Shown piece after piece: positions 1 through 64,000 of a DNA stretch of 64,000 bases. Source of the stretch: Caenorhabditis elegans (lineage: Eukaryota; Nematoda; Chromadorea; Rhabditida; Rhabditidae); contig NC_003283.11 in the NCBI RefSeq assembly GCF_000002985.6, forward strand, positions 8,060,001 to 8,124,000. Direction: 5' to 3'. Under the pieces are notes generated by a model. The model was not told the origin of the DNA, searched no databases, and saw nothing but the letters and a program-made list of their open reading frames with translations. A program made the translations under genes and the position numbers. Every line of letters starts with the position of its first letter. The stretch's first letter is position 1.

Positions 1-38
1 TAATATTTTCGCTCTCACAGTTTCTATTGAAAGTTCAG

Positions 39-317
39 ACAATATTCCCATTTTTCATGATGTACATAACTGTTGGTGTTGTGTTGACGTTACCTTTATT
101 TGAAATTGAACTGGGCAAGCTGGCAAATATACCTGGTTCACTGGCAGGCATTTATCCTGCTGTAGAACCTTTATTTGCAATATATTTCGTGAAAGATTTC
201 AGAAAAACAGTATTTCGTAATTGATATCAATGAGACACATGTTTTATTACAATTTAAGGTTGCGGCAATTACCAAAATAAAGTCAGCAATATTTCTCAAG
301 TCAGATCAACTATGTAA
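39..317 (+). CDS. str-family chemoreceptor, 3' end only
   Basis: These are the last two exons of a seven-TM chemoreceptor whose 5' part lies left of the window. Exon 39-216 follows an acceptor ending TTCAG and is 178 bp, the same length as the matching exon in six complete genes of this window. It encodes TM6-TM7, starting TIFPFF and containing EIELGKLANIPG and the motif YPAVEPLFAIYFVKDFR. A 42-bp intron (217-258) leads to a short tail exon (259-317) in the correct phase, ending TAA. The family (odr-10-like Str receptors) acts in the cilia of chemosensory neurons as G-protein-coupled odour receptors; the ligand is unknown. Its sequence is closest to the genes at 873-2174 and 5878-7900, but it lies on the opposite strand. 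The tail exon is less certain than exon 39-216, which could also read on to a stop at 222-224. Confidence 0.8.
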
Positions 318-872
318 AACGGCAAAACACCGTTGCTAAACTCCTGCAAAAATTGCAAAAAACAGATTTAATTGCATGATGAACATTTGAAAACATTGCA
401 TTCTCAAGTTTCCCCAACTCATCTTACTACATAGTATTTTTCTGACATCAATCTATATTTCTAAGAATCTCAAATTAAATGTTAGATTCCCTCGTTCTGA
501 TGTGCGTGAAATTGACAAACCCTTTAACTACTTACAATCAGAAAACCTCATCAGCGATACAGAGAAATCTCAAGAGAGTGAATTTCCAACTAAACATTAT
601 GATGTTAAGAAATATTATTGTTTCTATAGTTTTTATGATATACATTTTCGTCCGAGATACTTCAATAGTATAATTCCCCACATCCTTCCGTTTATAAAAT
701 AAACATGTGATTTATGTCCACAAAAGTACAAACAGTATTTATGAGTTTTATTTTTTTACGTTGATTGAAACATTAAAATAAATGTTTTTATGAAGAATAA
801 TCCGAGTTAAAATTTAACTGTATTAATTGGGGTCTATGAATCAATAAACACGTGGAAGCATTGATAGTATCT
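318..872. other. intergenic, no gene seen
   Basis: This AT-rich spacer separates the 3' ends of two convergent str genes. Short open frames at 479-702 have no splice context or recognisable protein. I see no RNA gene or repeat. Confidence 0.6.
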
Positions 873-2174
873 TCAAGGAATTGACAAATTTTGCAATGAA
901 GCATGTGCCGTCATCAAAGAGTTTCGAGGAACAGGCAAATGTTGTAATGGGATAACATTCGCAACAAAATGTTTCTTACCTGAAAAAATGTTCACTTCAA
1001 AAACTGATAAAATTCAAAGTCCTAACATAGCACAAAATTTCGGAACTCCTTTACAAAAAATATTGCAAAAACAGGCTCAATTGCTGGGTAAATGCCAGAT
1101 AGCATTCCAGTAACACTCGCAAGTTTTCCCAATTCTATTTCAAATATGGGAAGAGTTAGAATTGCTCCAACTGTGCTGTACATTGTGAAGAATGGAAAAA
1201 TGGTCTGCAAAGACTTTTAATTAAAAGTTTTTAAAAGACAAAATATCTTACTTGAAATGTCAAAGTCATCATTAGCTGCCGATTAAGTTCTTTGGTCCTT
1301 TCACTCATTGAATGTATATCTTCTTTTAATTTGAAGTATATTTTCAGAGCACAAAAAATAATAGTGAGAAAGCATAATGCAATCATTAAAAGAAATCCCA
1401 AATAACTCAAAAAATCAATTATTCGAAAATGTGATTTACCATTGAGATCATCTTCCCAATATTGCAATGCAACGAATACGATTTGGAATGTATCTTCTTC
1501 GCAATTTTTCAAAATAACTTCTTGTGAAAATTTTGCTTTTTCTAGAGTTTTCTTCATTCCAAAATGAACGTTTAAATACCATAAAAAGAATATGACGACA
1601 CCTGGTAAGAATATGAAACAAAGTTTGTAGCCTTTAATGTGATGAAGGAACTGTGGTCTGAATTGTAAAAAAGACTGTTTAGCGTTGCAGAAAACAGTCT
1701 CTCAATTTATAAAACTTCTGAACTCTCCCAAAGCTTTTACGTTTAAAAATTTATAGGAATTGTAAAACGAAATATACAGACCTGCAAACTACAATGTATC
1801 TATAGAAGAACTGTGTTGCCAATAGTGCAGTCATCAAAGAATACGCCGCACAGAACAGACATATGATAAATGTCCCAGCCAAATCCTCATATCTCAGACT
1901 GCTGCCCACCATTATAATAATCATGGACCGGTGTCCATACATAAGCTTAAAATTTGTTGTTATTTGACTTATGGAAATTGAAACTCACAGGTGTTGCAGC
2001 AATCTCTATCCATGAATATATAAGTGAATAAATGACAAAAACAATCATGACGTAACGATATCCGCCAAATAATTTTTTTGCTTTGTTTGCAATTATACAT
2101 AAAAGCAATGCATTTGTGAATTGTGCTAAAAAAAACCCAACATACTGCACAAGGTGTACAGCAAAGTTACTCAT
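873..2174 (-). CDS. str-family seven-TM chemoreceptor, 346 aa
   Basis: This is a complete five-exon receptor gene: 1989-2174, 1782-1945, 1252-1657, 1027-1204 and 873-979. Lengths sum to 1041 nt in frame. The start is MSNFAVHLVQY and TM1 begins almost at once. Family landmarks are KKLFGGYRYVM after TM1, the exon 2 opening LMYGHRSM, RYIVVCR after TM3, RTKELNRQL before TM6, and YPAIEPVFAIFFVKEFR in TM7. The 107-bp last exon is found only by splicing: it joins in phase through a split Cys codon and encodes a 34-residue cytoplasmic tail nearly matched in the gene at 5878-7900. The family gives it a role as a ciliary odorant GPCR; the ligand is unknown. It is a tandem paralogue of 5878-7900 with identical exon sizes. 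Confidence 0.88.
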
Positions 2175-3021
2175 TTTTAAGACAAATTGTTTAAATGAAG
2201 CGATTTAGATGAAAGCTGATATGCAAAACAAGTGGCTCCTCAGGTACCTTGAATAGCGGAACGTAGATTATTTCAAAGTCTCTAGGGTACAGATTTCCAA
2301 TTAAAAACATACCTAGGCTGTCATGTAATGTCATTATTTTAATTGATAACATCAATTTTATTATTAAAAACGAGAAAACGATTGAAAAGGCAATAAAATC
2401 GAGAATAATTAATAAATAACCTAAAATATACTAAAAACTCAATAAAATACAGTAAAATCGAGGAAAGAAAAATCAAACAAAAATCGATTCAAGTCTATAA
2501 AAATCACGTCTTTAACGTTACCAATATTTTTCGTTAAAATCTGACTAAAACACGAAACACAAAGTTGGGACTTCTAGCTCAATTTCGAAATTTCCAACAT
2601 TTCGTAAAATATTTCCGATTGAACTTTAATCCAGAGCTTTTACCCTGAAACCGCGCCCGCCTCCCATGAAAGTAGAAGTTTATAATTTATTCGGAAGTAC
2701 AAAAGTGAACTAAAATTGTCTACTAGAGTAGGCACGGAGGTAGGCAATCGGTTTCCCGTTACTTCCCCAATATTCGACTTCTACTCACAGTCTCCCCGAG
2801 CTCCGGAGTGGAAAAAAAGGACTGTTGACAGAACTGTTGGGGTTCACCAACTCCAGCAATGTCGATTGCAGTTTTTTCTCTGAATAAAAAATTCAGAGAG
2901 CCTGAAAGATGCTAACATATAATTGTGAATAAGAAGAAAACGACTATATTTCGCTCAAAAAAAAAATTTCTAGTAGAAACTTTATTAATCATAATGTTCA
3001 CGAGTTCAATATTTTATACAT
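2175..3021. other. intergenic, upstream of str gene
   Basis: No gene is visible. This is the upstream region of the str gene ending at 2174. It holds A-rich tracts (2340-2500) and one copy of a TAGGCA-type motif near 2716-2745 that recurs around the F-box gene. Confidence 0.55.
2716..2745. repeat. TAGGCA-type dispersed repeat copy
   Basis: GTAGGCACGGAGGTAGGCA is present here. Variants of the same short unit (TGCCTAC/GTAGGCA) occur at 4075-4135 and 4660-4740. I read this as a copy of a dispersed simple repeat family of nematode genomes; the family name is not certain. Confidence 0.5.
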
Positions 3022-4572
3022 TCAGCATTTTTCGATCCGGAAACCATTCTCCAGCCAGCGAATCAAGAATCTACCGTTGGGCGTTCGATAAATGAATGAA
3101 TCAGATGAATTTCTTGAGGACGACCACCAATCGAACAGTCTCACAAACTTTCTCCCACAATAGTTAATGTTTTTAAATTCACAATATTGCAAATGAACCG
3201 ATTTTATCAGAACTTCCTGAAAACGTATAAAGGTGTATTGGTAACTCTAAAGGAAACTTTCATCTCGAAATTTCGAAATATCTTTGTTCGATAAAGTTTC
3301 GCCCACACAGTCAACAATCAATGTATTTAGGTGTCTGAGATGCTTGATGAACCCATAGAAGTCAGAATACAAATAAAGAGTTTTCACGGCTTTCCATTGC
3401 TCAAGACCGACCAGATGTTCAACGGACTCTTCATAGGACCAATCAATACAAATGTTTAACTTCTTCAGAGCACCAGTTTCGAAGCGTTGTAGAAGTTTGG
3501 CGGTTTTGACGGGGGAAGCGCCTTTGATTGAAACCCATTTTGCCGACAAGCTTCCAATCTGATTAAGAACTGATTCAATGGTATCAACTGCTTTTTTCTG
3601 ACAGTCCACGAATAAGACTTCAAATTCATTCAAGGTTAATCTTTGGTCATTCAAAAGCGCTGACAAATCATTCGTGACAACCTCCAATGGCATTTTGTTC
3701 TCAACAAAGAATTCCACGACATCCATCCATATGATATTCGTTGAGCCACTTCCGATATATCACCAAATCATCGTTTGTATACAAATGAATTATTTCGTTT
3801 CTAAATAACATATTAAATTCCGTTAGATTAGATCGTTGATTTTCAACTGTAGAATGAAATTGATGAGAGACTCCACATGCGGATAATCTGAAAGATATAT
3901 GTGTTTACAGAAAAACTATCACAGGGTGGAAATGTGAATGGCTCAACAGTTTACTCCTGGAAGAAGACGTTCTAGGAATGGGACTTTTTGAAACAATTGA
4001 TATTTTTTGTATTAATAAATTAGAATAGATTTTTCAGAAATTATTTCGAAAATTGGTGAGCAGTATCGGGCAGCATCCTATGTTCCCACCTGCCTATTCT
4101 CATCATTCCTACGTGCCTACCTAAGCATACTGGAGGACCAAGGGCATCCGAAACAATTTCTCGTTAACTTGGTAAATGTTGATAACTAAGACAACTGTAA
4201 ACATGCTCGCCCCTTGAAAATTCAATCAAATCTCACCGATCAATCGGATCCGGTTTATCAAGAACCATTGTTTGGAGATCGTTGTCTAGATCAGTAAATT
4301 CCTTCGCTTTAGACGCATCAAATCTGTAAAAGTCACTCTGAAAATATGCTTTACGGAAAAACCACATACTTGTCCGCAGAATCCAAGTTGAGACTACCAT
4401 TAGTTAATCCCCAATACCAGTAGTCAAAGCGGCGATACTCCATAAAGTTATCCCCAAATGATTTGCACAGTTCTTCGTATGCTTCAACGCATTTCCTCGC
4501 AAAATTTGGAAGAGTATGCATCCTCTCAAAACGCGTGGCTCCGTGAGAATAGTTTGAGCTTTTGGTGAGAAT
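3022..4572 (-). pseudogene. F-box/FTH-domain (fbxa-type) gene, probably disrupted
   Basis: This encodes an F-box A-like protein, which in the family acts as a substrate adaptor of SCF ubiquitin ligases. Exon 4370-4572 resembles the N-terminal HTH-like region of fbxa proteins (KCVEAYEELC, FDYWYWGLTNGSLNLD). Exon 4237-4323 joined to 3887 in phase gives an F-box-like helix set (DNDLQTMV, DPIDRLSACGVSHQF). The FTH/DUF38 domain follows to about 3250, and exon 3022-3216 gives the usual FTH end (YRTPNGRFLIRWLENGF). Two faults are visible. A 4-bp tandem duplication near 3721-3731 shifts the frame, and the 3' exon joins out of phase at its canonical acceptor. No convincing start codon is seen beyond an internal Met in the first exon. 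A short 61-nt intron with a poor GTCGTG donor could bypass the first fault, so it may still be a functional gene. Confidence 0.62.
4075..4135. repeat. TAGGCA-type repeat cluster in F-box intron
   Basis: CCTGCCTATT, ACGTGCCTACCTAAGC and related units cluster here. They lie inside the 349-bp intron (3888-4236) that splits the F-box codons, so the repeat was probably inserted into or expanded within that intron. Confidence 0.5.
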
Positions 4573-4659
4573 CTAAAATAAAAATTAGAATTACTACAGG
4601 AAAATAATAATCCGATACTCTGTACAGAAAAATGTTTAATGGAAAAGTTTCTCTACTTT

Positions 4660-4740
4660 TCATGTCTACCTACATGCCTACCTATGCTCCTAACTCATTA
4701 CTATTTAGGTGCCTACACGCCATATCTGCCTAACAGGGTT
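4660..4740. repeat. TAGGCA-type repeat cluster
   Basis: Units such as TGTCTACCTACATGCCTACC and GTGCCTACACGCC repeat imperfectly here, related to the copies at 2716 and 4075. Confidence 0.55.
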
Positions 4741-4889
4741 GTAGATTTCTCTGTTTTTGGAAAAACATTCATTCTGCCCATTTTTCGAAAAAAAAGCGAG
4801 CAAAAAAGGCAATAGTTAGTTTTTTTTTCGCCAAAATTAGTAAAACCGTTCAGTAAAATAAAGAACAACTTACTTTTGCATGGAGACCG

Positions 4890-5040
4890 AACTATTTGAG
4901 CTTGAGCTGATTGTGCTTCTTGAACTTGAGCTGCCTGAGCTTTCATTGGATGACGAGGAGTTGCTTGTGCTTGAGCTGCTTCGGCAAGAGCTGCTTGAGC
5001 TTTCATTGAACGAGGTAGAGTTGCTGGAGTGCTCACTGCG
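4890..5040. repeat. low-complexity GAGCTTGAGCTGCTT-like repeat
   Basis: A degenerate repeat built on (A)GCTTGAGCTG leaves several reading frames open on both strands (poly-Ser, Ala/Gln-rich, and Leu/Glu-rich on +). A good GTAAGT donor ends it at 4873 on the - strand, but no frame joins in phase to the F-box exon at 4572. I therefore treat it as a repeat and not an exon. Confidence 0.6.
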
Positions 5041-5877
5041 AATCGCGTCGTCGCTTCTAATTGAATTGAGCATCTCCATGGTTAAATCGAATCGACTAGT
5101 TGGAATAATTGAAAAATGATGGAAATATGGCAACATCGTCAGCATAAGCGTTGCACATAGCGTGTAGCGTGTTTTTTTAAACTTTAGTCGTTTACGTAAA
5201 ATTTTATTTTCTAAATTATTACGAACTTAAAATTAAAATTTTGATATTATTATTCCCACGTTTAAAATAAACAATAAAATGTCTCCTAAAATTTTGATAT
5301 TTAGAGTGTTTTCAAGTGGGATTTCCATATTTCCCGGGTTGCGTCGCGTTAGTACAAAACTTATCACTTGAGTTTCATCGCTTGCGTTAAGTTTCAGAAA
5401 AACTCCGCTTGACCTATTTTTTGACTTCATTTAGTTTTGCTTGTTGTTTGTAGGACTTTGATCTGGTGATCTCGTAAAAGTTTAAATTAAGCTTTTTGAC
5501 ATTATCCCAAAAATGGCATCAACCCAAACAAAGCTTAAAGATTGGATTAAACGAGAAAACCCTGCATGCTCTGTTTCCTTCGAAATGTGCCTAGCCCTGG
5601 GAAATTTTATAATTTAATTTAATTTATTTATTTATTTACTATTTATTATTTTATATTTACTATTTTATAATAAGGCGAAAGCAATTGATTCTTGCTACCA
5701 ACAAGAAAGGCTATAAGGGGCTTTATGGTATTTCAAGCAATTTTTAGCTAGCAATCGGATCATCTCAACTCAAATTTACTTTTGGTGGCGACGATTTATT
5801 CTTCGTGTTCGCTACGATTGTTGCTTAAAGTTGGAGCGTTGTTACCCATTACCACAAACAAATTGAAAAAAAAAGAA

Positions 5878-7900
5878 TTAGAGATTCGACGAATTTTGCA
5901 AAGAAGCATGTGCCGTCATCAAAGAGTTGCGAGGGATAGGAGAGTGTTGCAACGGAATAACATTTGATACAAAATGTTTCTTACCTGAAAGCACTTAAAG
6001 TTAGTTCCCTGAAACCCTGAAACAAAACTTACATAACACACAATTTCTGAATTCTTTTACACATAAAATTGCAAAAATAGGTTCAATTGCAGGATAAATA
6101 CTAGCAAACATTCCAGGAATATTTGCTAGCTTTCCCACTTCTATTTCAAATATTGGAACTGTTAGGATTGTTCCAACTGTGCTGTACATTGTGAAGAATG
6201 GAAAAATTGTCTGCAAATAATTTTTAGTAAACGTTTTAAAACTCGGAAAAATCTCACTTGGAACATCAAAGTCATCATTAACTGTCGATTTAGCTCTTTT
6301 GTTCTTACACTCATCGAATTTAAATCTTCTTTTAATTTAAAGTATATTTTCATGGCGCAAAATACAATAGTGAGAAAACAAGAGGCAATCATTAAAAGAA
6401 ATCCCAAATAGCACACAAAATCAATCATTCGAAAATGTGATTTCCCATTGAGATCATCTTCCCAATACTGCAATGCAACGAATACAATTTGGAATGTATC
6501 TTCTTCGTAAATATCCAAAACAACGTTTCTCATATATTCAGCTTTTTCAAAAGTACTTCTCATTCCGAAAAAAACGTTGAAATACCATAAAAAGAATATA
6601 ACCACTCCTGGTATGAAAATTAAACAAAGTTTGTAACCATTAATCATATAAAGGCATTGTGGTCTGAAAATGGGAAACTAATTTTGATAAGACTCTGTTT
6701 TTGTTGCTGTTTGAATTTTAATAAATTTTAAGTTTAATTCAATGATGTTTTGCTAATTGTAATTTTGATCTACCGATCAACCATGTAGATTCAATTTAAA
6801 AAAAAATAGCACTGGGTTTTCCGGATACGTATCTCTGGAATGTTTTAAAAAACTGTTTTGACAGTTATGTCCTATAGCAAGATCTCATTTTTGCAACTCA
6901 TTCAAATTCATTGAGAACTTGTGAGACTAAACACGCTAACCTGCAAACTGCAATGAATCTATAGAAAAACTGTGTTGCCAATAGAGCAATCATCAAAGAA
7001 TAAGCCGCACAAAACAGACAAACGATAAATGTCCCAGCCAACTCCTCATATCTCAGACTACTGCCCACCATTATGATAAACATAGATCTATGAGCATACA
7101 TAAGCTACAATGTTCTTACAAGGAAAGCTTTGTAGTTTACCGTCAGACTTCGAAACGAGACATGTGTCATTCGAAAGTGTTCCATAAGGATATGTCACTG
7201 CAAAATTTGAAGCGGCAAAGCTCCACTCTGGACCCCTCTAGCCTCGATCTGAAACTGTTTCAGTGTATTTTTTCACTACTTTGGATGCCTGTAGAATTGC
7301 TCCAAAATTTTTAATCTGATCAGAACGCTTAAAAGTAGGAAAACAATCTAGGAGATTTTTGGAAAATTTTAATTTTTTTCAGATTAAAAAAAAAAAATTA
7401 AAATTTTCCAAAAATCTCCCAGATTGTTTTCCTATTTTTAAACGTTCTGAAAAACATTAAAAGTTTGCAAAAAAAAATTTTGGAGCAATTCTACAGGCAG
7501 CCAAAGTAGTGAAAAAATACACTGAAACAGTTTCAGATCGAGGCTAGAGGGGTTCAGAGTGGAGCTTTGCCGCTTCAAATTTTGCAGTGACATATCCTTA
7601 TGGAACACTTTCGAATGACACATGTCTCGTTTCGAAGTCTGACGGTAAACTAAAAAGCTTTCCTTGTTAGAATTTATTATCATTTTACGATATGTATTAT
7701 TTATTCAAACTTACTGGTGACACAGCAATTTCAATCCATGAATAGAAAAGAGAATAAATAACAAAAACTATCATGACGTAACGATATCCCCCTAATAACT
7801 TTTTTGCTTTATTGGCAATTATATATAAAAGAAGCAAATTCGTGAACTGTGCTAAAGAAAATCCGATATATTGAACAAGGTGAATAGCAAAGTTATTCAT
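5878..7900 (-). CDS. str-family seven-TM chemoreceptor, 346 aa
   Basis: Exons are 7715-7900, 6941-7104, 6258-6663, 6033-6210 and 5878-5984. All five have exactly the same lengths as the paralogue at 873-2174, giving 346 aa. Landmarks are MNNFAIHLVQYIG at the start, KKLLGGYRYVM, MYAHRSM at the head of exon 2, RTKELNRQL before TM6, and IYPAIEPIFAILCVKEFR in TM7. The tail exon encodes RNSLMTAHASLQN, identical in the paralogue. Intron 1 (7105-7714, 610 bp) is enlarged by a 560-bp palindromic insertion; the paralogue's intron 1 is 43 bp. A chemosensory GPCR role is inferred from the family; the ligand is unknown. Apart from the intron insertion I see no lesion. Confidence 0.88.
7113..7672. mobile_element. 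palindromic fold-back (MITE-like) element
   Basis: Two arms of about 270-280 bp (7113-7390 and 7395-7672) are near-perfect reverse complements. The outer ends read TTCTTACAAGGAAAGC and the complement of GCTTTCCTTGTTAGAA. The centre is A/T-rich. No transposase frame is present, so it is non-autonomous. It sits wholly inside intron 1 of the str gene at 5878-7900. If transcribed with the host it would form a long intronic hairpin. The family is not identified. Confidence 0.85.
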
Positions 7901-8247
7901 TTTTACCTCGGGAAGAATTGTTTAAATAAAGCGATATTAATGAAAGTTAATATGAAAGAAAAACAAGCAGTTACTTGTTAACGAAGCGATTCGAATAGCT
8001 CGTCTGAGATTATTTTAAAGTCTCAAGGGGACAGATTTCCAATTAAACACACACCCGTACGCTGCTATCAAATATTTTTGTTCTGATAGATTTTATGTAT
8101 GCGCCTTAATTTATGAGTTGCTTTATGAGTCAGTTTTGTTTAAAATATGTATAAGGGTTCAAAATTTATTGCATTAAGAAACTAAACCTTTGAAAAAAAA
8201 GGCTAAATATACATAGTTCAAAAAGGTTAAATATACTTTTTTAAAAG
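7901..8247. other. intergenic, upstream of str gene
   Basis: This is a short AT-rich spacer between the start of one str gene and the stop of the next. Nothing else is seen. Confidence 0.6.
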
Positions 8248-9729
8248 TTATATGAAAGAAGTAGATGGGATTCCTGATCTGGATTTTACTTCAGTTCGAA
8301 CTTTTTTCCGTTGACCTGAAAACAAAAACTGTCATTCGTATGAATTTTAAAGTATTCTTACATAGTACTTCTCTTCTGAAATCTTTGATACAGAAAATTG
8401 CAATAAGAGGTTCTAAAGCTGGGTAAATTCCGGCAGCTGCGCCAGTGTAATTACCAAATTTCCCAACTTCAATTTCAAGAAATGGAAAAGAAATCAAAGA
8501 ACCAACAGGGCAATACATCATGAAAAATGGAAAAAGTGTCTGAATAAAAAAGTCAATGAAGATTCTAAATTGTAACTCTTTTGTTACCTGAAAAGTGAGA
8601 GTGATAAACAGCTGTCGGTTAAGTTCTCTCGTTTTAGTACTCATCAATGCTTGAGCACTTTTGAGTCTGATGTAGATTTTGAAAGCACAATACAGTATTG
8701 TGGAGAAGCATGCCACCTAAATTAATTGTATTGCATACCGCAGAAAAACAATGGTTCACCATTACTAATATACATCCAGAAGCCGCAATGGTATCCCGAA
8801 AGCGGAAAATTCGAGACCCATTTTTATCATATGACCAATAAAAAGCTGCGATAAATGATTCCCTGCCCAAATCAACATCATAGTTCTCAAACATCACGTC
8901 TCTGTAATTTTCATTTTGAATAGAACAATAATGTTTTGAAATACCTCATAAATTTTTGTTTTTCCACAGTATTGTGCATTCCAAAATAGACGCAAGTAAC
9001 GCAACCAACAAAGCAAACAATACAAGGAATGAATAATAAGGTCAGATTCCATCCTTTTATTTTCTCAAGGGTTTCTGGTCTGAAAATATCTTGCATCACA
9101 AATTAATTTAGGCATTAAAGCTTAAAAACTCACTGGCAAAGAGCAATATATCGGTAATAAAACTGAGCAGCCAAAAGTGAAATGCAAAGAGCAAATGATG
9201 AGCAGTATAAACAAGTAATTTCATTCCCGGTCGAAACGTCAAATGTGAAAGGACTATCTAGCATTACAATGAACATTGATTGTTTTATGTGCATCACCTG
9301 GAACATGTGTTAAAAAAACAAACAAGGAAGAAGGCAAATATTTCGGTACCTACAGTATTTGCAATTGCATTTTGAAACTATTCATGTTATATTAAGTGAC
9401 ATGATCAATTTTATAATTGTTTTAACAACAAATTATTTAAATAAAAATGTTTTTAAATATATGTTAGCTATATTGGTATTTTGATCTTTACAAATTAGTA
9501 TACAGCGATATCTTCACAGAAAACAAAAACTCACCGGCTGTGCTATAAACTCGATCCAAGTATAAACCAAAGAAAACAACGCAAAAACAGCCATCACATG
9601 TCGATAACTTCCAAATAATCTCTCAGCTCTAGTAAAAATAAGAAACAAAAGACACGAATTGGTAAGTTGCCCGACTATGAAACCTGCATATTGGGCTATA
9701 TGAAGACACAATTTCAATGTTAGTTCCAT
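8248..9729 (-). CDS. str-family seven-TM chemoreceptor, 336 aa
   Basis: There are seven exons: 9535-9729, 9134-9297, 8945-9079, 8760-8901, 8588-8716, 8362-8539 and 8248-8315. They total 1011 nt in frame. Landmarks are RAERLFGSYRHVM after TM1, VMHIKQSMF at the head of exon 2, RYIALCQ after TM3, VYFGMHNTVEKQ in the second extracellular loop, KTRELNRQLF before TM6, and YPALEPLIAIFCIKDFR in TM7. The last exon adds a basic tail ending SGIPSTSF with one more residue, shared with the next gene. It has two more introns in the middle than the 5-exon str genes nearby. The adjacent gene at 10718-12144 is a tandem duplicate. A chemoreceptor function is inferred from the family. Confidence 0.88.
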
Positions 9730-10717
9730 GAAGTTATATCATAATGAATAAATTCCGATATTTTTAAAGAAAAGTGGCAAGGAGGAGTTAGTTTCGGAAG
9801 TTAGAGATAGAATGAATGAATAATATTGATAAGAAATTGTTCTAAAGAAATATTATGACGATGTTCAAAAGGTTTTAAGCATAATTGGAAACAAAAGTGA
9901 CTCATATATTGCATATTTAATCCAATCAGACATGCGTTTGGAAACGGTATGCTATAATCTCTAGTTTAGCGACGTTATGGCATGGGTAAAAACATTTGTA
10001 TTGATTTAAAACCATCACAGTAGATAATTCACCAATACACATGTACTACCGTATTTCCTCTATTAGTCTTGCTCCCCAACGGATCAATTTAAAATTAGTC
10101 TTGCATGCAAGACAACCAAAATAAGTTTTTTTTCTAGTCTAGTTAAGATCATTGAAGATTCCAAAAATTTTAATACACAGTTTAAAAAAAATTGAGACAG
10201 TGCGCACCCAAAATTGAGGGGCTGTGAAAATTGAGAACAATTCTTTTTTTTTTTCAGCGGCCTTAGTGCACGTTATGACCAATCTATATCACTGTAAAAT
10301 TATACACGATAATCTATAACATCATTTACTTCATCGAGTTTCTAACTTTTTTCAAATATTCAAAAATATTTCATAAAGTTTTGATTTTTTAAATGTGGAA
10401 GACGAGTACATAGAATTCTGTGATTAATAATATTATTCAAACATTTGAGACAAAAGAAGTAAAATGAGGTAAAGTTATCGTAGAAAAATTTAAAAACATA
10501 AAATTTTGGTATTTTAAGTTTTAATTACACGATTTGATTTTAAATTGGAGGAATTTATCATTATAGTTATCAATATTCCAAAAATTTTCCAGAGTGTATG
10601 TATGAAAGATGCAAGTTCAAAAATTTTAAAACTAATTGGTTTGGCAAAGTTAAAAAATTTATGAAATACCGACTGTACATTTATGCATGAAAAGAATATT
10701 AATACATTTTATTATTA
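9730..10717. other. intergenic between tandem str genes
   Basis: There is no gene. A stretch at about 10048-10113 starting ACCGTATTTCCTCTATTAGT resembles a common dispersed nematode repeat end. The rest is AT-rich with homopolymer runs. Confidence 0.5.
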
Positions 10718-12144
10718 TCAATGAAATGACGTAGTAGGGATTCCAGAGCTGGACTTAGCACCTGTTCGATTCTTTCTTCGCTGGCCTGAAAAACATGAAT
10801 CCAATATCTGGATTTTGAGCTGATATTTCTTACAAAGCACAGTTTTCCTAAAATCCTTGATACAGAAAATTGCAATGACTGGTTCAATAGCCGGATATGT
10901 TCCAGCGGCTGCTCCAACATAGTTTCCAAGTTGACCAACTTCAATTTCAAAAAATGGTAGAGTAATAAATGTACCAACAGGGCAATACATCATGAAAAAT
11001 GGGAGAAGTGTCTGAATTCAAAAAAATCAATACAGTTTTCAGGACTGTGCCACCTGAAAAGTGAGAGTGATAAACAGCTGCCGATTAAGTTCTCGTGTTT
11101 TAGCACTCATCAATGCTTGAGCACTTTTGAGTCTAAAGTAGATTTTGAAAGCGCAATACAGTATTGTGGAGAAGCATGTTACCTGAATTGGGTAAGTTAA
11201 AAACTTCCAAAACTGAGAGAATTCACCAATATGAATGTACATCCGGAAGATCCTATTATATCACGAAATCGTAGAACTCGCTCACCATCTTTGTTATAAG
11301 ACCAGTATAACGGTGCGATAAAAGATTCCCGGCTTATATCAACTTCATAGTTTTCAAACATTACATCTCTAAAAATTAAATATGCTACAGTTGTAGATAA
11401 ATTATAATCTTTTAATACCTCATAAATTGTTGTTTTTCTATCGTATTGTGCATTCCAAAATAGACGCAAGCAAACCAAAGAACAAAGCATACGATGCAAG
11501 GAATAAATATTAAGCCTAATTTCCATCCTCTTATTTTCTGAAGATCTTCTGATCTGAAAAATTATTGTGTCAGTAATAAGTTATTAAATGACATCGTGAA
11601 TCACTTGCAAACTGCAATGTAACGGTAGTAAAACTGAGCGGCCAAAAGTGAAATACACAGAGCAAATGCTGAGCAGTAAAGACACGTGATTTCATTTCCG
11701 ACAGCAATTTCAAAGGTGTAAGGACCATCTAGCATTACAATGAACATTGATTGTTTTATGTGCATTACCTGGGAATAATGTTTTCAGAGTGGTGATTTCA
11801 TTTGTTTGCTAAATTTTACTTCGTGAAGTTCTACTTTCCACGTTGATTTTTTGTAGTTTTTTTTTTTGCGAAATTATAATACAAACTGTGTTTTTTCTCA
11901 ATAATATATCTGCGCAAGCGAAAATACGGATTCTGTTTTGAAAACTCACGGGTTGTGCGATAAACTCAATCCACGTATAGACCAAAGAATAAAATGCAAA
12001 AACAGCCATCACATGTCGATAACTTCCAAATAATCTCTCAGCTCTAGTAAGAATGAGAAACAAAAGACACGAGTTGGTAAGTTGCCCAACTATGAAACCT
12101 GCATATTGGGCTATATGAAGACACAATTTAAGAGTCAGCCCCAT
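10718..12144 (-). CDS. str-family seven-TM chemoreceptor, 336 aa
   Basis: Seven exons (11950-12144, 11605-11768, 11419-11553, 11227-11368, 11054-11182, 10834-11011, 10718-10785) have exactly the same lengths as those of 8248-9729 and give 336 aa. The start MGLTLKLCLHIAQY is chosen because the exon then matches the paralogue's 195 bp. Motifs are RAERLFGSYRHVM, VYFGMHNTIEKQ, KTRELNRQLF, FMMYCPVGTFITLPF and YPAIEPVIAIFCIKDFR. The tail ends SSGIPTTSFH. It is a recent tandem duplicate, most divergent in the loops. A ciliary GPCR role is inferred from the family. Confidence 0.88.
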
Positions 12145-12524
12145 TGGATTTAATTGCGACGAAAATACACAAACATCGATGCTTATATATAAATATGATA
12201 AGGAGGAGTTAATGCCAAAAACTGGGAAGTGAGCATACAAAATAATAACATGAATTGTTCTTAAGAAAACTCCCGATGACGCTTACTATTTTCTTATTTT
12301 TTTAGCAGTCGGAAATGACTAACATGTATGTAATATATTTTTAATCCTTGAAGAAATTGAAAACCGACAATCTATTCTTGGTCCTAATCTATGACGTTGA
12401 AGTAGCTCATAAATTACAAAAAGTACACATTCCACAATTTCATCGCACAAGTGTAGTACAGCACAATTAAAATTAATTATAAATACGAGAAGTTAAAAAT
12501 ACAGTGACTGTGACTAGTTAGGAA

Positions 12525-12870
12525 TGAGACAGAAGGCAGCAGTTCACCATATGGACACTCAACACTCCGGTCAAGAAATTTGAGATCCAGAAAACCACTC
12601 GAGAAAACGTCAAATAGGCCACGACCAAAGAACTTCAGAAAGGTTCTTGGAAGGCCGTCCCGCCTATCTCCGCCGTCGAGAAGCTTCTCCCTAGAGTAAC
12701 AAGAGTGGAGCTTACCAGACTAAATGCTTTAGAAGGATCCCAAATCAGTGGCAGAGGCCCTCGGTCTCCCTACGAAAGTCTTCAATCCAGGTTGATCACC
12801 ATGATCCGGAGACTTCCATGGGATCCCATCCGTGATGATTTGCACCACTACTTATACTACTACTATTACT
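12525..12870. other. GC-rich relic, possible gene or transposon fragment
   Basis: This block is clearly richer in G+C than its surroundings. On the + strand it keeps an open frame of about 85 codons (about 12618-12878), containing ELQKGSWKAVPPISAVEKLL and LQSRLITMIRRLPWDP and ending in a Tyr-rich run from TAC/TAT repeats. A TAG interrupts the same frame just upstream. It looks like a decayed coding fragment from elsewhere; I do not recognise the family. Confidence 0.4.
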
Positions 12871-15641
12871 ACTTCTAGTAGTAGTATTCACTAATGAGTG
12901 GTGAAAAATGAAATCAAACGTTTTGATATTTTACAAATGTGTCAAATGGTGCAGTTTCAGAAGATTCAGGATATGTATAATATTATTTGCAAACATCTCC
13001 AAATAGTACCAATTGAATATGTTCTTAATCCGAACCAACGACCGGTAATGGCTAGTGAGGCAACATCATATAGATTGGTTTTAGAAAAAAAAAACTGAAA
13101 ATTCCGTCATGGTTTCGAAAAATTCAAGATTGGCAACGTAAAGATTAATAGTTAGTTACTCGTTTTTTTAGGTCGTTGAGTATACACTAGTTGAAATTTC
13201 TAATAACGACTGCAAAACGACAGACTGAGATCAAATTTGAGTATATTTGAACTTTGGGTTTTCCGACGCCTTCTGTTACTCTTATCAAAACATTGCAATG
13301 ATATCATTTCATCTTGTTCCGTGATGACGTCGAAATCAATTCATTCACTGATAATGTTCTAATCTTCACACTCAAAGCGAAATGAAGACGATGGAAACCA
13401 TTGACAAAGAGATAGAGAAGATTTAGAAGAAAAGGGAAAAGAAGAATGATTTCATTTACTAATAAATTGGTTTCCGTCTCCCGTCTTGTCTCAATCAGCT
13501 GTAAAACATTTTGGCACCTTGAATACTTTTGCAGAGACAAAATATTACAGGATTGAAAATCAAAACGAGATGCTTCAATTTCAAGCCATCTTTATCCATT
13601 CTGTGATGAGATAGAAAGTGACGTGATCTAAAACATCTCACAGTTTGAACTCTATGCTTTTGGGATCTCTTGAGTATTTTCATTTGGTCTAGTGACGTAG
13701 CAATAAGGAATCAAACAATGAATATTCGGATTGATGCAGAAATTGTTGAGTGTCTATCAGACTTTAGTTGTTTGGCATCGTAGTGAGTTGAACATTCAAT
13801 GTCTTGTAGGTTTGAAGATTGATGGTTCACATTTCCGATTATATCTTTGAACTCTGCACTATAAATATTCAAACATGTGCTTATTTATGCCGTTTGAACA
13901 AATTCTCTGAAATTGTGATCTACGCTCTACACAAATGTGATGCTTTTTTTTAAATCAAAATTGCGAATTCAAAAAATGTAGTGAATGTAAAAAAATTTTA
14001 TTTTTGTTTTTGAACATTTATAATATGCAGGTATTGAATGCTGAAGTTAAACAGTTTCAAAAACAAAGCTTATTATATGGATCACTACATTTTAAATTAA
14101 TTGTATTATAAGAATTGTTGGAAAAGATAGTCTTTTAATTATTCACCACATTTCACCAATTTGATAGTTTGGTTGTTGATGTTTTCATAAAAAGTATTTA
14201 ACTAGTATAAAATAGCTGGAATCTTTTTTTGTATTTTGTATATTAAACATTTTTTATAAATCCAGGAATAACCGATATACGAGTTATTAAAGATTTTCGA
14301 GATATTCATACAAATATCTAATTGTAAGATACAATAATTGTATACCTAGCAATATACTTTTTTGGCCAAGAAAATTTTATTGCTGGCCATTTTGATCATT
14401 CCCAAAAAAACTTACTTTTAAAACAATAAATTATGATCGACTTGTTCAAATTTTTCTAAAATAAAAAATATATACTGTTTCATATTAAGTTGCAATTACA
14501 AACTGTTCAATTGGTTCCTATGAGTTTCGTTGCCCAAAAGGCTTAAAATTTTTTAATAACGAAACCCACAAACTAAAATTATTTTCAACATCTAATTTCA
14601 ATGAATTCTAGGAAAACTCGTTTCAACTACCGTAATCCAGCCGCTTTGTCTATTTATACACAAAGAATACACTGTTGTCAGTTATCTTTTTTATAGAGAA
14701 TTTCCTACCTAAAAACAAACCTCAAGGCTTTTCTATCAACTATCGTCGTGGCCATTGTTTTAATTTTTGAATATTTGCAAAGTCGAGTCTATCATCTCTG
14801 TGTGTGTGTAACTTTTGAATACAGGTCAGGTTGCCCATGGGTGCAAATTGTGTAATTTCAAGGTTATATGACGAATTCCAAAATATAAAATCGTTTCTGT
14901 TTTTATAAAATAATCCTATTAATCCAAGTCGGTATTAGTTTTTGATTTATTTTGTGTAGTTGCTTGTTTGGACTACTACTAAATAAATAAACATATTTTA
15001 AAAATCCTTGAAAGAAATCCTATAGTTAGCAAACTTATAAGAAAAGTGACGCCAAAATCACTATTCGTGTAATAGAGACCACGTGAAGACGCGTTAATTA
15101 CAGGATGCATGATCTTCATTAAAAATTAAACAACATTTTGATTGCATGCGTCTTAAAGATACTAGAAACAATAATAAAATAATTGAAATTTTCAAATCTT
15201 TGCACTGCATAATTTAAAACATGCTTCTCCAACGCTTATATAGTGCTAAATCGAAGTGTTTTAGTGTAAAAAAGGGGAAACAGAGTTTACAGAGTTTTAC
15301 CTTTTACAATGTTGGAAATCAAAATTTTTTTTCTAGCTACAAACCTTTTCCCTGTTACAAACCCTGTTATATTTGCGTTTCAACTTTATTTTTTTAAAGG
15401 TGGTGTAGTCGAATTTTTTATTGCTTTATTAGACTCAAAATTGTATGAAAACAACGAATTTCATAATGAAACTTTTTGAAAACTTTTCAAAACAAAAAAG
15501 TTATGACGGCTCAAAAAATGGCCTAAAATTAGTTAAATATTGAAATTTGACCGACTTGTCAGTGTCGTAGCGGCTGGAAACAACTTTTTTTGAAATCACC
15601 GTCAAATTTTGGGTATATGGTGCAATTATCTTGGGTTTCAT

Positions 15642-15699
15642 TTCGATGGACGGCGAGATTTCTAAGGTTTTTTTTACCAAATCTCGCAGTCCATCGAAT
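15642..15699. repeat. small inverted repeat (hairpin)
   Basis: TTCGATGGACGGCGAGATTT and its near-perfect complement face each other around a T-rich loop of roughly 15 bases. It may be a MITE remnant or a structured regulatory element upstream of the ATPase gene. No terminator-like context is seen. Confidence 0.6.
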
Positions 15700-16116
15700 T
15701 CAAAATTCTGTTTTTGATTGTTAATTTGAGAATGTTTTCAATATATTAGAGGTTTTTCAAAATACATCACATATAACAGTATTAATTAAACAAAGTTTTC
15801 AACTTCAAAGCCTTCCTAGCATTTTTCTGAAATATCGAATTCAGGAATTTATGAAATTATAGTTACCTTCCACTATCATGTCCAATACAAACATTCACAC
15901 ATCTTCTCATTCTATTTCATTGTCGGTAGTCCAAAAGTTGTTCTTTTTTGGTCTTTTCCAGTGGTCAAATACAATGTGGGCGGCGCTACGAAGGCGTCGA
16001 GAAGTGATGTCAATGAAATACTGTAGGCGTTGTGTATATATTGAGAAGTGTCTCTGAATTTACGAAAACTCAAGTTTCATTTCATTTTCCTCTGATTTCG
16101 ACAGTCGAATTCAAAA

Positions 16117-19100
16117 ATGGGTAAGCCTTTCAAATTTCCAGTCAAAACCAAAAAATTAACTATGATTTTCAGGATTCCTTCTTGGGGTTGTTCGGTCGCT
16201 TCGCCAACGTCGCGAGGCCGCAGATTCCGAGAATAGTAGTTTCAAAGAAGCAACTCATAAGGATTTGTCTTCATCTTTTGTTGAGCATCAGATGCACATT
16301 GCTCAACTCTCCGAAAGATTCTTTCACTCAAAAATTGATATCGTTGAACCAAAAAAATCGAAGGGATTGACAAAACAAGAAGCTGCTCAAAAACTGAAAA
16401 CCGACGGAAAAAATGCTCTTTCGCCACCAAAAACTATCAGCAATATGGAGCTGTTTGTTCGTCAATTTAAGTCAGTTTATTATCTATTTAAATTTTAAAA
16501 CATTATCAGAAAATTTTAGAAATCTTCTTTGGGTTCTCATGTTCGGTGCAGCTGCGCTTTGTTTCTTGACCTACATCTATGATCCAACGTGAGTCGTTAA
16601 AAACTAAAACAAAAAGCGAATATAAATTAAATTTTAGCGATGCTTTGAATCTGTACGTCGGAATTTTCATCGTTGCCATCGTTTTCATCATGTGTGTTGT
16701 CTCGTTCTTTGAAGAGAAAAAGGGAGTCGAAGTGGTTCGAGCTTTCCAAACACTTATGCCAACTTCTTGTCAAGTGATAAGAGATGGAAAAGAGGTTAGT
16801 TTTTTTTTTCTGATGAGATATTAATTGACAAAAATTTGAAAGTCTTGAATTTTTTGTACGGAGAATGCGACATTTATTAGATATTTTATAAACTTCACTT
16901 TGTCACTTTGAAGTATTCTCCAAGAACATACCAAACCTCATTATTTTCAGATACTCTTAAATCCCGAGGAGCTTGTCGTGGGTGATGTTGTAGTTGTTCG
17001 TTCTGGTTGCAAAGTCCCAGCTGATATGAGAATCATCGCTTGCACTGATTTCTTCTTAGAAACAAGTTCAATCACCGGAGAAGCTGAACCATTGGAGTTC
17101 CATTCCAAAACTGCCGACGCTAAAACTTCAATTTTCGAATCTTACAACATTGCTTTTAATGGATCATTCTGTGTTGACGGAGAGGGATATGGTATCATCA
17201 TTCGTACCGGAGAGAACACTGTTATCGGACAAATTGCTTCTTTGACTCTTGGACAAAAGGACAAGAAATGCAAATTTGAGACTGAAATCGAGCGTTTCGT
17301 TCAATTTATCACTGTTATGGCAATCACCATGGCAACTGTCATCTTCACAATTGGACTTCTTGTTAATGGGGGAAATGACGTCATTCGTCTCTTTGTTACT
17401 GGTTTCCTTATGGTCATTATTGCCAATGTTCCACAGGGATTGCCAACTACCGTTACCACTGAACTGACCATCATCGCCAGAAGAATGGCAAAAAAGAATG
17501 TGTTCTTGAAAAAATTGGAAAAAATCGACAGTGTTGGAGCAACAACGCTTATTGCTTCAGATAAGACCGGAACTTTGACCAAGAATTGCATGACTGTCAC
17601 CGATTTGTGGTACAATAACTCATATAACAGCGGTTGGTTATAAATTACCAAAATATTCCCGTAGACCTTGAAATTTTCTCAAGATCAAATGCGATTATAA
17701 TTTCTAAACTCAACGTCATAAGTTTCTTCTGTTTTCAGCAAGACCAGAGAACCAAGGACGTACCACAAAGAAGAGAAATCTGAATGCAATCAACACAATT
17801 GGATGGTACGACGCTCCACTTAAAGATATTTTAAGTGTGATCTGTGTCTGTAACAAAGCGAGAATCGAAAATAACTTAACGACCAAAGTTCGTCCACCAA
17901 GAGTGTTAGTTGTTTTTTAATTAGAAAAAAAAACTCATCCGGTTTATTTTAGTGACTCCGAGTTGGATTTGACTGTCTACAAGTCTCAACCAGTAAAGGA
18001 AATGTTGATTTCGGGAAATCCATCTGAAGTTGCACTCTTGAGATACGCTTCGGGAATGTTGGACGCAATGGAGGTCAGAGACAGTTTCCACGTGGTTTTT
18101 GAAGTTCCATTCAATTCCGTCAGAAAATATCATTTAATTTTGGCAACAACTGAAGCCACTTGGGCAGAGATCGATGATAAGAAAAAGGTTAATGCTGATG
18201 TAGAGTTTATTTTGATGATCAAAGGAGCTCCAGATGTTCTCATAAAGAGTTGCTCAACAATTAATATTGATGGAGTTCCAATGGAATTGAATGGAAAGAG
18301 AATGGACGATTTCAATGAAGCTTACGAGACATTCGGAGATGAAGGTTGCCGTGTTATTGGATTTGCTTGTAAGAAATTCCGTGCTCCAGCAACATCCACT
18401 TTCTCTATCAAATCAAATACTATTCCAATGGATAACTGGGATTTCTTGGGAATGAGTGCTATTATGGATCCACCAAGAGATGATACTCCACGAGCAATTA
18501 AAGCTTGTAAGGAAGCTGGAATCAAAGTTTACATGGTCACAGGAGATCACAAATCAACTGCAACTGCAATTGCTCGTCAAATTGGAATGATCGACACTGA
18601 AGAAGTTACCAACTTGGATCACAACCGTCAAGTGATCAGACGAACAAATTCACAAGATTGGGCTGTTATTACCGGACCAGAACTTCCTGGATTAAGTGAA
18701 AAACAGTGGGATGCACTTTTGGAACATCGTTATATTGTCTTTGCAAGAACAACTCCAGAACACAAATTGATGATTGTAACAGAAAGTCAGAAGAGAGGAG
18801 AATGTGTAACAGTTACCGGAGATGGAGTCAATGATGCTCCAGCTCTAAAGAAAGCCGACGTTGGAGTTGCTATGGGTCTTGCCGGAAGTGATGTTGCAAA
18901 ACAAGCTGCCGATATTATTCTTCTTGACGATAACTTCTCCTCAATCGTAGCTGGAATTGAAGAAGGACGTCTTCTTTTCGACAATCTCCGTAAAACTATC
19001 GCTTATACTATGACTCACATGTGGCCTGAACTCGTCCCAGTAATGCTCAACTTCTTCTTCGGATTTCCACTTGGATTGACTCCAGTCCAAATCCTCTCTA

Positions 19101-19819
19101 TTGATCTTATTACTGATATCCCACCAGCTGTATCGCTTGCCTACGAAGGACCAGAAGCAGATATCATGTTGCAGCCACCACGTAAAAGAGAGACACATCT
19201 TGTCACAAAAGGGCTTATCACTTACACGTACCTCTTCATGTCAATCTTCATTTCGGTTGGAGGTGTCGTTGCATATCTTCTCTCATATTATCTTAATGGA
19301 ATCTACCCATCGGAGCTTGCATTCTCTTCAAACGACCATTTCAAAGTTGGAGCAAGTAACTTCACTACATACAACGGAGTCGTACTGAATGCCGAGCAAC
19401 AAGTCTTCATGGCTGCTCAAGCAGCAGCAGCATTCCATATTGCTGTAGTTGTTGGACAAGCATGGCATCTTTGGATGTGTTTGACTCGTCGTGTTTCAAT
19501 CTTTGTTCACGGAATGGCTAACATTGTTGCTATTCTTGCAGTCATCATTGATCTTCTCCTCATCTGTCTTTTCACATTTGTTCCAGGAGTACAATATGTC
19601 TTCGGATCCCAACCACCACCATGGGAGGTAAGTAAAGCTCTGGATTTCAAAACTTTAATTTCTGTGAATTGTAAACTCAATATTATATTAATTTGAATTT
19701 TTTAGTGCTGGCTTGTCCCAGTCATTGTCGGAATCTGGATCTGGATCTTCAACGAACTCCGCAAATTCGGAATTAGAAACTATCCGAAAAACAAATTGGT
19801 TCGATTGGTCAAGTGGTGA
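16117..19819 (+). CDS. catp-3: Na+/K+-ATPase alpha-subunit-like P-type ATPase, 1054 aa
   Basis: This is a P2C-type cation ATPase of the plasma membrane, related to the sodium pump alpha subunit. Exons: 16117-16120 (only 4 nt), 16173-16470, 16520-16588, 16638-16794, 16951-17632, 17739-17904, 17953-19627, 19706-19819; total 3165 nt. The phosphorylation motif DKTGTLT is at D380 and the hinge GDGVNDAP begins near 748. The C-terminal membrane half is complete (SLAYEGPEADIM, then M7-M10). Two core motifs differ from pumps: the actuator loop reads TGEA (A221) and not TGES, and M4 reads VPQGLP (Q338) and not PEGL. The M5 Glu and both M6 Asp positions (IDLITD) appear kept. Pump activity or stoichiometry may therefore be changed. 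The symbol rests on remembered neighbourhood with a PP1-like gene and should be confirmed. Confidence 0.9.
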
Positions 19820-20366
19820 TTGCAAATGGTCTCATGTATATATTAAAGTGCTTTATTTTCATTTATCGATATTTTTCTCCAAGTAAGTTAGGAACAATGA
19901 ATGATTTTCTCTTGCTTATCTCTTCATACTATCAAAAACCGCAGGGTGTTAAATGACGTTGTTTTTCTTCACATGAAGAAGGTGTGATGAGAAGAGATTT
20001 TCTCTCTAAACTTTGATAGCATCAATAGAACAAAGACTAAATGGAACTTTCTGTAAAATGTTTATCTTCGCACTCAAAAACGATAAACCACACGTAAAGT
20101 GCGTTGATGATCAGAGAAGTTTTCATTGAAAAAATTTTTAAAAACAAGTTTGTTTTCTCGAACCTTTATTATAAGACAAAACACAAAGTCTAACTATTTT
20201 TAAACTCTCTATTTTTTTATTTTCAAGTAACGTTTTTGTCAATTAACGTTTTAACAATTAAAAAATTGCAAAAGTTTTGACTGGTTCAAATATACAGATT
20301 TGTTTTTCAAATGTTCTTTATGGAAAAAACAACCAAAACATCTAAAAATACATTTCTTTAAAATGT
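19820..20366. other. intergenic, convergent 3' ends
   Basis: This is the 3' flank of the ATPase gene and of the next str gene on the other strand. No gene is seen. Confidence 0.6.
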
Positions 20367-21696
20367 TCAATTGCTTTTTGCTGCGGTTGAGGCAGCAGTG
20401 CTGGTTATTCTCGCAGTTTGCCTGATACATTGATTAAAACACAGTGCTTTTCTAAAAGTTTTGATGCAAAAAATTGCGATTAATGGTTCGACGGCAGGGT
20501 AGATAGCAGTTGAGGCGGCTGCTGAGCTTGACAAAATATCAAATTTAATTTGAAACAGCGGGAAGATGAACAGAAGTCCAACAGGTCCATACATCAGCAT
20601 GAATGGGAGGAGAGTCTGAAAATAAATGATCATTAGAAATTATTTTTTGTTATTTTTTACCTGCAAACTCAATGTGACAAATAATTGTCTATTGAGCTCT
20701 TTTGTCCGGTTGCTAAGTGAATTTCCAGAATCGTTCATCTTTTTGTATGTTTTTACGCCACAAAAAACAATGGTAAGACAGCAAACAATCTGAAAATAAA
20801 ATTAAAGCTACAATTTATTTACAGAATAATATTTACCATCAACGCAGCTAAACCGAGTGATCCAATACAATCTTTCATATTCCAATGCTTCGTTCCATTT
20901 TCATCAAGACTCCAAAAAAGACCACTAACAAATGACATCGTATTTGAATCCTCGTTGTAAAATTCCATGAATGGTTCTTTCAACATTTCTTGTTTTTCGA
21001 CAGTTATATCCAATCCAAAGAAGCAAAAGAAAAACCAAATGACGGAGACAAAAATCGCAGGGATAAATATCAAAGCCAATCGGCGGCCTTCTAAATAGTG
21101 CAAAGACTTTGGTCTGAAATTTTTTGTAATAAGTTTTTTCGTTGAATCTAGAGAACGAACCTACAAACTGCAAGATATCTATAAAAGAATTGTGTAGAAA
21201 GTAGAGAAATACACAAACCAAAGGATGATCCGAACAGGCCTAAAATATTAAAATTGAACTCAAAAAAAATTTTAAAATGATAGTTCAACAATTGCTAGTC
21301 ACATTCTATATAGAATTTCCATTTAAATTTTAAGATTCTCCGCCAAAAAAATAGGATAATGTAAATTCCTAACTTAAATCAAAACTAACAAACTTAGAAC
21401 TCACATGTGAATAGGAAACCAAAGATTGGAACATTCCGAATAGGTCCATGATTGACTACCACGTACATCTGTTTTTCGATCACCACCAATGGCAGAGTTA
21501 TAATATCGACATAATTGTATAGTATAGCATAAAGAGAAAAGGCAAGCATCAGGTAGCTATAGGCACCTAAAACTTTCCGAGCCTTTGTCCATATTAGGTA
21601 CAACAAAAGTCCATTGGTACATTGGGAAACAGCAAAAGCAGCAAACTGAATGTAATGGATTACTCGATAAAGCATCATAGAGTCGTACAAAAACAC
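20367..21696 (-). CDS. str-family seven-TM chemoreceptor, 341 aa
   Basis: There are five exons: 21405-21696, 21161-21239, 20837-21113, 20661-20789 and 20367-20615, total 1026 nt. The first exon fuses the usual exons 1 and 2 (the intron after TLP is absent), and the 277-bp third exon fuses the usual 135+142 bp pair, so introns have been lost. Landmarks are RKVLGAYSYLM, RYLAVCR, RTKELNRQLF, MLMYGPVGLLF and YPAVEPLIAIFCIKTFR. The tail is Thr/Ala-rich and ends AAKSN. The start Met could also be the internal MMLYRV six residues in. Odorant GPCR by family; ligand unknown. Confidence 0.87.
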
Positions 21697-24119
21697 CCTA
21701 ATACTAATTTTTGGAAGTTAATTTATACTCCAATCAGAAAGAGGCGTTTTTAAGTTACTGGAAGAATGGAGGAAGTGTAGTCTTGAATTGAATTGTATTA
21801 ATATTGAAATCAGCTGCTCCGGTTGTCTGTGATTCATTCTTTCAAAGGAAGTGAAGAAAATGGGAGGAGTGTCTGTCTCAAATCACATACTGATGCACAG
21901 AACAGATTAAATGAAGTAAAAGAATGGTGTGTCGGCTCGGAAAAAAAAAACAAAAAAGGTAGAAAACAGAGTAACATTGTTTTGATGACTTTACACTTTT
22001 TTGCAGAAATTCGAATTATTAATTCTGAATGATTCTTTTTGTAGAAACTAGAGATTAGAATAACTTGGACACCTGGCCATTGATGTACCCGATGGAAATT
22101 GCAGCCAAATTTCTTGAATGATTTTTGATTTTTGGGCTGTTTCAAATAATATCAAACTGAAAAACCACAAATTCATAGATGTCTAAAATATTTTAAAATC
22201 ACATTTTTTAAACACGAAATCCGTAATCATCATACCGTTTCTGATTTGTTGTTTTTTAATGGATGTTTCTGAAAGTGACAAATTATAATCCTATTTATTA
22301 ATATTTTCAAAACAAGCCAACTAAAGTATTTCGAGTACAATTCTTATTATTCCGTGATTGGGAGTGATGTTGCAGGTGATTCTCGATAATTGGGAAACAT
22401 TGGGAAACTGATGAAGTGCATTCAAAAATTTCAGATGTGTCGTATTTCTAAGGAAGTTATCAGACAAATTCCAGAAAGGAATTTATTAGGAAACTTGCTT
22501 TACAAATTTTACCAGTTGAAGCAACACAAAGAATTTTCAATCTGTGGAAATTCAAACTTTGATGAACATCCGATCTCTAAATTATTATTTTTCTTTCAGA
22601 TTAATATCATCATCACACTACAAATACACATTATTACAGAGAACGCTTGTCGTGCTAATTCCATAACTACAATTGATATCACTAATTTATTTCATTCAGT
22701 TTTTACAATACCATCATTTTGTACTATTCGAAATTATTTTTTACAACAGCTATACTTGTCAAAATAAAGACTGTGTTCGTTTTCAAATACTTCGGGACAG
22801 TATTTCAAATTATCACTACGCGTTTTGGAAAGGTTTAATGCGAGTTATAGTGATAATTGGTTCAATTGGCGAGTACACAACATGATAATGCTGAAATACT
22901 GAATAACCATTTTGCTCCCATTCTTAAAAACAGTAACACTTTGAGAATTCCGATCGGAAACTACAATAAAACAACTGAGACAAACGTCTGTAAATTTCTA
23001 TTTTACTGAACTTTAGTTGTAGTTCTCAAAATGCGTTTGATCAACATCTCATGATCTCAGTGATTTCTGCTTAAAAACAATGAGAGGGTGACGTAAACCT
23101 TATGTTCATTCATTTGGACTATTAAGGGGAAGGGGGTAAACGTTTTGGGTCTCCCAGAAATTTGAAAATGTTATTGCTTTTAAAAACTATAACAGCTTTT
23201 TGAATTTAATAGAACTGCTATGAATGACAACGAATAGTTCAAACTATATGAACTCACTATCAGTTCCTGAATTCCTTAGGTCAGTGTACTTCTCAAGGTT
23301 TGAAATTATTTGAATAATAGGAAGTTATTTAATTCCTTAGCTTGCTTTCAGTTATTTGGCTTACCTAAGCTTTCTGAACACAATGAAATCTTTTCAAATA
23401 GATGTTTTTATTAGTTGAGTTCATAATCAGAAAGTGTATTTGACGTCAATAGAATAAAATTCTTCCTGACCAAAAAAAAAAGATTAATGGGTGATCACGG
23501 CTGAGAGGTTAAAATGTTGTCTCTTTTGAACATGATACATGTAGAAATTTTAAGGTTTTGTATTTTTCGAATTGCAAGTTTTGGCTATATTTCCATTCTG
23601 CCGCCACTTGAAATTTTCCATTTGATCGTTTCTCAATTTTAAAAGATTTGTCTAAGCACTAATGATAAATTATTCGACCATGTTTTTCAAGAGTGTGACG
23701 GTATCTTGATTTTTTTCGAATGCTTACATATATTTGCAGCTAATAAAAAAGAAATGTGAAGAAAACTTCCTGGAAAGAAGTTCTTCTGATCGGATAGTTT
23801 GTTTTACTTGCAATTAGACAAATTCGTATTAGAAATTAAGTCTGGTTCACACTTTTGTTCCGTCTAGATCAAAACTCCAAAGTCATAAATGATATTTGAT
23901 ACGAATTGAATGAGAACTCAGAGTAAATAATTCCAGGAATAACCAAGTATATTTCATATGAGTGAAAATTCACTGTGAAATTCCTTTCCAAACCGGAAAT
24001 GCACTTCCTTTTCATTTGTATTATCAATTTCAGTGAAAAAAAAACAAAAGTACCAAGATATAAACACCAAAAAATTAAACAGTTCTTAAACATCTTTATC
24101 AGGCAACTGCCAAAAAAGT
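21697..24119. other. 2.4-kb intergenic region, no supported gene
   Basis: AT-rich. A 125-codon frame at 22390-22767 has low-complexity composition and no splice or family support. Nothing else is convincing. Confidence 0.5.
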
Positions 24120-25241
24120 TCAATTAGCTGGTTGTTTGGCTTTCCGATTTGAAGGACGAAGCACCTGAATTTCAATTAATTTTTATTTTTATTATAATAA
24201 AAACTTTTTTAAAATAAAATTTTTCGAATAAAAACCCACATGGAATGAGCAAATAAGATTATCATCAACGTTCATGATAGCAGCCGAGTTATCAAATTGT
24301 CCACAGTAGTGAGGAGCGGAGAAGATTGTGACAAGCTTCTTCTCCGCAAAGAACTCATAACCATCTTGAACCACTTGATGAGCACGAGCGATCAAATCAA
24401 TTCCCAACGTCTCGATTTGTTTCTTCACAACATTTGGCCCAAATATGTAGGAGACTCCACGAACATTTGGAAGCCAATCTATCACCGAGTTATCTGGATC
24501 ACTCCATAGCAAATCAATATGAAGAGAAGGACTTGGTGGATCCATTGGACGAGTCAAATCACGAAGTACATCAAGATTTGTAAGCTTCGGCGACAGACCT
24601 CCATGCATACACAAAATTCTTCCCGAAATGAGCCCAGTGAATGGCATCGCAGCAAAAGCTTCTTGGAAAGCCAACCAAAGACGAGTGCTAGCATATCTTT
24701 TGTTACATTCTTCATAGAATCCATAGACGCGGTTCACTGCTGGACACTCATGATTGCCGCGAAGCATGTAGAATCTATCGTAGAACTTGATTTTATAGCA
24801 CAGGAAAAGTGTGATAAGCTCAAGGTTTTGACGACCACGATCCACATAATCACCAAGGAAAATGTAGTTTGAGTGTGGAGGGAAACGGGCAATACTGAAC
24901 ATGCGAATTACATCTATAATTATAATGAATTTACCAGTTAAGGTAAAGGAGCATTTACCAGAATACTGTCCATGAACATCTCCGCAAACTTTAATTGGTG
25001 CATCAACCTCAAGCATCACTGGCTGATCCAAAAAACTCTTCTTTGCCATTTGGCATAATTGGATCAGTTCATGCTCTTTCACCGTTTTCGTCAAACTTTT
25101 CTCGGGATGTCCAACCGACAAAACTTTTAGAATCAACTCGTCAATATCTAGTCTAGCAGCAAAATTTTCTAAAAGCAAGAAAAATGAAATCATTGTCAAA
25201 AGTCTGTGCATACCGTCTAAACTTCTATAACCTGAAGCCAT
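24120..25241 (-). CDS. PP1-like serine/threonine protein phosphatase, 318 aa
   Basis: This is a metal-dependent PPP-family phosphatase catalytic subunit. Exons are 25214-25241, 24959-25168, 24240-24913 and 24120-24164, giving 957 nt. All catalytic signatures are present: GDVHGQ (72-77), GDYVDRG (100-106), RGNHE (131-135), HGG (183-185) and the [13 protein letters not shown] loop. Length is close to PP1 catalytic subunits (about 330 aa). The C-terminus is short ([14 protein letters not shown]) and lacks the longer PP1 tail. Relative to canonical PP1 the surface is divergent (for example [15 protein letters not shown]), typical of the nematode PP1-like expansion, often sperm-enriched by family knowledge. 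It probably corresponds to C. elegans C09H5.7, from memory. It overlaps no neighbour and is flanked by str genes. Confidence 0.9.
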
Positions 25242-25883
25242 TGTTGCCGATTGTAAATAATTGGAAGATTAGAAGTTAAAATAAATGAAAATAAAAATAC
25301 ATTCGATGTAAATCAATAAAAGAATATAACATCAGCATCAAAAAATTTAAAAGATAAGGGATATCACGTTAATATGATGATGTTCTTTTTATCAAATTTT
25401 TTAATTTTTTAAATTCGAATTTATTCATTCGATAGTCGCAATAGCAATTGAATAAAATGATAAAAAGAAAGATGTTTTGTGAATGGGACTACAAGCACAA
25501 TTTATTGGTATTAATGTAGAATGATGTGCCGACTTTGTTGGAACAGATTTGTGGGTATTCACACTATGTTTCTCAGTTAAATCTCCATTTTAACAATGCT
25601 TTCTGGCAACTTCTACCAGAAAACAAAACTAATATTGGCCCAAAGTTTGACAGAAGTTTCATGTAGCATTTGAAAAAAAAACACATCAAACGTATATAAA
25701 GGAGTGGGCGACCAAGACGAAATATGTTTTAAGCTTCCCGTATTCGTAATTGATATAGTGCCTTTTGACTTCAGTGTAAGATCTTTTTATTTTAACTATT
25801 CATTAATTCAATTAATTGAAGCCGATAATGGAAAACCTGACAAACAGTGAACGATTTGACCTTATTCGAATTAAATTTTATCA
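25242..25883. other. intergenic, upstream of PP1-like gene
   Basis: This is the presumed promoter region of the - strand phosphatase. AT-rich; a CGTATATAAAGG box is visible near 25690 on the + strand, but no + strand gene follows. No other feature is seen. Confidence 0.5.
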
Positions 25884-27282
25884 TCATCCATTTGAAGTAT
25901 CCCCATATGACTTGTATGTTTGTGAAATTTTTGAAACCTTCATAGAAGATTTTGTCTCTTTTCTCAAAACATAATTTCTGAATCGGTCGATTATAAAAAT
26001 TGCAATGAGAGGATCTGAAGCAGGATATAAACTGCACGTGACTCCGACAATATTGATGTATTTTCCAACTTCAATCTCAAAAATCGGAAGAATGAAGACG
26101 AGTCCAACTGGGATGTACTGCGTAAAACATGGTAGAAGAGTTTGAAGAGCAAGACTCCAAAATAATTGTTTGCTTAGGGACCGTGTCTTCTTGCTCATTT
26201 GAACAGACGCGTCGTGAAGCTTTTTGTACGTTTTGAAAGCGCAAAATAAACAGGTGGTGAAGCAAGTACTCTGAAAATATTTTTTTTATATTAAAACAAA
26301 CATTTTAAACATGAATAAGATGATTTTTTAAAAGAAAACTAATTTTTTTGAAAAATTGGAAAATTGTGTTTTTAAAATTTTTTCTAACTTGGTCTGTTCT
26401 TAAACTGCAAAGACATTCTAATGTCAGAGATATTCTATGGTAAAATTATTGTATCTTACCATAATGGGGCAACTTAACAGAGCCCCAAACAAATCAGTAT
26501 ATCGAAGTAACAGCCTACCATCAACTTGATGTGTCTGTAATATTATTTTCCAAAAAAATAATTTTTAAAACATTTTTAACTTACATAATACAACGGAGCA
26601 ATGAATGCAATCTTATCCATATCTTCTTCATACAACTCTTTCACTATTTTTTGAAAGAAATCTTTTTTCAGTTGAATAGGTCTGTAGTTGACATACATTG
26701 AAATGGACCAGATTATAAACAACGTGAAGGGTGGAACAAATAGAGAAAATATATTATTTCCTTTAAAAAACTTCAGGTGTTGTGATCTGAATAATTTTTA
26801 AAAAAATTTAAGGAGAAAGCACATTGTGGAAATATTACCTGCAAACGGCAATGTATCGAAAAATGAAATGTGTCGTTAACATGGAAATGCAAAGTGCTAA
26901 ACATCCACAATACACAACTGAAAAAAGTTGTTTTTCGTACAAAACTTGGATGAACTCACTAACTTGCAATACCTAGTCCTTCATTTTCATGATATTTCAA
27001 AAGACTATCGACATAAAACAACATTCCAGATCCTTGAATGTACATCACCTAACATGACTTTTGTTTTACTTTCAAACAATTTAGATCACAAAACGGTAAC
27101 GTTAAAATTTCAATATTTGCATAAAATATTGCATACATCGCAAGCGACATCATCAAGATTCGATATTTTCCAAATGAAGCTCCAGCTCTTACTTTTATCA
27201 AGTGTAACAAAAGAAAGTTGGCAATCATTGCAATAACATATGCACAGTATTGGCAAGCGTGAAGATAAAACGGAACAGCCAT
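25884..27282 (-). CDS. str-family chemoreceptor, 338 aa if spliced; splice-site lesion
   Basis: The exon set, by homology to the next two genes, is 27094-27282, 26964-27048, 26839-26917, 26585-26786, 26460-26534 and 25884-26270. This is the same length set as 29319-30645 (1017 nt). Motifs are VRAGASFGKYRILM, VMYIQGSG, RYIAVCR, ELYEEDMDKIAFIAPLYY, KKTRSLSKQLF and YPASDPLIAIFIIDRFR. The first exon's donor is damaged: the paralogues read CCA|GTTAGT and CCG|GTAAGT, but this gene reads TTACCGTTTTGTG, as if one G were lost. Using CC|GTTTTG joins out of frame to an immediate stop. It may be a young pseudogene or may use an unseen donor. The rest is intact. Confidence 0.75.
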
Positions 27283-28514
27283 TTTCAGATGCTAAAAAAT
27301 TTAGTTATTGGTTTTCACATATATGATGAACCTCAAGAGTTGGCTTTTTGAAAAGAACTAGACAAAATAAATGAGTGAAATGCAATAATGATAATTATGC
27401 TTCTTGTCTCTACAAATGCTAATACCAAAACAAAGATCTTAGCTTTTCTTTTAGTCATGATAATGAAATGCCTATCTAATAAATGAAAATATCAATAAGT
27501 CAGTTAACAGTGTCTTCTGTTTTCTTAATGACGTTTTTATATTTCCCAGTTAAAATGCTATCAATGCAGATATCTTAATTGAGAATAAACAGTTTTCAAG
27601 CAATATATTTATTACAAAGAAAACAAAGCACCCTGTTTTGTAAGGTTTCGAAGTGCCTTTTTATTTTTGACTATTCCAGTAATTCACACAGTGCCGGGGT
27701 TATGTACCATTTAGCCGAGTATTATTAAATTTTATTTCGGACATTTATAACACGTCTCAAAAAATTTTGTATCTGAAGACACAACATGCACGTCTTTTTG
27801 GAAGAAAATAGTTTTCATTTAAAAAATTAAACTAAGAAATAACTTGCACAGGTATATAAAAAAACTTTTTGCTTTTTGCAATTATAGCTAAGGTAATTTC
27901 GGGGAAAGAAATCTAAAGTATTTATATTATTTTTCCAATAGATAATCAACAAGTATTCATCAAGTTCTCTAGTAAATCTATGGCAGTGTACCAAAAAACG
28001 TACGATACGTTCCTGGTAGGTGGTCAAACTTTAAGTATGTTCCTGATAATGATCATTCCATAAATTCTATCATCAGCTTCCTTTAGATGAAAAATTGTTT
28101 TTTGCATAACTGAATCCGCATGGTAAAATTAGTAACCCGTTTCCAACTGGTGCCATTTCAATTTCTTTCGAAAGGTTCGACTGCATAAATACATTTTTAC
28201 AACGAAGAAAACAAAAAAGGCAAAATAATGCAAGTTATTCAACAATTATTCAATTCGTCTTTTTATTAGTTTTTTTATGACCGACTTTTAACTTGTGAAA
28301 AATACACTTTTATATAAATATAAAAGCGTCTGCGAAAACTTGCAACTGGGTGCTATCTGTTTCATAGTTAACTTTAAACAAATATTTTTTGTTAAGACTG
28401 TGAAAACTTATAAACTCCAGGTTTTACATCAAATCAACAAAATTGAGGAATTTCAGTCTAGTTCCTTCAAAATAGAAGTACGGATTGGCGTGTTCACTAC
28501 AAGGCCGGCCAAAA

Positions 28515-28561
28515 GTTTTTTTTTGCAAGAATCAAGAAACAAGAATTCTTGCAAAAAAAAA
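28515..28561. repeat. inverted repeat with A/T arms
   Basis: Arms TTTTTTTTGCAAGAAT and ATTCTTGCAAAAAAAA flank a 12-base loop. An AACCAAGAAAA-type simple repeat follows to about 28600. No gene context. Confidence 0.55.
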
Positions 28562-29154
28562 ACCAAGAAAAAACCAAAAAAAACCAAGAAAAATTTCTTG
28601 AAAACAGGAATATCTGCTTAGATAATAGATTTGCCAAAAAGTGAAAACGAATTATACTAAAGTGGCTAAATATTATGAAATTGACATTAATAGTCAATTT
28701 CGGGTTTTAAATCAAATAGACAAATACTCACTGATTTCAAAGAAGCTATTACGTAAAAATATATTGATTCGGAAATTGCACTGTTAAGGAGTAATTAGAT
28801 TTTTACTACATTTCACGGATTTGGCAGGCATAGTTACAGAAATCACAAACTAAGCTATTTTCTGAAATAACAAAATTCCTAAAATGAAACATTCTGAAAA
28901 ATTAGAATAAAGTGAGCCAGTGAGAGATGAGACAATGAGTATTCGCAAATCAAACATCGGACATTTTTGGTACTATAATTGCACCTGGTTCAGTTTTTTG
29001 GGACGAATGGGAAATTTCTTGCAAAAAAACTTGATTTCATTGATGTTTCACTTTTTTTTAAATAATAATCAAGAATTTTGTGATAATTTTTGTAAAAAAA
29101 TGTGAGAGTTTTTTAATAATTTCCGAAAATTTGAAAATTTCCAGCAACATTTCT

Positions 29155-29190
29155 TCCAAAATTTCTTGCAAAATTTCTTGCAAAATTTTG
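29155..29190. repeat. short tandem repeat AAATTTCTTGC
   Basis: About three imperfect copies of a unit near AAATTTCTTGCA occur in a row. The TTCTTGCAAAA core matches the nearby hairpin arm at 28545. Confidence 0.5.
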
Positions 29191-29318
29191 GCCTTGGTTC
29201 ACTATTCCGTCGAAATTACGATTCATTGAGCACACTTTTGAGGAACATACATCAAGAACTTTAATTATCCAAGAACGTCTTTTATTATACAAAATCACAG
29301 AGAATTCACATCGTTATT

Positions 29319-30645
29319 CTATTTTCCAGTTGATGAAAACCCTTCCGAATTGATAGCAGAAATTTTTGAGCTTTTCGTTGTCGATGGTGACTCTTTTCTA
29401 AAAATAAAGTTACGGAACCGATCGATCATGAAAATTGCAATCAATGGATCCATGGCAGGGTATAAACAACATGTCACTCCAACAAGATTTCCAGCTTTTC
29501 CAACTTCAACTTCAAAAAGCGGAAGAATAAAAATAAGCCCGACTGGTATATATTGAGTAAAGCATGGTAGGAGAGTTTGAAGTCCAAGAGTCAGAAATAA
29601 TTGCTTATTGAGTGCTCTTGTTCTTTTGCTCATTTGAATTGAAAAATCATTGAGCTTCTTGTAGGTTTTATAGGCACAAACAATACATGTTCCAAAACAA
29701 ATACTCTGAAAGTGTTTAGTTTTCCATTTGCATCAAGTTGGATATATTACCATAATATTGCAGCTCAAAAATGCTCCAAACAAATCAGGAAAATTGAACT
29801 GACGACTCCCATCTTCCCCTCGAGTCTGAAAATTTGGAGCATAATAATATGAAAAGAAAAATAACAACTCACAAAATACAAAGGAGCGATAAAAGCAATT
29901 TTGTCAATATCTTCGTCATACAATTCCAAAGTCACATTTCTGAAGTAATCCTTCTTCATCTGATTCGGTCCAAAATTAATATAGATTGATGAACCCCAAA
30001 TTGTGAAAAAGAAGAACGGTGGGATAAGCCATAGGTACACATTAATTCCTTCAAAATAGTGGAGTTTGTTGTTTCTGAAAATTATATACCTGTTATTTCC
30101 AATTAAAACGCCACTGGTATTTTTTTTCAAATTAAAAATTAAAAAGGAGCTAATGCCAAGTTGTGGAGAGAAAAGTATAGAAAATCTATGCTTTATGGAC
30201 TTACTTGCAAACTGCAATGTATCTGAAAATGAAGTGAGTGGCAAGCATGGAGATACAGAATGCAAATGATCCACAGTACATTGCTGAACAAATATTGAAA
30301 TTATGGAGTTTTCTACAATCAACTTACTTGAAATGATAACTCCAGCAGAAATATGATCCTTCAGAACACTGTTCACATAAAACAAAATTCCAGATCCGTG
30401 AAGATGCATTACCTGAAATAAAGCTGAATTCACATAATCGCCCTTTTAAAACTAACTGGTAGAGTTAAAATCTCAATTGTTGCGTAAATGATCGCATAGA
30501 TTGAAAATGTAATCATCATAATTCGATATCTTCCGAATGAGGCTCCAGCTCGAATTTTAATCAAATACAGCAGTACGGTATTCGCCATAATAGCAATGAA
30601 AAAACATAAAAATTGGCAGATTCGAAGATAGGGAGATACCGCCAT
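29319..30645 (-). CDS. str-family seven-TM chemoreceptor, 338 aa
   Basis: There are six exons: 30457-30645, 30328-30412, 30205-30283, 29873-30074, 29751-29825 and 29319-29705; total 1017 nt in frame. Landmarks are IRAGASFGRYRIMM, VMHLHGSGILFY, RYIAVCK, INFGPNQMKKDYFRNV in the second extracellular loop, YDEDIDKIAFIAPLYF, KRTRALNKQLF and YPAMDPLIAIFMIDRFR. No intron splits TM6, unlike the receptors left of 22 kb. It is the middle member of a three-gene tandem set (25884, 29319, 30973). Odorant GPCR by family; ligand unknown. Confidence 0.9.
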
Positions 30646-30972
30646 TTTCCATCGTAATGTGTTTCGGTTAGCTCCTTTTATATTCGATATTTGATAAAAA
30701 ACATGCTTTCCTAGATGGCTTTATTCATTAAAACAATTGAAGTTATGAAAATGATGACGAAGAAAATAAGGTATCTACGTTGAAGGATTAAGGGGTTTAG
30801 TCACAACTTGACGCGCTAGAAATAAAATAATTGATGTTTGATACAAAACAAAATAATTTTTATTAAAAACAATTTATTATAAAGGCATTTATTAAATAAT
30901 ATTTACAAAGCGGAGGAATAAAAGTTAATGTGAAGGTAGATTTTAAAAGGATGATTGACGGTTAAACAAAAG
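30646..30972. other. short intergenic spacer
   Basis: A 327-bp AT-rich spacer between tandem str genes. It carries the upstream region of the gene ending at 30645. Nothing further is seen. Confidence 0.6.
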
Positions 30973-32485
30973 TTATTCTGCGACAGTGGATTTTCCATCT
31001 TCGTTCATTGTGGAAGTCTTTGGTGCAGTCCGAGCTTCTTTTCCCAAAACGTAGTTTCGGAATTTGTCAATCATGAAAATCGCGATAATTGGATCAATGG
31101 CAGGGTAGAGACTACAAGCTGCTCCAACGACGTTTCCAATCCTACCAAAATGAATTTCAAAAAATGGAAGAAAAAACATTGCGCCGACAGGAATATATTG
31201 TGTAACACAGGGTAGAATCGTTTGGAGCCCGAGAGTCCAAAATAGTTGCTTGTTCATATGTCTTGTTCTTTCACTCATTTGTATTGTCAAATCATTCAAT
31301 TTCTTATAAGTTTTGTAGGCACAAATTACACAAGTCATCAGACAGATTGTCTGAAACAGTTTAGGTTCAGAGGGGGAGCAAGAGTAATTGGGTTTTAAAT
31401 TTTAAATCAAAATTTGCCCAAGTAAACGAATTTCAAACAAAAACGAAATTGCTTTAAAAATTCCCCATAATTTGATATGTGAGTTCAAATTGAAAAAAAA
31501 AACTCGCCATTATGACGCAGCTAATAGTAGCTCCCAGTAAATCAGAAAACCGAAAAAGACAACTTCCATCTTCGTTACGGGTCTGAGAAAAAGATCAAAT
31601 GAAAAATAGAAAATTAAATAACTTACAAAATACAATGGACCCATGAAAGATATTTTGTCAATATCTTCGTCATACAACTGCATGGTTATATTTCGAAAGA
31701 AATCCTTTTTAATTTGATTTGGTCCAAAATTGAAATAAATTGACAAAGTCCAAACAATGAAAAGAATTGTAGGAGGTATAAATAAATTATATATTTTAAT
31801 TCCATCAAAGTAATATAATTTCCCATGTCTGAATAAATACATATAACAAGTTGTACGATAGGTAAAAGTTAGTGTACCTGCAAACTGCTACATATCTGTA
31901 GATAAAATGAGTGGCTAGCATAGAAATGCACAAAGCGAATGAGCCACAATATAAAGCTGAATAATGATTTTTTTAGGTTATTAAAACGAAATAATATCTT
32001 ACAAGACATGAAGCCTCCAATAGTCGTTTGAAATTTTAAAACGCCGTCTAAATAAAACAAAACTCCGGATTTATGGATATGCAGAACCTAAAAATAGTTT
32101 GTAATTATTAAAAAAAAACGTATCAGCAAGCTCAACAGTTCTTCCAGCACATTTTCCACCATTTCAGAGAAGACCTGCTTAACACAGTTTTTCTCCGCAG
32201 TTGTTGCGCTAGAAATGTGAAAAATTTCGCCCGCAAAGTATCGAATTTTGAGAAGATTTGAAGAATGATACCCTTTCAACAAGGAAAATAACTTACCGGC
32301 ATTGTTAAAATTTCAATAAATGCATAAATAATTGCGTATATTGAAAATGAAACCATCAAAACTCTGTATCTTCCGAAAGAATTTCCGGCACGAACTTTTA
32401 TGAGATAAAGGAGCAATAAATTTGCAGTTGTTGCAATAGAAAACGCTGACAATTGACATATACGAAGCAGTGGGGTTACGGCCAT
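30973..32485 (-). CDS. str-family seven-TM chemoreceptor, 335 aa
   Basis: Exons are 32297-32485, 32003-32087, 31878-31956, 31627-31828, 31508-31582 and 30973-31350; total 1008 nt. The start MAVTPLLRICQ aligns with MAVSPYLRICQ of the neighbour. Motifs are VRAGNSFGRYRVLM, VLHIHKSGVLFY, RYVAVCR, YFNFGPNQIKKDFFRN, ERTRHMNKQLF and YPAIDPIIAIFMIDKFR. The donor after the fifth exon is GCGAGT, a GC-AG intron, where the paralogue has GTAATA. Otherwise it looks intact. The tail is short and hydrophilic (TMNEDGKSTVAE). Chemoreceptor role by family. Confidence 0.88.
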
Positions 32486-33412
32486 TACCTGAGGACCGGA
32501 AATGAAATTTTTATTGTAATATTCACTTCGTTCTTAAATATTTGGTACTTTAACGAAATCTGATTATAAGTCTACCATACTACGAACTACAATCAGATAT
32601 AATAGCACCTCGTGGGTGAACGCCTTCTGAATATTAATCACTACTCTTTCAGGAATGCATAGGTACAAAATGATGAGTTGTTGTTAATTCAGATACAAAG
32701 TAAAATGGCTGAGTTATTAGAAGTGGCAGAAAATGTTTTACAGGTTTCTCGGTGTTTGTGGCACAAGGATTACACTTCCTTTTCCAAAAATTAATTGAGA
32801 CAAAATACCTGTGTAATATAAGACAGTAGTCATCTAAACGGTTAAAAGCTATAAATCAGCTATACATGGAACACCTTAAGGGTCTTATTTATTAATTTCA
32901 TGAACACAAAAACTGACCTGAAACTAGGTTGTTAGAGGGCACAATCACCAAACAGATATTGAAACTACTTTACCGGTAAAAACACTCAACTTTTTTTTAA
33001 ATTTTGAGTCGAAGCTGCCTATTTAAAAAGATTTCTCATATCAAACAACACACAACAACTGTGATAGTATGAAATCATGATGTGATTACATTAATCAACT
33101 GCACTCAAGGTTGCACTCAACTAAAAAGAGAAAAATGTTTATTGAATAATTGGATTTGATACAACATCATTGATATAGCAGAAATAACACAGGTTAATAT
33201 CGTCTATTCTGATCCCTTGTTGAAACCCCAACTATTCAACCAACGTTTATATGTTCCATCTAAATTTCCAATCGGGAACAGACATTTACATGATTCAACG
33301 ACCTGGAAATGTGAATAAAAGAGCTATGTTATAAAATCGATTTTTATTATATAAGTTTAGTATAGATTCTAAGTTGTAAAAAATGTATAATACAAAAATG
33401 TGACATGTTTTT
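32486..33412. other. intergenic, no gene seen
   Basis: This holds the upstream region of the receptor ending at 32485 and the 3' flank of the next. One open stretch at 33218-33303 (- strand) could be an alternative tail exon for the gene at 33413-35468, but it joins poorly. Confidence 0.5.
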
Positions 33413-35468
33413 TTAATCGAGATCATATCTTTGTCTTGTCCTTTGATGTATAATACGCAGAAAACTGAACGGTGGAAGTCTTTTTTGGTTGAATGCAGCC
33501 TGAATATCTGATTTATTTTCATCGTGTAAATTATTTAAACTCACAAAATACAGCTTTCTTGAATTCTCTTATACAGAAAATTGCAATAAGTGGCTCCAAC
33601 GAAGGATAAACTGCTAGACTTCCAGCAGTGAAATTAGCTAAATGACCAGTTTCAATTTCAAGCAATGGCATTGTGATTTCTAAACTGACAGGAATATACA
33701 TCATGAATAAGGGAAGTACTGTCTGAAAAGATACTTGAAAATCAACGAAAAGATACTTAAAAATCAAAATCAATTATTTAAAAAAGATAAATCTTACCTG
33801 AAATGTTAGAGCGACAAGAAGTTGTCGATTAAGCTCTAGTGATCTTTTGCTCATATTATTCCCTGCACTTTTCATTTTTAAGAAGATTTTTGCAGCACAA
33901 AATACAATTATAGCAAAACATCCTCCCTATAACTTTATTAATAAGAATTCCATGGGAACCTGGTACTCACTATAGTTAAAATACAGGCTACAAGAAGCAT
34001 AAGATCCCAAAATCTCCATAGTTTTTCTCCATTTTCACCAACTGTCCAATACATAACAGCGATAAACGCTACTTTTGTGGAATCTTCATTGTAGACGGTT
34101 TTGAGCTCATCCCTATACTTTATGTAGTTAATTGTCGTTTGAATAATTTAAAACCCACTTTAAATACAATTGCTTCTCAATACTGTTATGCATTCCAAAA
34201 TACACAAAAGCATACCAAGCGATAAAACAAATCAGACAAGGAACGAAAATTCCAGCAACTATCCGAGATTCATAATTAGCCAGTTGAGTATTTCTAGAAC
34301 AAAAAAGTTAAAACTGCTAAGATGAGAAAAAAAATGTACCGACAAACTGCAAAATATCGATAACAAAACTGGGCAGCTAATAGGGAAATGACAAGTGCAA
34401 AGGATCCACAGTACAAACCTGAAATTTCAGTTTTCATATTTTTTTAATTCTTATACATGGAAAAATGTCCGCATTAATAGAATATCCTTGAAAAAACTTC
34501 ACTTCAACTTTGCATCATTTTATCAAACACTAAATTATTTTTGAACTGCAGCGCTAAAAGTGTGTAAAAAGCGAAGAAACGAAGTACAATCTGTTTCCTT
34601 TTTTGTTTTTAGCACTTCATGATAGGTTTAAGCATATTCTCATTTCAAAAGCACTTTTCAAACTTTTGAAACATTTTCCGAAAAATAAATTCACTTGACA
34701 TGCCGATAAGCTGGTGTTTTTATTTGCACAAAAAGTAAATAACTTTACAGCTAAGATTTGCAGTTGAATTCCATTGATAATTTCAAACTATTTTCTAGTG
34801 TTTGGAAAAAACATTCCAAATGACGCTACTCTTATTTTCGGTTGATTAATTTTTGTTTTTTTTTTATTTCAGCTTTTCACAACATTTTTTTTGTTTCAAA
34901 GAACTTCGAAATTTTTCTTTGTCATTATGAAAACACACTGAAAAACCGAGTCATTATCAATAATGAGTTTTTCTTATTCGCTCAAGATTGTGTGTTCAGA
35001 AGTGAACAAACTGCATGTAGTGTCTGATTAAAAAAACAACGGAACAAGGAACTTACAAGTGATATTGTAGCCAAGTACTGGATAGTACTTTAGAGGGCTT
35101 TCCATGAAAACAACGCAAGCCGGACTTTTGATATGGATTATCTGGAAGTAATGAGAATTGAAAGAATTTTCGTGCTATTTCTGAGAAATCCGTTCGCCAT
35201 TCGGTACATATGTTGATTCTCAGAAGCTAGCTGTGAACACAATTAATTGGAAAGCTTCCAGATTCAAAAAGCTTGATATTCCACTCACAGGTTGTGCGAG
35301 TATTTCAATCCAAGCGTAAACTGAAAAGTACACTGCAAAACTGAACATGACATTTCGATAAGTTCCAAATAGTTTTTTCGCTCTTGTCACAATCAAATAA
35401 ATCAAAACGGAATTGGAGATTTGTGCACCGATAAACCCAACATATTGAATAATGTGGAGATAAAGCAT
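33413..35468 (-). CDS. str-family seven-TM chemoreceptor, about 340 aa
   Basis: Exons are 35289-35468, 35057-35141, 34340-34418, 34159-34293, 33971-34112, 33798-33926 and 33545-33722, plus a probable tail exon 33413-33507. The total of 1023 nt is in frame. Landmarks are KKLFGTYRNVM, IIHIKSPACVVFMESPLKYY, RYFAVCR, VYFGMHNSIEKQ, KRSLELNRQLL, FMMYIPVSLEI and YPSLEPLIAIFCIREFK. The tail exon is the least certain part. It is in phase and well bounded by GTGAGT and AAATCAG, but the split codon becomes Tyr and not the usual Cys; a read-through ending at 33531 is the alternative. Intron 2 is 638 bp and nothing is seen in it. Chemoreceptor role by family. Confidence 0.85.
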
Positions 35469-36393
35469 ACCTTAATCTATTCAATTATTAGGGAATGTGA
35501 ACATGGAGAAAATGGAACGGATGATGAATCAGTTATATCTCTCTTTTTGAGTAGTGATGTAACAGACTCATTAGAGAAACAATGACGACAAAAAGTTAGT
35601 GTTCTGGTGTAGGAATAGATCTAAGAAAGATGAGATGCAGCAGTTTTTGAACCTATGTTGAAAGAGAAATCAACTTCAAGGTCGATTAAATTGAAACAGA
35701 AGTGAATGAAAATTTAACAAACTTCGAGTCAGTCTTCGCTAATTCCTTGATGGGACAGAACTTATTTCATGTACCATTTTGATTTAAATTTAGCCAATTT
35801 CTTAGCCAAACTTGAAACTATCAAAAAAGGTTGGGTAGAACAGTGGTAAGAAAAAGATTTAACTAAGATTATCTACAAAGGATGTCCAAGACCTAATGAA
35901 AGTTTTGCCCAAGTGCTCTCGTTTTTATAATATAAGTTGGTCAGGAATTTGACTTGAAGTTTCGAATACCTTGAGGAATTTGTGCTTATCAAATGTTCAT
36001 AAAATATTAACATTTTACGAATGGTTCAAAAACTAAAAATACACTAAAACTTGAATGGGAATCTAATTTCAAACATTGAATAAACTTCTGAAAATTCAAG
36101 TTTTATTCGGACAATGGGATCATTAATCAAAAAATCATTGAAAATGAGAGTCAAGTTATATTTCTCTATTTGAAAGCCATAATTAAATTTTCACAAAATA
36201 TAAAAATTAAATGAATGACTAAGCTAGTCTACTATCGGGTCTTGAATTATGTACCAGAATTCAGTATTTATTGAATAAGATTTATAGTAAGACAGCGGTA
36301 ATGCCATATCTGTTTGCCAGTTAAGAAATCAATGAGCACCTCCCACAAATGTTAACTAAATTAAAATGAAATAACAATTTATTTAAAACAAGC
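35469..36393. other. intergenic, no gene seen
   Basis: AT-rich spacer between two related str genes; no frame, RNA gene or repeat is supported. Confidence 0.55.
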
Positions 36394-38339
36394 TTAAAGA
36401 ATGGCATTAGTACTCGATGAATAAACTCCTGATACGGGTGTTAAGAAAGTAGTTGGAGATGCCACTTTTCTGTTCTTCGTACCTGTAAAAAAATGGGTGG
36501 AGCTGATAAAAATGTATATTTACAACGTCTGACAATACCAGATTTCCTTACAAAATGGAAGAACGAGTTATCAGAATTTTGAATATTATTAGTAAAAAAA
36601 AAGTTTTGAGACAGTTATAATGAAGTTTCAAATTCAATTTTCAAAAACATTGTTTATCAAAGTATGATACGTAAAAAATACTGCTGATGTGTTAACGTTA
36701 TGCTCGTCTGTGCGTTACATAAAAAAACAAGCACATGCTTTCAAAAAGTTCTAGAAAACATCATGCTGTGTCGGTGATCTCACTGACATCTTAATATTAT
36801 AACTTTTCGAAATCAAACGTTTTTTTAAAACAATTTTGAACATTAAAACCATGGGTAGTCAACCTGTTTAAATCAAACGGTTTGAAACGGATTTCATCCT
36901 TTCTGAAGTATTCAAATAATTGAACACCGGATTTTTCCAAATCTTGAAAAATATGAAACGCAGAATGAAAGCTCAAAATGGTCACTTAAATTTTAAATGG
37001 AATAACCTAGATATAGTTAAAAGTTAAAAGTTTCAAAGCATTAACCGTTTCACTTATCGTACAATTTACCACATTTTCAAAAAAGTATTAGAACTTTTCC
37101 GATATTTTCCGACTATCACGACTTACACAAAATAACTTTTTTGAATTCTTTTATGCAAATCATTGGAACTAGTGGCTCTAGAAACGGATAGACGGCTAAG
37201 CTGGCTGCAGTGAAATTGGCAATCCGTCCGTTTTTGATCTCAAAGATTGGAAGAGAAGTTGCTAACCCAACAGGAATGTACATCATAAATAGAGGTAAAA
37301 TTGTCTGTAAATTATTTTGTAAACTTATTTTGTATTTTTCATTCACATCGATTTACCTGAATGGTCAATGTGATAAACAACTGTCTATTGAGTTCTAGTG
37401 TCCGCTCGCTCATGTGACTACTTGTATCCTTCATTTTTCTGTAAATCCTTGATGCACAATAGACTATCGTCATAAAACAGCCGCCCTGGAAAAACAAAGA
37501 TCTTGAGAACATAACTCAGAACACAAGTCGCCTACAATTGTTGCAACACATGCCAGTAAGAGTGCAATATCCCAAATCTTCCAAATTTTCTGCCCATTTT
37601 TATCAAGTGACCAATACATAACCGCAATAAACGCTACATTCTCAGAGTCTTCGTTATATTTTTCTGCTAGTTCATTTCTGGAAAACAGTTGTTTTTTGTG
37701 AACTACAAATTATTAATACTTCATGTACAATTGTTTTTCAACCGTATTAGCCATTCCCCAGTACACAAATCCAAACCAAGCAATGAAGCACAAAACACAA
37801 GGAAAAAATAAGTAAAATAAAATACGTTCTTCACCATGAGAAAGTGAATGTGGCCTGCAAATGTTACATTTAAAAGAATATCACTTATTCCAATTTAAAT
37901 AAAGGGACATATTATCCCAACATGAACTTTTTAATATACTTGCAAACCGCCAAAAATCTGTAGAAGAATTGAGCTGACAAGAGGGAGATAACAAGAGCAA
38001 AACATGCGCAGTACAAACCTGGAAAAGTTTTTCATGAGTTTAAACTTAAAGATACACATTTGAAATGAACTCACAGGTAAGATTGAATCCAAGAGTTTTG
38101 AAGTATTTCAGTGAGCTATCCATAAACACAATGCAAACCGGAGATTTTATATGAATAACCGGTTGAGTGAGGATTTCTATCCATGAATAGATCAAGAAAA
38201 AGAAGGCAAATCCTAGCATTACAAATCGGTACATTCCAAACAATTTTCGGGCTTTTGTCATAATTAGGTATACTAAAAAGGAGTTTGCAAGTTGAGAACC
38301 AAGAAATCCAAAATATTGGATGACATGGAGGTATAACAT
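36394..38339 (-). CDS. str-family seven-TM chemoreceptor, 338 aa
   Basis: Exons are 38075-38339, 37940-38018, 37720-37854, 37536-37677, 37357-37485, 37127-37304 and 36394-36482; total 1017 nt. The 265-bp first exon equals exons 1+2 (180+85) of the neighbour at 33413, so one intron has been precisely lost. Landmarks are RKLFGMYRFVM, VIHIKSPVCIVFMDSSLKYF, RFLAVCK, VYWGMANTVEKQ, ERTLELNRQLF, FMMYIPVGLATSLP and YPFLEPLVPMICIKEFK. The tail exon lies 644 bp downstream, begins with a split Cys codon and ends SSSTNAIL. TM7 is atypical: PMICIKEF replaces IAIFCIKEF. Chemoreceptor role by family. Confidence 0.88.
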
Positions 38340-39620
38340 TTTAATGTAACTGTTATTTTTCCATCTATCAGAGGAAGATATTTATATACAGAATAATGCG
38401 CCGCCCAATTTTCTCAGCCAAGGATTGTACTGGTTTTTCATTTAAAAAAATTAGAGCTACGATTAACGCAGACAGAATTCATGAATCACGACGGTCAATC
38501 GGAACATGTGATATTCTGCCAGAAAACAAGAAAAGTGATCAAACGAACTATTGAAACGAAGAACTTCTGCTGGAAGATACATCTACTTGCAACTACGTCG
38601 GAAATCAGATATTTTTGATGTTTGAAATCACAATCAGAAATCAAATCTACATAAAACTTCTAACAAAACGCAAAGTTAGTGAATTAAGGCTTTTCAGAAA
38701 GGACAGAATCTTTTAAAGATGGAGTGGAGTACGTGTGGGATTGATATTCTTAAAATGATCAGTTCAAGTACATAATGCGTTTGGGATTTTCAAAAGAATA
38801 CATGCAAACCTAAGAATTACAAGGTTTATTTAAAACATTTTCGTGTATAACAGTTCGTTTTGACAGGGACTGAAAATGTATGGACGGAAAATATAGTGTT
38901 TTCAGAAAATTTTAATTGTTTGAGAAAATATGACAGAATAAAACCGAGCCATACTAGCAAAATTTACATTTCTAGTTTTTAAAAAATGCGAGGAATGGTG
39001 ATTTCTGTGGCTATGTCTGAAAATCAAACAATATCAAGAAATGGACACTTCAAAAAAAACATATTTTTCTTCAAATAACAAATTTCTTTGGTGTCTTGTA
39101 GATATTGCGCGGCTATTTTTGTTTTATTCCGTTCCCGTTCTAGTCGTTTTTTGAGATATTTTGCTGAAAGTTGTACTTTTATTCTAAATCTATTTATTTC
39201 CATTAGTAGTTTTTCTTGAAACTATCAGGAAACACTGAAATCACAGATATTGAGGGGGGTCTTATAGAACTTGCGCGCACTTTAACGGATTGTCAGAAAA
39301 ACCGTGAACACTATAGGTTTAAATATAAAAATCTGGTATGTACCAAATTTCTCCAAGCAGTTTCGTTTATTCTTACTATTAGTTGTAGACATTGCCGCCA
39401 TTGTAAAGTATACTTTACCCTCATCGGCTCATTTTGAGACTCTACCGGCATAGAAGGAAAAGTATACTAATTATAAATTTGTCGGCTCTTTTTAATTTTT
39501 ATAATAGGAACACAAGGAGGAGCTACAATCCCGCCTCTTTACCTTTCCAATAAAATTACTGTTTTAAAGTTACTCTTCAGTCTATGTAAGTATCAGTGTA
39601 TGTATTTCAGTGTTCATACG
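38340..39620. other. divergent intergenic region
   Basis: This lies between the starts of a - strand str gene and a + strand membrane-protein gene and should hold both promoters. A TTTCAG acceptor at 39605-39610, just upstream of the chosen ATG, could be a trans-splice site. No other feature is seen. Confidence 0.5.
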
Positions 39621-40484
39621 ATGACCCGTTATATGTATTCTCTTTTCTTTTTACTTTTTATAATTCCAAATTGCTATTCGACTGGAATTGTTTGGATTCG
39701 AATGTCAGCATCTAAAAATATGGCATGCCGAATGGAAGTAATTGATAAAGATAATTCATCTCGTTATGGAATTTCTCTTGATCTTCAACTTCAACCGAAT
39801 ATTCCAAAAGAGTTTGTTCTTCCAATGCCAACATCTTCTTCTCCTATTCCAATCTTTGACTACAGTATTCAAACATTAAGTTTGATAACTGGAAATATAA
39901 TTTCTGGAAAGAAAAATGTCAGATTGCCGCTTCTCGTGAATGATCCTTGGGTTCACAAAACGATTTCGAATGAAAATGGAGTTTCTGTCTTCACATCAAT
40001 CCGATTTGAATGCCTTCCATCTTTTTACGGACCAAAATGTCAATACTATTGTACCTCTGGAGAAAAATGCTCCAGGGATGAGTGTCCAAAAAGGAAATGC
40101 CAGAATAGTGAGTTTATTTGCGCCAACTTAAACTTTAACAATAAATAACTATAATCATTTTTTTCAGATTCTCAATGTCAATTTGATGGATCAGAATCCA
40201 AATGTGTTTGCCAGTCAGGATATATTGGAGAGTTCTGCGAGATTGATCAAACTGTTTTCAACCATCCGGCCGATTCCGCAGTTGTACTGATGTGTTCAAT
40301 AGTTTTCCTGTCGCTTTTTATCATTATCATCGCTGTTATGGTGATTATGAAACAGAAAAGACGAACGATCACCGAGCCAACGAATTTATCGACAGGCAAA
40401 GAGTTTTCGGTGGAAATTTGTAATTCTGATCAACACAGAATTCAAATTCTCACTCCAGCTTATTTAATTTTTTCTGATTTGTAG
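39621..40484 (+). CDS. single-pass membrane protein with DSL/EGF-like module, 267 aa
   Basis: Exons are 39621-40107 and 40168-40484; 804 nt. The start MTRYMYSLFF follows a TATTTCAG acceptor by 10 nt, so the transcript may be trans-spliced there. A signal peptide spans about residues 1-21. An unclassified extracellular region follows, then from C131 a cysteine module (FECLPSFYGPKCQYYC, then spaced Cys to about 195 ending GYIGEFCEI) like a DSL domain running into an EGF repeat. A hydrophobic segment at about 200-222 is followed by KQKRR and a 40-residue cytoplasmic tail, giving type I topology. By family (nematode Notch-ligand-like dsl genes) it might bind a LIN-12/GLP-1 type receptor at the cell surface; this is inference. 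A generic EGF-like adhesion protein is the alternative. Confidence 0.82.
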
Positions 40485-43237
40485 AAAATAATGTTTTTTT
40501 TTCAAACTAATAAAGTCATTTTCCACGAGTGCTGATTTTTTTGTACACAACGACAATTTGGACCATTGTAAACAAATTGCTCGTTTTTTTCCAAAATAAA
40601 AGAAATTTTAATGCGCTCCTATATAATACATGAATACAAAGATCACACATTTTCCTACTGCAAATTTTGAGACATATTTACTCATTGAAAACTTCCAGAA
40701 CTTTGGTTATATTTCTCATATTTATCCTGAGGCCACGCTTGAAATTTATGCAATTTCATTTTTCTTGTTATGAAAATCATAAACTAAACAAATTTTCGAT
40801 ATATTTTCTAAGATCACACATTTAAAATTTATCTTTGAAGTTGTAAATTGTTTGAGACAACTAACATTTTCTTTTTTTAAATGAAGTTCGTCATCAAATT
40901 ATTGGATGGTTTTTCGTTATAAACGGCTGAATACAAGGTTGTCTCATTTTATCCAGACTGGTTTTTGTAAACATTTTATCGAAATATTGTCTGCTACAAA
41001 CTTTCTTTCTTCCAGATTTCACTTACCAAACATAATTTCGACTGTTATATTCAGTACAAAGCGTAAAACGTTGAGGAAACAGTTTTTTTTAAATGTTTTA
41101 TTAATTTAAGCTGCTCCGATTCGCTGTTCCCCCATTTTTTACGCATCTGATAACTGTTCAATGGACCTGAACCCAATTTTGGAAACTCATTGGTCTGATA
41201 ATAAACGCCATCGAATATCAAAACATCCTTAGGCTCACCTATTGTTTAATCCATCTTGCCCACGTGACAATATAATAAGTATATCCGGAGTGCAAAACTT
41301 TAAACGTTGTTTATTTTTAGCATATTGTTTTTGAGTCAAAATGTCAGAAACAGAAAGCAATGTTTTAGGCTGAAAACATGCGATTATGAGGACGATATTT
41401 CGTCATCTATCATTAAGAAAAATGGAGTTTTTTTTTCAAAAAGCTAGAGCAAGTTTTTTAAATCAAATTTCCAAAAAAGCTAAAAACCAAAGAAATTTTC
41501 TCCGGTTCGGTGATCTTGTCGCGAAGACAGGGAATAAAGACATTCCACTGTTCACGACTGTAATAAATACAAAGATCTATTAAGAATAATACTTTAAATT
41601 GTTACGTATTATAACTGCTATCAACTTCCCATTCAATCTTCTGAGCAATGCCAAGTACAACTACACCAGTCAATGAGCTATTCGAGCAACAAGGAAAACC
41701 CTAATTCAAACTGCCGCCAAATGTGTACGATTAAAGGAACAGCAATGGTCTCGACGACACACGTGACAACAACTGTGACCGTAACCCAGGAGGATTTGCA
41801 TTGGCCTAAAGGGGATGGCGCTCGACGCACTCGCTTCGCTCCGTCCATTCGGGAGACGTGATAATTGATTGATTTTACTTTAATGATAGCTTTTATTAAA
41901 CGTAATAAATTATGAGTAAATACACAGTGTAAAGATCCTAATAATCATCACATGGGGCGGAAGTAGCTCCGAAACAGATCTCACAGATAAAAACTTGCAG
42001 CGTCATTTCCTGCTCTCAAAATCATTTCTGGTGCATTTACTTCAATATTTTAATTATTAATTATTTAGGTTATCAACACAACTAAACTTGCAAATTTTTC
42101 TTCTGTCCGTGCAAAGCTTTTGTTCTGCAAAAATTATAACCACAGCAATATTCTACGTCATCACCTGAATCAAAAAGATTAAGATTAAAGATCTTTCAAC
42201 CTTTTTGTTTTGTTTATGTAATAACACTTACTAGAATAGAAAATAGGTTAGACAATGACAAAATATTTAGGATTGTATAAAACAGCTGTCACAAAATGTT
42301 CACATTTCAAAAAATAAAATGACTGTTTTGTTGATATATATTACTGGAAAGCAGTTGTTTCTTACCACGGAATATGTTGCAATTCCACATGTATCTTATT
42401 CCTTTTTAATCTGAATGTGTAACTACAATTTCCCGGAAATTTATCAAATTTGATTGATTAATTTGATTTGTGCCAGTTCAACACTTTAAGCACAACTTTG
42501 AGCACGGATCACAATTTTCTACTCGAGCAAAACAGCTGAATGTTAAGGTTTTCGGTTCCTGAAGTTTTGAAAGTCTGCTACACGACATCATTTTAGAAAT
42601 CAAAACTACTTCAAACATCTGAAACCAAATCTGTTTTTTAAAACATGCATTTGTGACTGTTCAATTTTGATTGTGAATAATCATTTTGTCTCAATATTTT
42701 TCCGAAGTCAAGAATCAGCAGAAAACATGTTCAGTTCTGGAACTATTCTTGAACCTATCCGAAAATTAAATTCTGCTGTTATTGGGTTTTAATTAAAAAA
42801 TCACATATCCAGAATAGGCGTATTATGGTTTTCTGCCCAATAAAGAGCAGGTGTTATGTTCTCTTTTTCTTATGAGTTTTCATTGTGCTGAATGAGAAAA
42901 ACAATTTTGGAGTTAGCAATAATCAGTTTAATATTTCTAATTTTCAAAACATTTTTGGTTCGAGAAAGCTAAATTTAAACATTTAATTATTTCCCAGCTA
43001 AAAGTTGTTTATGAATAAAACATACTTATTTCCACATGTACTTGTTTAATCTGAATGAGAATACAAGTTGTTGTCACGGGATTGTTGAAATTCATAGTTT
43101 GAAAATGTGTTGTGAGAATTCTCTCACAGAATTGCGACACTTTGAGAATAGATCAAATATCTAGAGAATCAAGAAATTTGAATATCTTAAGACTCTTATA
43201 ACTCGCAACAAGACCTTTCATTAACATCATTATTAAA
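40485..43237. other. 2.75-kb intergenic region, no supported gene
   Basis: AT-rich. A short Thr-rich frame (41673-41861) lies in a slightly GC-richer patch but has no splice, start or family support. The last few hundred bases should hold the promoter of the str gene at 43238. Confidence 0.5.
40509..40514 (+). terminator. poly(A) signal AATAAA
   Basis: It lies 25 nt after the stop codon of the DSL/EGF-like gene, a normal distance for a short nematode 3' UTR. Confidence 0.7.
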
Positions 43238-46200
43238 ATGCCAAACTTTAGTCATTTTCAGATGATGTTGCTCGATTTTCAACAAACCTATGCACATGTT
43301 ACCTTCGGTCTTTCCATATTTTCAAATTGTTTATTGCTTTCTTTATTGCTGTTTCGAAGTGACCGAAATCTTGGAAGCTACAAATATTTGATGTTTGCAT
43401 TCTCATTTTTGGGGATTTTCTTCTCAATCGTCGACTTTTTGAATAAGCCGGTTAGTTTATTTTGGACTTTTTAAACGAAACACTGGAAAAATTATTTTAA
43501 TGATTAATTTTTAGAAATATGTATTAATAATATGGTTTTGACTTTTTAAGAGTGAGAACATGTTAAAGATGACTAAAACTGGTTGAGTTGATTAGAAGTG
43601 GTTAAGAAGGCTGATAAGCCGAGAGAAAGTTAAAATTTATTGGAAAATGGCTAAAGGTTTTTGACAAAATATTAAAATTGGTCAAAACGAAGCGAGTTCT
43701 GTGTGAGCTCCTTCTTGATTCACTACGATTTGAGAAGCAGTGAAAACAATGAAATTCCTGAAATGTTGCACATCCTTTTAAAATCTTTTAAAATCACTAC
43801 GCCTGACTTTGACTATTTTTGCACGTTTTTGCGAACAGTTTTTAAAAAGTTCGGACATTGGTTCAATTTTGAGATCTTACTGACAATCAATAAATCCACT
43901 ACACCAGGATTTAAATCTCGACACAGTACTACGTACGTGTATAGAGCTGGCTCAAACTGGAGTTTGCACGAACGTCTTTGATTTTTGGAATACCAAAAAC
44001 CTAGCCCTCCGAATTAAGGCAAAGAGATTTCAAAAAATACTTTTTGCCGCTGAATCTCTTTTTAGAAAACATCCAACGACTCCGTAGACACACCTTCCTA
44101 AATTTAAACTCCTTTCCAAGGTTATGCAAGGCTGCAAAATTTGCAAGTATCCTTTGATCCGTTAAGGATTCCTTCTAACCCAAAATTTCCTCGAGCAGTT
44201 GGTGGAGGAGTACCAAATGCGATAAAAGTCGGAAATTCAAAAAATCGATAGAATTATTCTTGACTTTCTTCTCTCAAATATGTGAAACAGAAAAAATCCG
44301 TCAAGGTTGAGATTTTTATACTAGAACAGTTATGTTATACAGGGACAGTTTTTTATCTTTGTCAGAAAATGTTAGCATACAAATTCCAAACCTGTGATGA
44401 TTATTCAGCAGCTTATTTGTTTTTTCCCACCACTCAGTGCGTGCAAATTTTGAAAATTCAAATTGGAATGGTCTCTGGACAGCAGACAGGTACATACATT
44501 ATGTATTGTTTTTTCTTTGCCTGTTAAAACCTGTCCACGTTGTCAGAGAATACGTTGATTTTAGTTTTATTTTGCATGCCTGCAAATATGAAAACAAAAT
44601 AAACTAAACAATTTTACAAATAGTTGCTCAAAAATTAATCCAAAATTTACGAACATGTCCAACTTTTTGACAAAGATCAAGAACTGTTTTAGTATAAAAT
44701 AGTTGCTCTGGAAAGTAGAACTCACCACCAAAGTTTTATTTATTTCACATTGTCTAAAAATAAAAGTCAAGAATGTATTCATCTACATTTATTTTTGCTC
44801 TTGCCGTTATTGCAATTGCCACTGCTCTCCCTAGTGCTGGAAATATTGGAGTAGGAGGACTACTTGGAGAAACTGATGGAAACATTGGAGATGTACTTGA
44901 TGTAGCCAACGGCCTTGGTAATATAATCGGAGATTCGGAAGGATGCATCTGCGGAATTATTGAAAATCTTCTTGGAGGGGACCAAAATGCAACCAAAGGT
45001 CTTTTGAAAGTTCTTGATTTGAATTTAAACAAGTTGCAAGATGACCTTCTTGGAAATAGCTCTGCTCTTGTTGGTCTTCTAACCAATTTCATTGGAAAAA
45101 TCCCAGAAGAAGTTCTTCCGGAAGTTAAATCTCTTCTTGCAAAAGCAAATGAAATCGAGATTGATGAACTAATTTCGAAACTTAATGAACTTGTTCCACA
45201 AGTGAAGATTGGTGTAAGTTATTTACCAATTCGAACAGAAAGAGCTTGATAAATTTACAGAATCTTCTCAAAAAATTGATTTCCGAAGTGTCAAAACTCA
45301 TTAAAAATCTTCTCAAAAAAGTTGGAAAAATTATCAAAAAAGTGGGAGCCGTCTTTGAAAAGTTGACGAAAATTATTAAAAACACAACCAAAACTATTGA
45401 GGAGAAAAATGAGGAAATTCAAAAATTGAAAGACCAAAACGAAATTGTAAGGTTTTTTTAATGCGATAAGCTGCAATCGTGTGCAAAAATTTCAGGAATT
45501 CAATGTTATAATTTTCATTGTTTCTCAAATTGATGTAGATCTTCAAGTTGAAAATGGAGGAATTGTTCCACCAATCTCTGTTTCAGTTGATCCAATCCCA
45601 ATTAATGCTTAATATTTTAAACGATAATTTATTCTGAGAATAAACATGCATATAATTCATCAATCATTTTAACATTTGAACGCATATCATTTTTTTTTGA
45701 TCCATTAAAAACATTTCAGATGGTGCACATTTTTGGTGGAGCATACTTGGTATTCAGTCTGAACTCTCTTGGCCTTCCTCATTTCCTAGCAAATTGGTTC
45801 AACGGTAATTACATTTACCACAATAAAAATATCAAACGCCATATTACCCATATTTTCAGCACTTAACTGTTCATGTTATGGAATGACAATATCATTATTG
45901 GCTGTTCATTTTATTTATCGATACTTGGCAGTTTGTAGGTACGTTCCTGTTACTGGGCGGGCATGTGTACTTTCTTTTTCAAAAACACTAACCTGTTCCG
46001 TGAACCTTGCAATTCTAAAAATAAGTAACATCATAATTTAATCTGAAATGGTTACAGACCAAATCAAATGAGCTGGTTCATGTGGCCTCATGCAATTGTT
46101 TGGTTTTTGTTTTGCTCCGAAATTTCCTTTGAATGGTGGATTACTGCGGTGTTATTTGCTGGAGAAACTACAAAAATTGATGAACTGATCAAGTAAGTTT

Positions 46201-46905
46201 TGAGTTTAAAGTACAAAAGTTGGTAAATAAGTTTGGACGAATATTTGTAGAGACTCAATGGAAACCAATTACAATTTGACAAAAGGAGAATTTATTTATG
46301 CAGCTTCTCTTTATTATGTGAGTTTTTAGAAAAAAAAACATTTTTTTAGTTAACTTATTTTCAGAAAACTGATGATTCCGGGGCCAAAGCAATTTCATGG
46401 CCTGATATATTGTTTGCAGTCAATGTGGTCAAGCTTATTGTCAGTAATATATAAATTTTTTAATCTAATGCAAAAAAATTGAGCATCTGATTTTGAAAAA
46501 CGCATTTTTCAGAGTATCTGCATGATCATTGTTTTATTTTGCGGAATTTCAACATTTCGAAAACTTCGAACACTTCGTCATTATTCGAAACGAACGACAA
46601 ATCTTCAAAATCAACTTTTCAAAGCTCTAGTGACTCAAACCATTATTCCAGTCGTCACAATGTTCATACCTGCAGCTGTTATGATGTTAGCTCCGTTGTT
46701 TGAAGTAACTCTAGGATCTTACGAAGTTCTGGTTATGCCAGTAATAACAACATATCCGTGTGTTGATCCAATAGTTGTCATATTCTTTGTAAAAGATTAC
46801 CGACAAGCAATATGGCAGACGATTCGATGCAAAAGATGTCTCTTTAGCAGAAGCCGATACTCTCTTCGTGGAACTGCTGTGTCATTTATAACCGAGGCGT
46901 CATGA
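43238..46905 (+). CDS. str-family chemoreceptor (odr-10-like), 348 aa, hosts a nested gene
   Basis: Exons are 43238-43450, 45720-45804, 45860-45938, 46058-46192, 46251-46317, 46365-46439 and 46513-46905; total 1047 nt in frame. It is closer to classical str/odr-10 than the other receptors here: RNLGSYKYLMFAFSF after TM1, RYLAVCR after TM3, KRTTNLQNQLFKALVTQTII before TM6, MFIPAAVMMLAP and YPCVDPIVVIFFVKDYR in TM7. TM1-TM2 are on exon 1, which is 2269 bp from exon 2. That intron contains an entire same-strand gene (44773-45612). If exon 1 is not joined, exons 2-7, which begin ATGGTGCAC, would encode a receptor lacking TM1-TM2. Odorant GPCR by family. Confidence 0.85.
44693..44699 (+). promoter_or_regulatory. 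TATA-like box of the nested gene
   Basis: TATAAAA lies 74 nt upstream of the nested gene's ATG, which allows a start of transcription about 30 nt downstream of the box. This supports the nested gene having its own promoter. Confidence 0.4.
44773..45612 (+). CDS. nested secreted protein of unknown function, 247 aa
   Basis: Three exons (44773-45213, 45261-45446, 45496-45612) with canonical GTAAG donors and CAG acceptors, all in phase 0; 744 nt. The start MYSSTFIFALAVIAIATALP is a signal peptide. The mature protein has an acidic, Gly/Leu-rich N-terminal half with a CIC motif (C58, C60) and one possible N-glycosylation site near N93. Exon 2 encodes a 62-residue, strongly Lys-rich, amphipathic helix-like segment (for example IKNLLKKVGKIIKKVG). 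A short hydrophobic/acidic end follows (VDPIPINA). I recognise no domain. Phase-0 exons match protein segments of different charge. It lies wholly inside intron 1 of a str gene on the same strand. Extracellular or vesicular location is inferred from the signal peptide only. Confidence 0.8.
45639..45644 (+). terminator. poly(A) signal of nested gene
   Basis: AATAAA lies 27 nt after the nested stop and 75 nt before the host's exon 2 at 45720. Its position inside a host intron could terminate host transcripts early. Confidence 0.7.
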
Positions 46906-49050
46906 TAATTTTTGAAATTTTAATTACATATTTCTGTGGATGCTCATGTTGGTGAAAATTTAAAATATATCTCAAAAGTTCAACGGGTGAATTCTAATAG
47001 TCTAATAAATACGTTTAATTGCTGATATGTTTGTGAACTGCTCTGGGGAAAGAATTTTCTTATTGAAACGGAAAGTAAGACACTATCAACAGTAATCACA
47101 AAAAATGAAGTCCAAAAAACCAATGTTGTAGAGAATGTGTACTTCCTTTCTACATATTTATTTCATCATACTACACGTAAATACGTTTTTTGGTTTCTAC
47201 AAATCGACGAACCATCAAGTTCTGTCTGAATTCATTCAACTCACAGAAAGTCTATGTGATTTGATCTCTCAACTAGAAGTTTTTGCATGAATGGTTGATA
47301 AAACTACATTTATAGGGTTCTAGTATGTATTTGAAAATTAGTAGAAATTGTCAGAAGTGCGAAGCGAGGTAGTTGCGGTCCGGAAAATTTTATCAGTTTG
47401 GTGATTTCAGGAATTTCACATTGTGCGATATAGGAAAACCGATAATTGTGGCAATGTTCGCTAGCTTGGAAGTTTGATTTGGAGCTACTCAAGTGTTTGA
47501 ATTATTCTGAGCGTTATAAATAATTATGTTTCTAACAGTTTAACTGTGCACCAAAACAGTATGCACCAAAACATTTAATTATTTTTGTTCATTAGAGAAA
47601 TGGGCTTCACTTTTTCATTTGGTTTTGAAATATTGGAGAGTAAAAAAAGACATAATTAACTGTATTTTAACGCGAGAAGAATCAAGCTCAAGACAAAAAA
47701 GAATTGACCCGATGATCAGGATGTTCCGGGAAAAGAAATGTGTGATCAAACAAAGATGACACTGATTTGTGATTGTTAAGTAAAATCTTGCTCATTGGAC
47801 ATTACTTTCAAATGTTTCTGCCGACTTTTCTTTCTCATTTCTCCCCCTCACAGACAGTCAGTAGGGAATGCTGTAAGGATCGTGTAATTTTGACGACGAG
47901 GCAAACAATTTCGAGCAACAACGCAACGTAAGGAGGTGGAGGATAAGTGTGCCGTTGGAGACTTTGCGGAGGAGGGAACCGAAATGAAAGAGAAATAAAG
48001 AAAGATGTGAATCTGCCTTTCCCCTCCGTAGATATACAACAAACAGTAAGTCTCTGCTTGGATGGCTCACGGGAAGCTCGTGCTCCTGTCGGGTTGGCGG
48101 CGCGGGCGGCTGCCGCAGATGCAAAATCCTCCCACTTATCGCATGTGCATTCTTGAGAAGAAAAGACAGTTACGGGTGCCCTCCTTTCTCTTCATACCCT
48201 CTTACTAATCCTCCAATTATTTCCACATTTTCTTGTTTTCTGAAGTTGCCGCCAAGATTTTGAGAGTTGAATTTTCAAGAGCTCATGCGCGAAATGCCGA
48301 AAAACATCCGAAATTTGTCTGTCTCAGATTTTTTTGTTTCATTGTTCACATTCTTCATCGGTTATGTAGATTTTATGTTTCTTTTTATTACTTCTTCTAT
48401 CCGTATTGCACTCTTTGGATCAGCTTTAGGAGATTTAGTCTCGATTTTAATTTTTTTTTAATCAAAAATATTTCATCAAGCGAAATATTAAAAGCGTCTT
48501 CTTTTTTCTATAATTTTCCTTTAGATGTTTATATAATAAACCGATATTATAAGTTGTCTAATTGCAGTAATTAGGCTGTTTGGGGAAATACTTTTTCACC
48601 ACTTTTCAATGATTCAATTATATGTTTAGTTTTTTGTTATTTGAATTTTTTGTGAAAGTTTTATTGTTTTGTCGAATAGAGTTTAACATCACATACCCAG
48701 TCACAATTTTTCAGAACTCTCGGAATCAGTCCACTACTTTTTCATTAAGATCTACAATACTTGATGATTTTTAATGAACCTCGTTGTTCATTTTTCCAAT
48801 ATTTTTTTGTTTCGCCAACGCTTATCTTTGTTTGCATTGTGATACTATCATTATATTTACTTGTTTTTTTGTTGCAAACCTCTTGATCTTGCGATGTTTC
48901 GAAATACCTTTTCAGCTTCTATATTTTTTTAATCAGTGCCACCCAATTATGAACTTGGTGTTATTTCAGACATCGCGGCCGGTGTTCCTCACATAGAGAA
49001 TCGATTAGAAGTTGTTGTACAGTAAGAAAGGAAAAAAGAAGTAGATCAAA
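46906..49050. other. upstream region of the myosin gene
   Basis: No coding gene is supported. The stretch at about 47830-48140 is richer in G+C and free of homopolymer runs, with overlapping short frames on both strands that look non-coding. It may be a muscle enhancer or promoter, but this is inference. A GCACCAAAACA unit is repeated twice at 47547-47575. Confidence 0.5.
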
Positions 49051-52000
49051 ATGACACACGAAGCGGATCCCGGCTGGCAGTTTCTTCGCCAGTCGCCAGA
49101 ACAGGTAGATCTATCTTCTCTCACACTCTTTCGATTTGTTTGCATTTTACTTTTTCTTACTCTCACGCAATGATGTACTAGAGTCAACAAGAATATCTCG
49201 AGTATTTTTTGATCCGCGAGGGAATCGATGTTGTATCTAAGATTTTTTATTGGGGAAGATTTTGCAATGAGTTCATTTTTGATGTCTTGCAGTTTTATTA
49301 AAAGATCAAAACACAGATCAACATTGATCGATGGAACTGTATAATGAAAGAGATAATTTAGTTTATATGTATCTAAAAGAGCAAAGACGTATGGCTTTTT
49401 GACAATGAATGCATTTCTTCAAATATACGATTGGATGTGTCACAACATATTCATTTGAAACATTAAGGAGATAATTATTTTTGTAAAAGTAATATCTGTA
49501 TTTAGGTCAAACTTAGGTGTCGAAAATATTTAAACCCTAATTCTGAGTACTCATTTCGAATACTTTATAACTATATATAACATTTAATATCCTAATAATC
49601 ATCACTTGATTTTAATTCAAGCGTTACGTGATTTTATCTTAAAAAATCAATAAAACCCATCGAATACATAATTCAAGTTTTTACCATGGGAAGACAGAAT
49701 TATTATAGATTATTATCAGTCAAACTATCCTGTAGAGACATCACAAATGAACATAAAAATTCCCCCAATTCATTCGTTATATTTCAGCTATTGGCGGCCA
49801 CGACGAAGAAGTTCGATTCGAAGAAAAATGTGTGGGTTGCCGACCCAGAGGAAGGATTCATCGCCGCTGAAATCAAGTCTTCGAAGGGAGATACAGTGGT
49901 GGTGGTAACATCGAAAGGAGTTGAGAAGACGATCAAGAAGGACGATGCTCAACAGATGAACCCTCCAAAGTACGAGAAAACTGAGGATATGGCTAACTTG
50001 ACATTCCTCAACGATGCTTCCGTTCTTCATAACCTTCGTCAACGTTACTATTCGATGATGATTTATGTATGTTTTTGAATGTTCTGAGGAAGTCATGAAA
50101 ACTTTAAAACTATTTCAGACCTATTCCGGACTTTTCTGTGTCGTCATCAACCCATACAAACGTCTCCCGATTTATTCGGAATCGGTGTGTCAAATGTATC
50201 TGGGAAAAAGGAGAAATGAAATGCCACCTCATTTGTTCGCCGTCTCTGATGAAGCTTATAGAAATATGACCAACGGTATGGAATTTCAATTTTAACTATT
50301 TTTGATAATGTACATTATCAGATCGTGAAAATCAATCCATGTTGATTACCGGAGAGTCTGGGGCTGGAAAGACTGAAAACACGAAGAAGGTCATCTCGTA
50401 CTTTGCAATGGTCGGAGCATCGCAACAGTCGAACAAGAAAAAGAGCAAAAAGGACAAAGCGCAAGTCTCGCTCGAGGATCAAATTGTGCAAACCAATCCG
50501 GTGCTGGAAGCTTTTGGTTGGTGGTTAGGGTAGTGTAAAGTGGGAGATCAAAAATCTTATCAAATGTTTGACAAACACTTGTGAAAAATTAGGGCTCTTG
50601 ATTATACAATTACCAGATTTTCCCATGGAAAAAAAAACTTTTATATATTAAAAATTGTGAGGTGAGAACGTAGTGTATCATAAGTTAATAAAGGTTACAA
50701 TGATGTTCTTTAAAGAAAAAATAAACAAGTACAACCAAAAATACCGTAACTCATAGAACCCGCTGACCTAGTAATCACAAAACCTATATACTACAGACAA
50801 ATTGTGATGTTTAAGCCTTTTGCGTGCAAGTAGCCTTACGACGTGTCAACTCTTTGCCTTTGGTCACTTATCACCATATCCCGTGTACTCTTTCTATCCC
50901 TCTTGTCACCCAAAAAATCCTACCTCACAATGTGTTATTTGCTTGTATTTACAAGGAGATGACAACGCGTTGTGTACGAGATGTCGATTCTCGAGTGTCT
51001 CTTCTATCTGCCTTACTTTCTCTATTTTCACTTCATTTTTGACTTTGTTTGTAGATGAAACATTTCGAGGAAAAAGTGAGAGATAGAGAGCCCCACATGC
51101 ATCCTCTTGAAATGCCAATAAAGACAGGGGGACATTTGGAAATTGAAGGACATTTTTTTGAAAAGTGAAATTTCAGGTAACGCCAAAACTGTTCGTAACA
51201 ACAACTCGTCAAGATTCGGAAAATTCATCCGAATCCATTTCAACACCGGCGGTAAAGTGGCCGGAGCTGATATTGAACATTGTAAGTGGTTTGCAGTTTG
51301 ATATCAGAGCGACTAACAGCATCACTGATCGGTAATTACTGTAAGAGTAAGGTAGGGTTACTGTGGATTGCAATTTCAGCCACTCAAAAGTTCAAGCGAA
51401 GGGCTGCTTTTCGAATTTAAAAATTAAGTTCATTTAAAGTTGTTGAGATCGTCAAAAAATCATATTTCGTAGCGTTATTGAAGGGTTTTTACAAACAGGC
51501 AATCGCCGAACCAGAAAATTTAATTCTCAACTTGCGTGATCAACACTTTCTATTCAGATCTTTTGGAAAAATCTCGTGTCATCAAACAAGCTCCCGGAGA
51601 GAGATCGTACCACATTTTTTACCAAATTTATTCTGATGCCGTTAAGGGACTCAGAGAGAAGCTTTTCCTTACTCGTCCAATCAAGGAGTACACTTTCGTG
51701 TCGCAAGCCGAAGTTACTATTGACGGAGTTGATGACAAGGAGGAAATGCTTATTACTGATGAAGCATTCGATATCATGAAGTTCACTGCTACCGAAAAGT
51801 CTGAACTTTTTGCAATCACTGCCGGTATCATGCATATGGGAGAGCTCAAGTTTAAGCAAAGACCAAGAGAAGAGCAAGCAGAGTTGGAAGAAGGAAAGGG
51901 TAAGTTGTGGATCTTCAAAAAAACAAATGTTTCAAAATTTGAATTCAGAAGGAGAGTTGGCTTGCAAGCTTTATTGCGTTGAATCTGAAAAGTTCATCAA

Positions 52001-55000
52001 TGCTCTATTGAAGCCACGTGTCAAGGTTGGAACCGAATGGGTCAATAAGGGACAGAACCTGGATCAGGTTAACTGGGCTGTTGGCGCTCTTGCTAAGGCT
52101 CTCTTTGCCCGTATGTTCTCTTGGCTTATTAGAAGGTAAGAACAACATTATTGGCGCTATTTTATTTTGAACTGTTTTTGCGTAGCAAGCGGGGATTAAA
52201 ATGGTACATTACAAAAGCTTAAAAAAACCAAAAAAACAGTCACTTACGTTTAATTGAAGATTATTTTCAGATGTAACAAGACTCTTGACGCTCAAGACTT
52301 GTCTCGTGACTTCTTCATCGGAGTTCTCGATATCGCTGGTTTTGAAATTTTCGATTTGAACTCTTTTGAGCAGCTCTGGATCAACTTTGTGAACGAGAAA
52401 CTGCAACAATTCTTCAATCATCACATGTTCGTGTTGGAACAGGAAGAATACAAACGAGAAGGAATTCAATGGGAGTTCATTGATTTCGGACTTGATTTGC
52501 AGGCTTGTATTGAGCTCATCGAAAAGGTAAAATAGAGTTTACTAAATGATGGCGTTTTGAAATATTTTGAAAATAATATCTCGGTTGTTTCATTTCTTTT
52601 TGAGATATGATTATCAAACTATGTATTTTATACTTTTGAAAGATAATATTCTGAAGGCGAAAAATTGAAGCTCGAATGTTGATACAAAATCAAATTAAGT
52701 TTAAACAAAAATGCTCCAATAAAAGTTGGGGTTTGTTTTAATGTCTTAGCAACGAAACATTTTTCGGTATTCAAAAAGTTAAAAGTTTGATATCTTTGTC
52801 CCTGTAGAAATCAAATTGTTAAAAATTAAATTATTTTTTTCAGCCACTTGGAATCGTGTCGATGCTCGATGAAGAATGCATTGTGCCAAAGGCTTCCGAT
52901 CTTACCCTTGCCTCCAAACTGAACGATCAACATCTCGGAAAACACCCGAACTTCCAGAAGCCACGTCCACCAAAGGGAAAACAGGCCGAGGCTCATCTTG
53001 CCATCGTCCATTACGCTGGAACCGTCAGATACAATGTCAAGGGATGGCTTGAGAAAAACAAGGATCCCCTCAACGACACCGCTGTCACTGTGCTTAAGGC
53101 TAACAAAGGAAATCAACTTATGGCCGATCTGTGGGCGGACTATGCCACCCAAGAAGACGTTGCAGCTGCTGCAAAGGACGGAAAGAAGGCTGTTGGAAAG
53201 AAGAAGGGAAAGTCTGCATCGTTCATGACAGTATCTATGATGTACAGAGAATCACTCAACAAATTGATGCATATGCTTCATCAGACCCATCCTCATTTCA
53301 TTCGTTGTATTATTCCAAACGAGTTGAAAAAGGCTGGAATGATCGATGCCAACTTGGTTCTCAATCAGTTAACCTGCAACGGAGTGTTGGAAGGAATTCG
53401 TATTTGCAGAAAGGGATTCCCCAACAGAATGCCTTTCTTGGATTTCAAACAAAGATACGCTGTCTTAGCTGCTGATGCTGCGAAAGCTGGAAAGGATCCT
53501 AAGGATGCTGGAGAGAAAATCTCTGCAGCTCTCATCAAGGACGGAAGCTTGAAACAAGAGGAATTCCAGTGTGGCCTCACCAAGGTCTTCTTCAAAGCTG
53601 GAGTTCTTGCTCATCTCGAAGAACTTCGTGATGAAGCCCTTGGAAAGATCATGGCTAAGTTCCAATGCGCATGCCGTCACTATCTTGCTCAATGTGAATA
53701 CAAGAGAAAACTTGACCAGAAGGTTGGACTCATTGTGCTTCAACGCAATATCCGTGCTTGGTGTACTCTTCGTTCATGGTCCTGGTTCAAGCTGTTCGGA
53801 CGTGTCAAGCCATTGATTAAGGGAAGCAAGAAGAACGAGGAGTTTGAGGCTCTCGAGAAGAAGTTCAAAGTACTTGAGGAGGAAAAAACACAGGAGGAGA
53901 GAAAGAGAAAAGATATGGAGGCGGAGAACGCGAGACTTGAAGCTGAGAAACAAGCTTTGCTCATTCAGTTGGAACAAGAAAGAGATTCTAGTGCTGAAGG
54001 AGAAGAACGATCTGCAAAACTACTTGCTCAGAAGGCGGATCTTGAAAAGCAGATGGCCAACATGAACGATCAGTTGTGCGATGAAGAAGAGAAGAATGCA
54101 GCCCTTACTAAGCAAAAGAAGAAGATCGAGCAAGATAATGAAGGTTTGAAGAAGACTGTTTCGGATTTGGAGACTACTATTAAGAAGCAAGAATCCGAGA
54201 AGCAGGCTAAGGATCACCAAATCAGAAGTCTTCAAGATGAGATTCAATCTCAAGATGAGGTTATTTCAAAACTCAACAAGGAGAAGAAGCATCAAGAAGA
54301 AGTCAACCGTAAGCTCCTTGAAGATATCCAAGCTGAAGAAGATAAAGTGAACCATCTTAATAAGACCAAAGCCAAGCTCGAGTCGACTCTTGATGAACTC
54401 GAAGACACTTTGGAACGTGAGAAGCGTGGACGTCAAGACTGTGAGAAGCAGAGAAGAAAGGTTGAAGGAGAATTGAAGATTGCTCAGGAGCTCATTGAGG
54501 AGCTTAACCGTCACAAGCATGAACAAGAACAAGTGATCAAGAAGAAGGACATCGAACTGAGCTCGATCCAATCAAGACTTGAAGATGAACAATCCCTTGT
54601 TGCTAAGCTTCAAAGACAGATTAAGGAATTGCTGGCCAGAATCCAAGAGCTTGAAGAAGAACTTGATGCTGAAAGAAACTCGAGATCCAAAGCCGAGAAG
54701 GCTAGAAATGAAATGCAAATGGAATTGGAAGAGTTGGGAGACAGACTCGATGAAGCCGGTGGAGCCACCCAAGCGCAAATTGAGCTCAACAAGAAGAGGT
54801 TTGTTCGGTTTTTTTGTAAAAATTAAATTGAATTCGTAGTATAATTTAATTTTAACTAAACATTGATTTTTCAATGAAAAATTATTATGATTTTTTAAAC
54901 ATTTCCTGATCTTTTTTAAAATAAAAAGTAGTACTCTTGAAACTTTCAAATTGTTAGTTGGTATTAAGTAAACAAAATCTAAGAGTTCACAATCATAAGA

Positions 55001-57841
55001 TCCTCTCATGTAGTCACAAGATACACCTCCACTTTTTGCAAATGAGACAACAAATGTCAACATCAACTGTGTAACTAGCGCTAACTATAGAAACCGATCT
55101 TATGAAAAATCACATATCTAACCATTTATTTTTATCGAAATGGTGATCAGAAATCAATAAAACAACCAAGAGTACCACTTACTTCAGAAATTAAATAAAC
55201 TTTATTTCAGAGAAGCCGAGCTTGCCAAGCTCCGTCAAGACTTGGAAGATGCTGCAATCAACTCGGAAACCAGCATGGCAGCTCTCCGTAAAAAGCATAA
55301 TGATGCTGTCGCTGAGCTCTCCGACCAACTTGACACTATTCAGAAAATGCGTGGAAAACTTGAGCGTGAGAAGAATGATAAGCAAAGAGAAGTTGATGAG
55401 CTTCAACAATCCGCCGACGTTGAGGCCAAGCAGCGTCAAAACTGTGAGCGCATGGCTAAGCAACTCGAGGCCCAGCTCACTGATATGACTTTGAAGAGCG
55501 ATGAGCAAGCCAGACTTATTCAGGAATTGACTATGGGCAAGAACAAGGTTCACAATGAAAACCAAGACTTGAACAGACAATTGGAAGATGCTGAAGCTCA
55601 ACTTTGTGCTTTGAACCGTATCAAGCAACAACAACATAGTCAATTGGAAGAACTGAAAAGAACTCTTGATCAAGAAACTCGTGAAAGACAATCTCTTCAC
55701 TCCCAAGTGTCAAACTATCAATTGGAATGCGAGCAATTTCGCGAGTCCCTCGAGGAGGAGCAAGATGCTAAGACTGATGTCCAACGACAATTGAGCAAGG
55801 CCAATTCAGAAATTCAACAGTGGAGAGCCAAGTTCGAAGGAGAAGGTGTGTCCCGAGCTGAAGAATTGGAGGAGACTAGAAGAAAGCTGACACACAAGGT
55901 TCAAGAAATGCAAGAGCAATTGGAAAATGCTAATCAAAAGATTGGAACTTTGGAGAAGAATAAGCAACGATTGGCTCATGATTTGGAAGATGCTCAGGTA
56001 GATGCTGATAGAGCTAACTCTATTGCAAGCTCATTGGAGAAGAAGCAAAAGGGATTCGATAAGGTTCTCGACGAATGGCGCCGTAAATGTGAAGCCCTTG
56101 TTGCTGAGGTGGAGCAAAGCCAGAGAGAAACTCGTGCTGCTGCCACTGAAACCTTCCGACTTCGCAATCAACTTGAAGAATCTGGAGAGCAAACTGAAGC
56201 CGTTAAACGTGAGAACAAGGCCCTGGCTCAGGAGCTCAAGGATATTGCTGATCAGCTTGGAGAAGGAGGAAAGTCTGTTCATGATCTTCAAAAGATGCGT
56301 AGAAGACTTGAAATCGAGAAGGAAGAGCTTCAACAGGCACTCGATGAGGCTGAATGTGCCCTCGAAGCGGAAGAAGCTAAGGTCATGCGTGCCCAAATTG
56401 AGGTGTCTCAGATCAGAAGTGAAATCGAGAAGCGACTCCAAGAAAAGGAAGAAGAATTTGAAAATACCAGAAAGAATCACAGCAGGACAATCGAGAGCAT
56501 GCAAGTGTCTTTGGAGACTGAAAGCCGCGGAAGAGCCGAACTTCTCAAGACCAAGAAGAAGCTCGAGGGAGATGTAAATGTGAGTTTCAGTTCAATGTTA
56601 CTTCAACAATAGAACAAACATATTGAAAATTTGACAATTTCAGGAACTCGAAATCGCATTGGACCATAGCAACAAACTCAATGTTGACGGACAAAAATCA
56701 ATGAAGAAGCTTCAAGATACCATCAGAGAGCTTCAATATCAAGTGGAAGAGGAGCAAAGATCTTTGAGCGAAAGCCGTGATCATGCTAACCTTGCTGAAC
56801 GTCGCTCACAAGTTTTGCAACAAGAAAAGGAAGATCTTGCGATCATCTATGAACAATCGGAGAGAACTCGCAGACAAGCTGAACTTGAATTGGCCGAAGT
56901 CAAGGACTCGGTCAATGAACTTTCCAACAGTAACTCACTTCTTCTGGCTACCAAAAGAAAGGTTGAGGGAGACTTGCAGCTTTTGCAATCTGAAATTGAA
57001 GAGGCTATGAGTGATGCCAAGACCAGTGATGAGAAGGCAAAGAAGGCTATTATGGATGCTTCGAAACTTGCTGATGAGCTTCGTTCCGAGCAAGAACACG
57101 CTAGCAATTTGAACCAATCAAAGAAAACTCTTGAATCACAAGTTAAAGACTTGCAAATGAGATTGGATGAAGCTGAAGCTGCTGGAATTAAGGGAGGAAA
57201 GAGACAGTTGGCTAAGTTAGATATGAGAATTCATGAGTTGGAAACCGAATTGGAAGGAGAAAATAGAAGACATGCTGAGACACAGAAAGTGCTTAGAAAT
57301 AAGGATAGAAAATGCAGAGAGCTCCAGTTCCAGGTATGGTAAAATTTTTGTGAATATTTGTGAAAAAATTAAAATAAGTATATTTGGTTTCAGGTCGACG
57401 AAGACAAAAAGTCCCAAGAAAGAATGTACGATCTTATTGAAAAGCTTCAACAGAAGATCAAGACATACAAAAGACAGATCGAAGATGCGGTAAGCAATAG
57501 AAACTAACTATTTATATAATAGTTTAAATTTATTCGATAAACATAATTCCAGGAATCATTGGCCTCTGGCAACTTGGCCAAATACCGCCAACTTCAACAC
57601 GTCGTGGAAGATGCTCAAGAAAGAGCTGACGCCGCTGAGAATGCTCTCCAAAAGTTGAGACTGAAGGGAAGGAGTACATCAGGAGTTTTCGGACCACGAG
57701 GATTGGCTCACTCTGTAAGAGTTTTCTTTAAAGTAAACTTTATTTGAAAAACTTTAATTTTAGATGTCAACGACTGGAGTCAATATGAGACGAGGTGGTT
57801 CTCGAGGCGCATTCCTGGATGAGGACTTTGCTGAGGAATAA
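49051..57841 (+). CDS. myo-5: muscle myosin heavy chain (class II), 1974 aa
   Basis: This is a sarcomeric myosin II heavy chain, the actin-based motor of thick filaments. Exons: 49051-49104, 49788-50066, 50119-50275, 50322-50516, 51177-51281, 51558-51899, 51949-52135, 52271-52526, 52844-54798, 55211-56579, 56644-57333, 57394-57489, 57553-57714, 57764-57841; 5925 nt. The head shows the P-loop GESGAGKT (174-181), switch [11 protein letters not shown] (from 236) and switch II DIAGFE (460-465). Loop 2 is Lys/Gly/Ala-rich ([10 protein letters not shown]). The head ends at the invariant Pro near 848. A coiled-coil rod of about 1,085 residues follows, then a non-helical Gly/Arg-rich tailpiece ending DEDFAEE. 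Length fits C. elegans MYO-5; unc-54 and myo-3 differ at the N-terminus as I recall them. The symbol is from memory. Confidence 0.95.
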
Positions 57842-58275
57842 TTTGTTTTATTAATGTTAAACTTTTAATCCTATTCGTATTTCCAAACTCTATTTGTACA
57901 CTTTCCAAAATTTTGTCTTCCTCTTTTCTCCCCTCCCGCTTGTCATCCACCCAAACACTTCTCTGATACAATTAAACCAAATTTACTTTTTGTTTTTGAA
58001 ATCTTTCCACCTGTCTTGATTACTTATCAATCGTTTTTCACCAAAAACTTTTCACTTCGCATATTCACACTGCCCCCCAAAAATTTTCACTTATCGTCTT
58101 TTCGTTTAGAAATAAACCTTTTGTTTCGTGTAGCATCGTCGTCCAACATTCACTCCGTTTTTTAGTTTTTTTTTTTCAAAAATCCAGATTTTGTCGTTTT
58201 ATCTAAATGATCGGGAACATGCCCTGAAGGTTTTTAAAGGAAATGAATATCCACTGAGTGGTTATTTCATTCACA
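57842..58275. other. myosin 3' UTR and spacer
   Basis: This is a pyrimidine-rich 3' UTR of the myosin gene, with poly(A) signal at 58111-58116, then a short spacer before the GT92 gene on the same strand. No other gene. Confidence 0.6.
58111..58116 (+). terminator. poly(A) signal of the myosin gene
   Basis: AATAAA about 270 nt after the stop codon, followed by a T-rich tract. Confidence 0.6.
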
Positions 58276-60351
58276 ATGTTTCGAGATCCATTCTGTAGAT
58301 TTTCAATATTTCGAAGAGTACAACCGTTGGTTCAAAACACATTCCATCTACTATTCGCATTTATTTTAATTATATTTTTAGTTACGTGCTATTTTTCGGC
58401 TTCGAATGAAAATAATGAAACAATTAAACAAGGACGAGATGCTGGTAAATTATTTACTTTTCGACTCTAGTTTATATCTTGGGAATTTTAAAACTTAATT
58501 AAATGAGATCCGCATCATAAGAATTTTATTTGAGTGCTTGAAGTGAAAATCTAAATTTCATTCTTTCTAACTTTCAAGATGATATATTTTAAACTATATT
58601 GAGTTAATTTGTATCGAACATTAAACCATACAGATTCAAGTAGTCCATCAGAATACTTACCATCAATAGGGCATTATTTCACGCACACGACGGAATTTAA
58701 CAAGAATATTCACAATGCCCCACTCAGCTTGCGAGAAAATACACTTTTTGCTTTCAATTCGTGAGTGTTTATTTTTAAACTTTTTAAATCTGTGGTTTAT
58801 TTTTTCAGATCAAACTGTCCTTACAAAGAGTGGAATCAAATCAGAACTGATTCTATCCCAAACGCCAACCGACATGCGGATTGGGCTATCCAAATTAAAA
58901 AACCTTCAAAGTACCTCTATCATACGTCATTTGCGCTACTGGCAGCGTTTGCCCACAGAGACCAAATAATAGTTACATTGACTTCTGAGAACCAGTTTAA
59001 GTTTGTTTTGTGAGAGATTTTTAAAACTCTATGGCATTCTATTAATCTTCCAGCAAAACAGTGTATTGTCGATATTATGATTGTCATCGAAAAGAAATTT
59101 TCTATCACTTTGAAAGCAAGGTATTTCCACAATCAACTGTTTTCTGTGCACGACGTCCTGGTGCAGAATATATTTCAATTTCTGAAAAACTGAATGAAAC
59201 ACCTGAATATTCTGTTCCTATTGTTCCCAGATTAAATAGTAAGTTGAAAAACATTTATGAAGTATTTGTCTTTATTGCAGAGCCACCACACTATTTCACA
59301 GTTTGTATGGCGACACTTTATGGAGATGAACCAAAGTTTCTGCAAATTGTAGATTTCATAGAATATTATAAACTACAAGGAGCTACATTTTTCCATATTT
59401 ATTTGAGAAATGTTAGCAACTATGATAGAGTATTGCTGGATGATTATGTGCGAACTGGAGATATTGAAATAATTAAAATGCACGATCATTTTTGGAGAGA
59501 TGATTTTATGTGGCACAATGCACAGATCAATGTGAGAATGAAAATGGCAGCCTTGATTTAAAATGAATAATTTTAGGATTGCCATCATCGTAGCAAATTT
59601 TTCTCAAAGTGGACTGCCTTGATAGATATTGATGAGAGAATTGAAATGAGGGATGAAAAATATAAAACTATTGTAAATTATTTAGAGTAAGCATAACTCC
59701 CATGTTTTGCTGTGAGATCATTGAAATTTTTCAGCACCATTAAAAATTTACAAATAGTGAACCTACATTTCAAAGTTCAATGGGTAATAAAGCAGAACAA
59801 TACACCAGCAACATACGTGAACGACAAGCAGGTAGATTTTTTTGTTGAAAAACTTTTTTAGTGTTCAAATTTCAAATTTCAGATAATTGATGAAATGAAC
59901 TTCCATAAATATCAAAATATTTCTCAAGTGGGTGCCCTTTGGGATCAACCTAAATGTATTATCAGACCGGAAAAGATTGCAATAATGACAATACATGTAC
60001 CGAAAGCCGTTTATTCAGGGGAACAATTTACACCAGTATCTGAAAAAATTGGTGTTGTAAGGTATTTGAGAGGTTCTTAAATAAAATTAATTTTAATTTT
60101 TGAGGCATTATCGAAATGTCAAAGAGCGAGTATTTTCAAATGCTTTACAAAGAATGATGTCACATGCTCCTTTCAAAATTATCCCAATTTCAAAATGGAT
60201 TGATGAGAATCTTACAAAACAAATTATAAACCGTGTGAAATGGGTTTACGATGTTATAGATGTCACATGCGAGGAGAAACAAAAAATATATAAGAAGCAT
60301 GGTGGAATCAGTGCTCCTTGTTGGATAGAAGAAAAAGCAATGAAGGACTGA
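58276..60351 (+). CDS. glycosyltransferase family 92 (DUF23) protein, 518 aa
   Basis: Nine exons: 58276-58444, 58634-58760, 58809-59000, 59054-59238, 59281-59531, 59577-59686, 59735-59831, 59883-60061 and 60105-60351; 1557 nt. It is a type II membrane protein: a basic cytoplasmic N-terminus (MFRDPFCRFSIFRR), one TM at about residues 22-44, then a lumenal domain. The GT92 core is exons 4-9, with YCRYYDCHRKE, CARRPGAEYISIS, YGDEPKFLQIVDFIEYYK and the metal-binding-like stretch KWTALIDIDERIE. Family members transfer galactose to glycans in the Golgi; the acceptor is unknown. An upstream in-frame Met at 58258 is possible, but MFRD puts the basic stretch next to the TM. The last intron ends TTTTGAG, an unusual acceptor. 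It probably corresponds to an F55C10-type gene, unverified. Confidence 0.9.
59295..59620 (+). repeat. near-identical tract shared with 62201-62526
   Basis: This tract covers most of exon 5, all of the 45-bp intron 59532-59576 and the first part of exon 6. It is nearly identical to 62201-62526 in the next GT92 gene, with only a handful of differences and an identical intron. The flanking exons of the two genes are much more diverged. Confidence 0.85.
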
Positions 60352-61066
60352 AAATCATTAGTTTATTTATTGTTTTACGGGTTAACATTGAAGTATTGAA
60401 TAAAGTTGTGGAAGCTTTAATTTTTTGTTGATTCAAAATTTAAATTTTTCATTTGAGATGTTTATTTGTGAATTGATAAAATCCCACTTTGATTAGAATG
60501 GACATGAGTATGTTTTATACTCAAGTAATATATTTTCCAACCATAGGATTGGTTTTGATAACCGTAAGATAATTTGGCACAGTAAAGATAATTTTAAGAA
60601 AGTCAATAACTAAAATTGAGTATTCGGAAATTTACGGAAAAAAGAATGAAAATACTACTTGAAAGTTTAGAAATAAACGTATTCTCGTAAATCTTGAGTT
60701 GTGAAGAATATTGATAAATCAAAAACTACTTTTTTTATCTTTAATCAGCAAAAGTTTTTTGACAGTTTTTCAAATCTTTGAAAATGCAACTGGCCCGATT
60801 TTTTCCAATTTTTTACAAAAAGGAAGAATTTCCATAACCGGTTTATAATTTTATATCTGCACGACTTTCATATTCAAAATTTAAATTGATCCAGTCAAGA
60901 ACTAAAATTGGTTGTTTGGAAATATGTGGAAAAAATTAATATCAACAAAAATTTCGAAATAACTCAAATGCTACTCAAGCTCTGAACTTTTTTAATTTGG
61001 GGATTTTTTCTTATCTCATTCGGAAATCTTTGTCGTTTTTTTCTATCAAATTTTTATATTTTCTGG
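60352..61066. other. spacer between tandem GT92 genes
   Basis: Holds the 3' UTR of the first GT92 gene and AT-rich sequence before the next. No other gene is seen. Confidence 0.6.
60399..60404 (+). terminator. poly(A) signal AATAAA
   Basis: It lies 47 nt after the stop of the first GT92 gene. Confidence 0.65.
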
Positions 61067-63350
61067 ATGATCCAGAACAGAATCTGGATCCTACAAAGCA
61101 TCCATCCTCATTTTTTATTCAATTTTCTCAATAAATTTTATAAGAATCCGAAATCCGTTCTTCCTCCAGTTTTTGGAATTTCATTATCTGCACACAATCT
61201 TATTCAAAAGAGACCGTATTGGGAAATTATTGTTCCAATAATGATTTTTCAGTGGATCCTACTTACTTTCGGTATTCGCCTAACCACGCCTGCTTCAATT
61301 TCTGTAACTTATTCAAAGAACTTGACGACGCAGGAGGAAGTGCAAAATGGTTTGTTAATGAAGCGTCATTATAATTAATTTTGATTAATTTTCAGCAAAA
61401 GAAGAAATAGTTCACTATGTGAATTTGAATGAGACTGTGAACGATATTTCGGCATTGAAAACTGAAGCAAACAAATTGTATAACTCTCATCTGAATGACA
61501 TTGAAGATGCACTTTTTGATTTCAACTCGTAAGTTAATTGAATCAACTGGTGTGTACATTGTGATAGTTCTGTAATATTTGATTGCAAAATGCATTAAAA
61601 TGTAAAAATAGATCAGTAGAATTTTCCAAAGCCTTAAAGTTAGAAATTGCTGCTTCTTTTTCAGCGAGGAAGATCAATACTAATAAAGTATACTTTAAAC
61701 TTTTTCAGATCCCATTGTGCAGTTGAAGAATGGAACAATAACCGCACTGATTCAATACCTCATGAGGACCGACACAAAGAATGGGCCAACCAAAACCTCC
61801 TTAATCGAAAATATTTATATCACGATTCGTTTTCATTATTGGCAGCATTTGTCTACACTGATCAAATCATAGTCACGTTGACAGCGGAGAATAAATTCAA
61901 GTAAGCTGAAAAATAAATTATGTACAGCGTGTTTGATATTCAAATTTTCAGTCAAACAGTATACTGTAGATATTATGATTGTCATCGGAAGGAAATACCT
62001 GATCCATTTAAAACATCTGTCTTCCCTGAATCTACAGTATTTTGTGCTCGTCGGCCTGGTGCAAAGTATATTTCCATTTCAAAAACAACTGAAGAACAAG
62101 CAGAATTACCTATTCCGATTGTCCCAAGAATAGAAAGTGAGAAATGGCTGTGTTAGGGTTTAGTGATTAATGTGAACTTTGTACAGACCCTCCTCACTAT
62201 TTCACAGTTTGTATGGCGACACTTTATGGAGATGAACCAAAGTTTCTGCAAATTGTAGATTTCATAGAATATTATAAACTACAAGGAGCTACATTTTTCC
62301 ATATTTATTTGAGAAATGTTAGCAACTATGATAGAGTATTGTTGGATGATTATGTAAGAACTGGAGATATTGAAATAATAAAAATGCACGATCACTTTTG
62401 GAGAGATGATTTTATGTGGCACAATGCACAGATCAATGTGAGAATGAAAATGGCAGCCTTGATTTAAAATGAATAATTTTAGGATTGCCATCATCGTAGC
62501 AAATTTTTCTCAAAGTGGACAGCAGTTATTGACATCGATGAGAGAATTGAAATGAGATCAGAATCATTTAAAACTATCATCAGCCTCTTAGAGTATGTGA
62601 TTATAACTTTCAAACGGAATTTTGATACTTTCAGTTCAATTCGTGATCCGAACATTGTAAATCTTCATTTTAAAGTTCAATGGGTGATAAAGGGCTCGGA
62701 CACTCCTGCTGAATATGTAAACGAAAAAGAGGTAGGTCAAAACCTGAGTTTTCAAATTGTTTCCTAATAATTTACAATATTCCAGCTGATCGATGAAATT
62801 ATATTCCATAAATACCAAAATACTTCACAAATTGGAGGTTTTTGGAATCAACCTAAATGTATCATTCGACCGGAGAAAATCGGAATGATGACAATCCATG
62901 CACCAATGACGACCTACTCTGGGTTACGAAGATCTCTTGTCAACGAAACTATTGGGGTTGTAAGGTATATTTTCAACTTTGGAAATATATTTCTTTTTAA
63001 ATACGAATTGGTTCCAGGCACTATCGAAATGTAGAACAGCGAGTATTTGCCGGGGCACTTGAAAGAATGATGGTGCATGCTCCATTTAATATATATCCAA
63101 TACCAAAATGGATTGATGAATTACTGACTGACGCGGTATGGTTTCATTCAAATATAATGATAATTTCTATCGAGTAAACATTTTTTTGAGTAGTTTTGAT
63201 TATTGATAATTACGGAATTGGACTATATTAAAATTTTCACTACATTTTCTGTCTCACAACATAGCTCAAAAAAATGTTCTAAACTTTCAGATTTTGAATC
63301 GTGTGAAATGGGTTTACAACGTCGTCGATGTATCTTGCGATAAAAAATAG
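61067..63350 (+). CDS. GT92 (DUF23) glycosyltransferase, truncated by a stop, 535 aa
   Basis: Ten exons: 61067-61349, 61396-61528, 61709-61900, 61952-62136, 62187-62437, 62483-62592, 62635-62731, 62786-62964, 63018-63135 and 63291-63350; 1608 nt. Exons 3-8 match the lengths in the upstream paralogue, whose last exon is here split by a 155-bp intron. It is a type II protein with an 80-residue N-terminus around one TM (IIVPIMIFQWILLTFGI). Core motifs are YCRYYDCHRKE, CARRPGAKYISIS, YGDEPKFLQIVDF, and KWTAVIDIDERIE. The last exon meets TAG at 63348-63350 where the paralogue has a Gln codon. The frame stays open beyond it to 63437 with the conserved HGGI and APCWI residues. The protein therefore loses about 28 residues, or the gene is a recent pseudogene, or the base is a variant. 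Confidence 0.87.
62201..62526 (+). repeat. near-identical tract shared with 59295-59620
   Basis: This is the partner tract of the upstream GT92 gene, covering the same exon-intron-exon segment. Similarity falls off sharply after the AAAGTGGAC shared at the 3' boundary in exon 6. Confidence 0.85.
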
Positions 63351-63453
63351 GCAATCTATCAAATTCATGGTGGAATCAATGCTCCGTGTTGGATAAAAAG
63401 AAAAGAAGATGGAACTAATTTAAGTGATGATGTTTGACATAATTTGGTAATAT

Positions 63454-63459
63454 AATAAA
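63454..63459 (+). terminator. poly(A) signal AATAAA
   Basis: It lies just after the second potential stop (63437) of the second GT92 gene, which suggests the transcript still extends past the premature stop. Confidence 0.55.
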
Positions 63460-63696
63460 ATGAGTTTAACAATTATTTTTTTTTATTTAATTTGGACTAA
63501 TAATGTTATGCATTTTATTTTCTCCAATCCCTAAAGCAAGTATAGTCTTAAGACCCTTTCTCACAAATCCCGGAACCGACGTCTGTATTCAATGTGGCGT
63601 TCATGTGCGCCATCTAGATTTTGCCTCGCTATCTACCTGAAATCTCCATTGCTGCTGCTTTGAATTCATACCACACTCATTTCGCTTCCCGGAAAA

Positions 63697-64000
63697 ATGG
63701 GTCGAGATATCTCCAATACTCCGTTTGCGTGGCAGTCAAAAACGAACACACAAAACCGGTTTTTAAAATTTTTACTTCTTGTCATTATATTATCAGCTCT
63801 ATCATTTTATATTGGGTTCCCAGATTCTAAAAGTGCATCTCCTGTATCAGGTAATTATTCGTTTATTTATAACGTTTTCCCTTTATTTTTGATAGAAAAC
63901 AATATTGAAAAACTCATGTGTGAATATTCAATTTAGAGTTTTAGATAGTGATTTTTACAGATAAGCAACAATATTCTGATCAGCAAAAAGAAGTCGTCAA
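63697..64000 (+). CDS. type II membrane protein, 5' end only, possible third GT92
   Basis: Exon 1 (63697-63850) ends at a phase-1 GTAATT donor. A second exon starts at 63961 after TTTTTACAG and runs off the window (DKQQYSDQQKEVV). The N-terminus MGRDISNTPFAW is followed by one TM (FLKFLLLVIILSALSFYIGF) and a Ser-rich stem. A short cytoplasmic end, one TM and a phase-1 first intron match the layout of both GT92 genes just upstream. The catalytic part is not in the window, so membership is inferred only. Confidence 0.6.

Follow-up and report, generated by a model that had tools for sequence, protein, structure and literature searches.

The window analysed here is a stretch of 64,000 nucleotides of the Caenorhabditis elegans genome (chromosome V, NC_003283.11, positions 8,060,001 to 8,124,000 of the forward strand), and coordinates are those of the window unless a chromosome or contig is named. 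An STR receptor gene occupies 43238-46905 of the plus strand and comprises seven exons with GT-AG introns, encoding 348 amino acids with no internal stops. Wholly inside its first intron, and on the same strand, lies a second gene (44773-45612) of three exons, with introns of 47 and 49 nt and a product of 247 amino acids, likewise with no internal stops. The features of the two genes were as follows.

43238..43450, plus strand: host exon 1, with the N-terminus, TM1, and TM2 (PF10326 2-57) and the splice donor GTTAGT
43451..45719, plus strand: host intron 1, 2,269 nt, phase 0, at a family-common intron site
44773..45213, plus strand: nested exon 1, with a hydrophobic, signal peptide-like start
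45261..45446, plus strand: nested exon 2, from the gene model
45496..45612, plus strand: nested exon 3 including the stop, from the gene model
45639..45644, plus strand: AATAAA of the nested gene, a sequence motif
45720..45804, plus strand: host exon 2, whose first codon is ATG (Met in two close relatives too)
45860..45938, plus strand: host exon 3, from the gene model
46058..46192, plus strand: host exon 4, from the gene model
46251..46317, plus strand: host exon 5, from the gene model
46365..46439, plus strand: host exon 6, from the gene model
46513..46905, plus strand: host exon 7 including the stop, from the gene model

The spliced host gene matched PF10326 (7TM_GPCR_Str) from position 2 to 306 of 307 with 334.6 bits, which corresponds to a full-length family match. 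Exon 1 alone covered positions 2-57 and exons 2-7 alone covered 58-306; as there is neither gap nor overlap in the family positions across 43450|45720, the host junction is seamless. Intron 1 begins with GT directly after a Pro codon and ends with TTTCAG, the last base of which lies 75 nt beyond the end of the nested gene's AATAAA. The first-pass annotation had described a complete same-strand three-exon gene with its own TATA-like box and poly(A) signal in intron 1 of a str receptor, with the AATAAA 75 nt upstream of host exon 2, and both points were borne out by the gene models and the matches to PF10326 and PF02520. A host-protein match just before exon 2 (contig positions 8105573-8105806) was considered as a second exon-1 relic and was taken instead as an extension of the exon-2 match. 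Within the modelled host exon 1, TTTTCAG stands immediately 5' of ATGATG (43255-43267), 24 nt past the first ATG; the true host start may be the ATGATG at 43262 if this TTTTCAG serves as a spliced-leader acceptor. An acceptor-like AG was also seen 7 nt upstream of the starts of two relatives (L047 and L048).

The position of intron 1 was compared across the family using 42 distinct STR exon-1 ends. GT followed directly after the same Pro codon in 32 (the host included), reading continued through the site in nine, and one was ambiguous; these calls were made from sequence, not transcripts, and one GT was judged coding by hand. Sampling was by similarity and not random, taking in the window and those loci that best matched the Pfam model or the host; three of 66 model matches were left out for ending short of the site, and a locus that recurred was counted once. 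With introns 1 and 2 taken together, the non-coding excess between the intron site and the closest TM3 match came to 2,321 nt in the host; 30 further intron-bearing genes had a TM3 match downstream, and their excess was 40-782 nt. Because the site is shared widely in the family and the excess elsewhere is small, host intron 1 is old, and only its content is unusual. The residue after Pro in the nine intronless genes was F, M, M, Q, F, K, K, V, and L, and the two genes bearing M are close relatives of the host at V:17.67 Mb. The ATG that opens host exon 2 had been put forward as a sign of a start codon; since Met stands at the same residue in two closer relatives lacking the intron, and many family members have an intron at this site, it is an ordinary codon.

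The host is the sole plus-strand STR exon-1 match in the window, and ten more matches on the minus strand (about 2000-38400) form a receptor cluster. One relative in the window (L044, about 27200) has neither a donor nor open coding after the Pro codon and meets a stop within 15 codons; it is perhaps a pseudogene or has a shifted donor. A DNA search with the intron part 43451-44772, with simple repeats and very common words skipped, returned only the self-match, and a transposon origin of the upstream intron was dropped on this result.

The nested protein matched PF02520 (SXP/RAL-2, Ani s 5-like), which we take to be the former DUF148, with 68.9 bits against a curated cut-off of 29.3, and its N-terminus is hydrophobic and signal peptide-like as judged from the translation alone. 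Eight genes of this genome are closest to it, four of them at III:13.398-13.403 Mb and the other four at V:0.890-0.895 Mb; they form four divergent minus/plus pairs whose starts lie 430-611 bp apart. Base identity over aligned bases was 89-94% in the chromosome III cluster, 92-96% in the chromosome V cluster, and 71-79% between clusters; recent duplication, or gene conversion between the mirror-image arms, would be expected to give such high likeness within clusters. Compared with six of the eight paralogs, the nested protein showed 40-45% identity, a dN of 0.46-0.51, and a dS of 1.00-1.25 by a simple counting method; III_a was left out for its deletion, and III_d was left out for its first donor (GTGAGT), which lay outside the search pattern.

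The host of one chromosome III pair is an HSP70 gene, which carries the pair within an intron; once joined, the exons on either side cover PF00012 379-547 unbroken. This intron (L050:1123-3368; III:13396500-13404500) measures 2,246 nt, and the AATAAA of its same-strand member ends 76 nt before the host acceptor, compared with 2,269 nt and 75 nt in the str host. In the minus-strand member, about 150 nt are deleted, among them the donor and the last part of exon 1, and a second SXP/RAL-2 pair lies downstream of the HSP70 host. The pairs at V:0.89 Mb look intergenic by eye, as the left-hand exon starts with ATG and points away from them, and thus two of the five units are intronic. The antisense arm is the broken one in both intronic units (two of four intronic arms), while no break was seen in the six other arms, counting III_d, which is outside the modelled set, and V_c, which continues 13 codons beyond the usual stop; the cases are too few for the pattern to count. 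Paralog likeness stops some 25 nt past the AATAAA (by eye), leaving about 50 nt of host intron, and the near-equal spacing of 75 and 76 nt may simply arise from landing in short introns. The HSP70 host is probably F11F1.1, with some of F11F1.4/.5/.8, an assignment made from clone names, HSP70 identity, and a glycine-rich description and not read from annotation. According to the available part of the source, three DUF148 genes of clone F11F1 belong to a class induced at least 13-fold by dauer preconditioning (PMC3853187).

Sequence elements shared with these paralogs were found upstream of the nested gene.

44455..44489, plus strand: promoter element 1, which recurs in the promoters of four paralog pairs
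44621..44640, plus strand: promoter element 2 TAGTTGCTCAAAAATTAATC, collinear with element 1
44693..44700, plus strand: TATA box TATAAAAT, which starts 80 nt before the nested ATG

TATA[AT]A occurs within the last 200 nt before the ATG in all nine subfamily genes and at 78-91 nt in seven of them (the nested gene and six of eight paralogs). Element 1 was 82.9% identical over 35 nt to III_a/III_b and 81.8% over 33 nt to V_a and V_c/V_d; the match to III_c/III_d was weaker (75.7%, 23.8 bits), and the slice of V_b ended before that place. The chromosome III promoters (III_a, III_d orientation) have the two elements in the same order and almost equally spaced, at 166 nt here versus 169 nt in III_a. 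By BLAST, the elements scored at best 33.7 and 32.8 bits, above the shuffle 95% value of 29.2, but the best of 300 shuffles reached 35.6, which exceeds either element alone and was therefore counted against our preferred explanation. As for the start context, TTTCAG, a possible leader acceptor, stands just before AATG in five of the eight paralogs, and the nested gene and the decayed arm described below both have GTCAAG in its place.

Given that the eight relatives form divergent minus/plus pairs, the intron 5' of the nested gene was searched for a minus-strand partner. A decayed opposite-strand copy of the nested gene makes up much of the first 0.9 kb of host intron 1, and the first-pass annotation had missed it.

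43487..44385, minus strand: decayed divergent sister arm (pseudogene), with best pieces at 43717-43756, 43740-43900, and 44060-44390 and a soft end at 43487

A nine-gene DNA model gave three collinear minus-strand matches in 43677-44369, and this chain was reached by none of 200 shuffles and none of 117 other, overlapping window segments. A paralog-only model, from which the nested gene was omitted, did not find the arm, with 27 of 200 shuffles and nine of 117 windows scoring equally; the signal requires the nested gene in the model, and thus the arm could be a later local inverted duplication. Local alignment of the nested gene with the reverse-complemented upstream intron scored 267.5. The highest score among 500 shuffles was 174, that among 292 other window segments, which overlap and come from both strands, was 188, and the same-orientation control gave 134.5. 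When the alignment was divided into segments, which were picked after the whole-arm alignment had been seen, none of 1000 shuffles matched the observed score for the promoter/start, the 5' part of exon 1, or intron 1 with exon 2. The likeness of exon 3/3'UTR was weaker (8/1000), and the 3' part of exon 1 had no likeness in the arm (602/1000). The shuffled sequences came from a first-order Markov model and were not exact dinucleotide shuffles. An independent inverted-repeat search returned 12 pairs, including 44308-44368/44664-44724, 44256-44296/44734-44774, and 43717-43756/45502-45541. The start-homologous site of the arm has no ATG, and its longest open stretch is 43 codons; at the protein level, searching the upstream intron for the arm gave best E-values of 0.018-0.07 (1,050-nt target), which is unconvincing by itself.

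Starting from the anatomy, the intact reading frames, the conserved intron site, the shared promoter elements, and the decayed arm, we infer how the locus arose and how, when, and where its genes are expressed. The most economical reading is that the old and then short intron 1 of the str gene probably took up a divergent SXP/RAL-2 (DUF148-type) pair, its two halves mirroring each other around a shared central promoter of about 0.4-0.6 kb. The nested gene keeps two short introns like its paralogs, together with promoter elements, so it arrived as DNA; a retrocopy was rejected on the two introns, present as in the six modelled paralogs, and the retained elements. The arm antisense to the receptor would then have decayed to a pseudogene, while the arm on the receptor strand stayed intact. 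The insertion had been thought plausibly recent; the identity of only 40-45% to the modelled paralogs and the decay of the sister arm in the same intron leave this without support, although neither dates the insertion directly. The nested gene is probably autonomous and stress-responsive: it would be transcribed from its own TATA promoter and end at its own poly(A) site, using promoter elements in common with paralogs that are probably induced by dehydration in dauer larvae. The receptor would be expressed in different cells, presumably sensory neurons, under a promoter of its own, and ordinary cis-splicing would remove the 2.27-kb intron to yield the full seven-helix protein. As the nested gene appears self-sufficient and the receptor equipped for normal splicing, separate expression of the two is our best guess, and we consider the account as a whole likely.

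Several other explanations were weighed against this account. The left arm may have arisen later, when the nested gene was duplicated in inverted orientation within the intron, instead of being half of an inserted pair, as the arm is closer to the nested gene than to the paralogs and the two have AAAGTCAAGAAT in common at the start; the other units, however, are divergent pairs in four of four cases, the element at 44455-44489 lies between the arms as it does there, and likeness inside the other clusters is also high (89-96%), which leaves this origin unlikely while still deserving some weight. The active nested gene and its poly(A) signal might instead cut the receptor transcript early and turn the receptor off under stress, as at H13/Mcts2. 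The same-strand layout and the 75-nt spacing would suit such interference, and the available parts of two papers lend it precedent: in a mouse host/nested locus, nested transcription drives host intronic polyadenylation (PMC13309782), and same-strand overlaps are under-represented and counter-selected in the five animals compared, the worm included (PMC2330155). Against it, host and nested gene are both intact and nearly identical geometry is found in the chromosome III HSP70 intron, and we regard interference as a real but rather improbable possibility. We know of no co-expression of the receptor and the nested gene. A more elaborate possibility, which we rate as quite improbable, is that the pair is a recurrent intron-landing cassette, found in two unrelated hosts with the same-strand member surviving 75-76 nt before the acceptor and the antisense member breaking both times, whose transcription under stress would act as a switch that cuts off the host transcript or restarts it in truncated form.

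The two remaining alternatives concern the receptor itself. Read-through from the nested gene could be trans-spliced at 45719|45720 and translated from the ATG of exon 2, giving a receptor without TM1-TM2. SL2 operons of C. elegans have a short gap from AATAAA to TTTCAG on the same strand, as here, and this operon-like spacing, together with TTTCAG|ATG, had been offered as evidence for trans-splicing. In an SL2-type operon, the downstream gene starts after the gap, whereas here the exon after the gap is internal to a gene that starts upstream, with exon 1 supplying PF10326 2-57. The 75-nt gap has no match to UAYYUU, the Ur-type motif, although this is a weak test, as the 76-nt HSP70 gap has one; the TTTCAG is the expected cis acceptor of the host, the ATG is the Met codon shared with two close relatives, and the product would lose two helices encoded by exon 1. 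A partial precedent comes from ceh-10/polq-1, where, in the available text, an opposite-strand nested gene induces a short host transcript (PMC12274878). Nothing in the str sequence calls for such a trans-spliced start, the acceptor and ATG being explicable by ordinary receptor anatomy, and we hold it to be very unlikely. Hardly credible is the reading of exon 1 as a stray receptor fragment and of the downstream receptor as a separate gene, which the large gap and the intervening gene might suggest; the Pfam positions run on from exon 1 to the rest, the phase is 0, and the intron site is a common one.

Separate expression of an inserted gene and its host, the reading preferred here, can be set beside known systems. 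The HSP70 locus (III 13.40 Mb) resembles the str locus in having a same-subfamily divergent pair in one host intron with a damaged antisense arm, and differs in its unrelated host and in that this arm carries one deletion of about 150 nt and not full decay. The mouse H13/Mcts2 locus differs in being imprinted and mammalian, and Mcts2 is a retrogene, whereas the nested gene here retains introns and promoter elements. The likeness, as far as the available part of the source goes, lies in a gene nested in a host with host intronic polyadenylation at issue (PMC13309782). The available part of the ceh-10/polq-1 study likewise describes a C. elegans gene in a host intron that is able to influence host transcription, but ceh-10 lies on the opposite strand and was tested experimentally (PMC12274878). 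The same text counts 567 opposite-strand nested pairs in the worm, amounting to 5% of protein-coding genes (PMC12274878). Among the literature matches listed, no title or abstract opening described a DUF148 gene lying within F11F1.1 or a str receptor, and the available text of PMC2997010 and PMC11405683 held nothing bearing on the nested-gene question.

Nested genes are a known arrangement, and the str locus is a good test case that is not new in kind. What is new is the decayed sister arm, the same layout and promoter elements in four other pairs, and the twin in an HSP70 intron on chromosome III. Same-strand nested genes are expected to clash with their hosts via early polyadenylation, and one nested family in two unrelated hosts with near-equal acceptor spacing makes tolerance versus interference testable. 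If the shared promoter behaves as proposed, dehydration of dauer larvae would turn the nested gene on.
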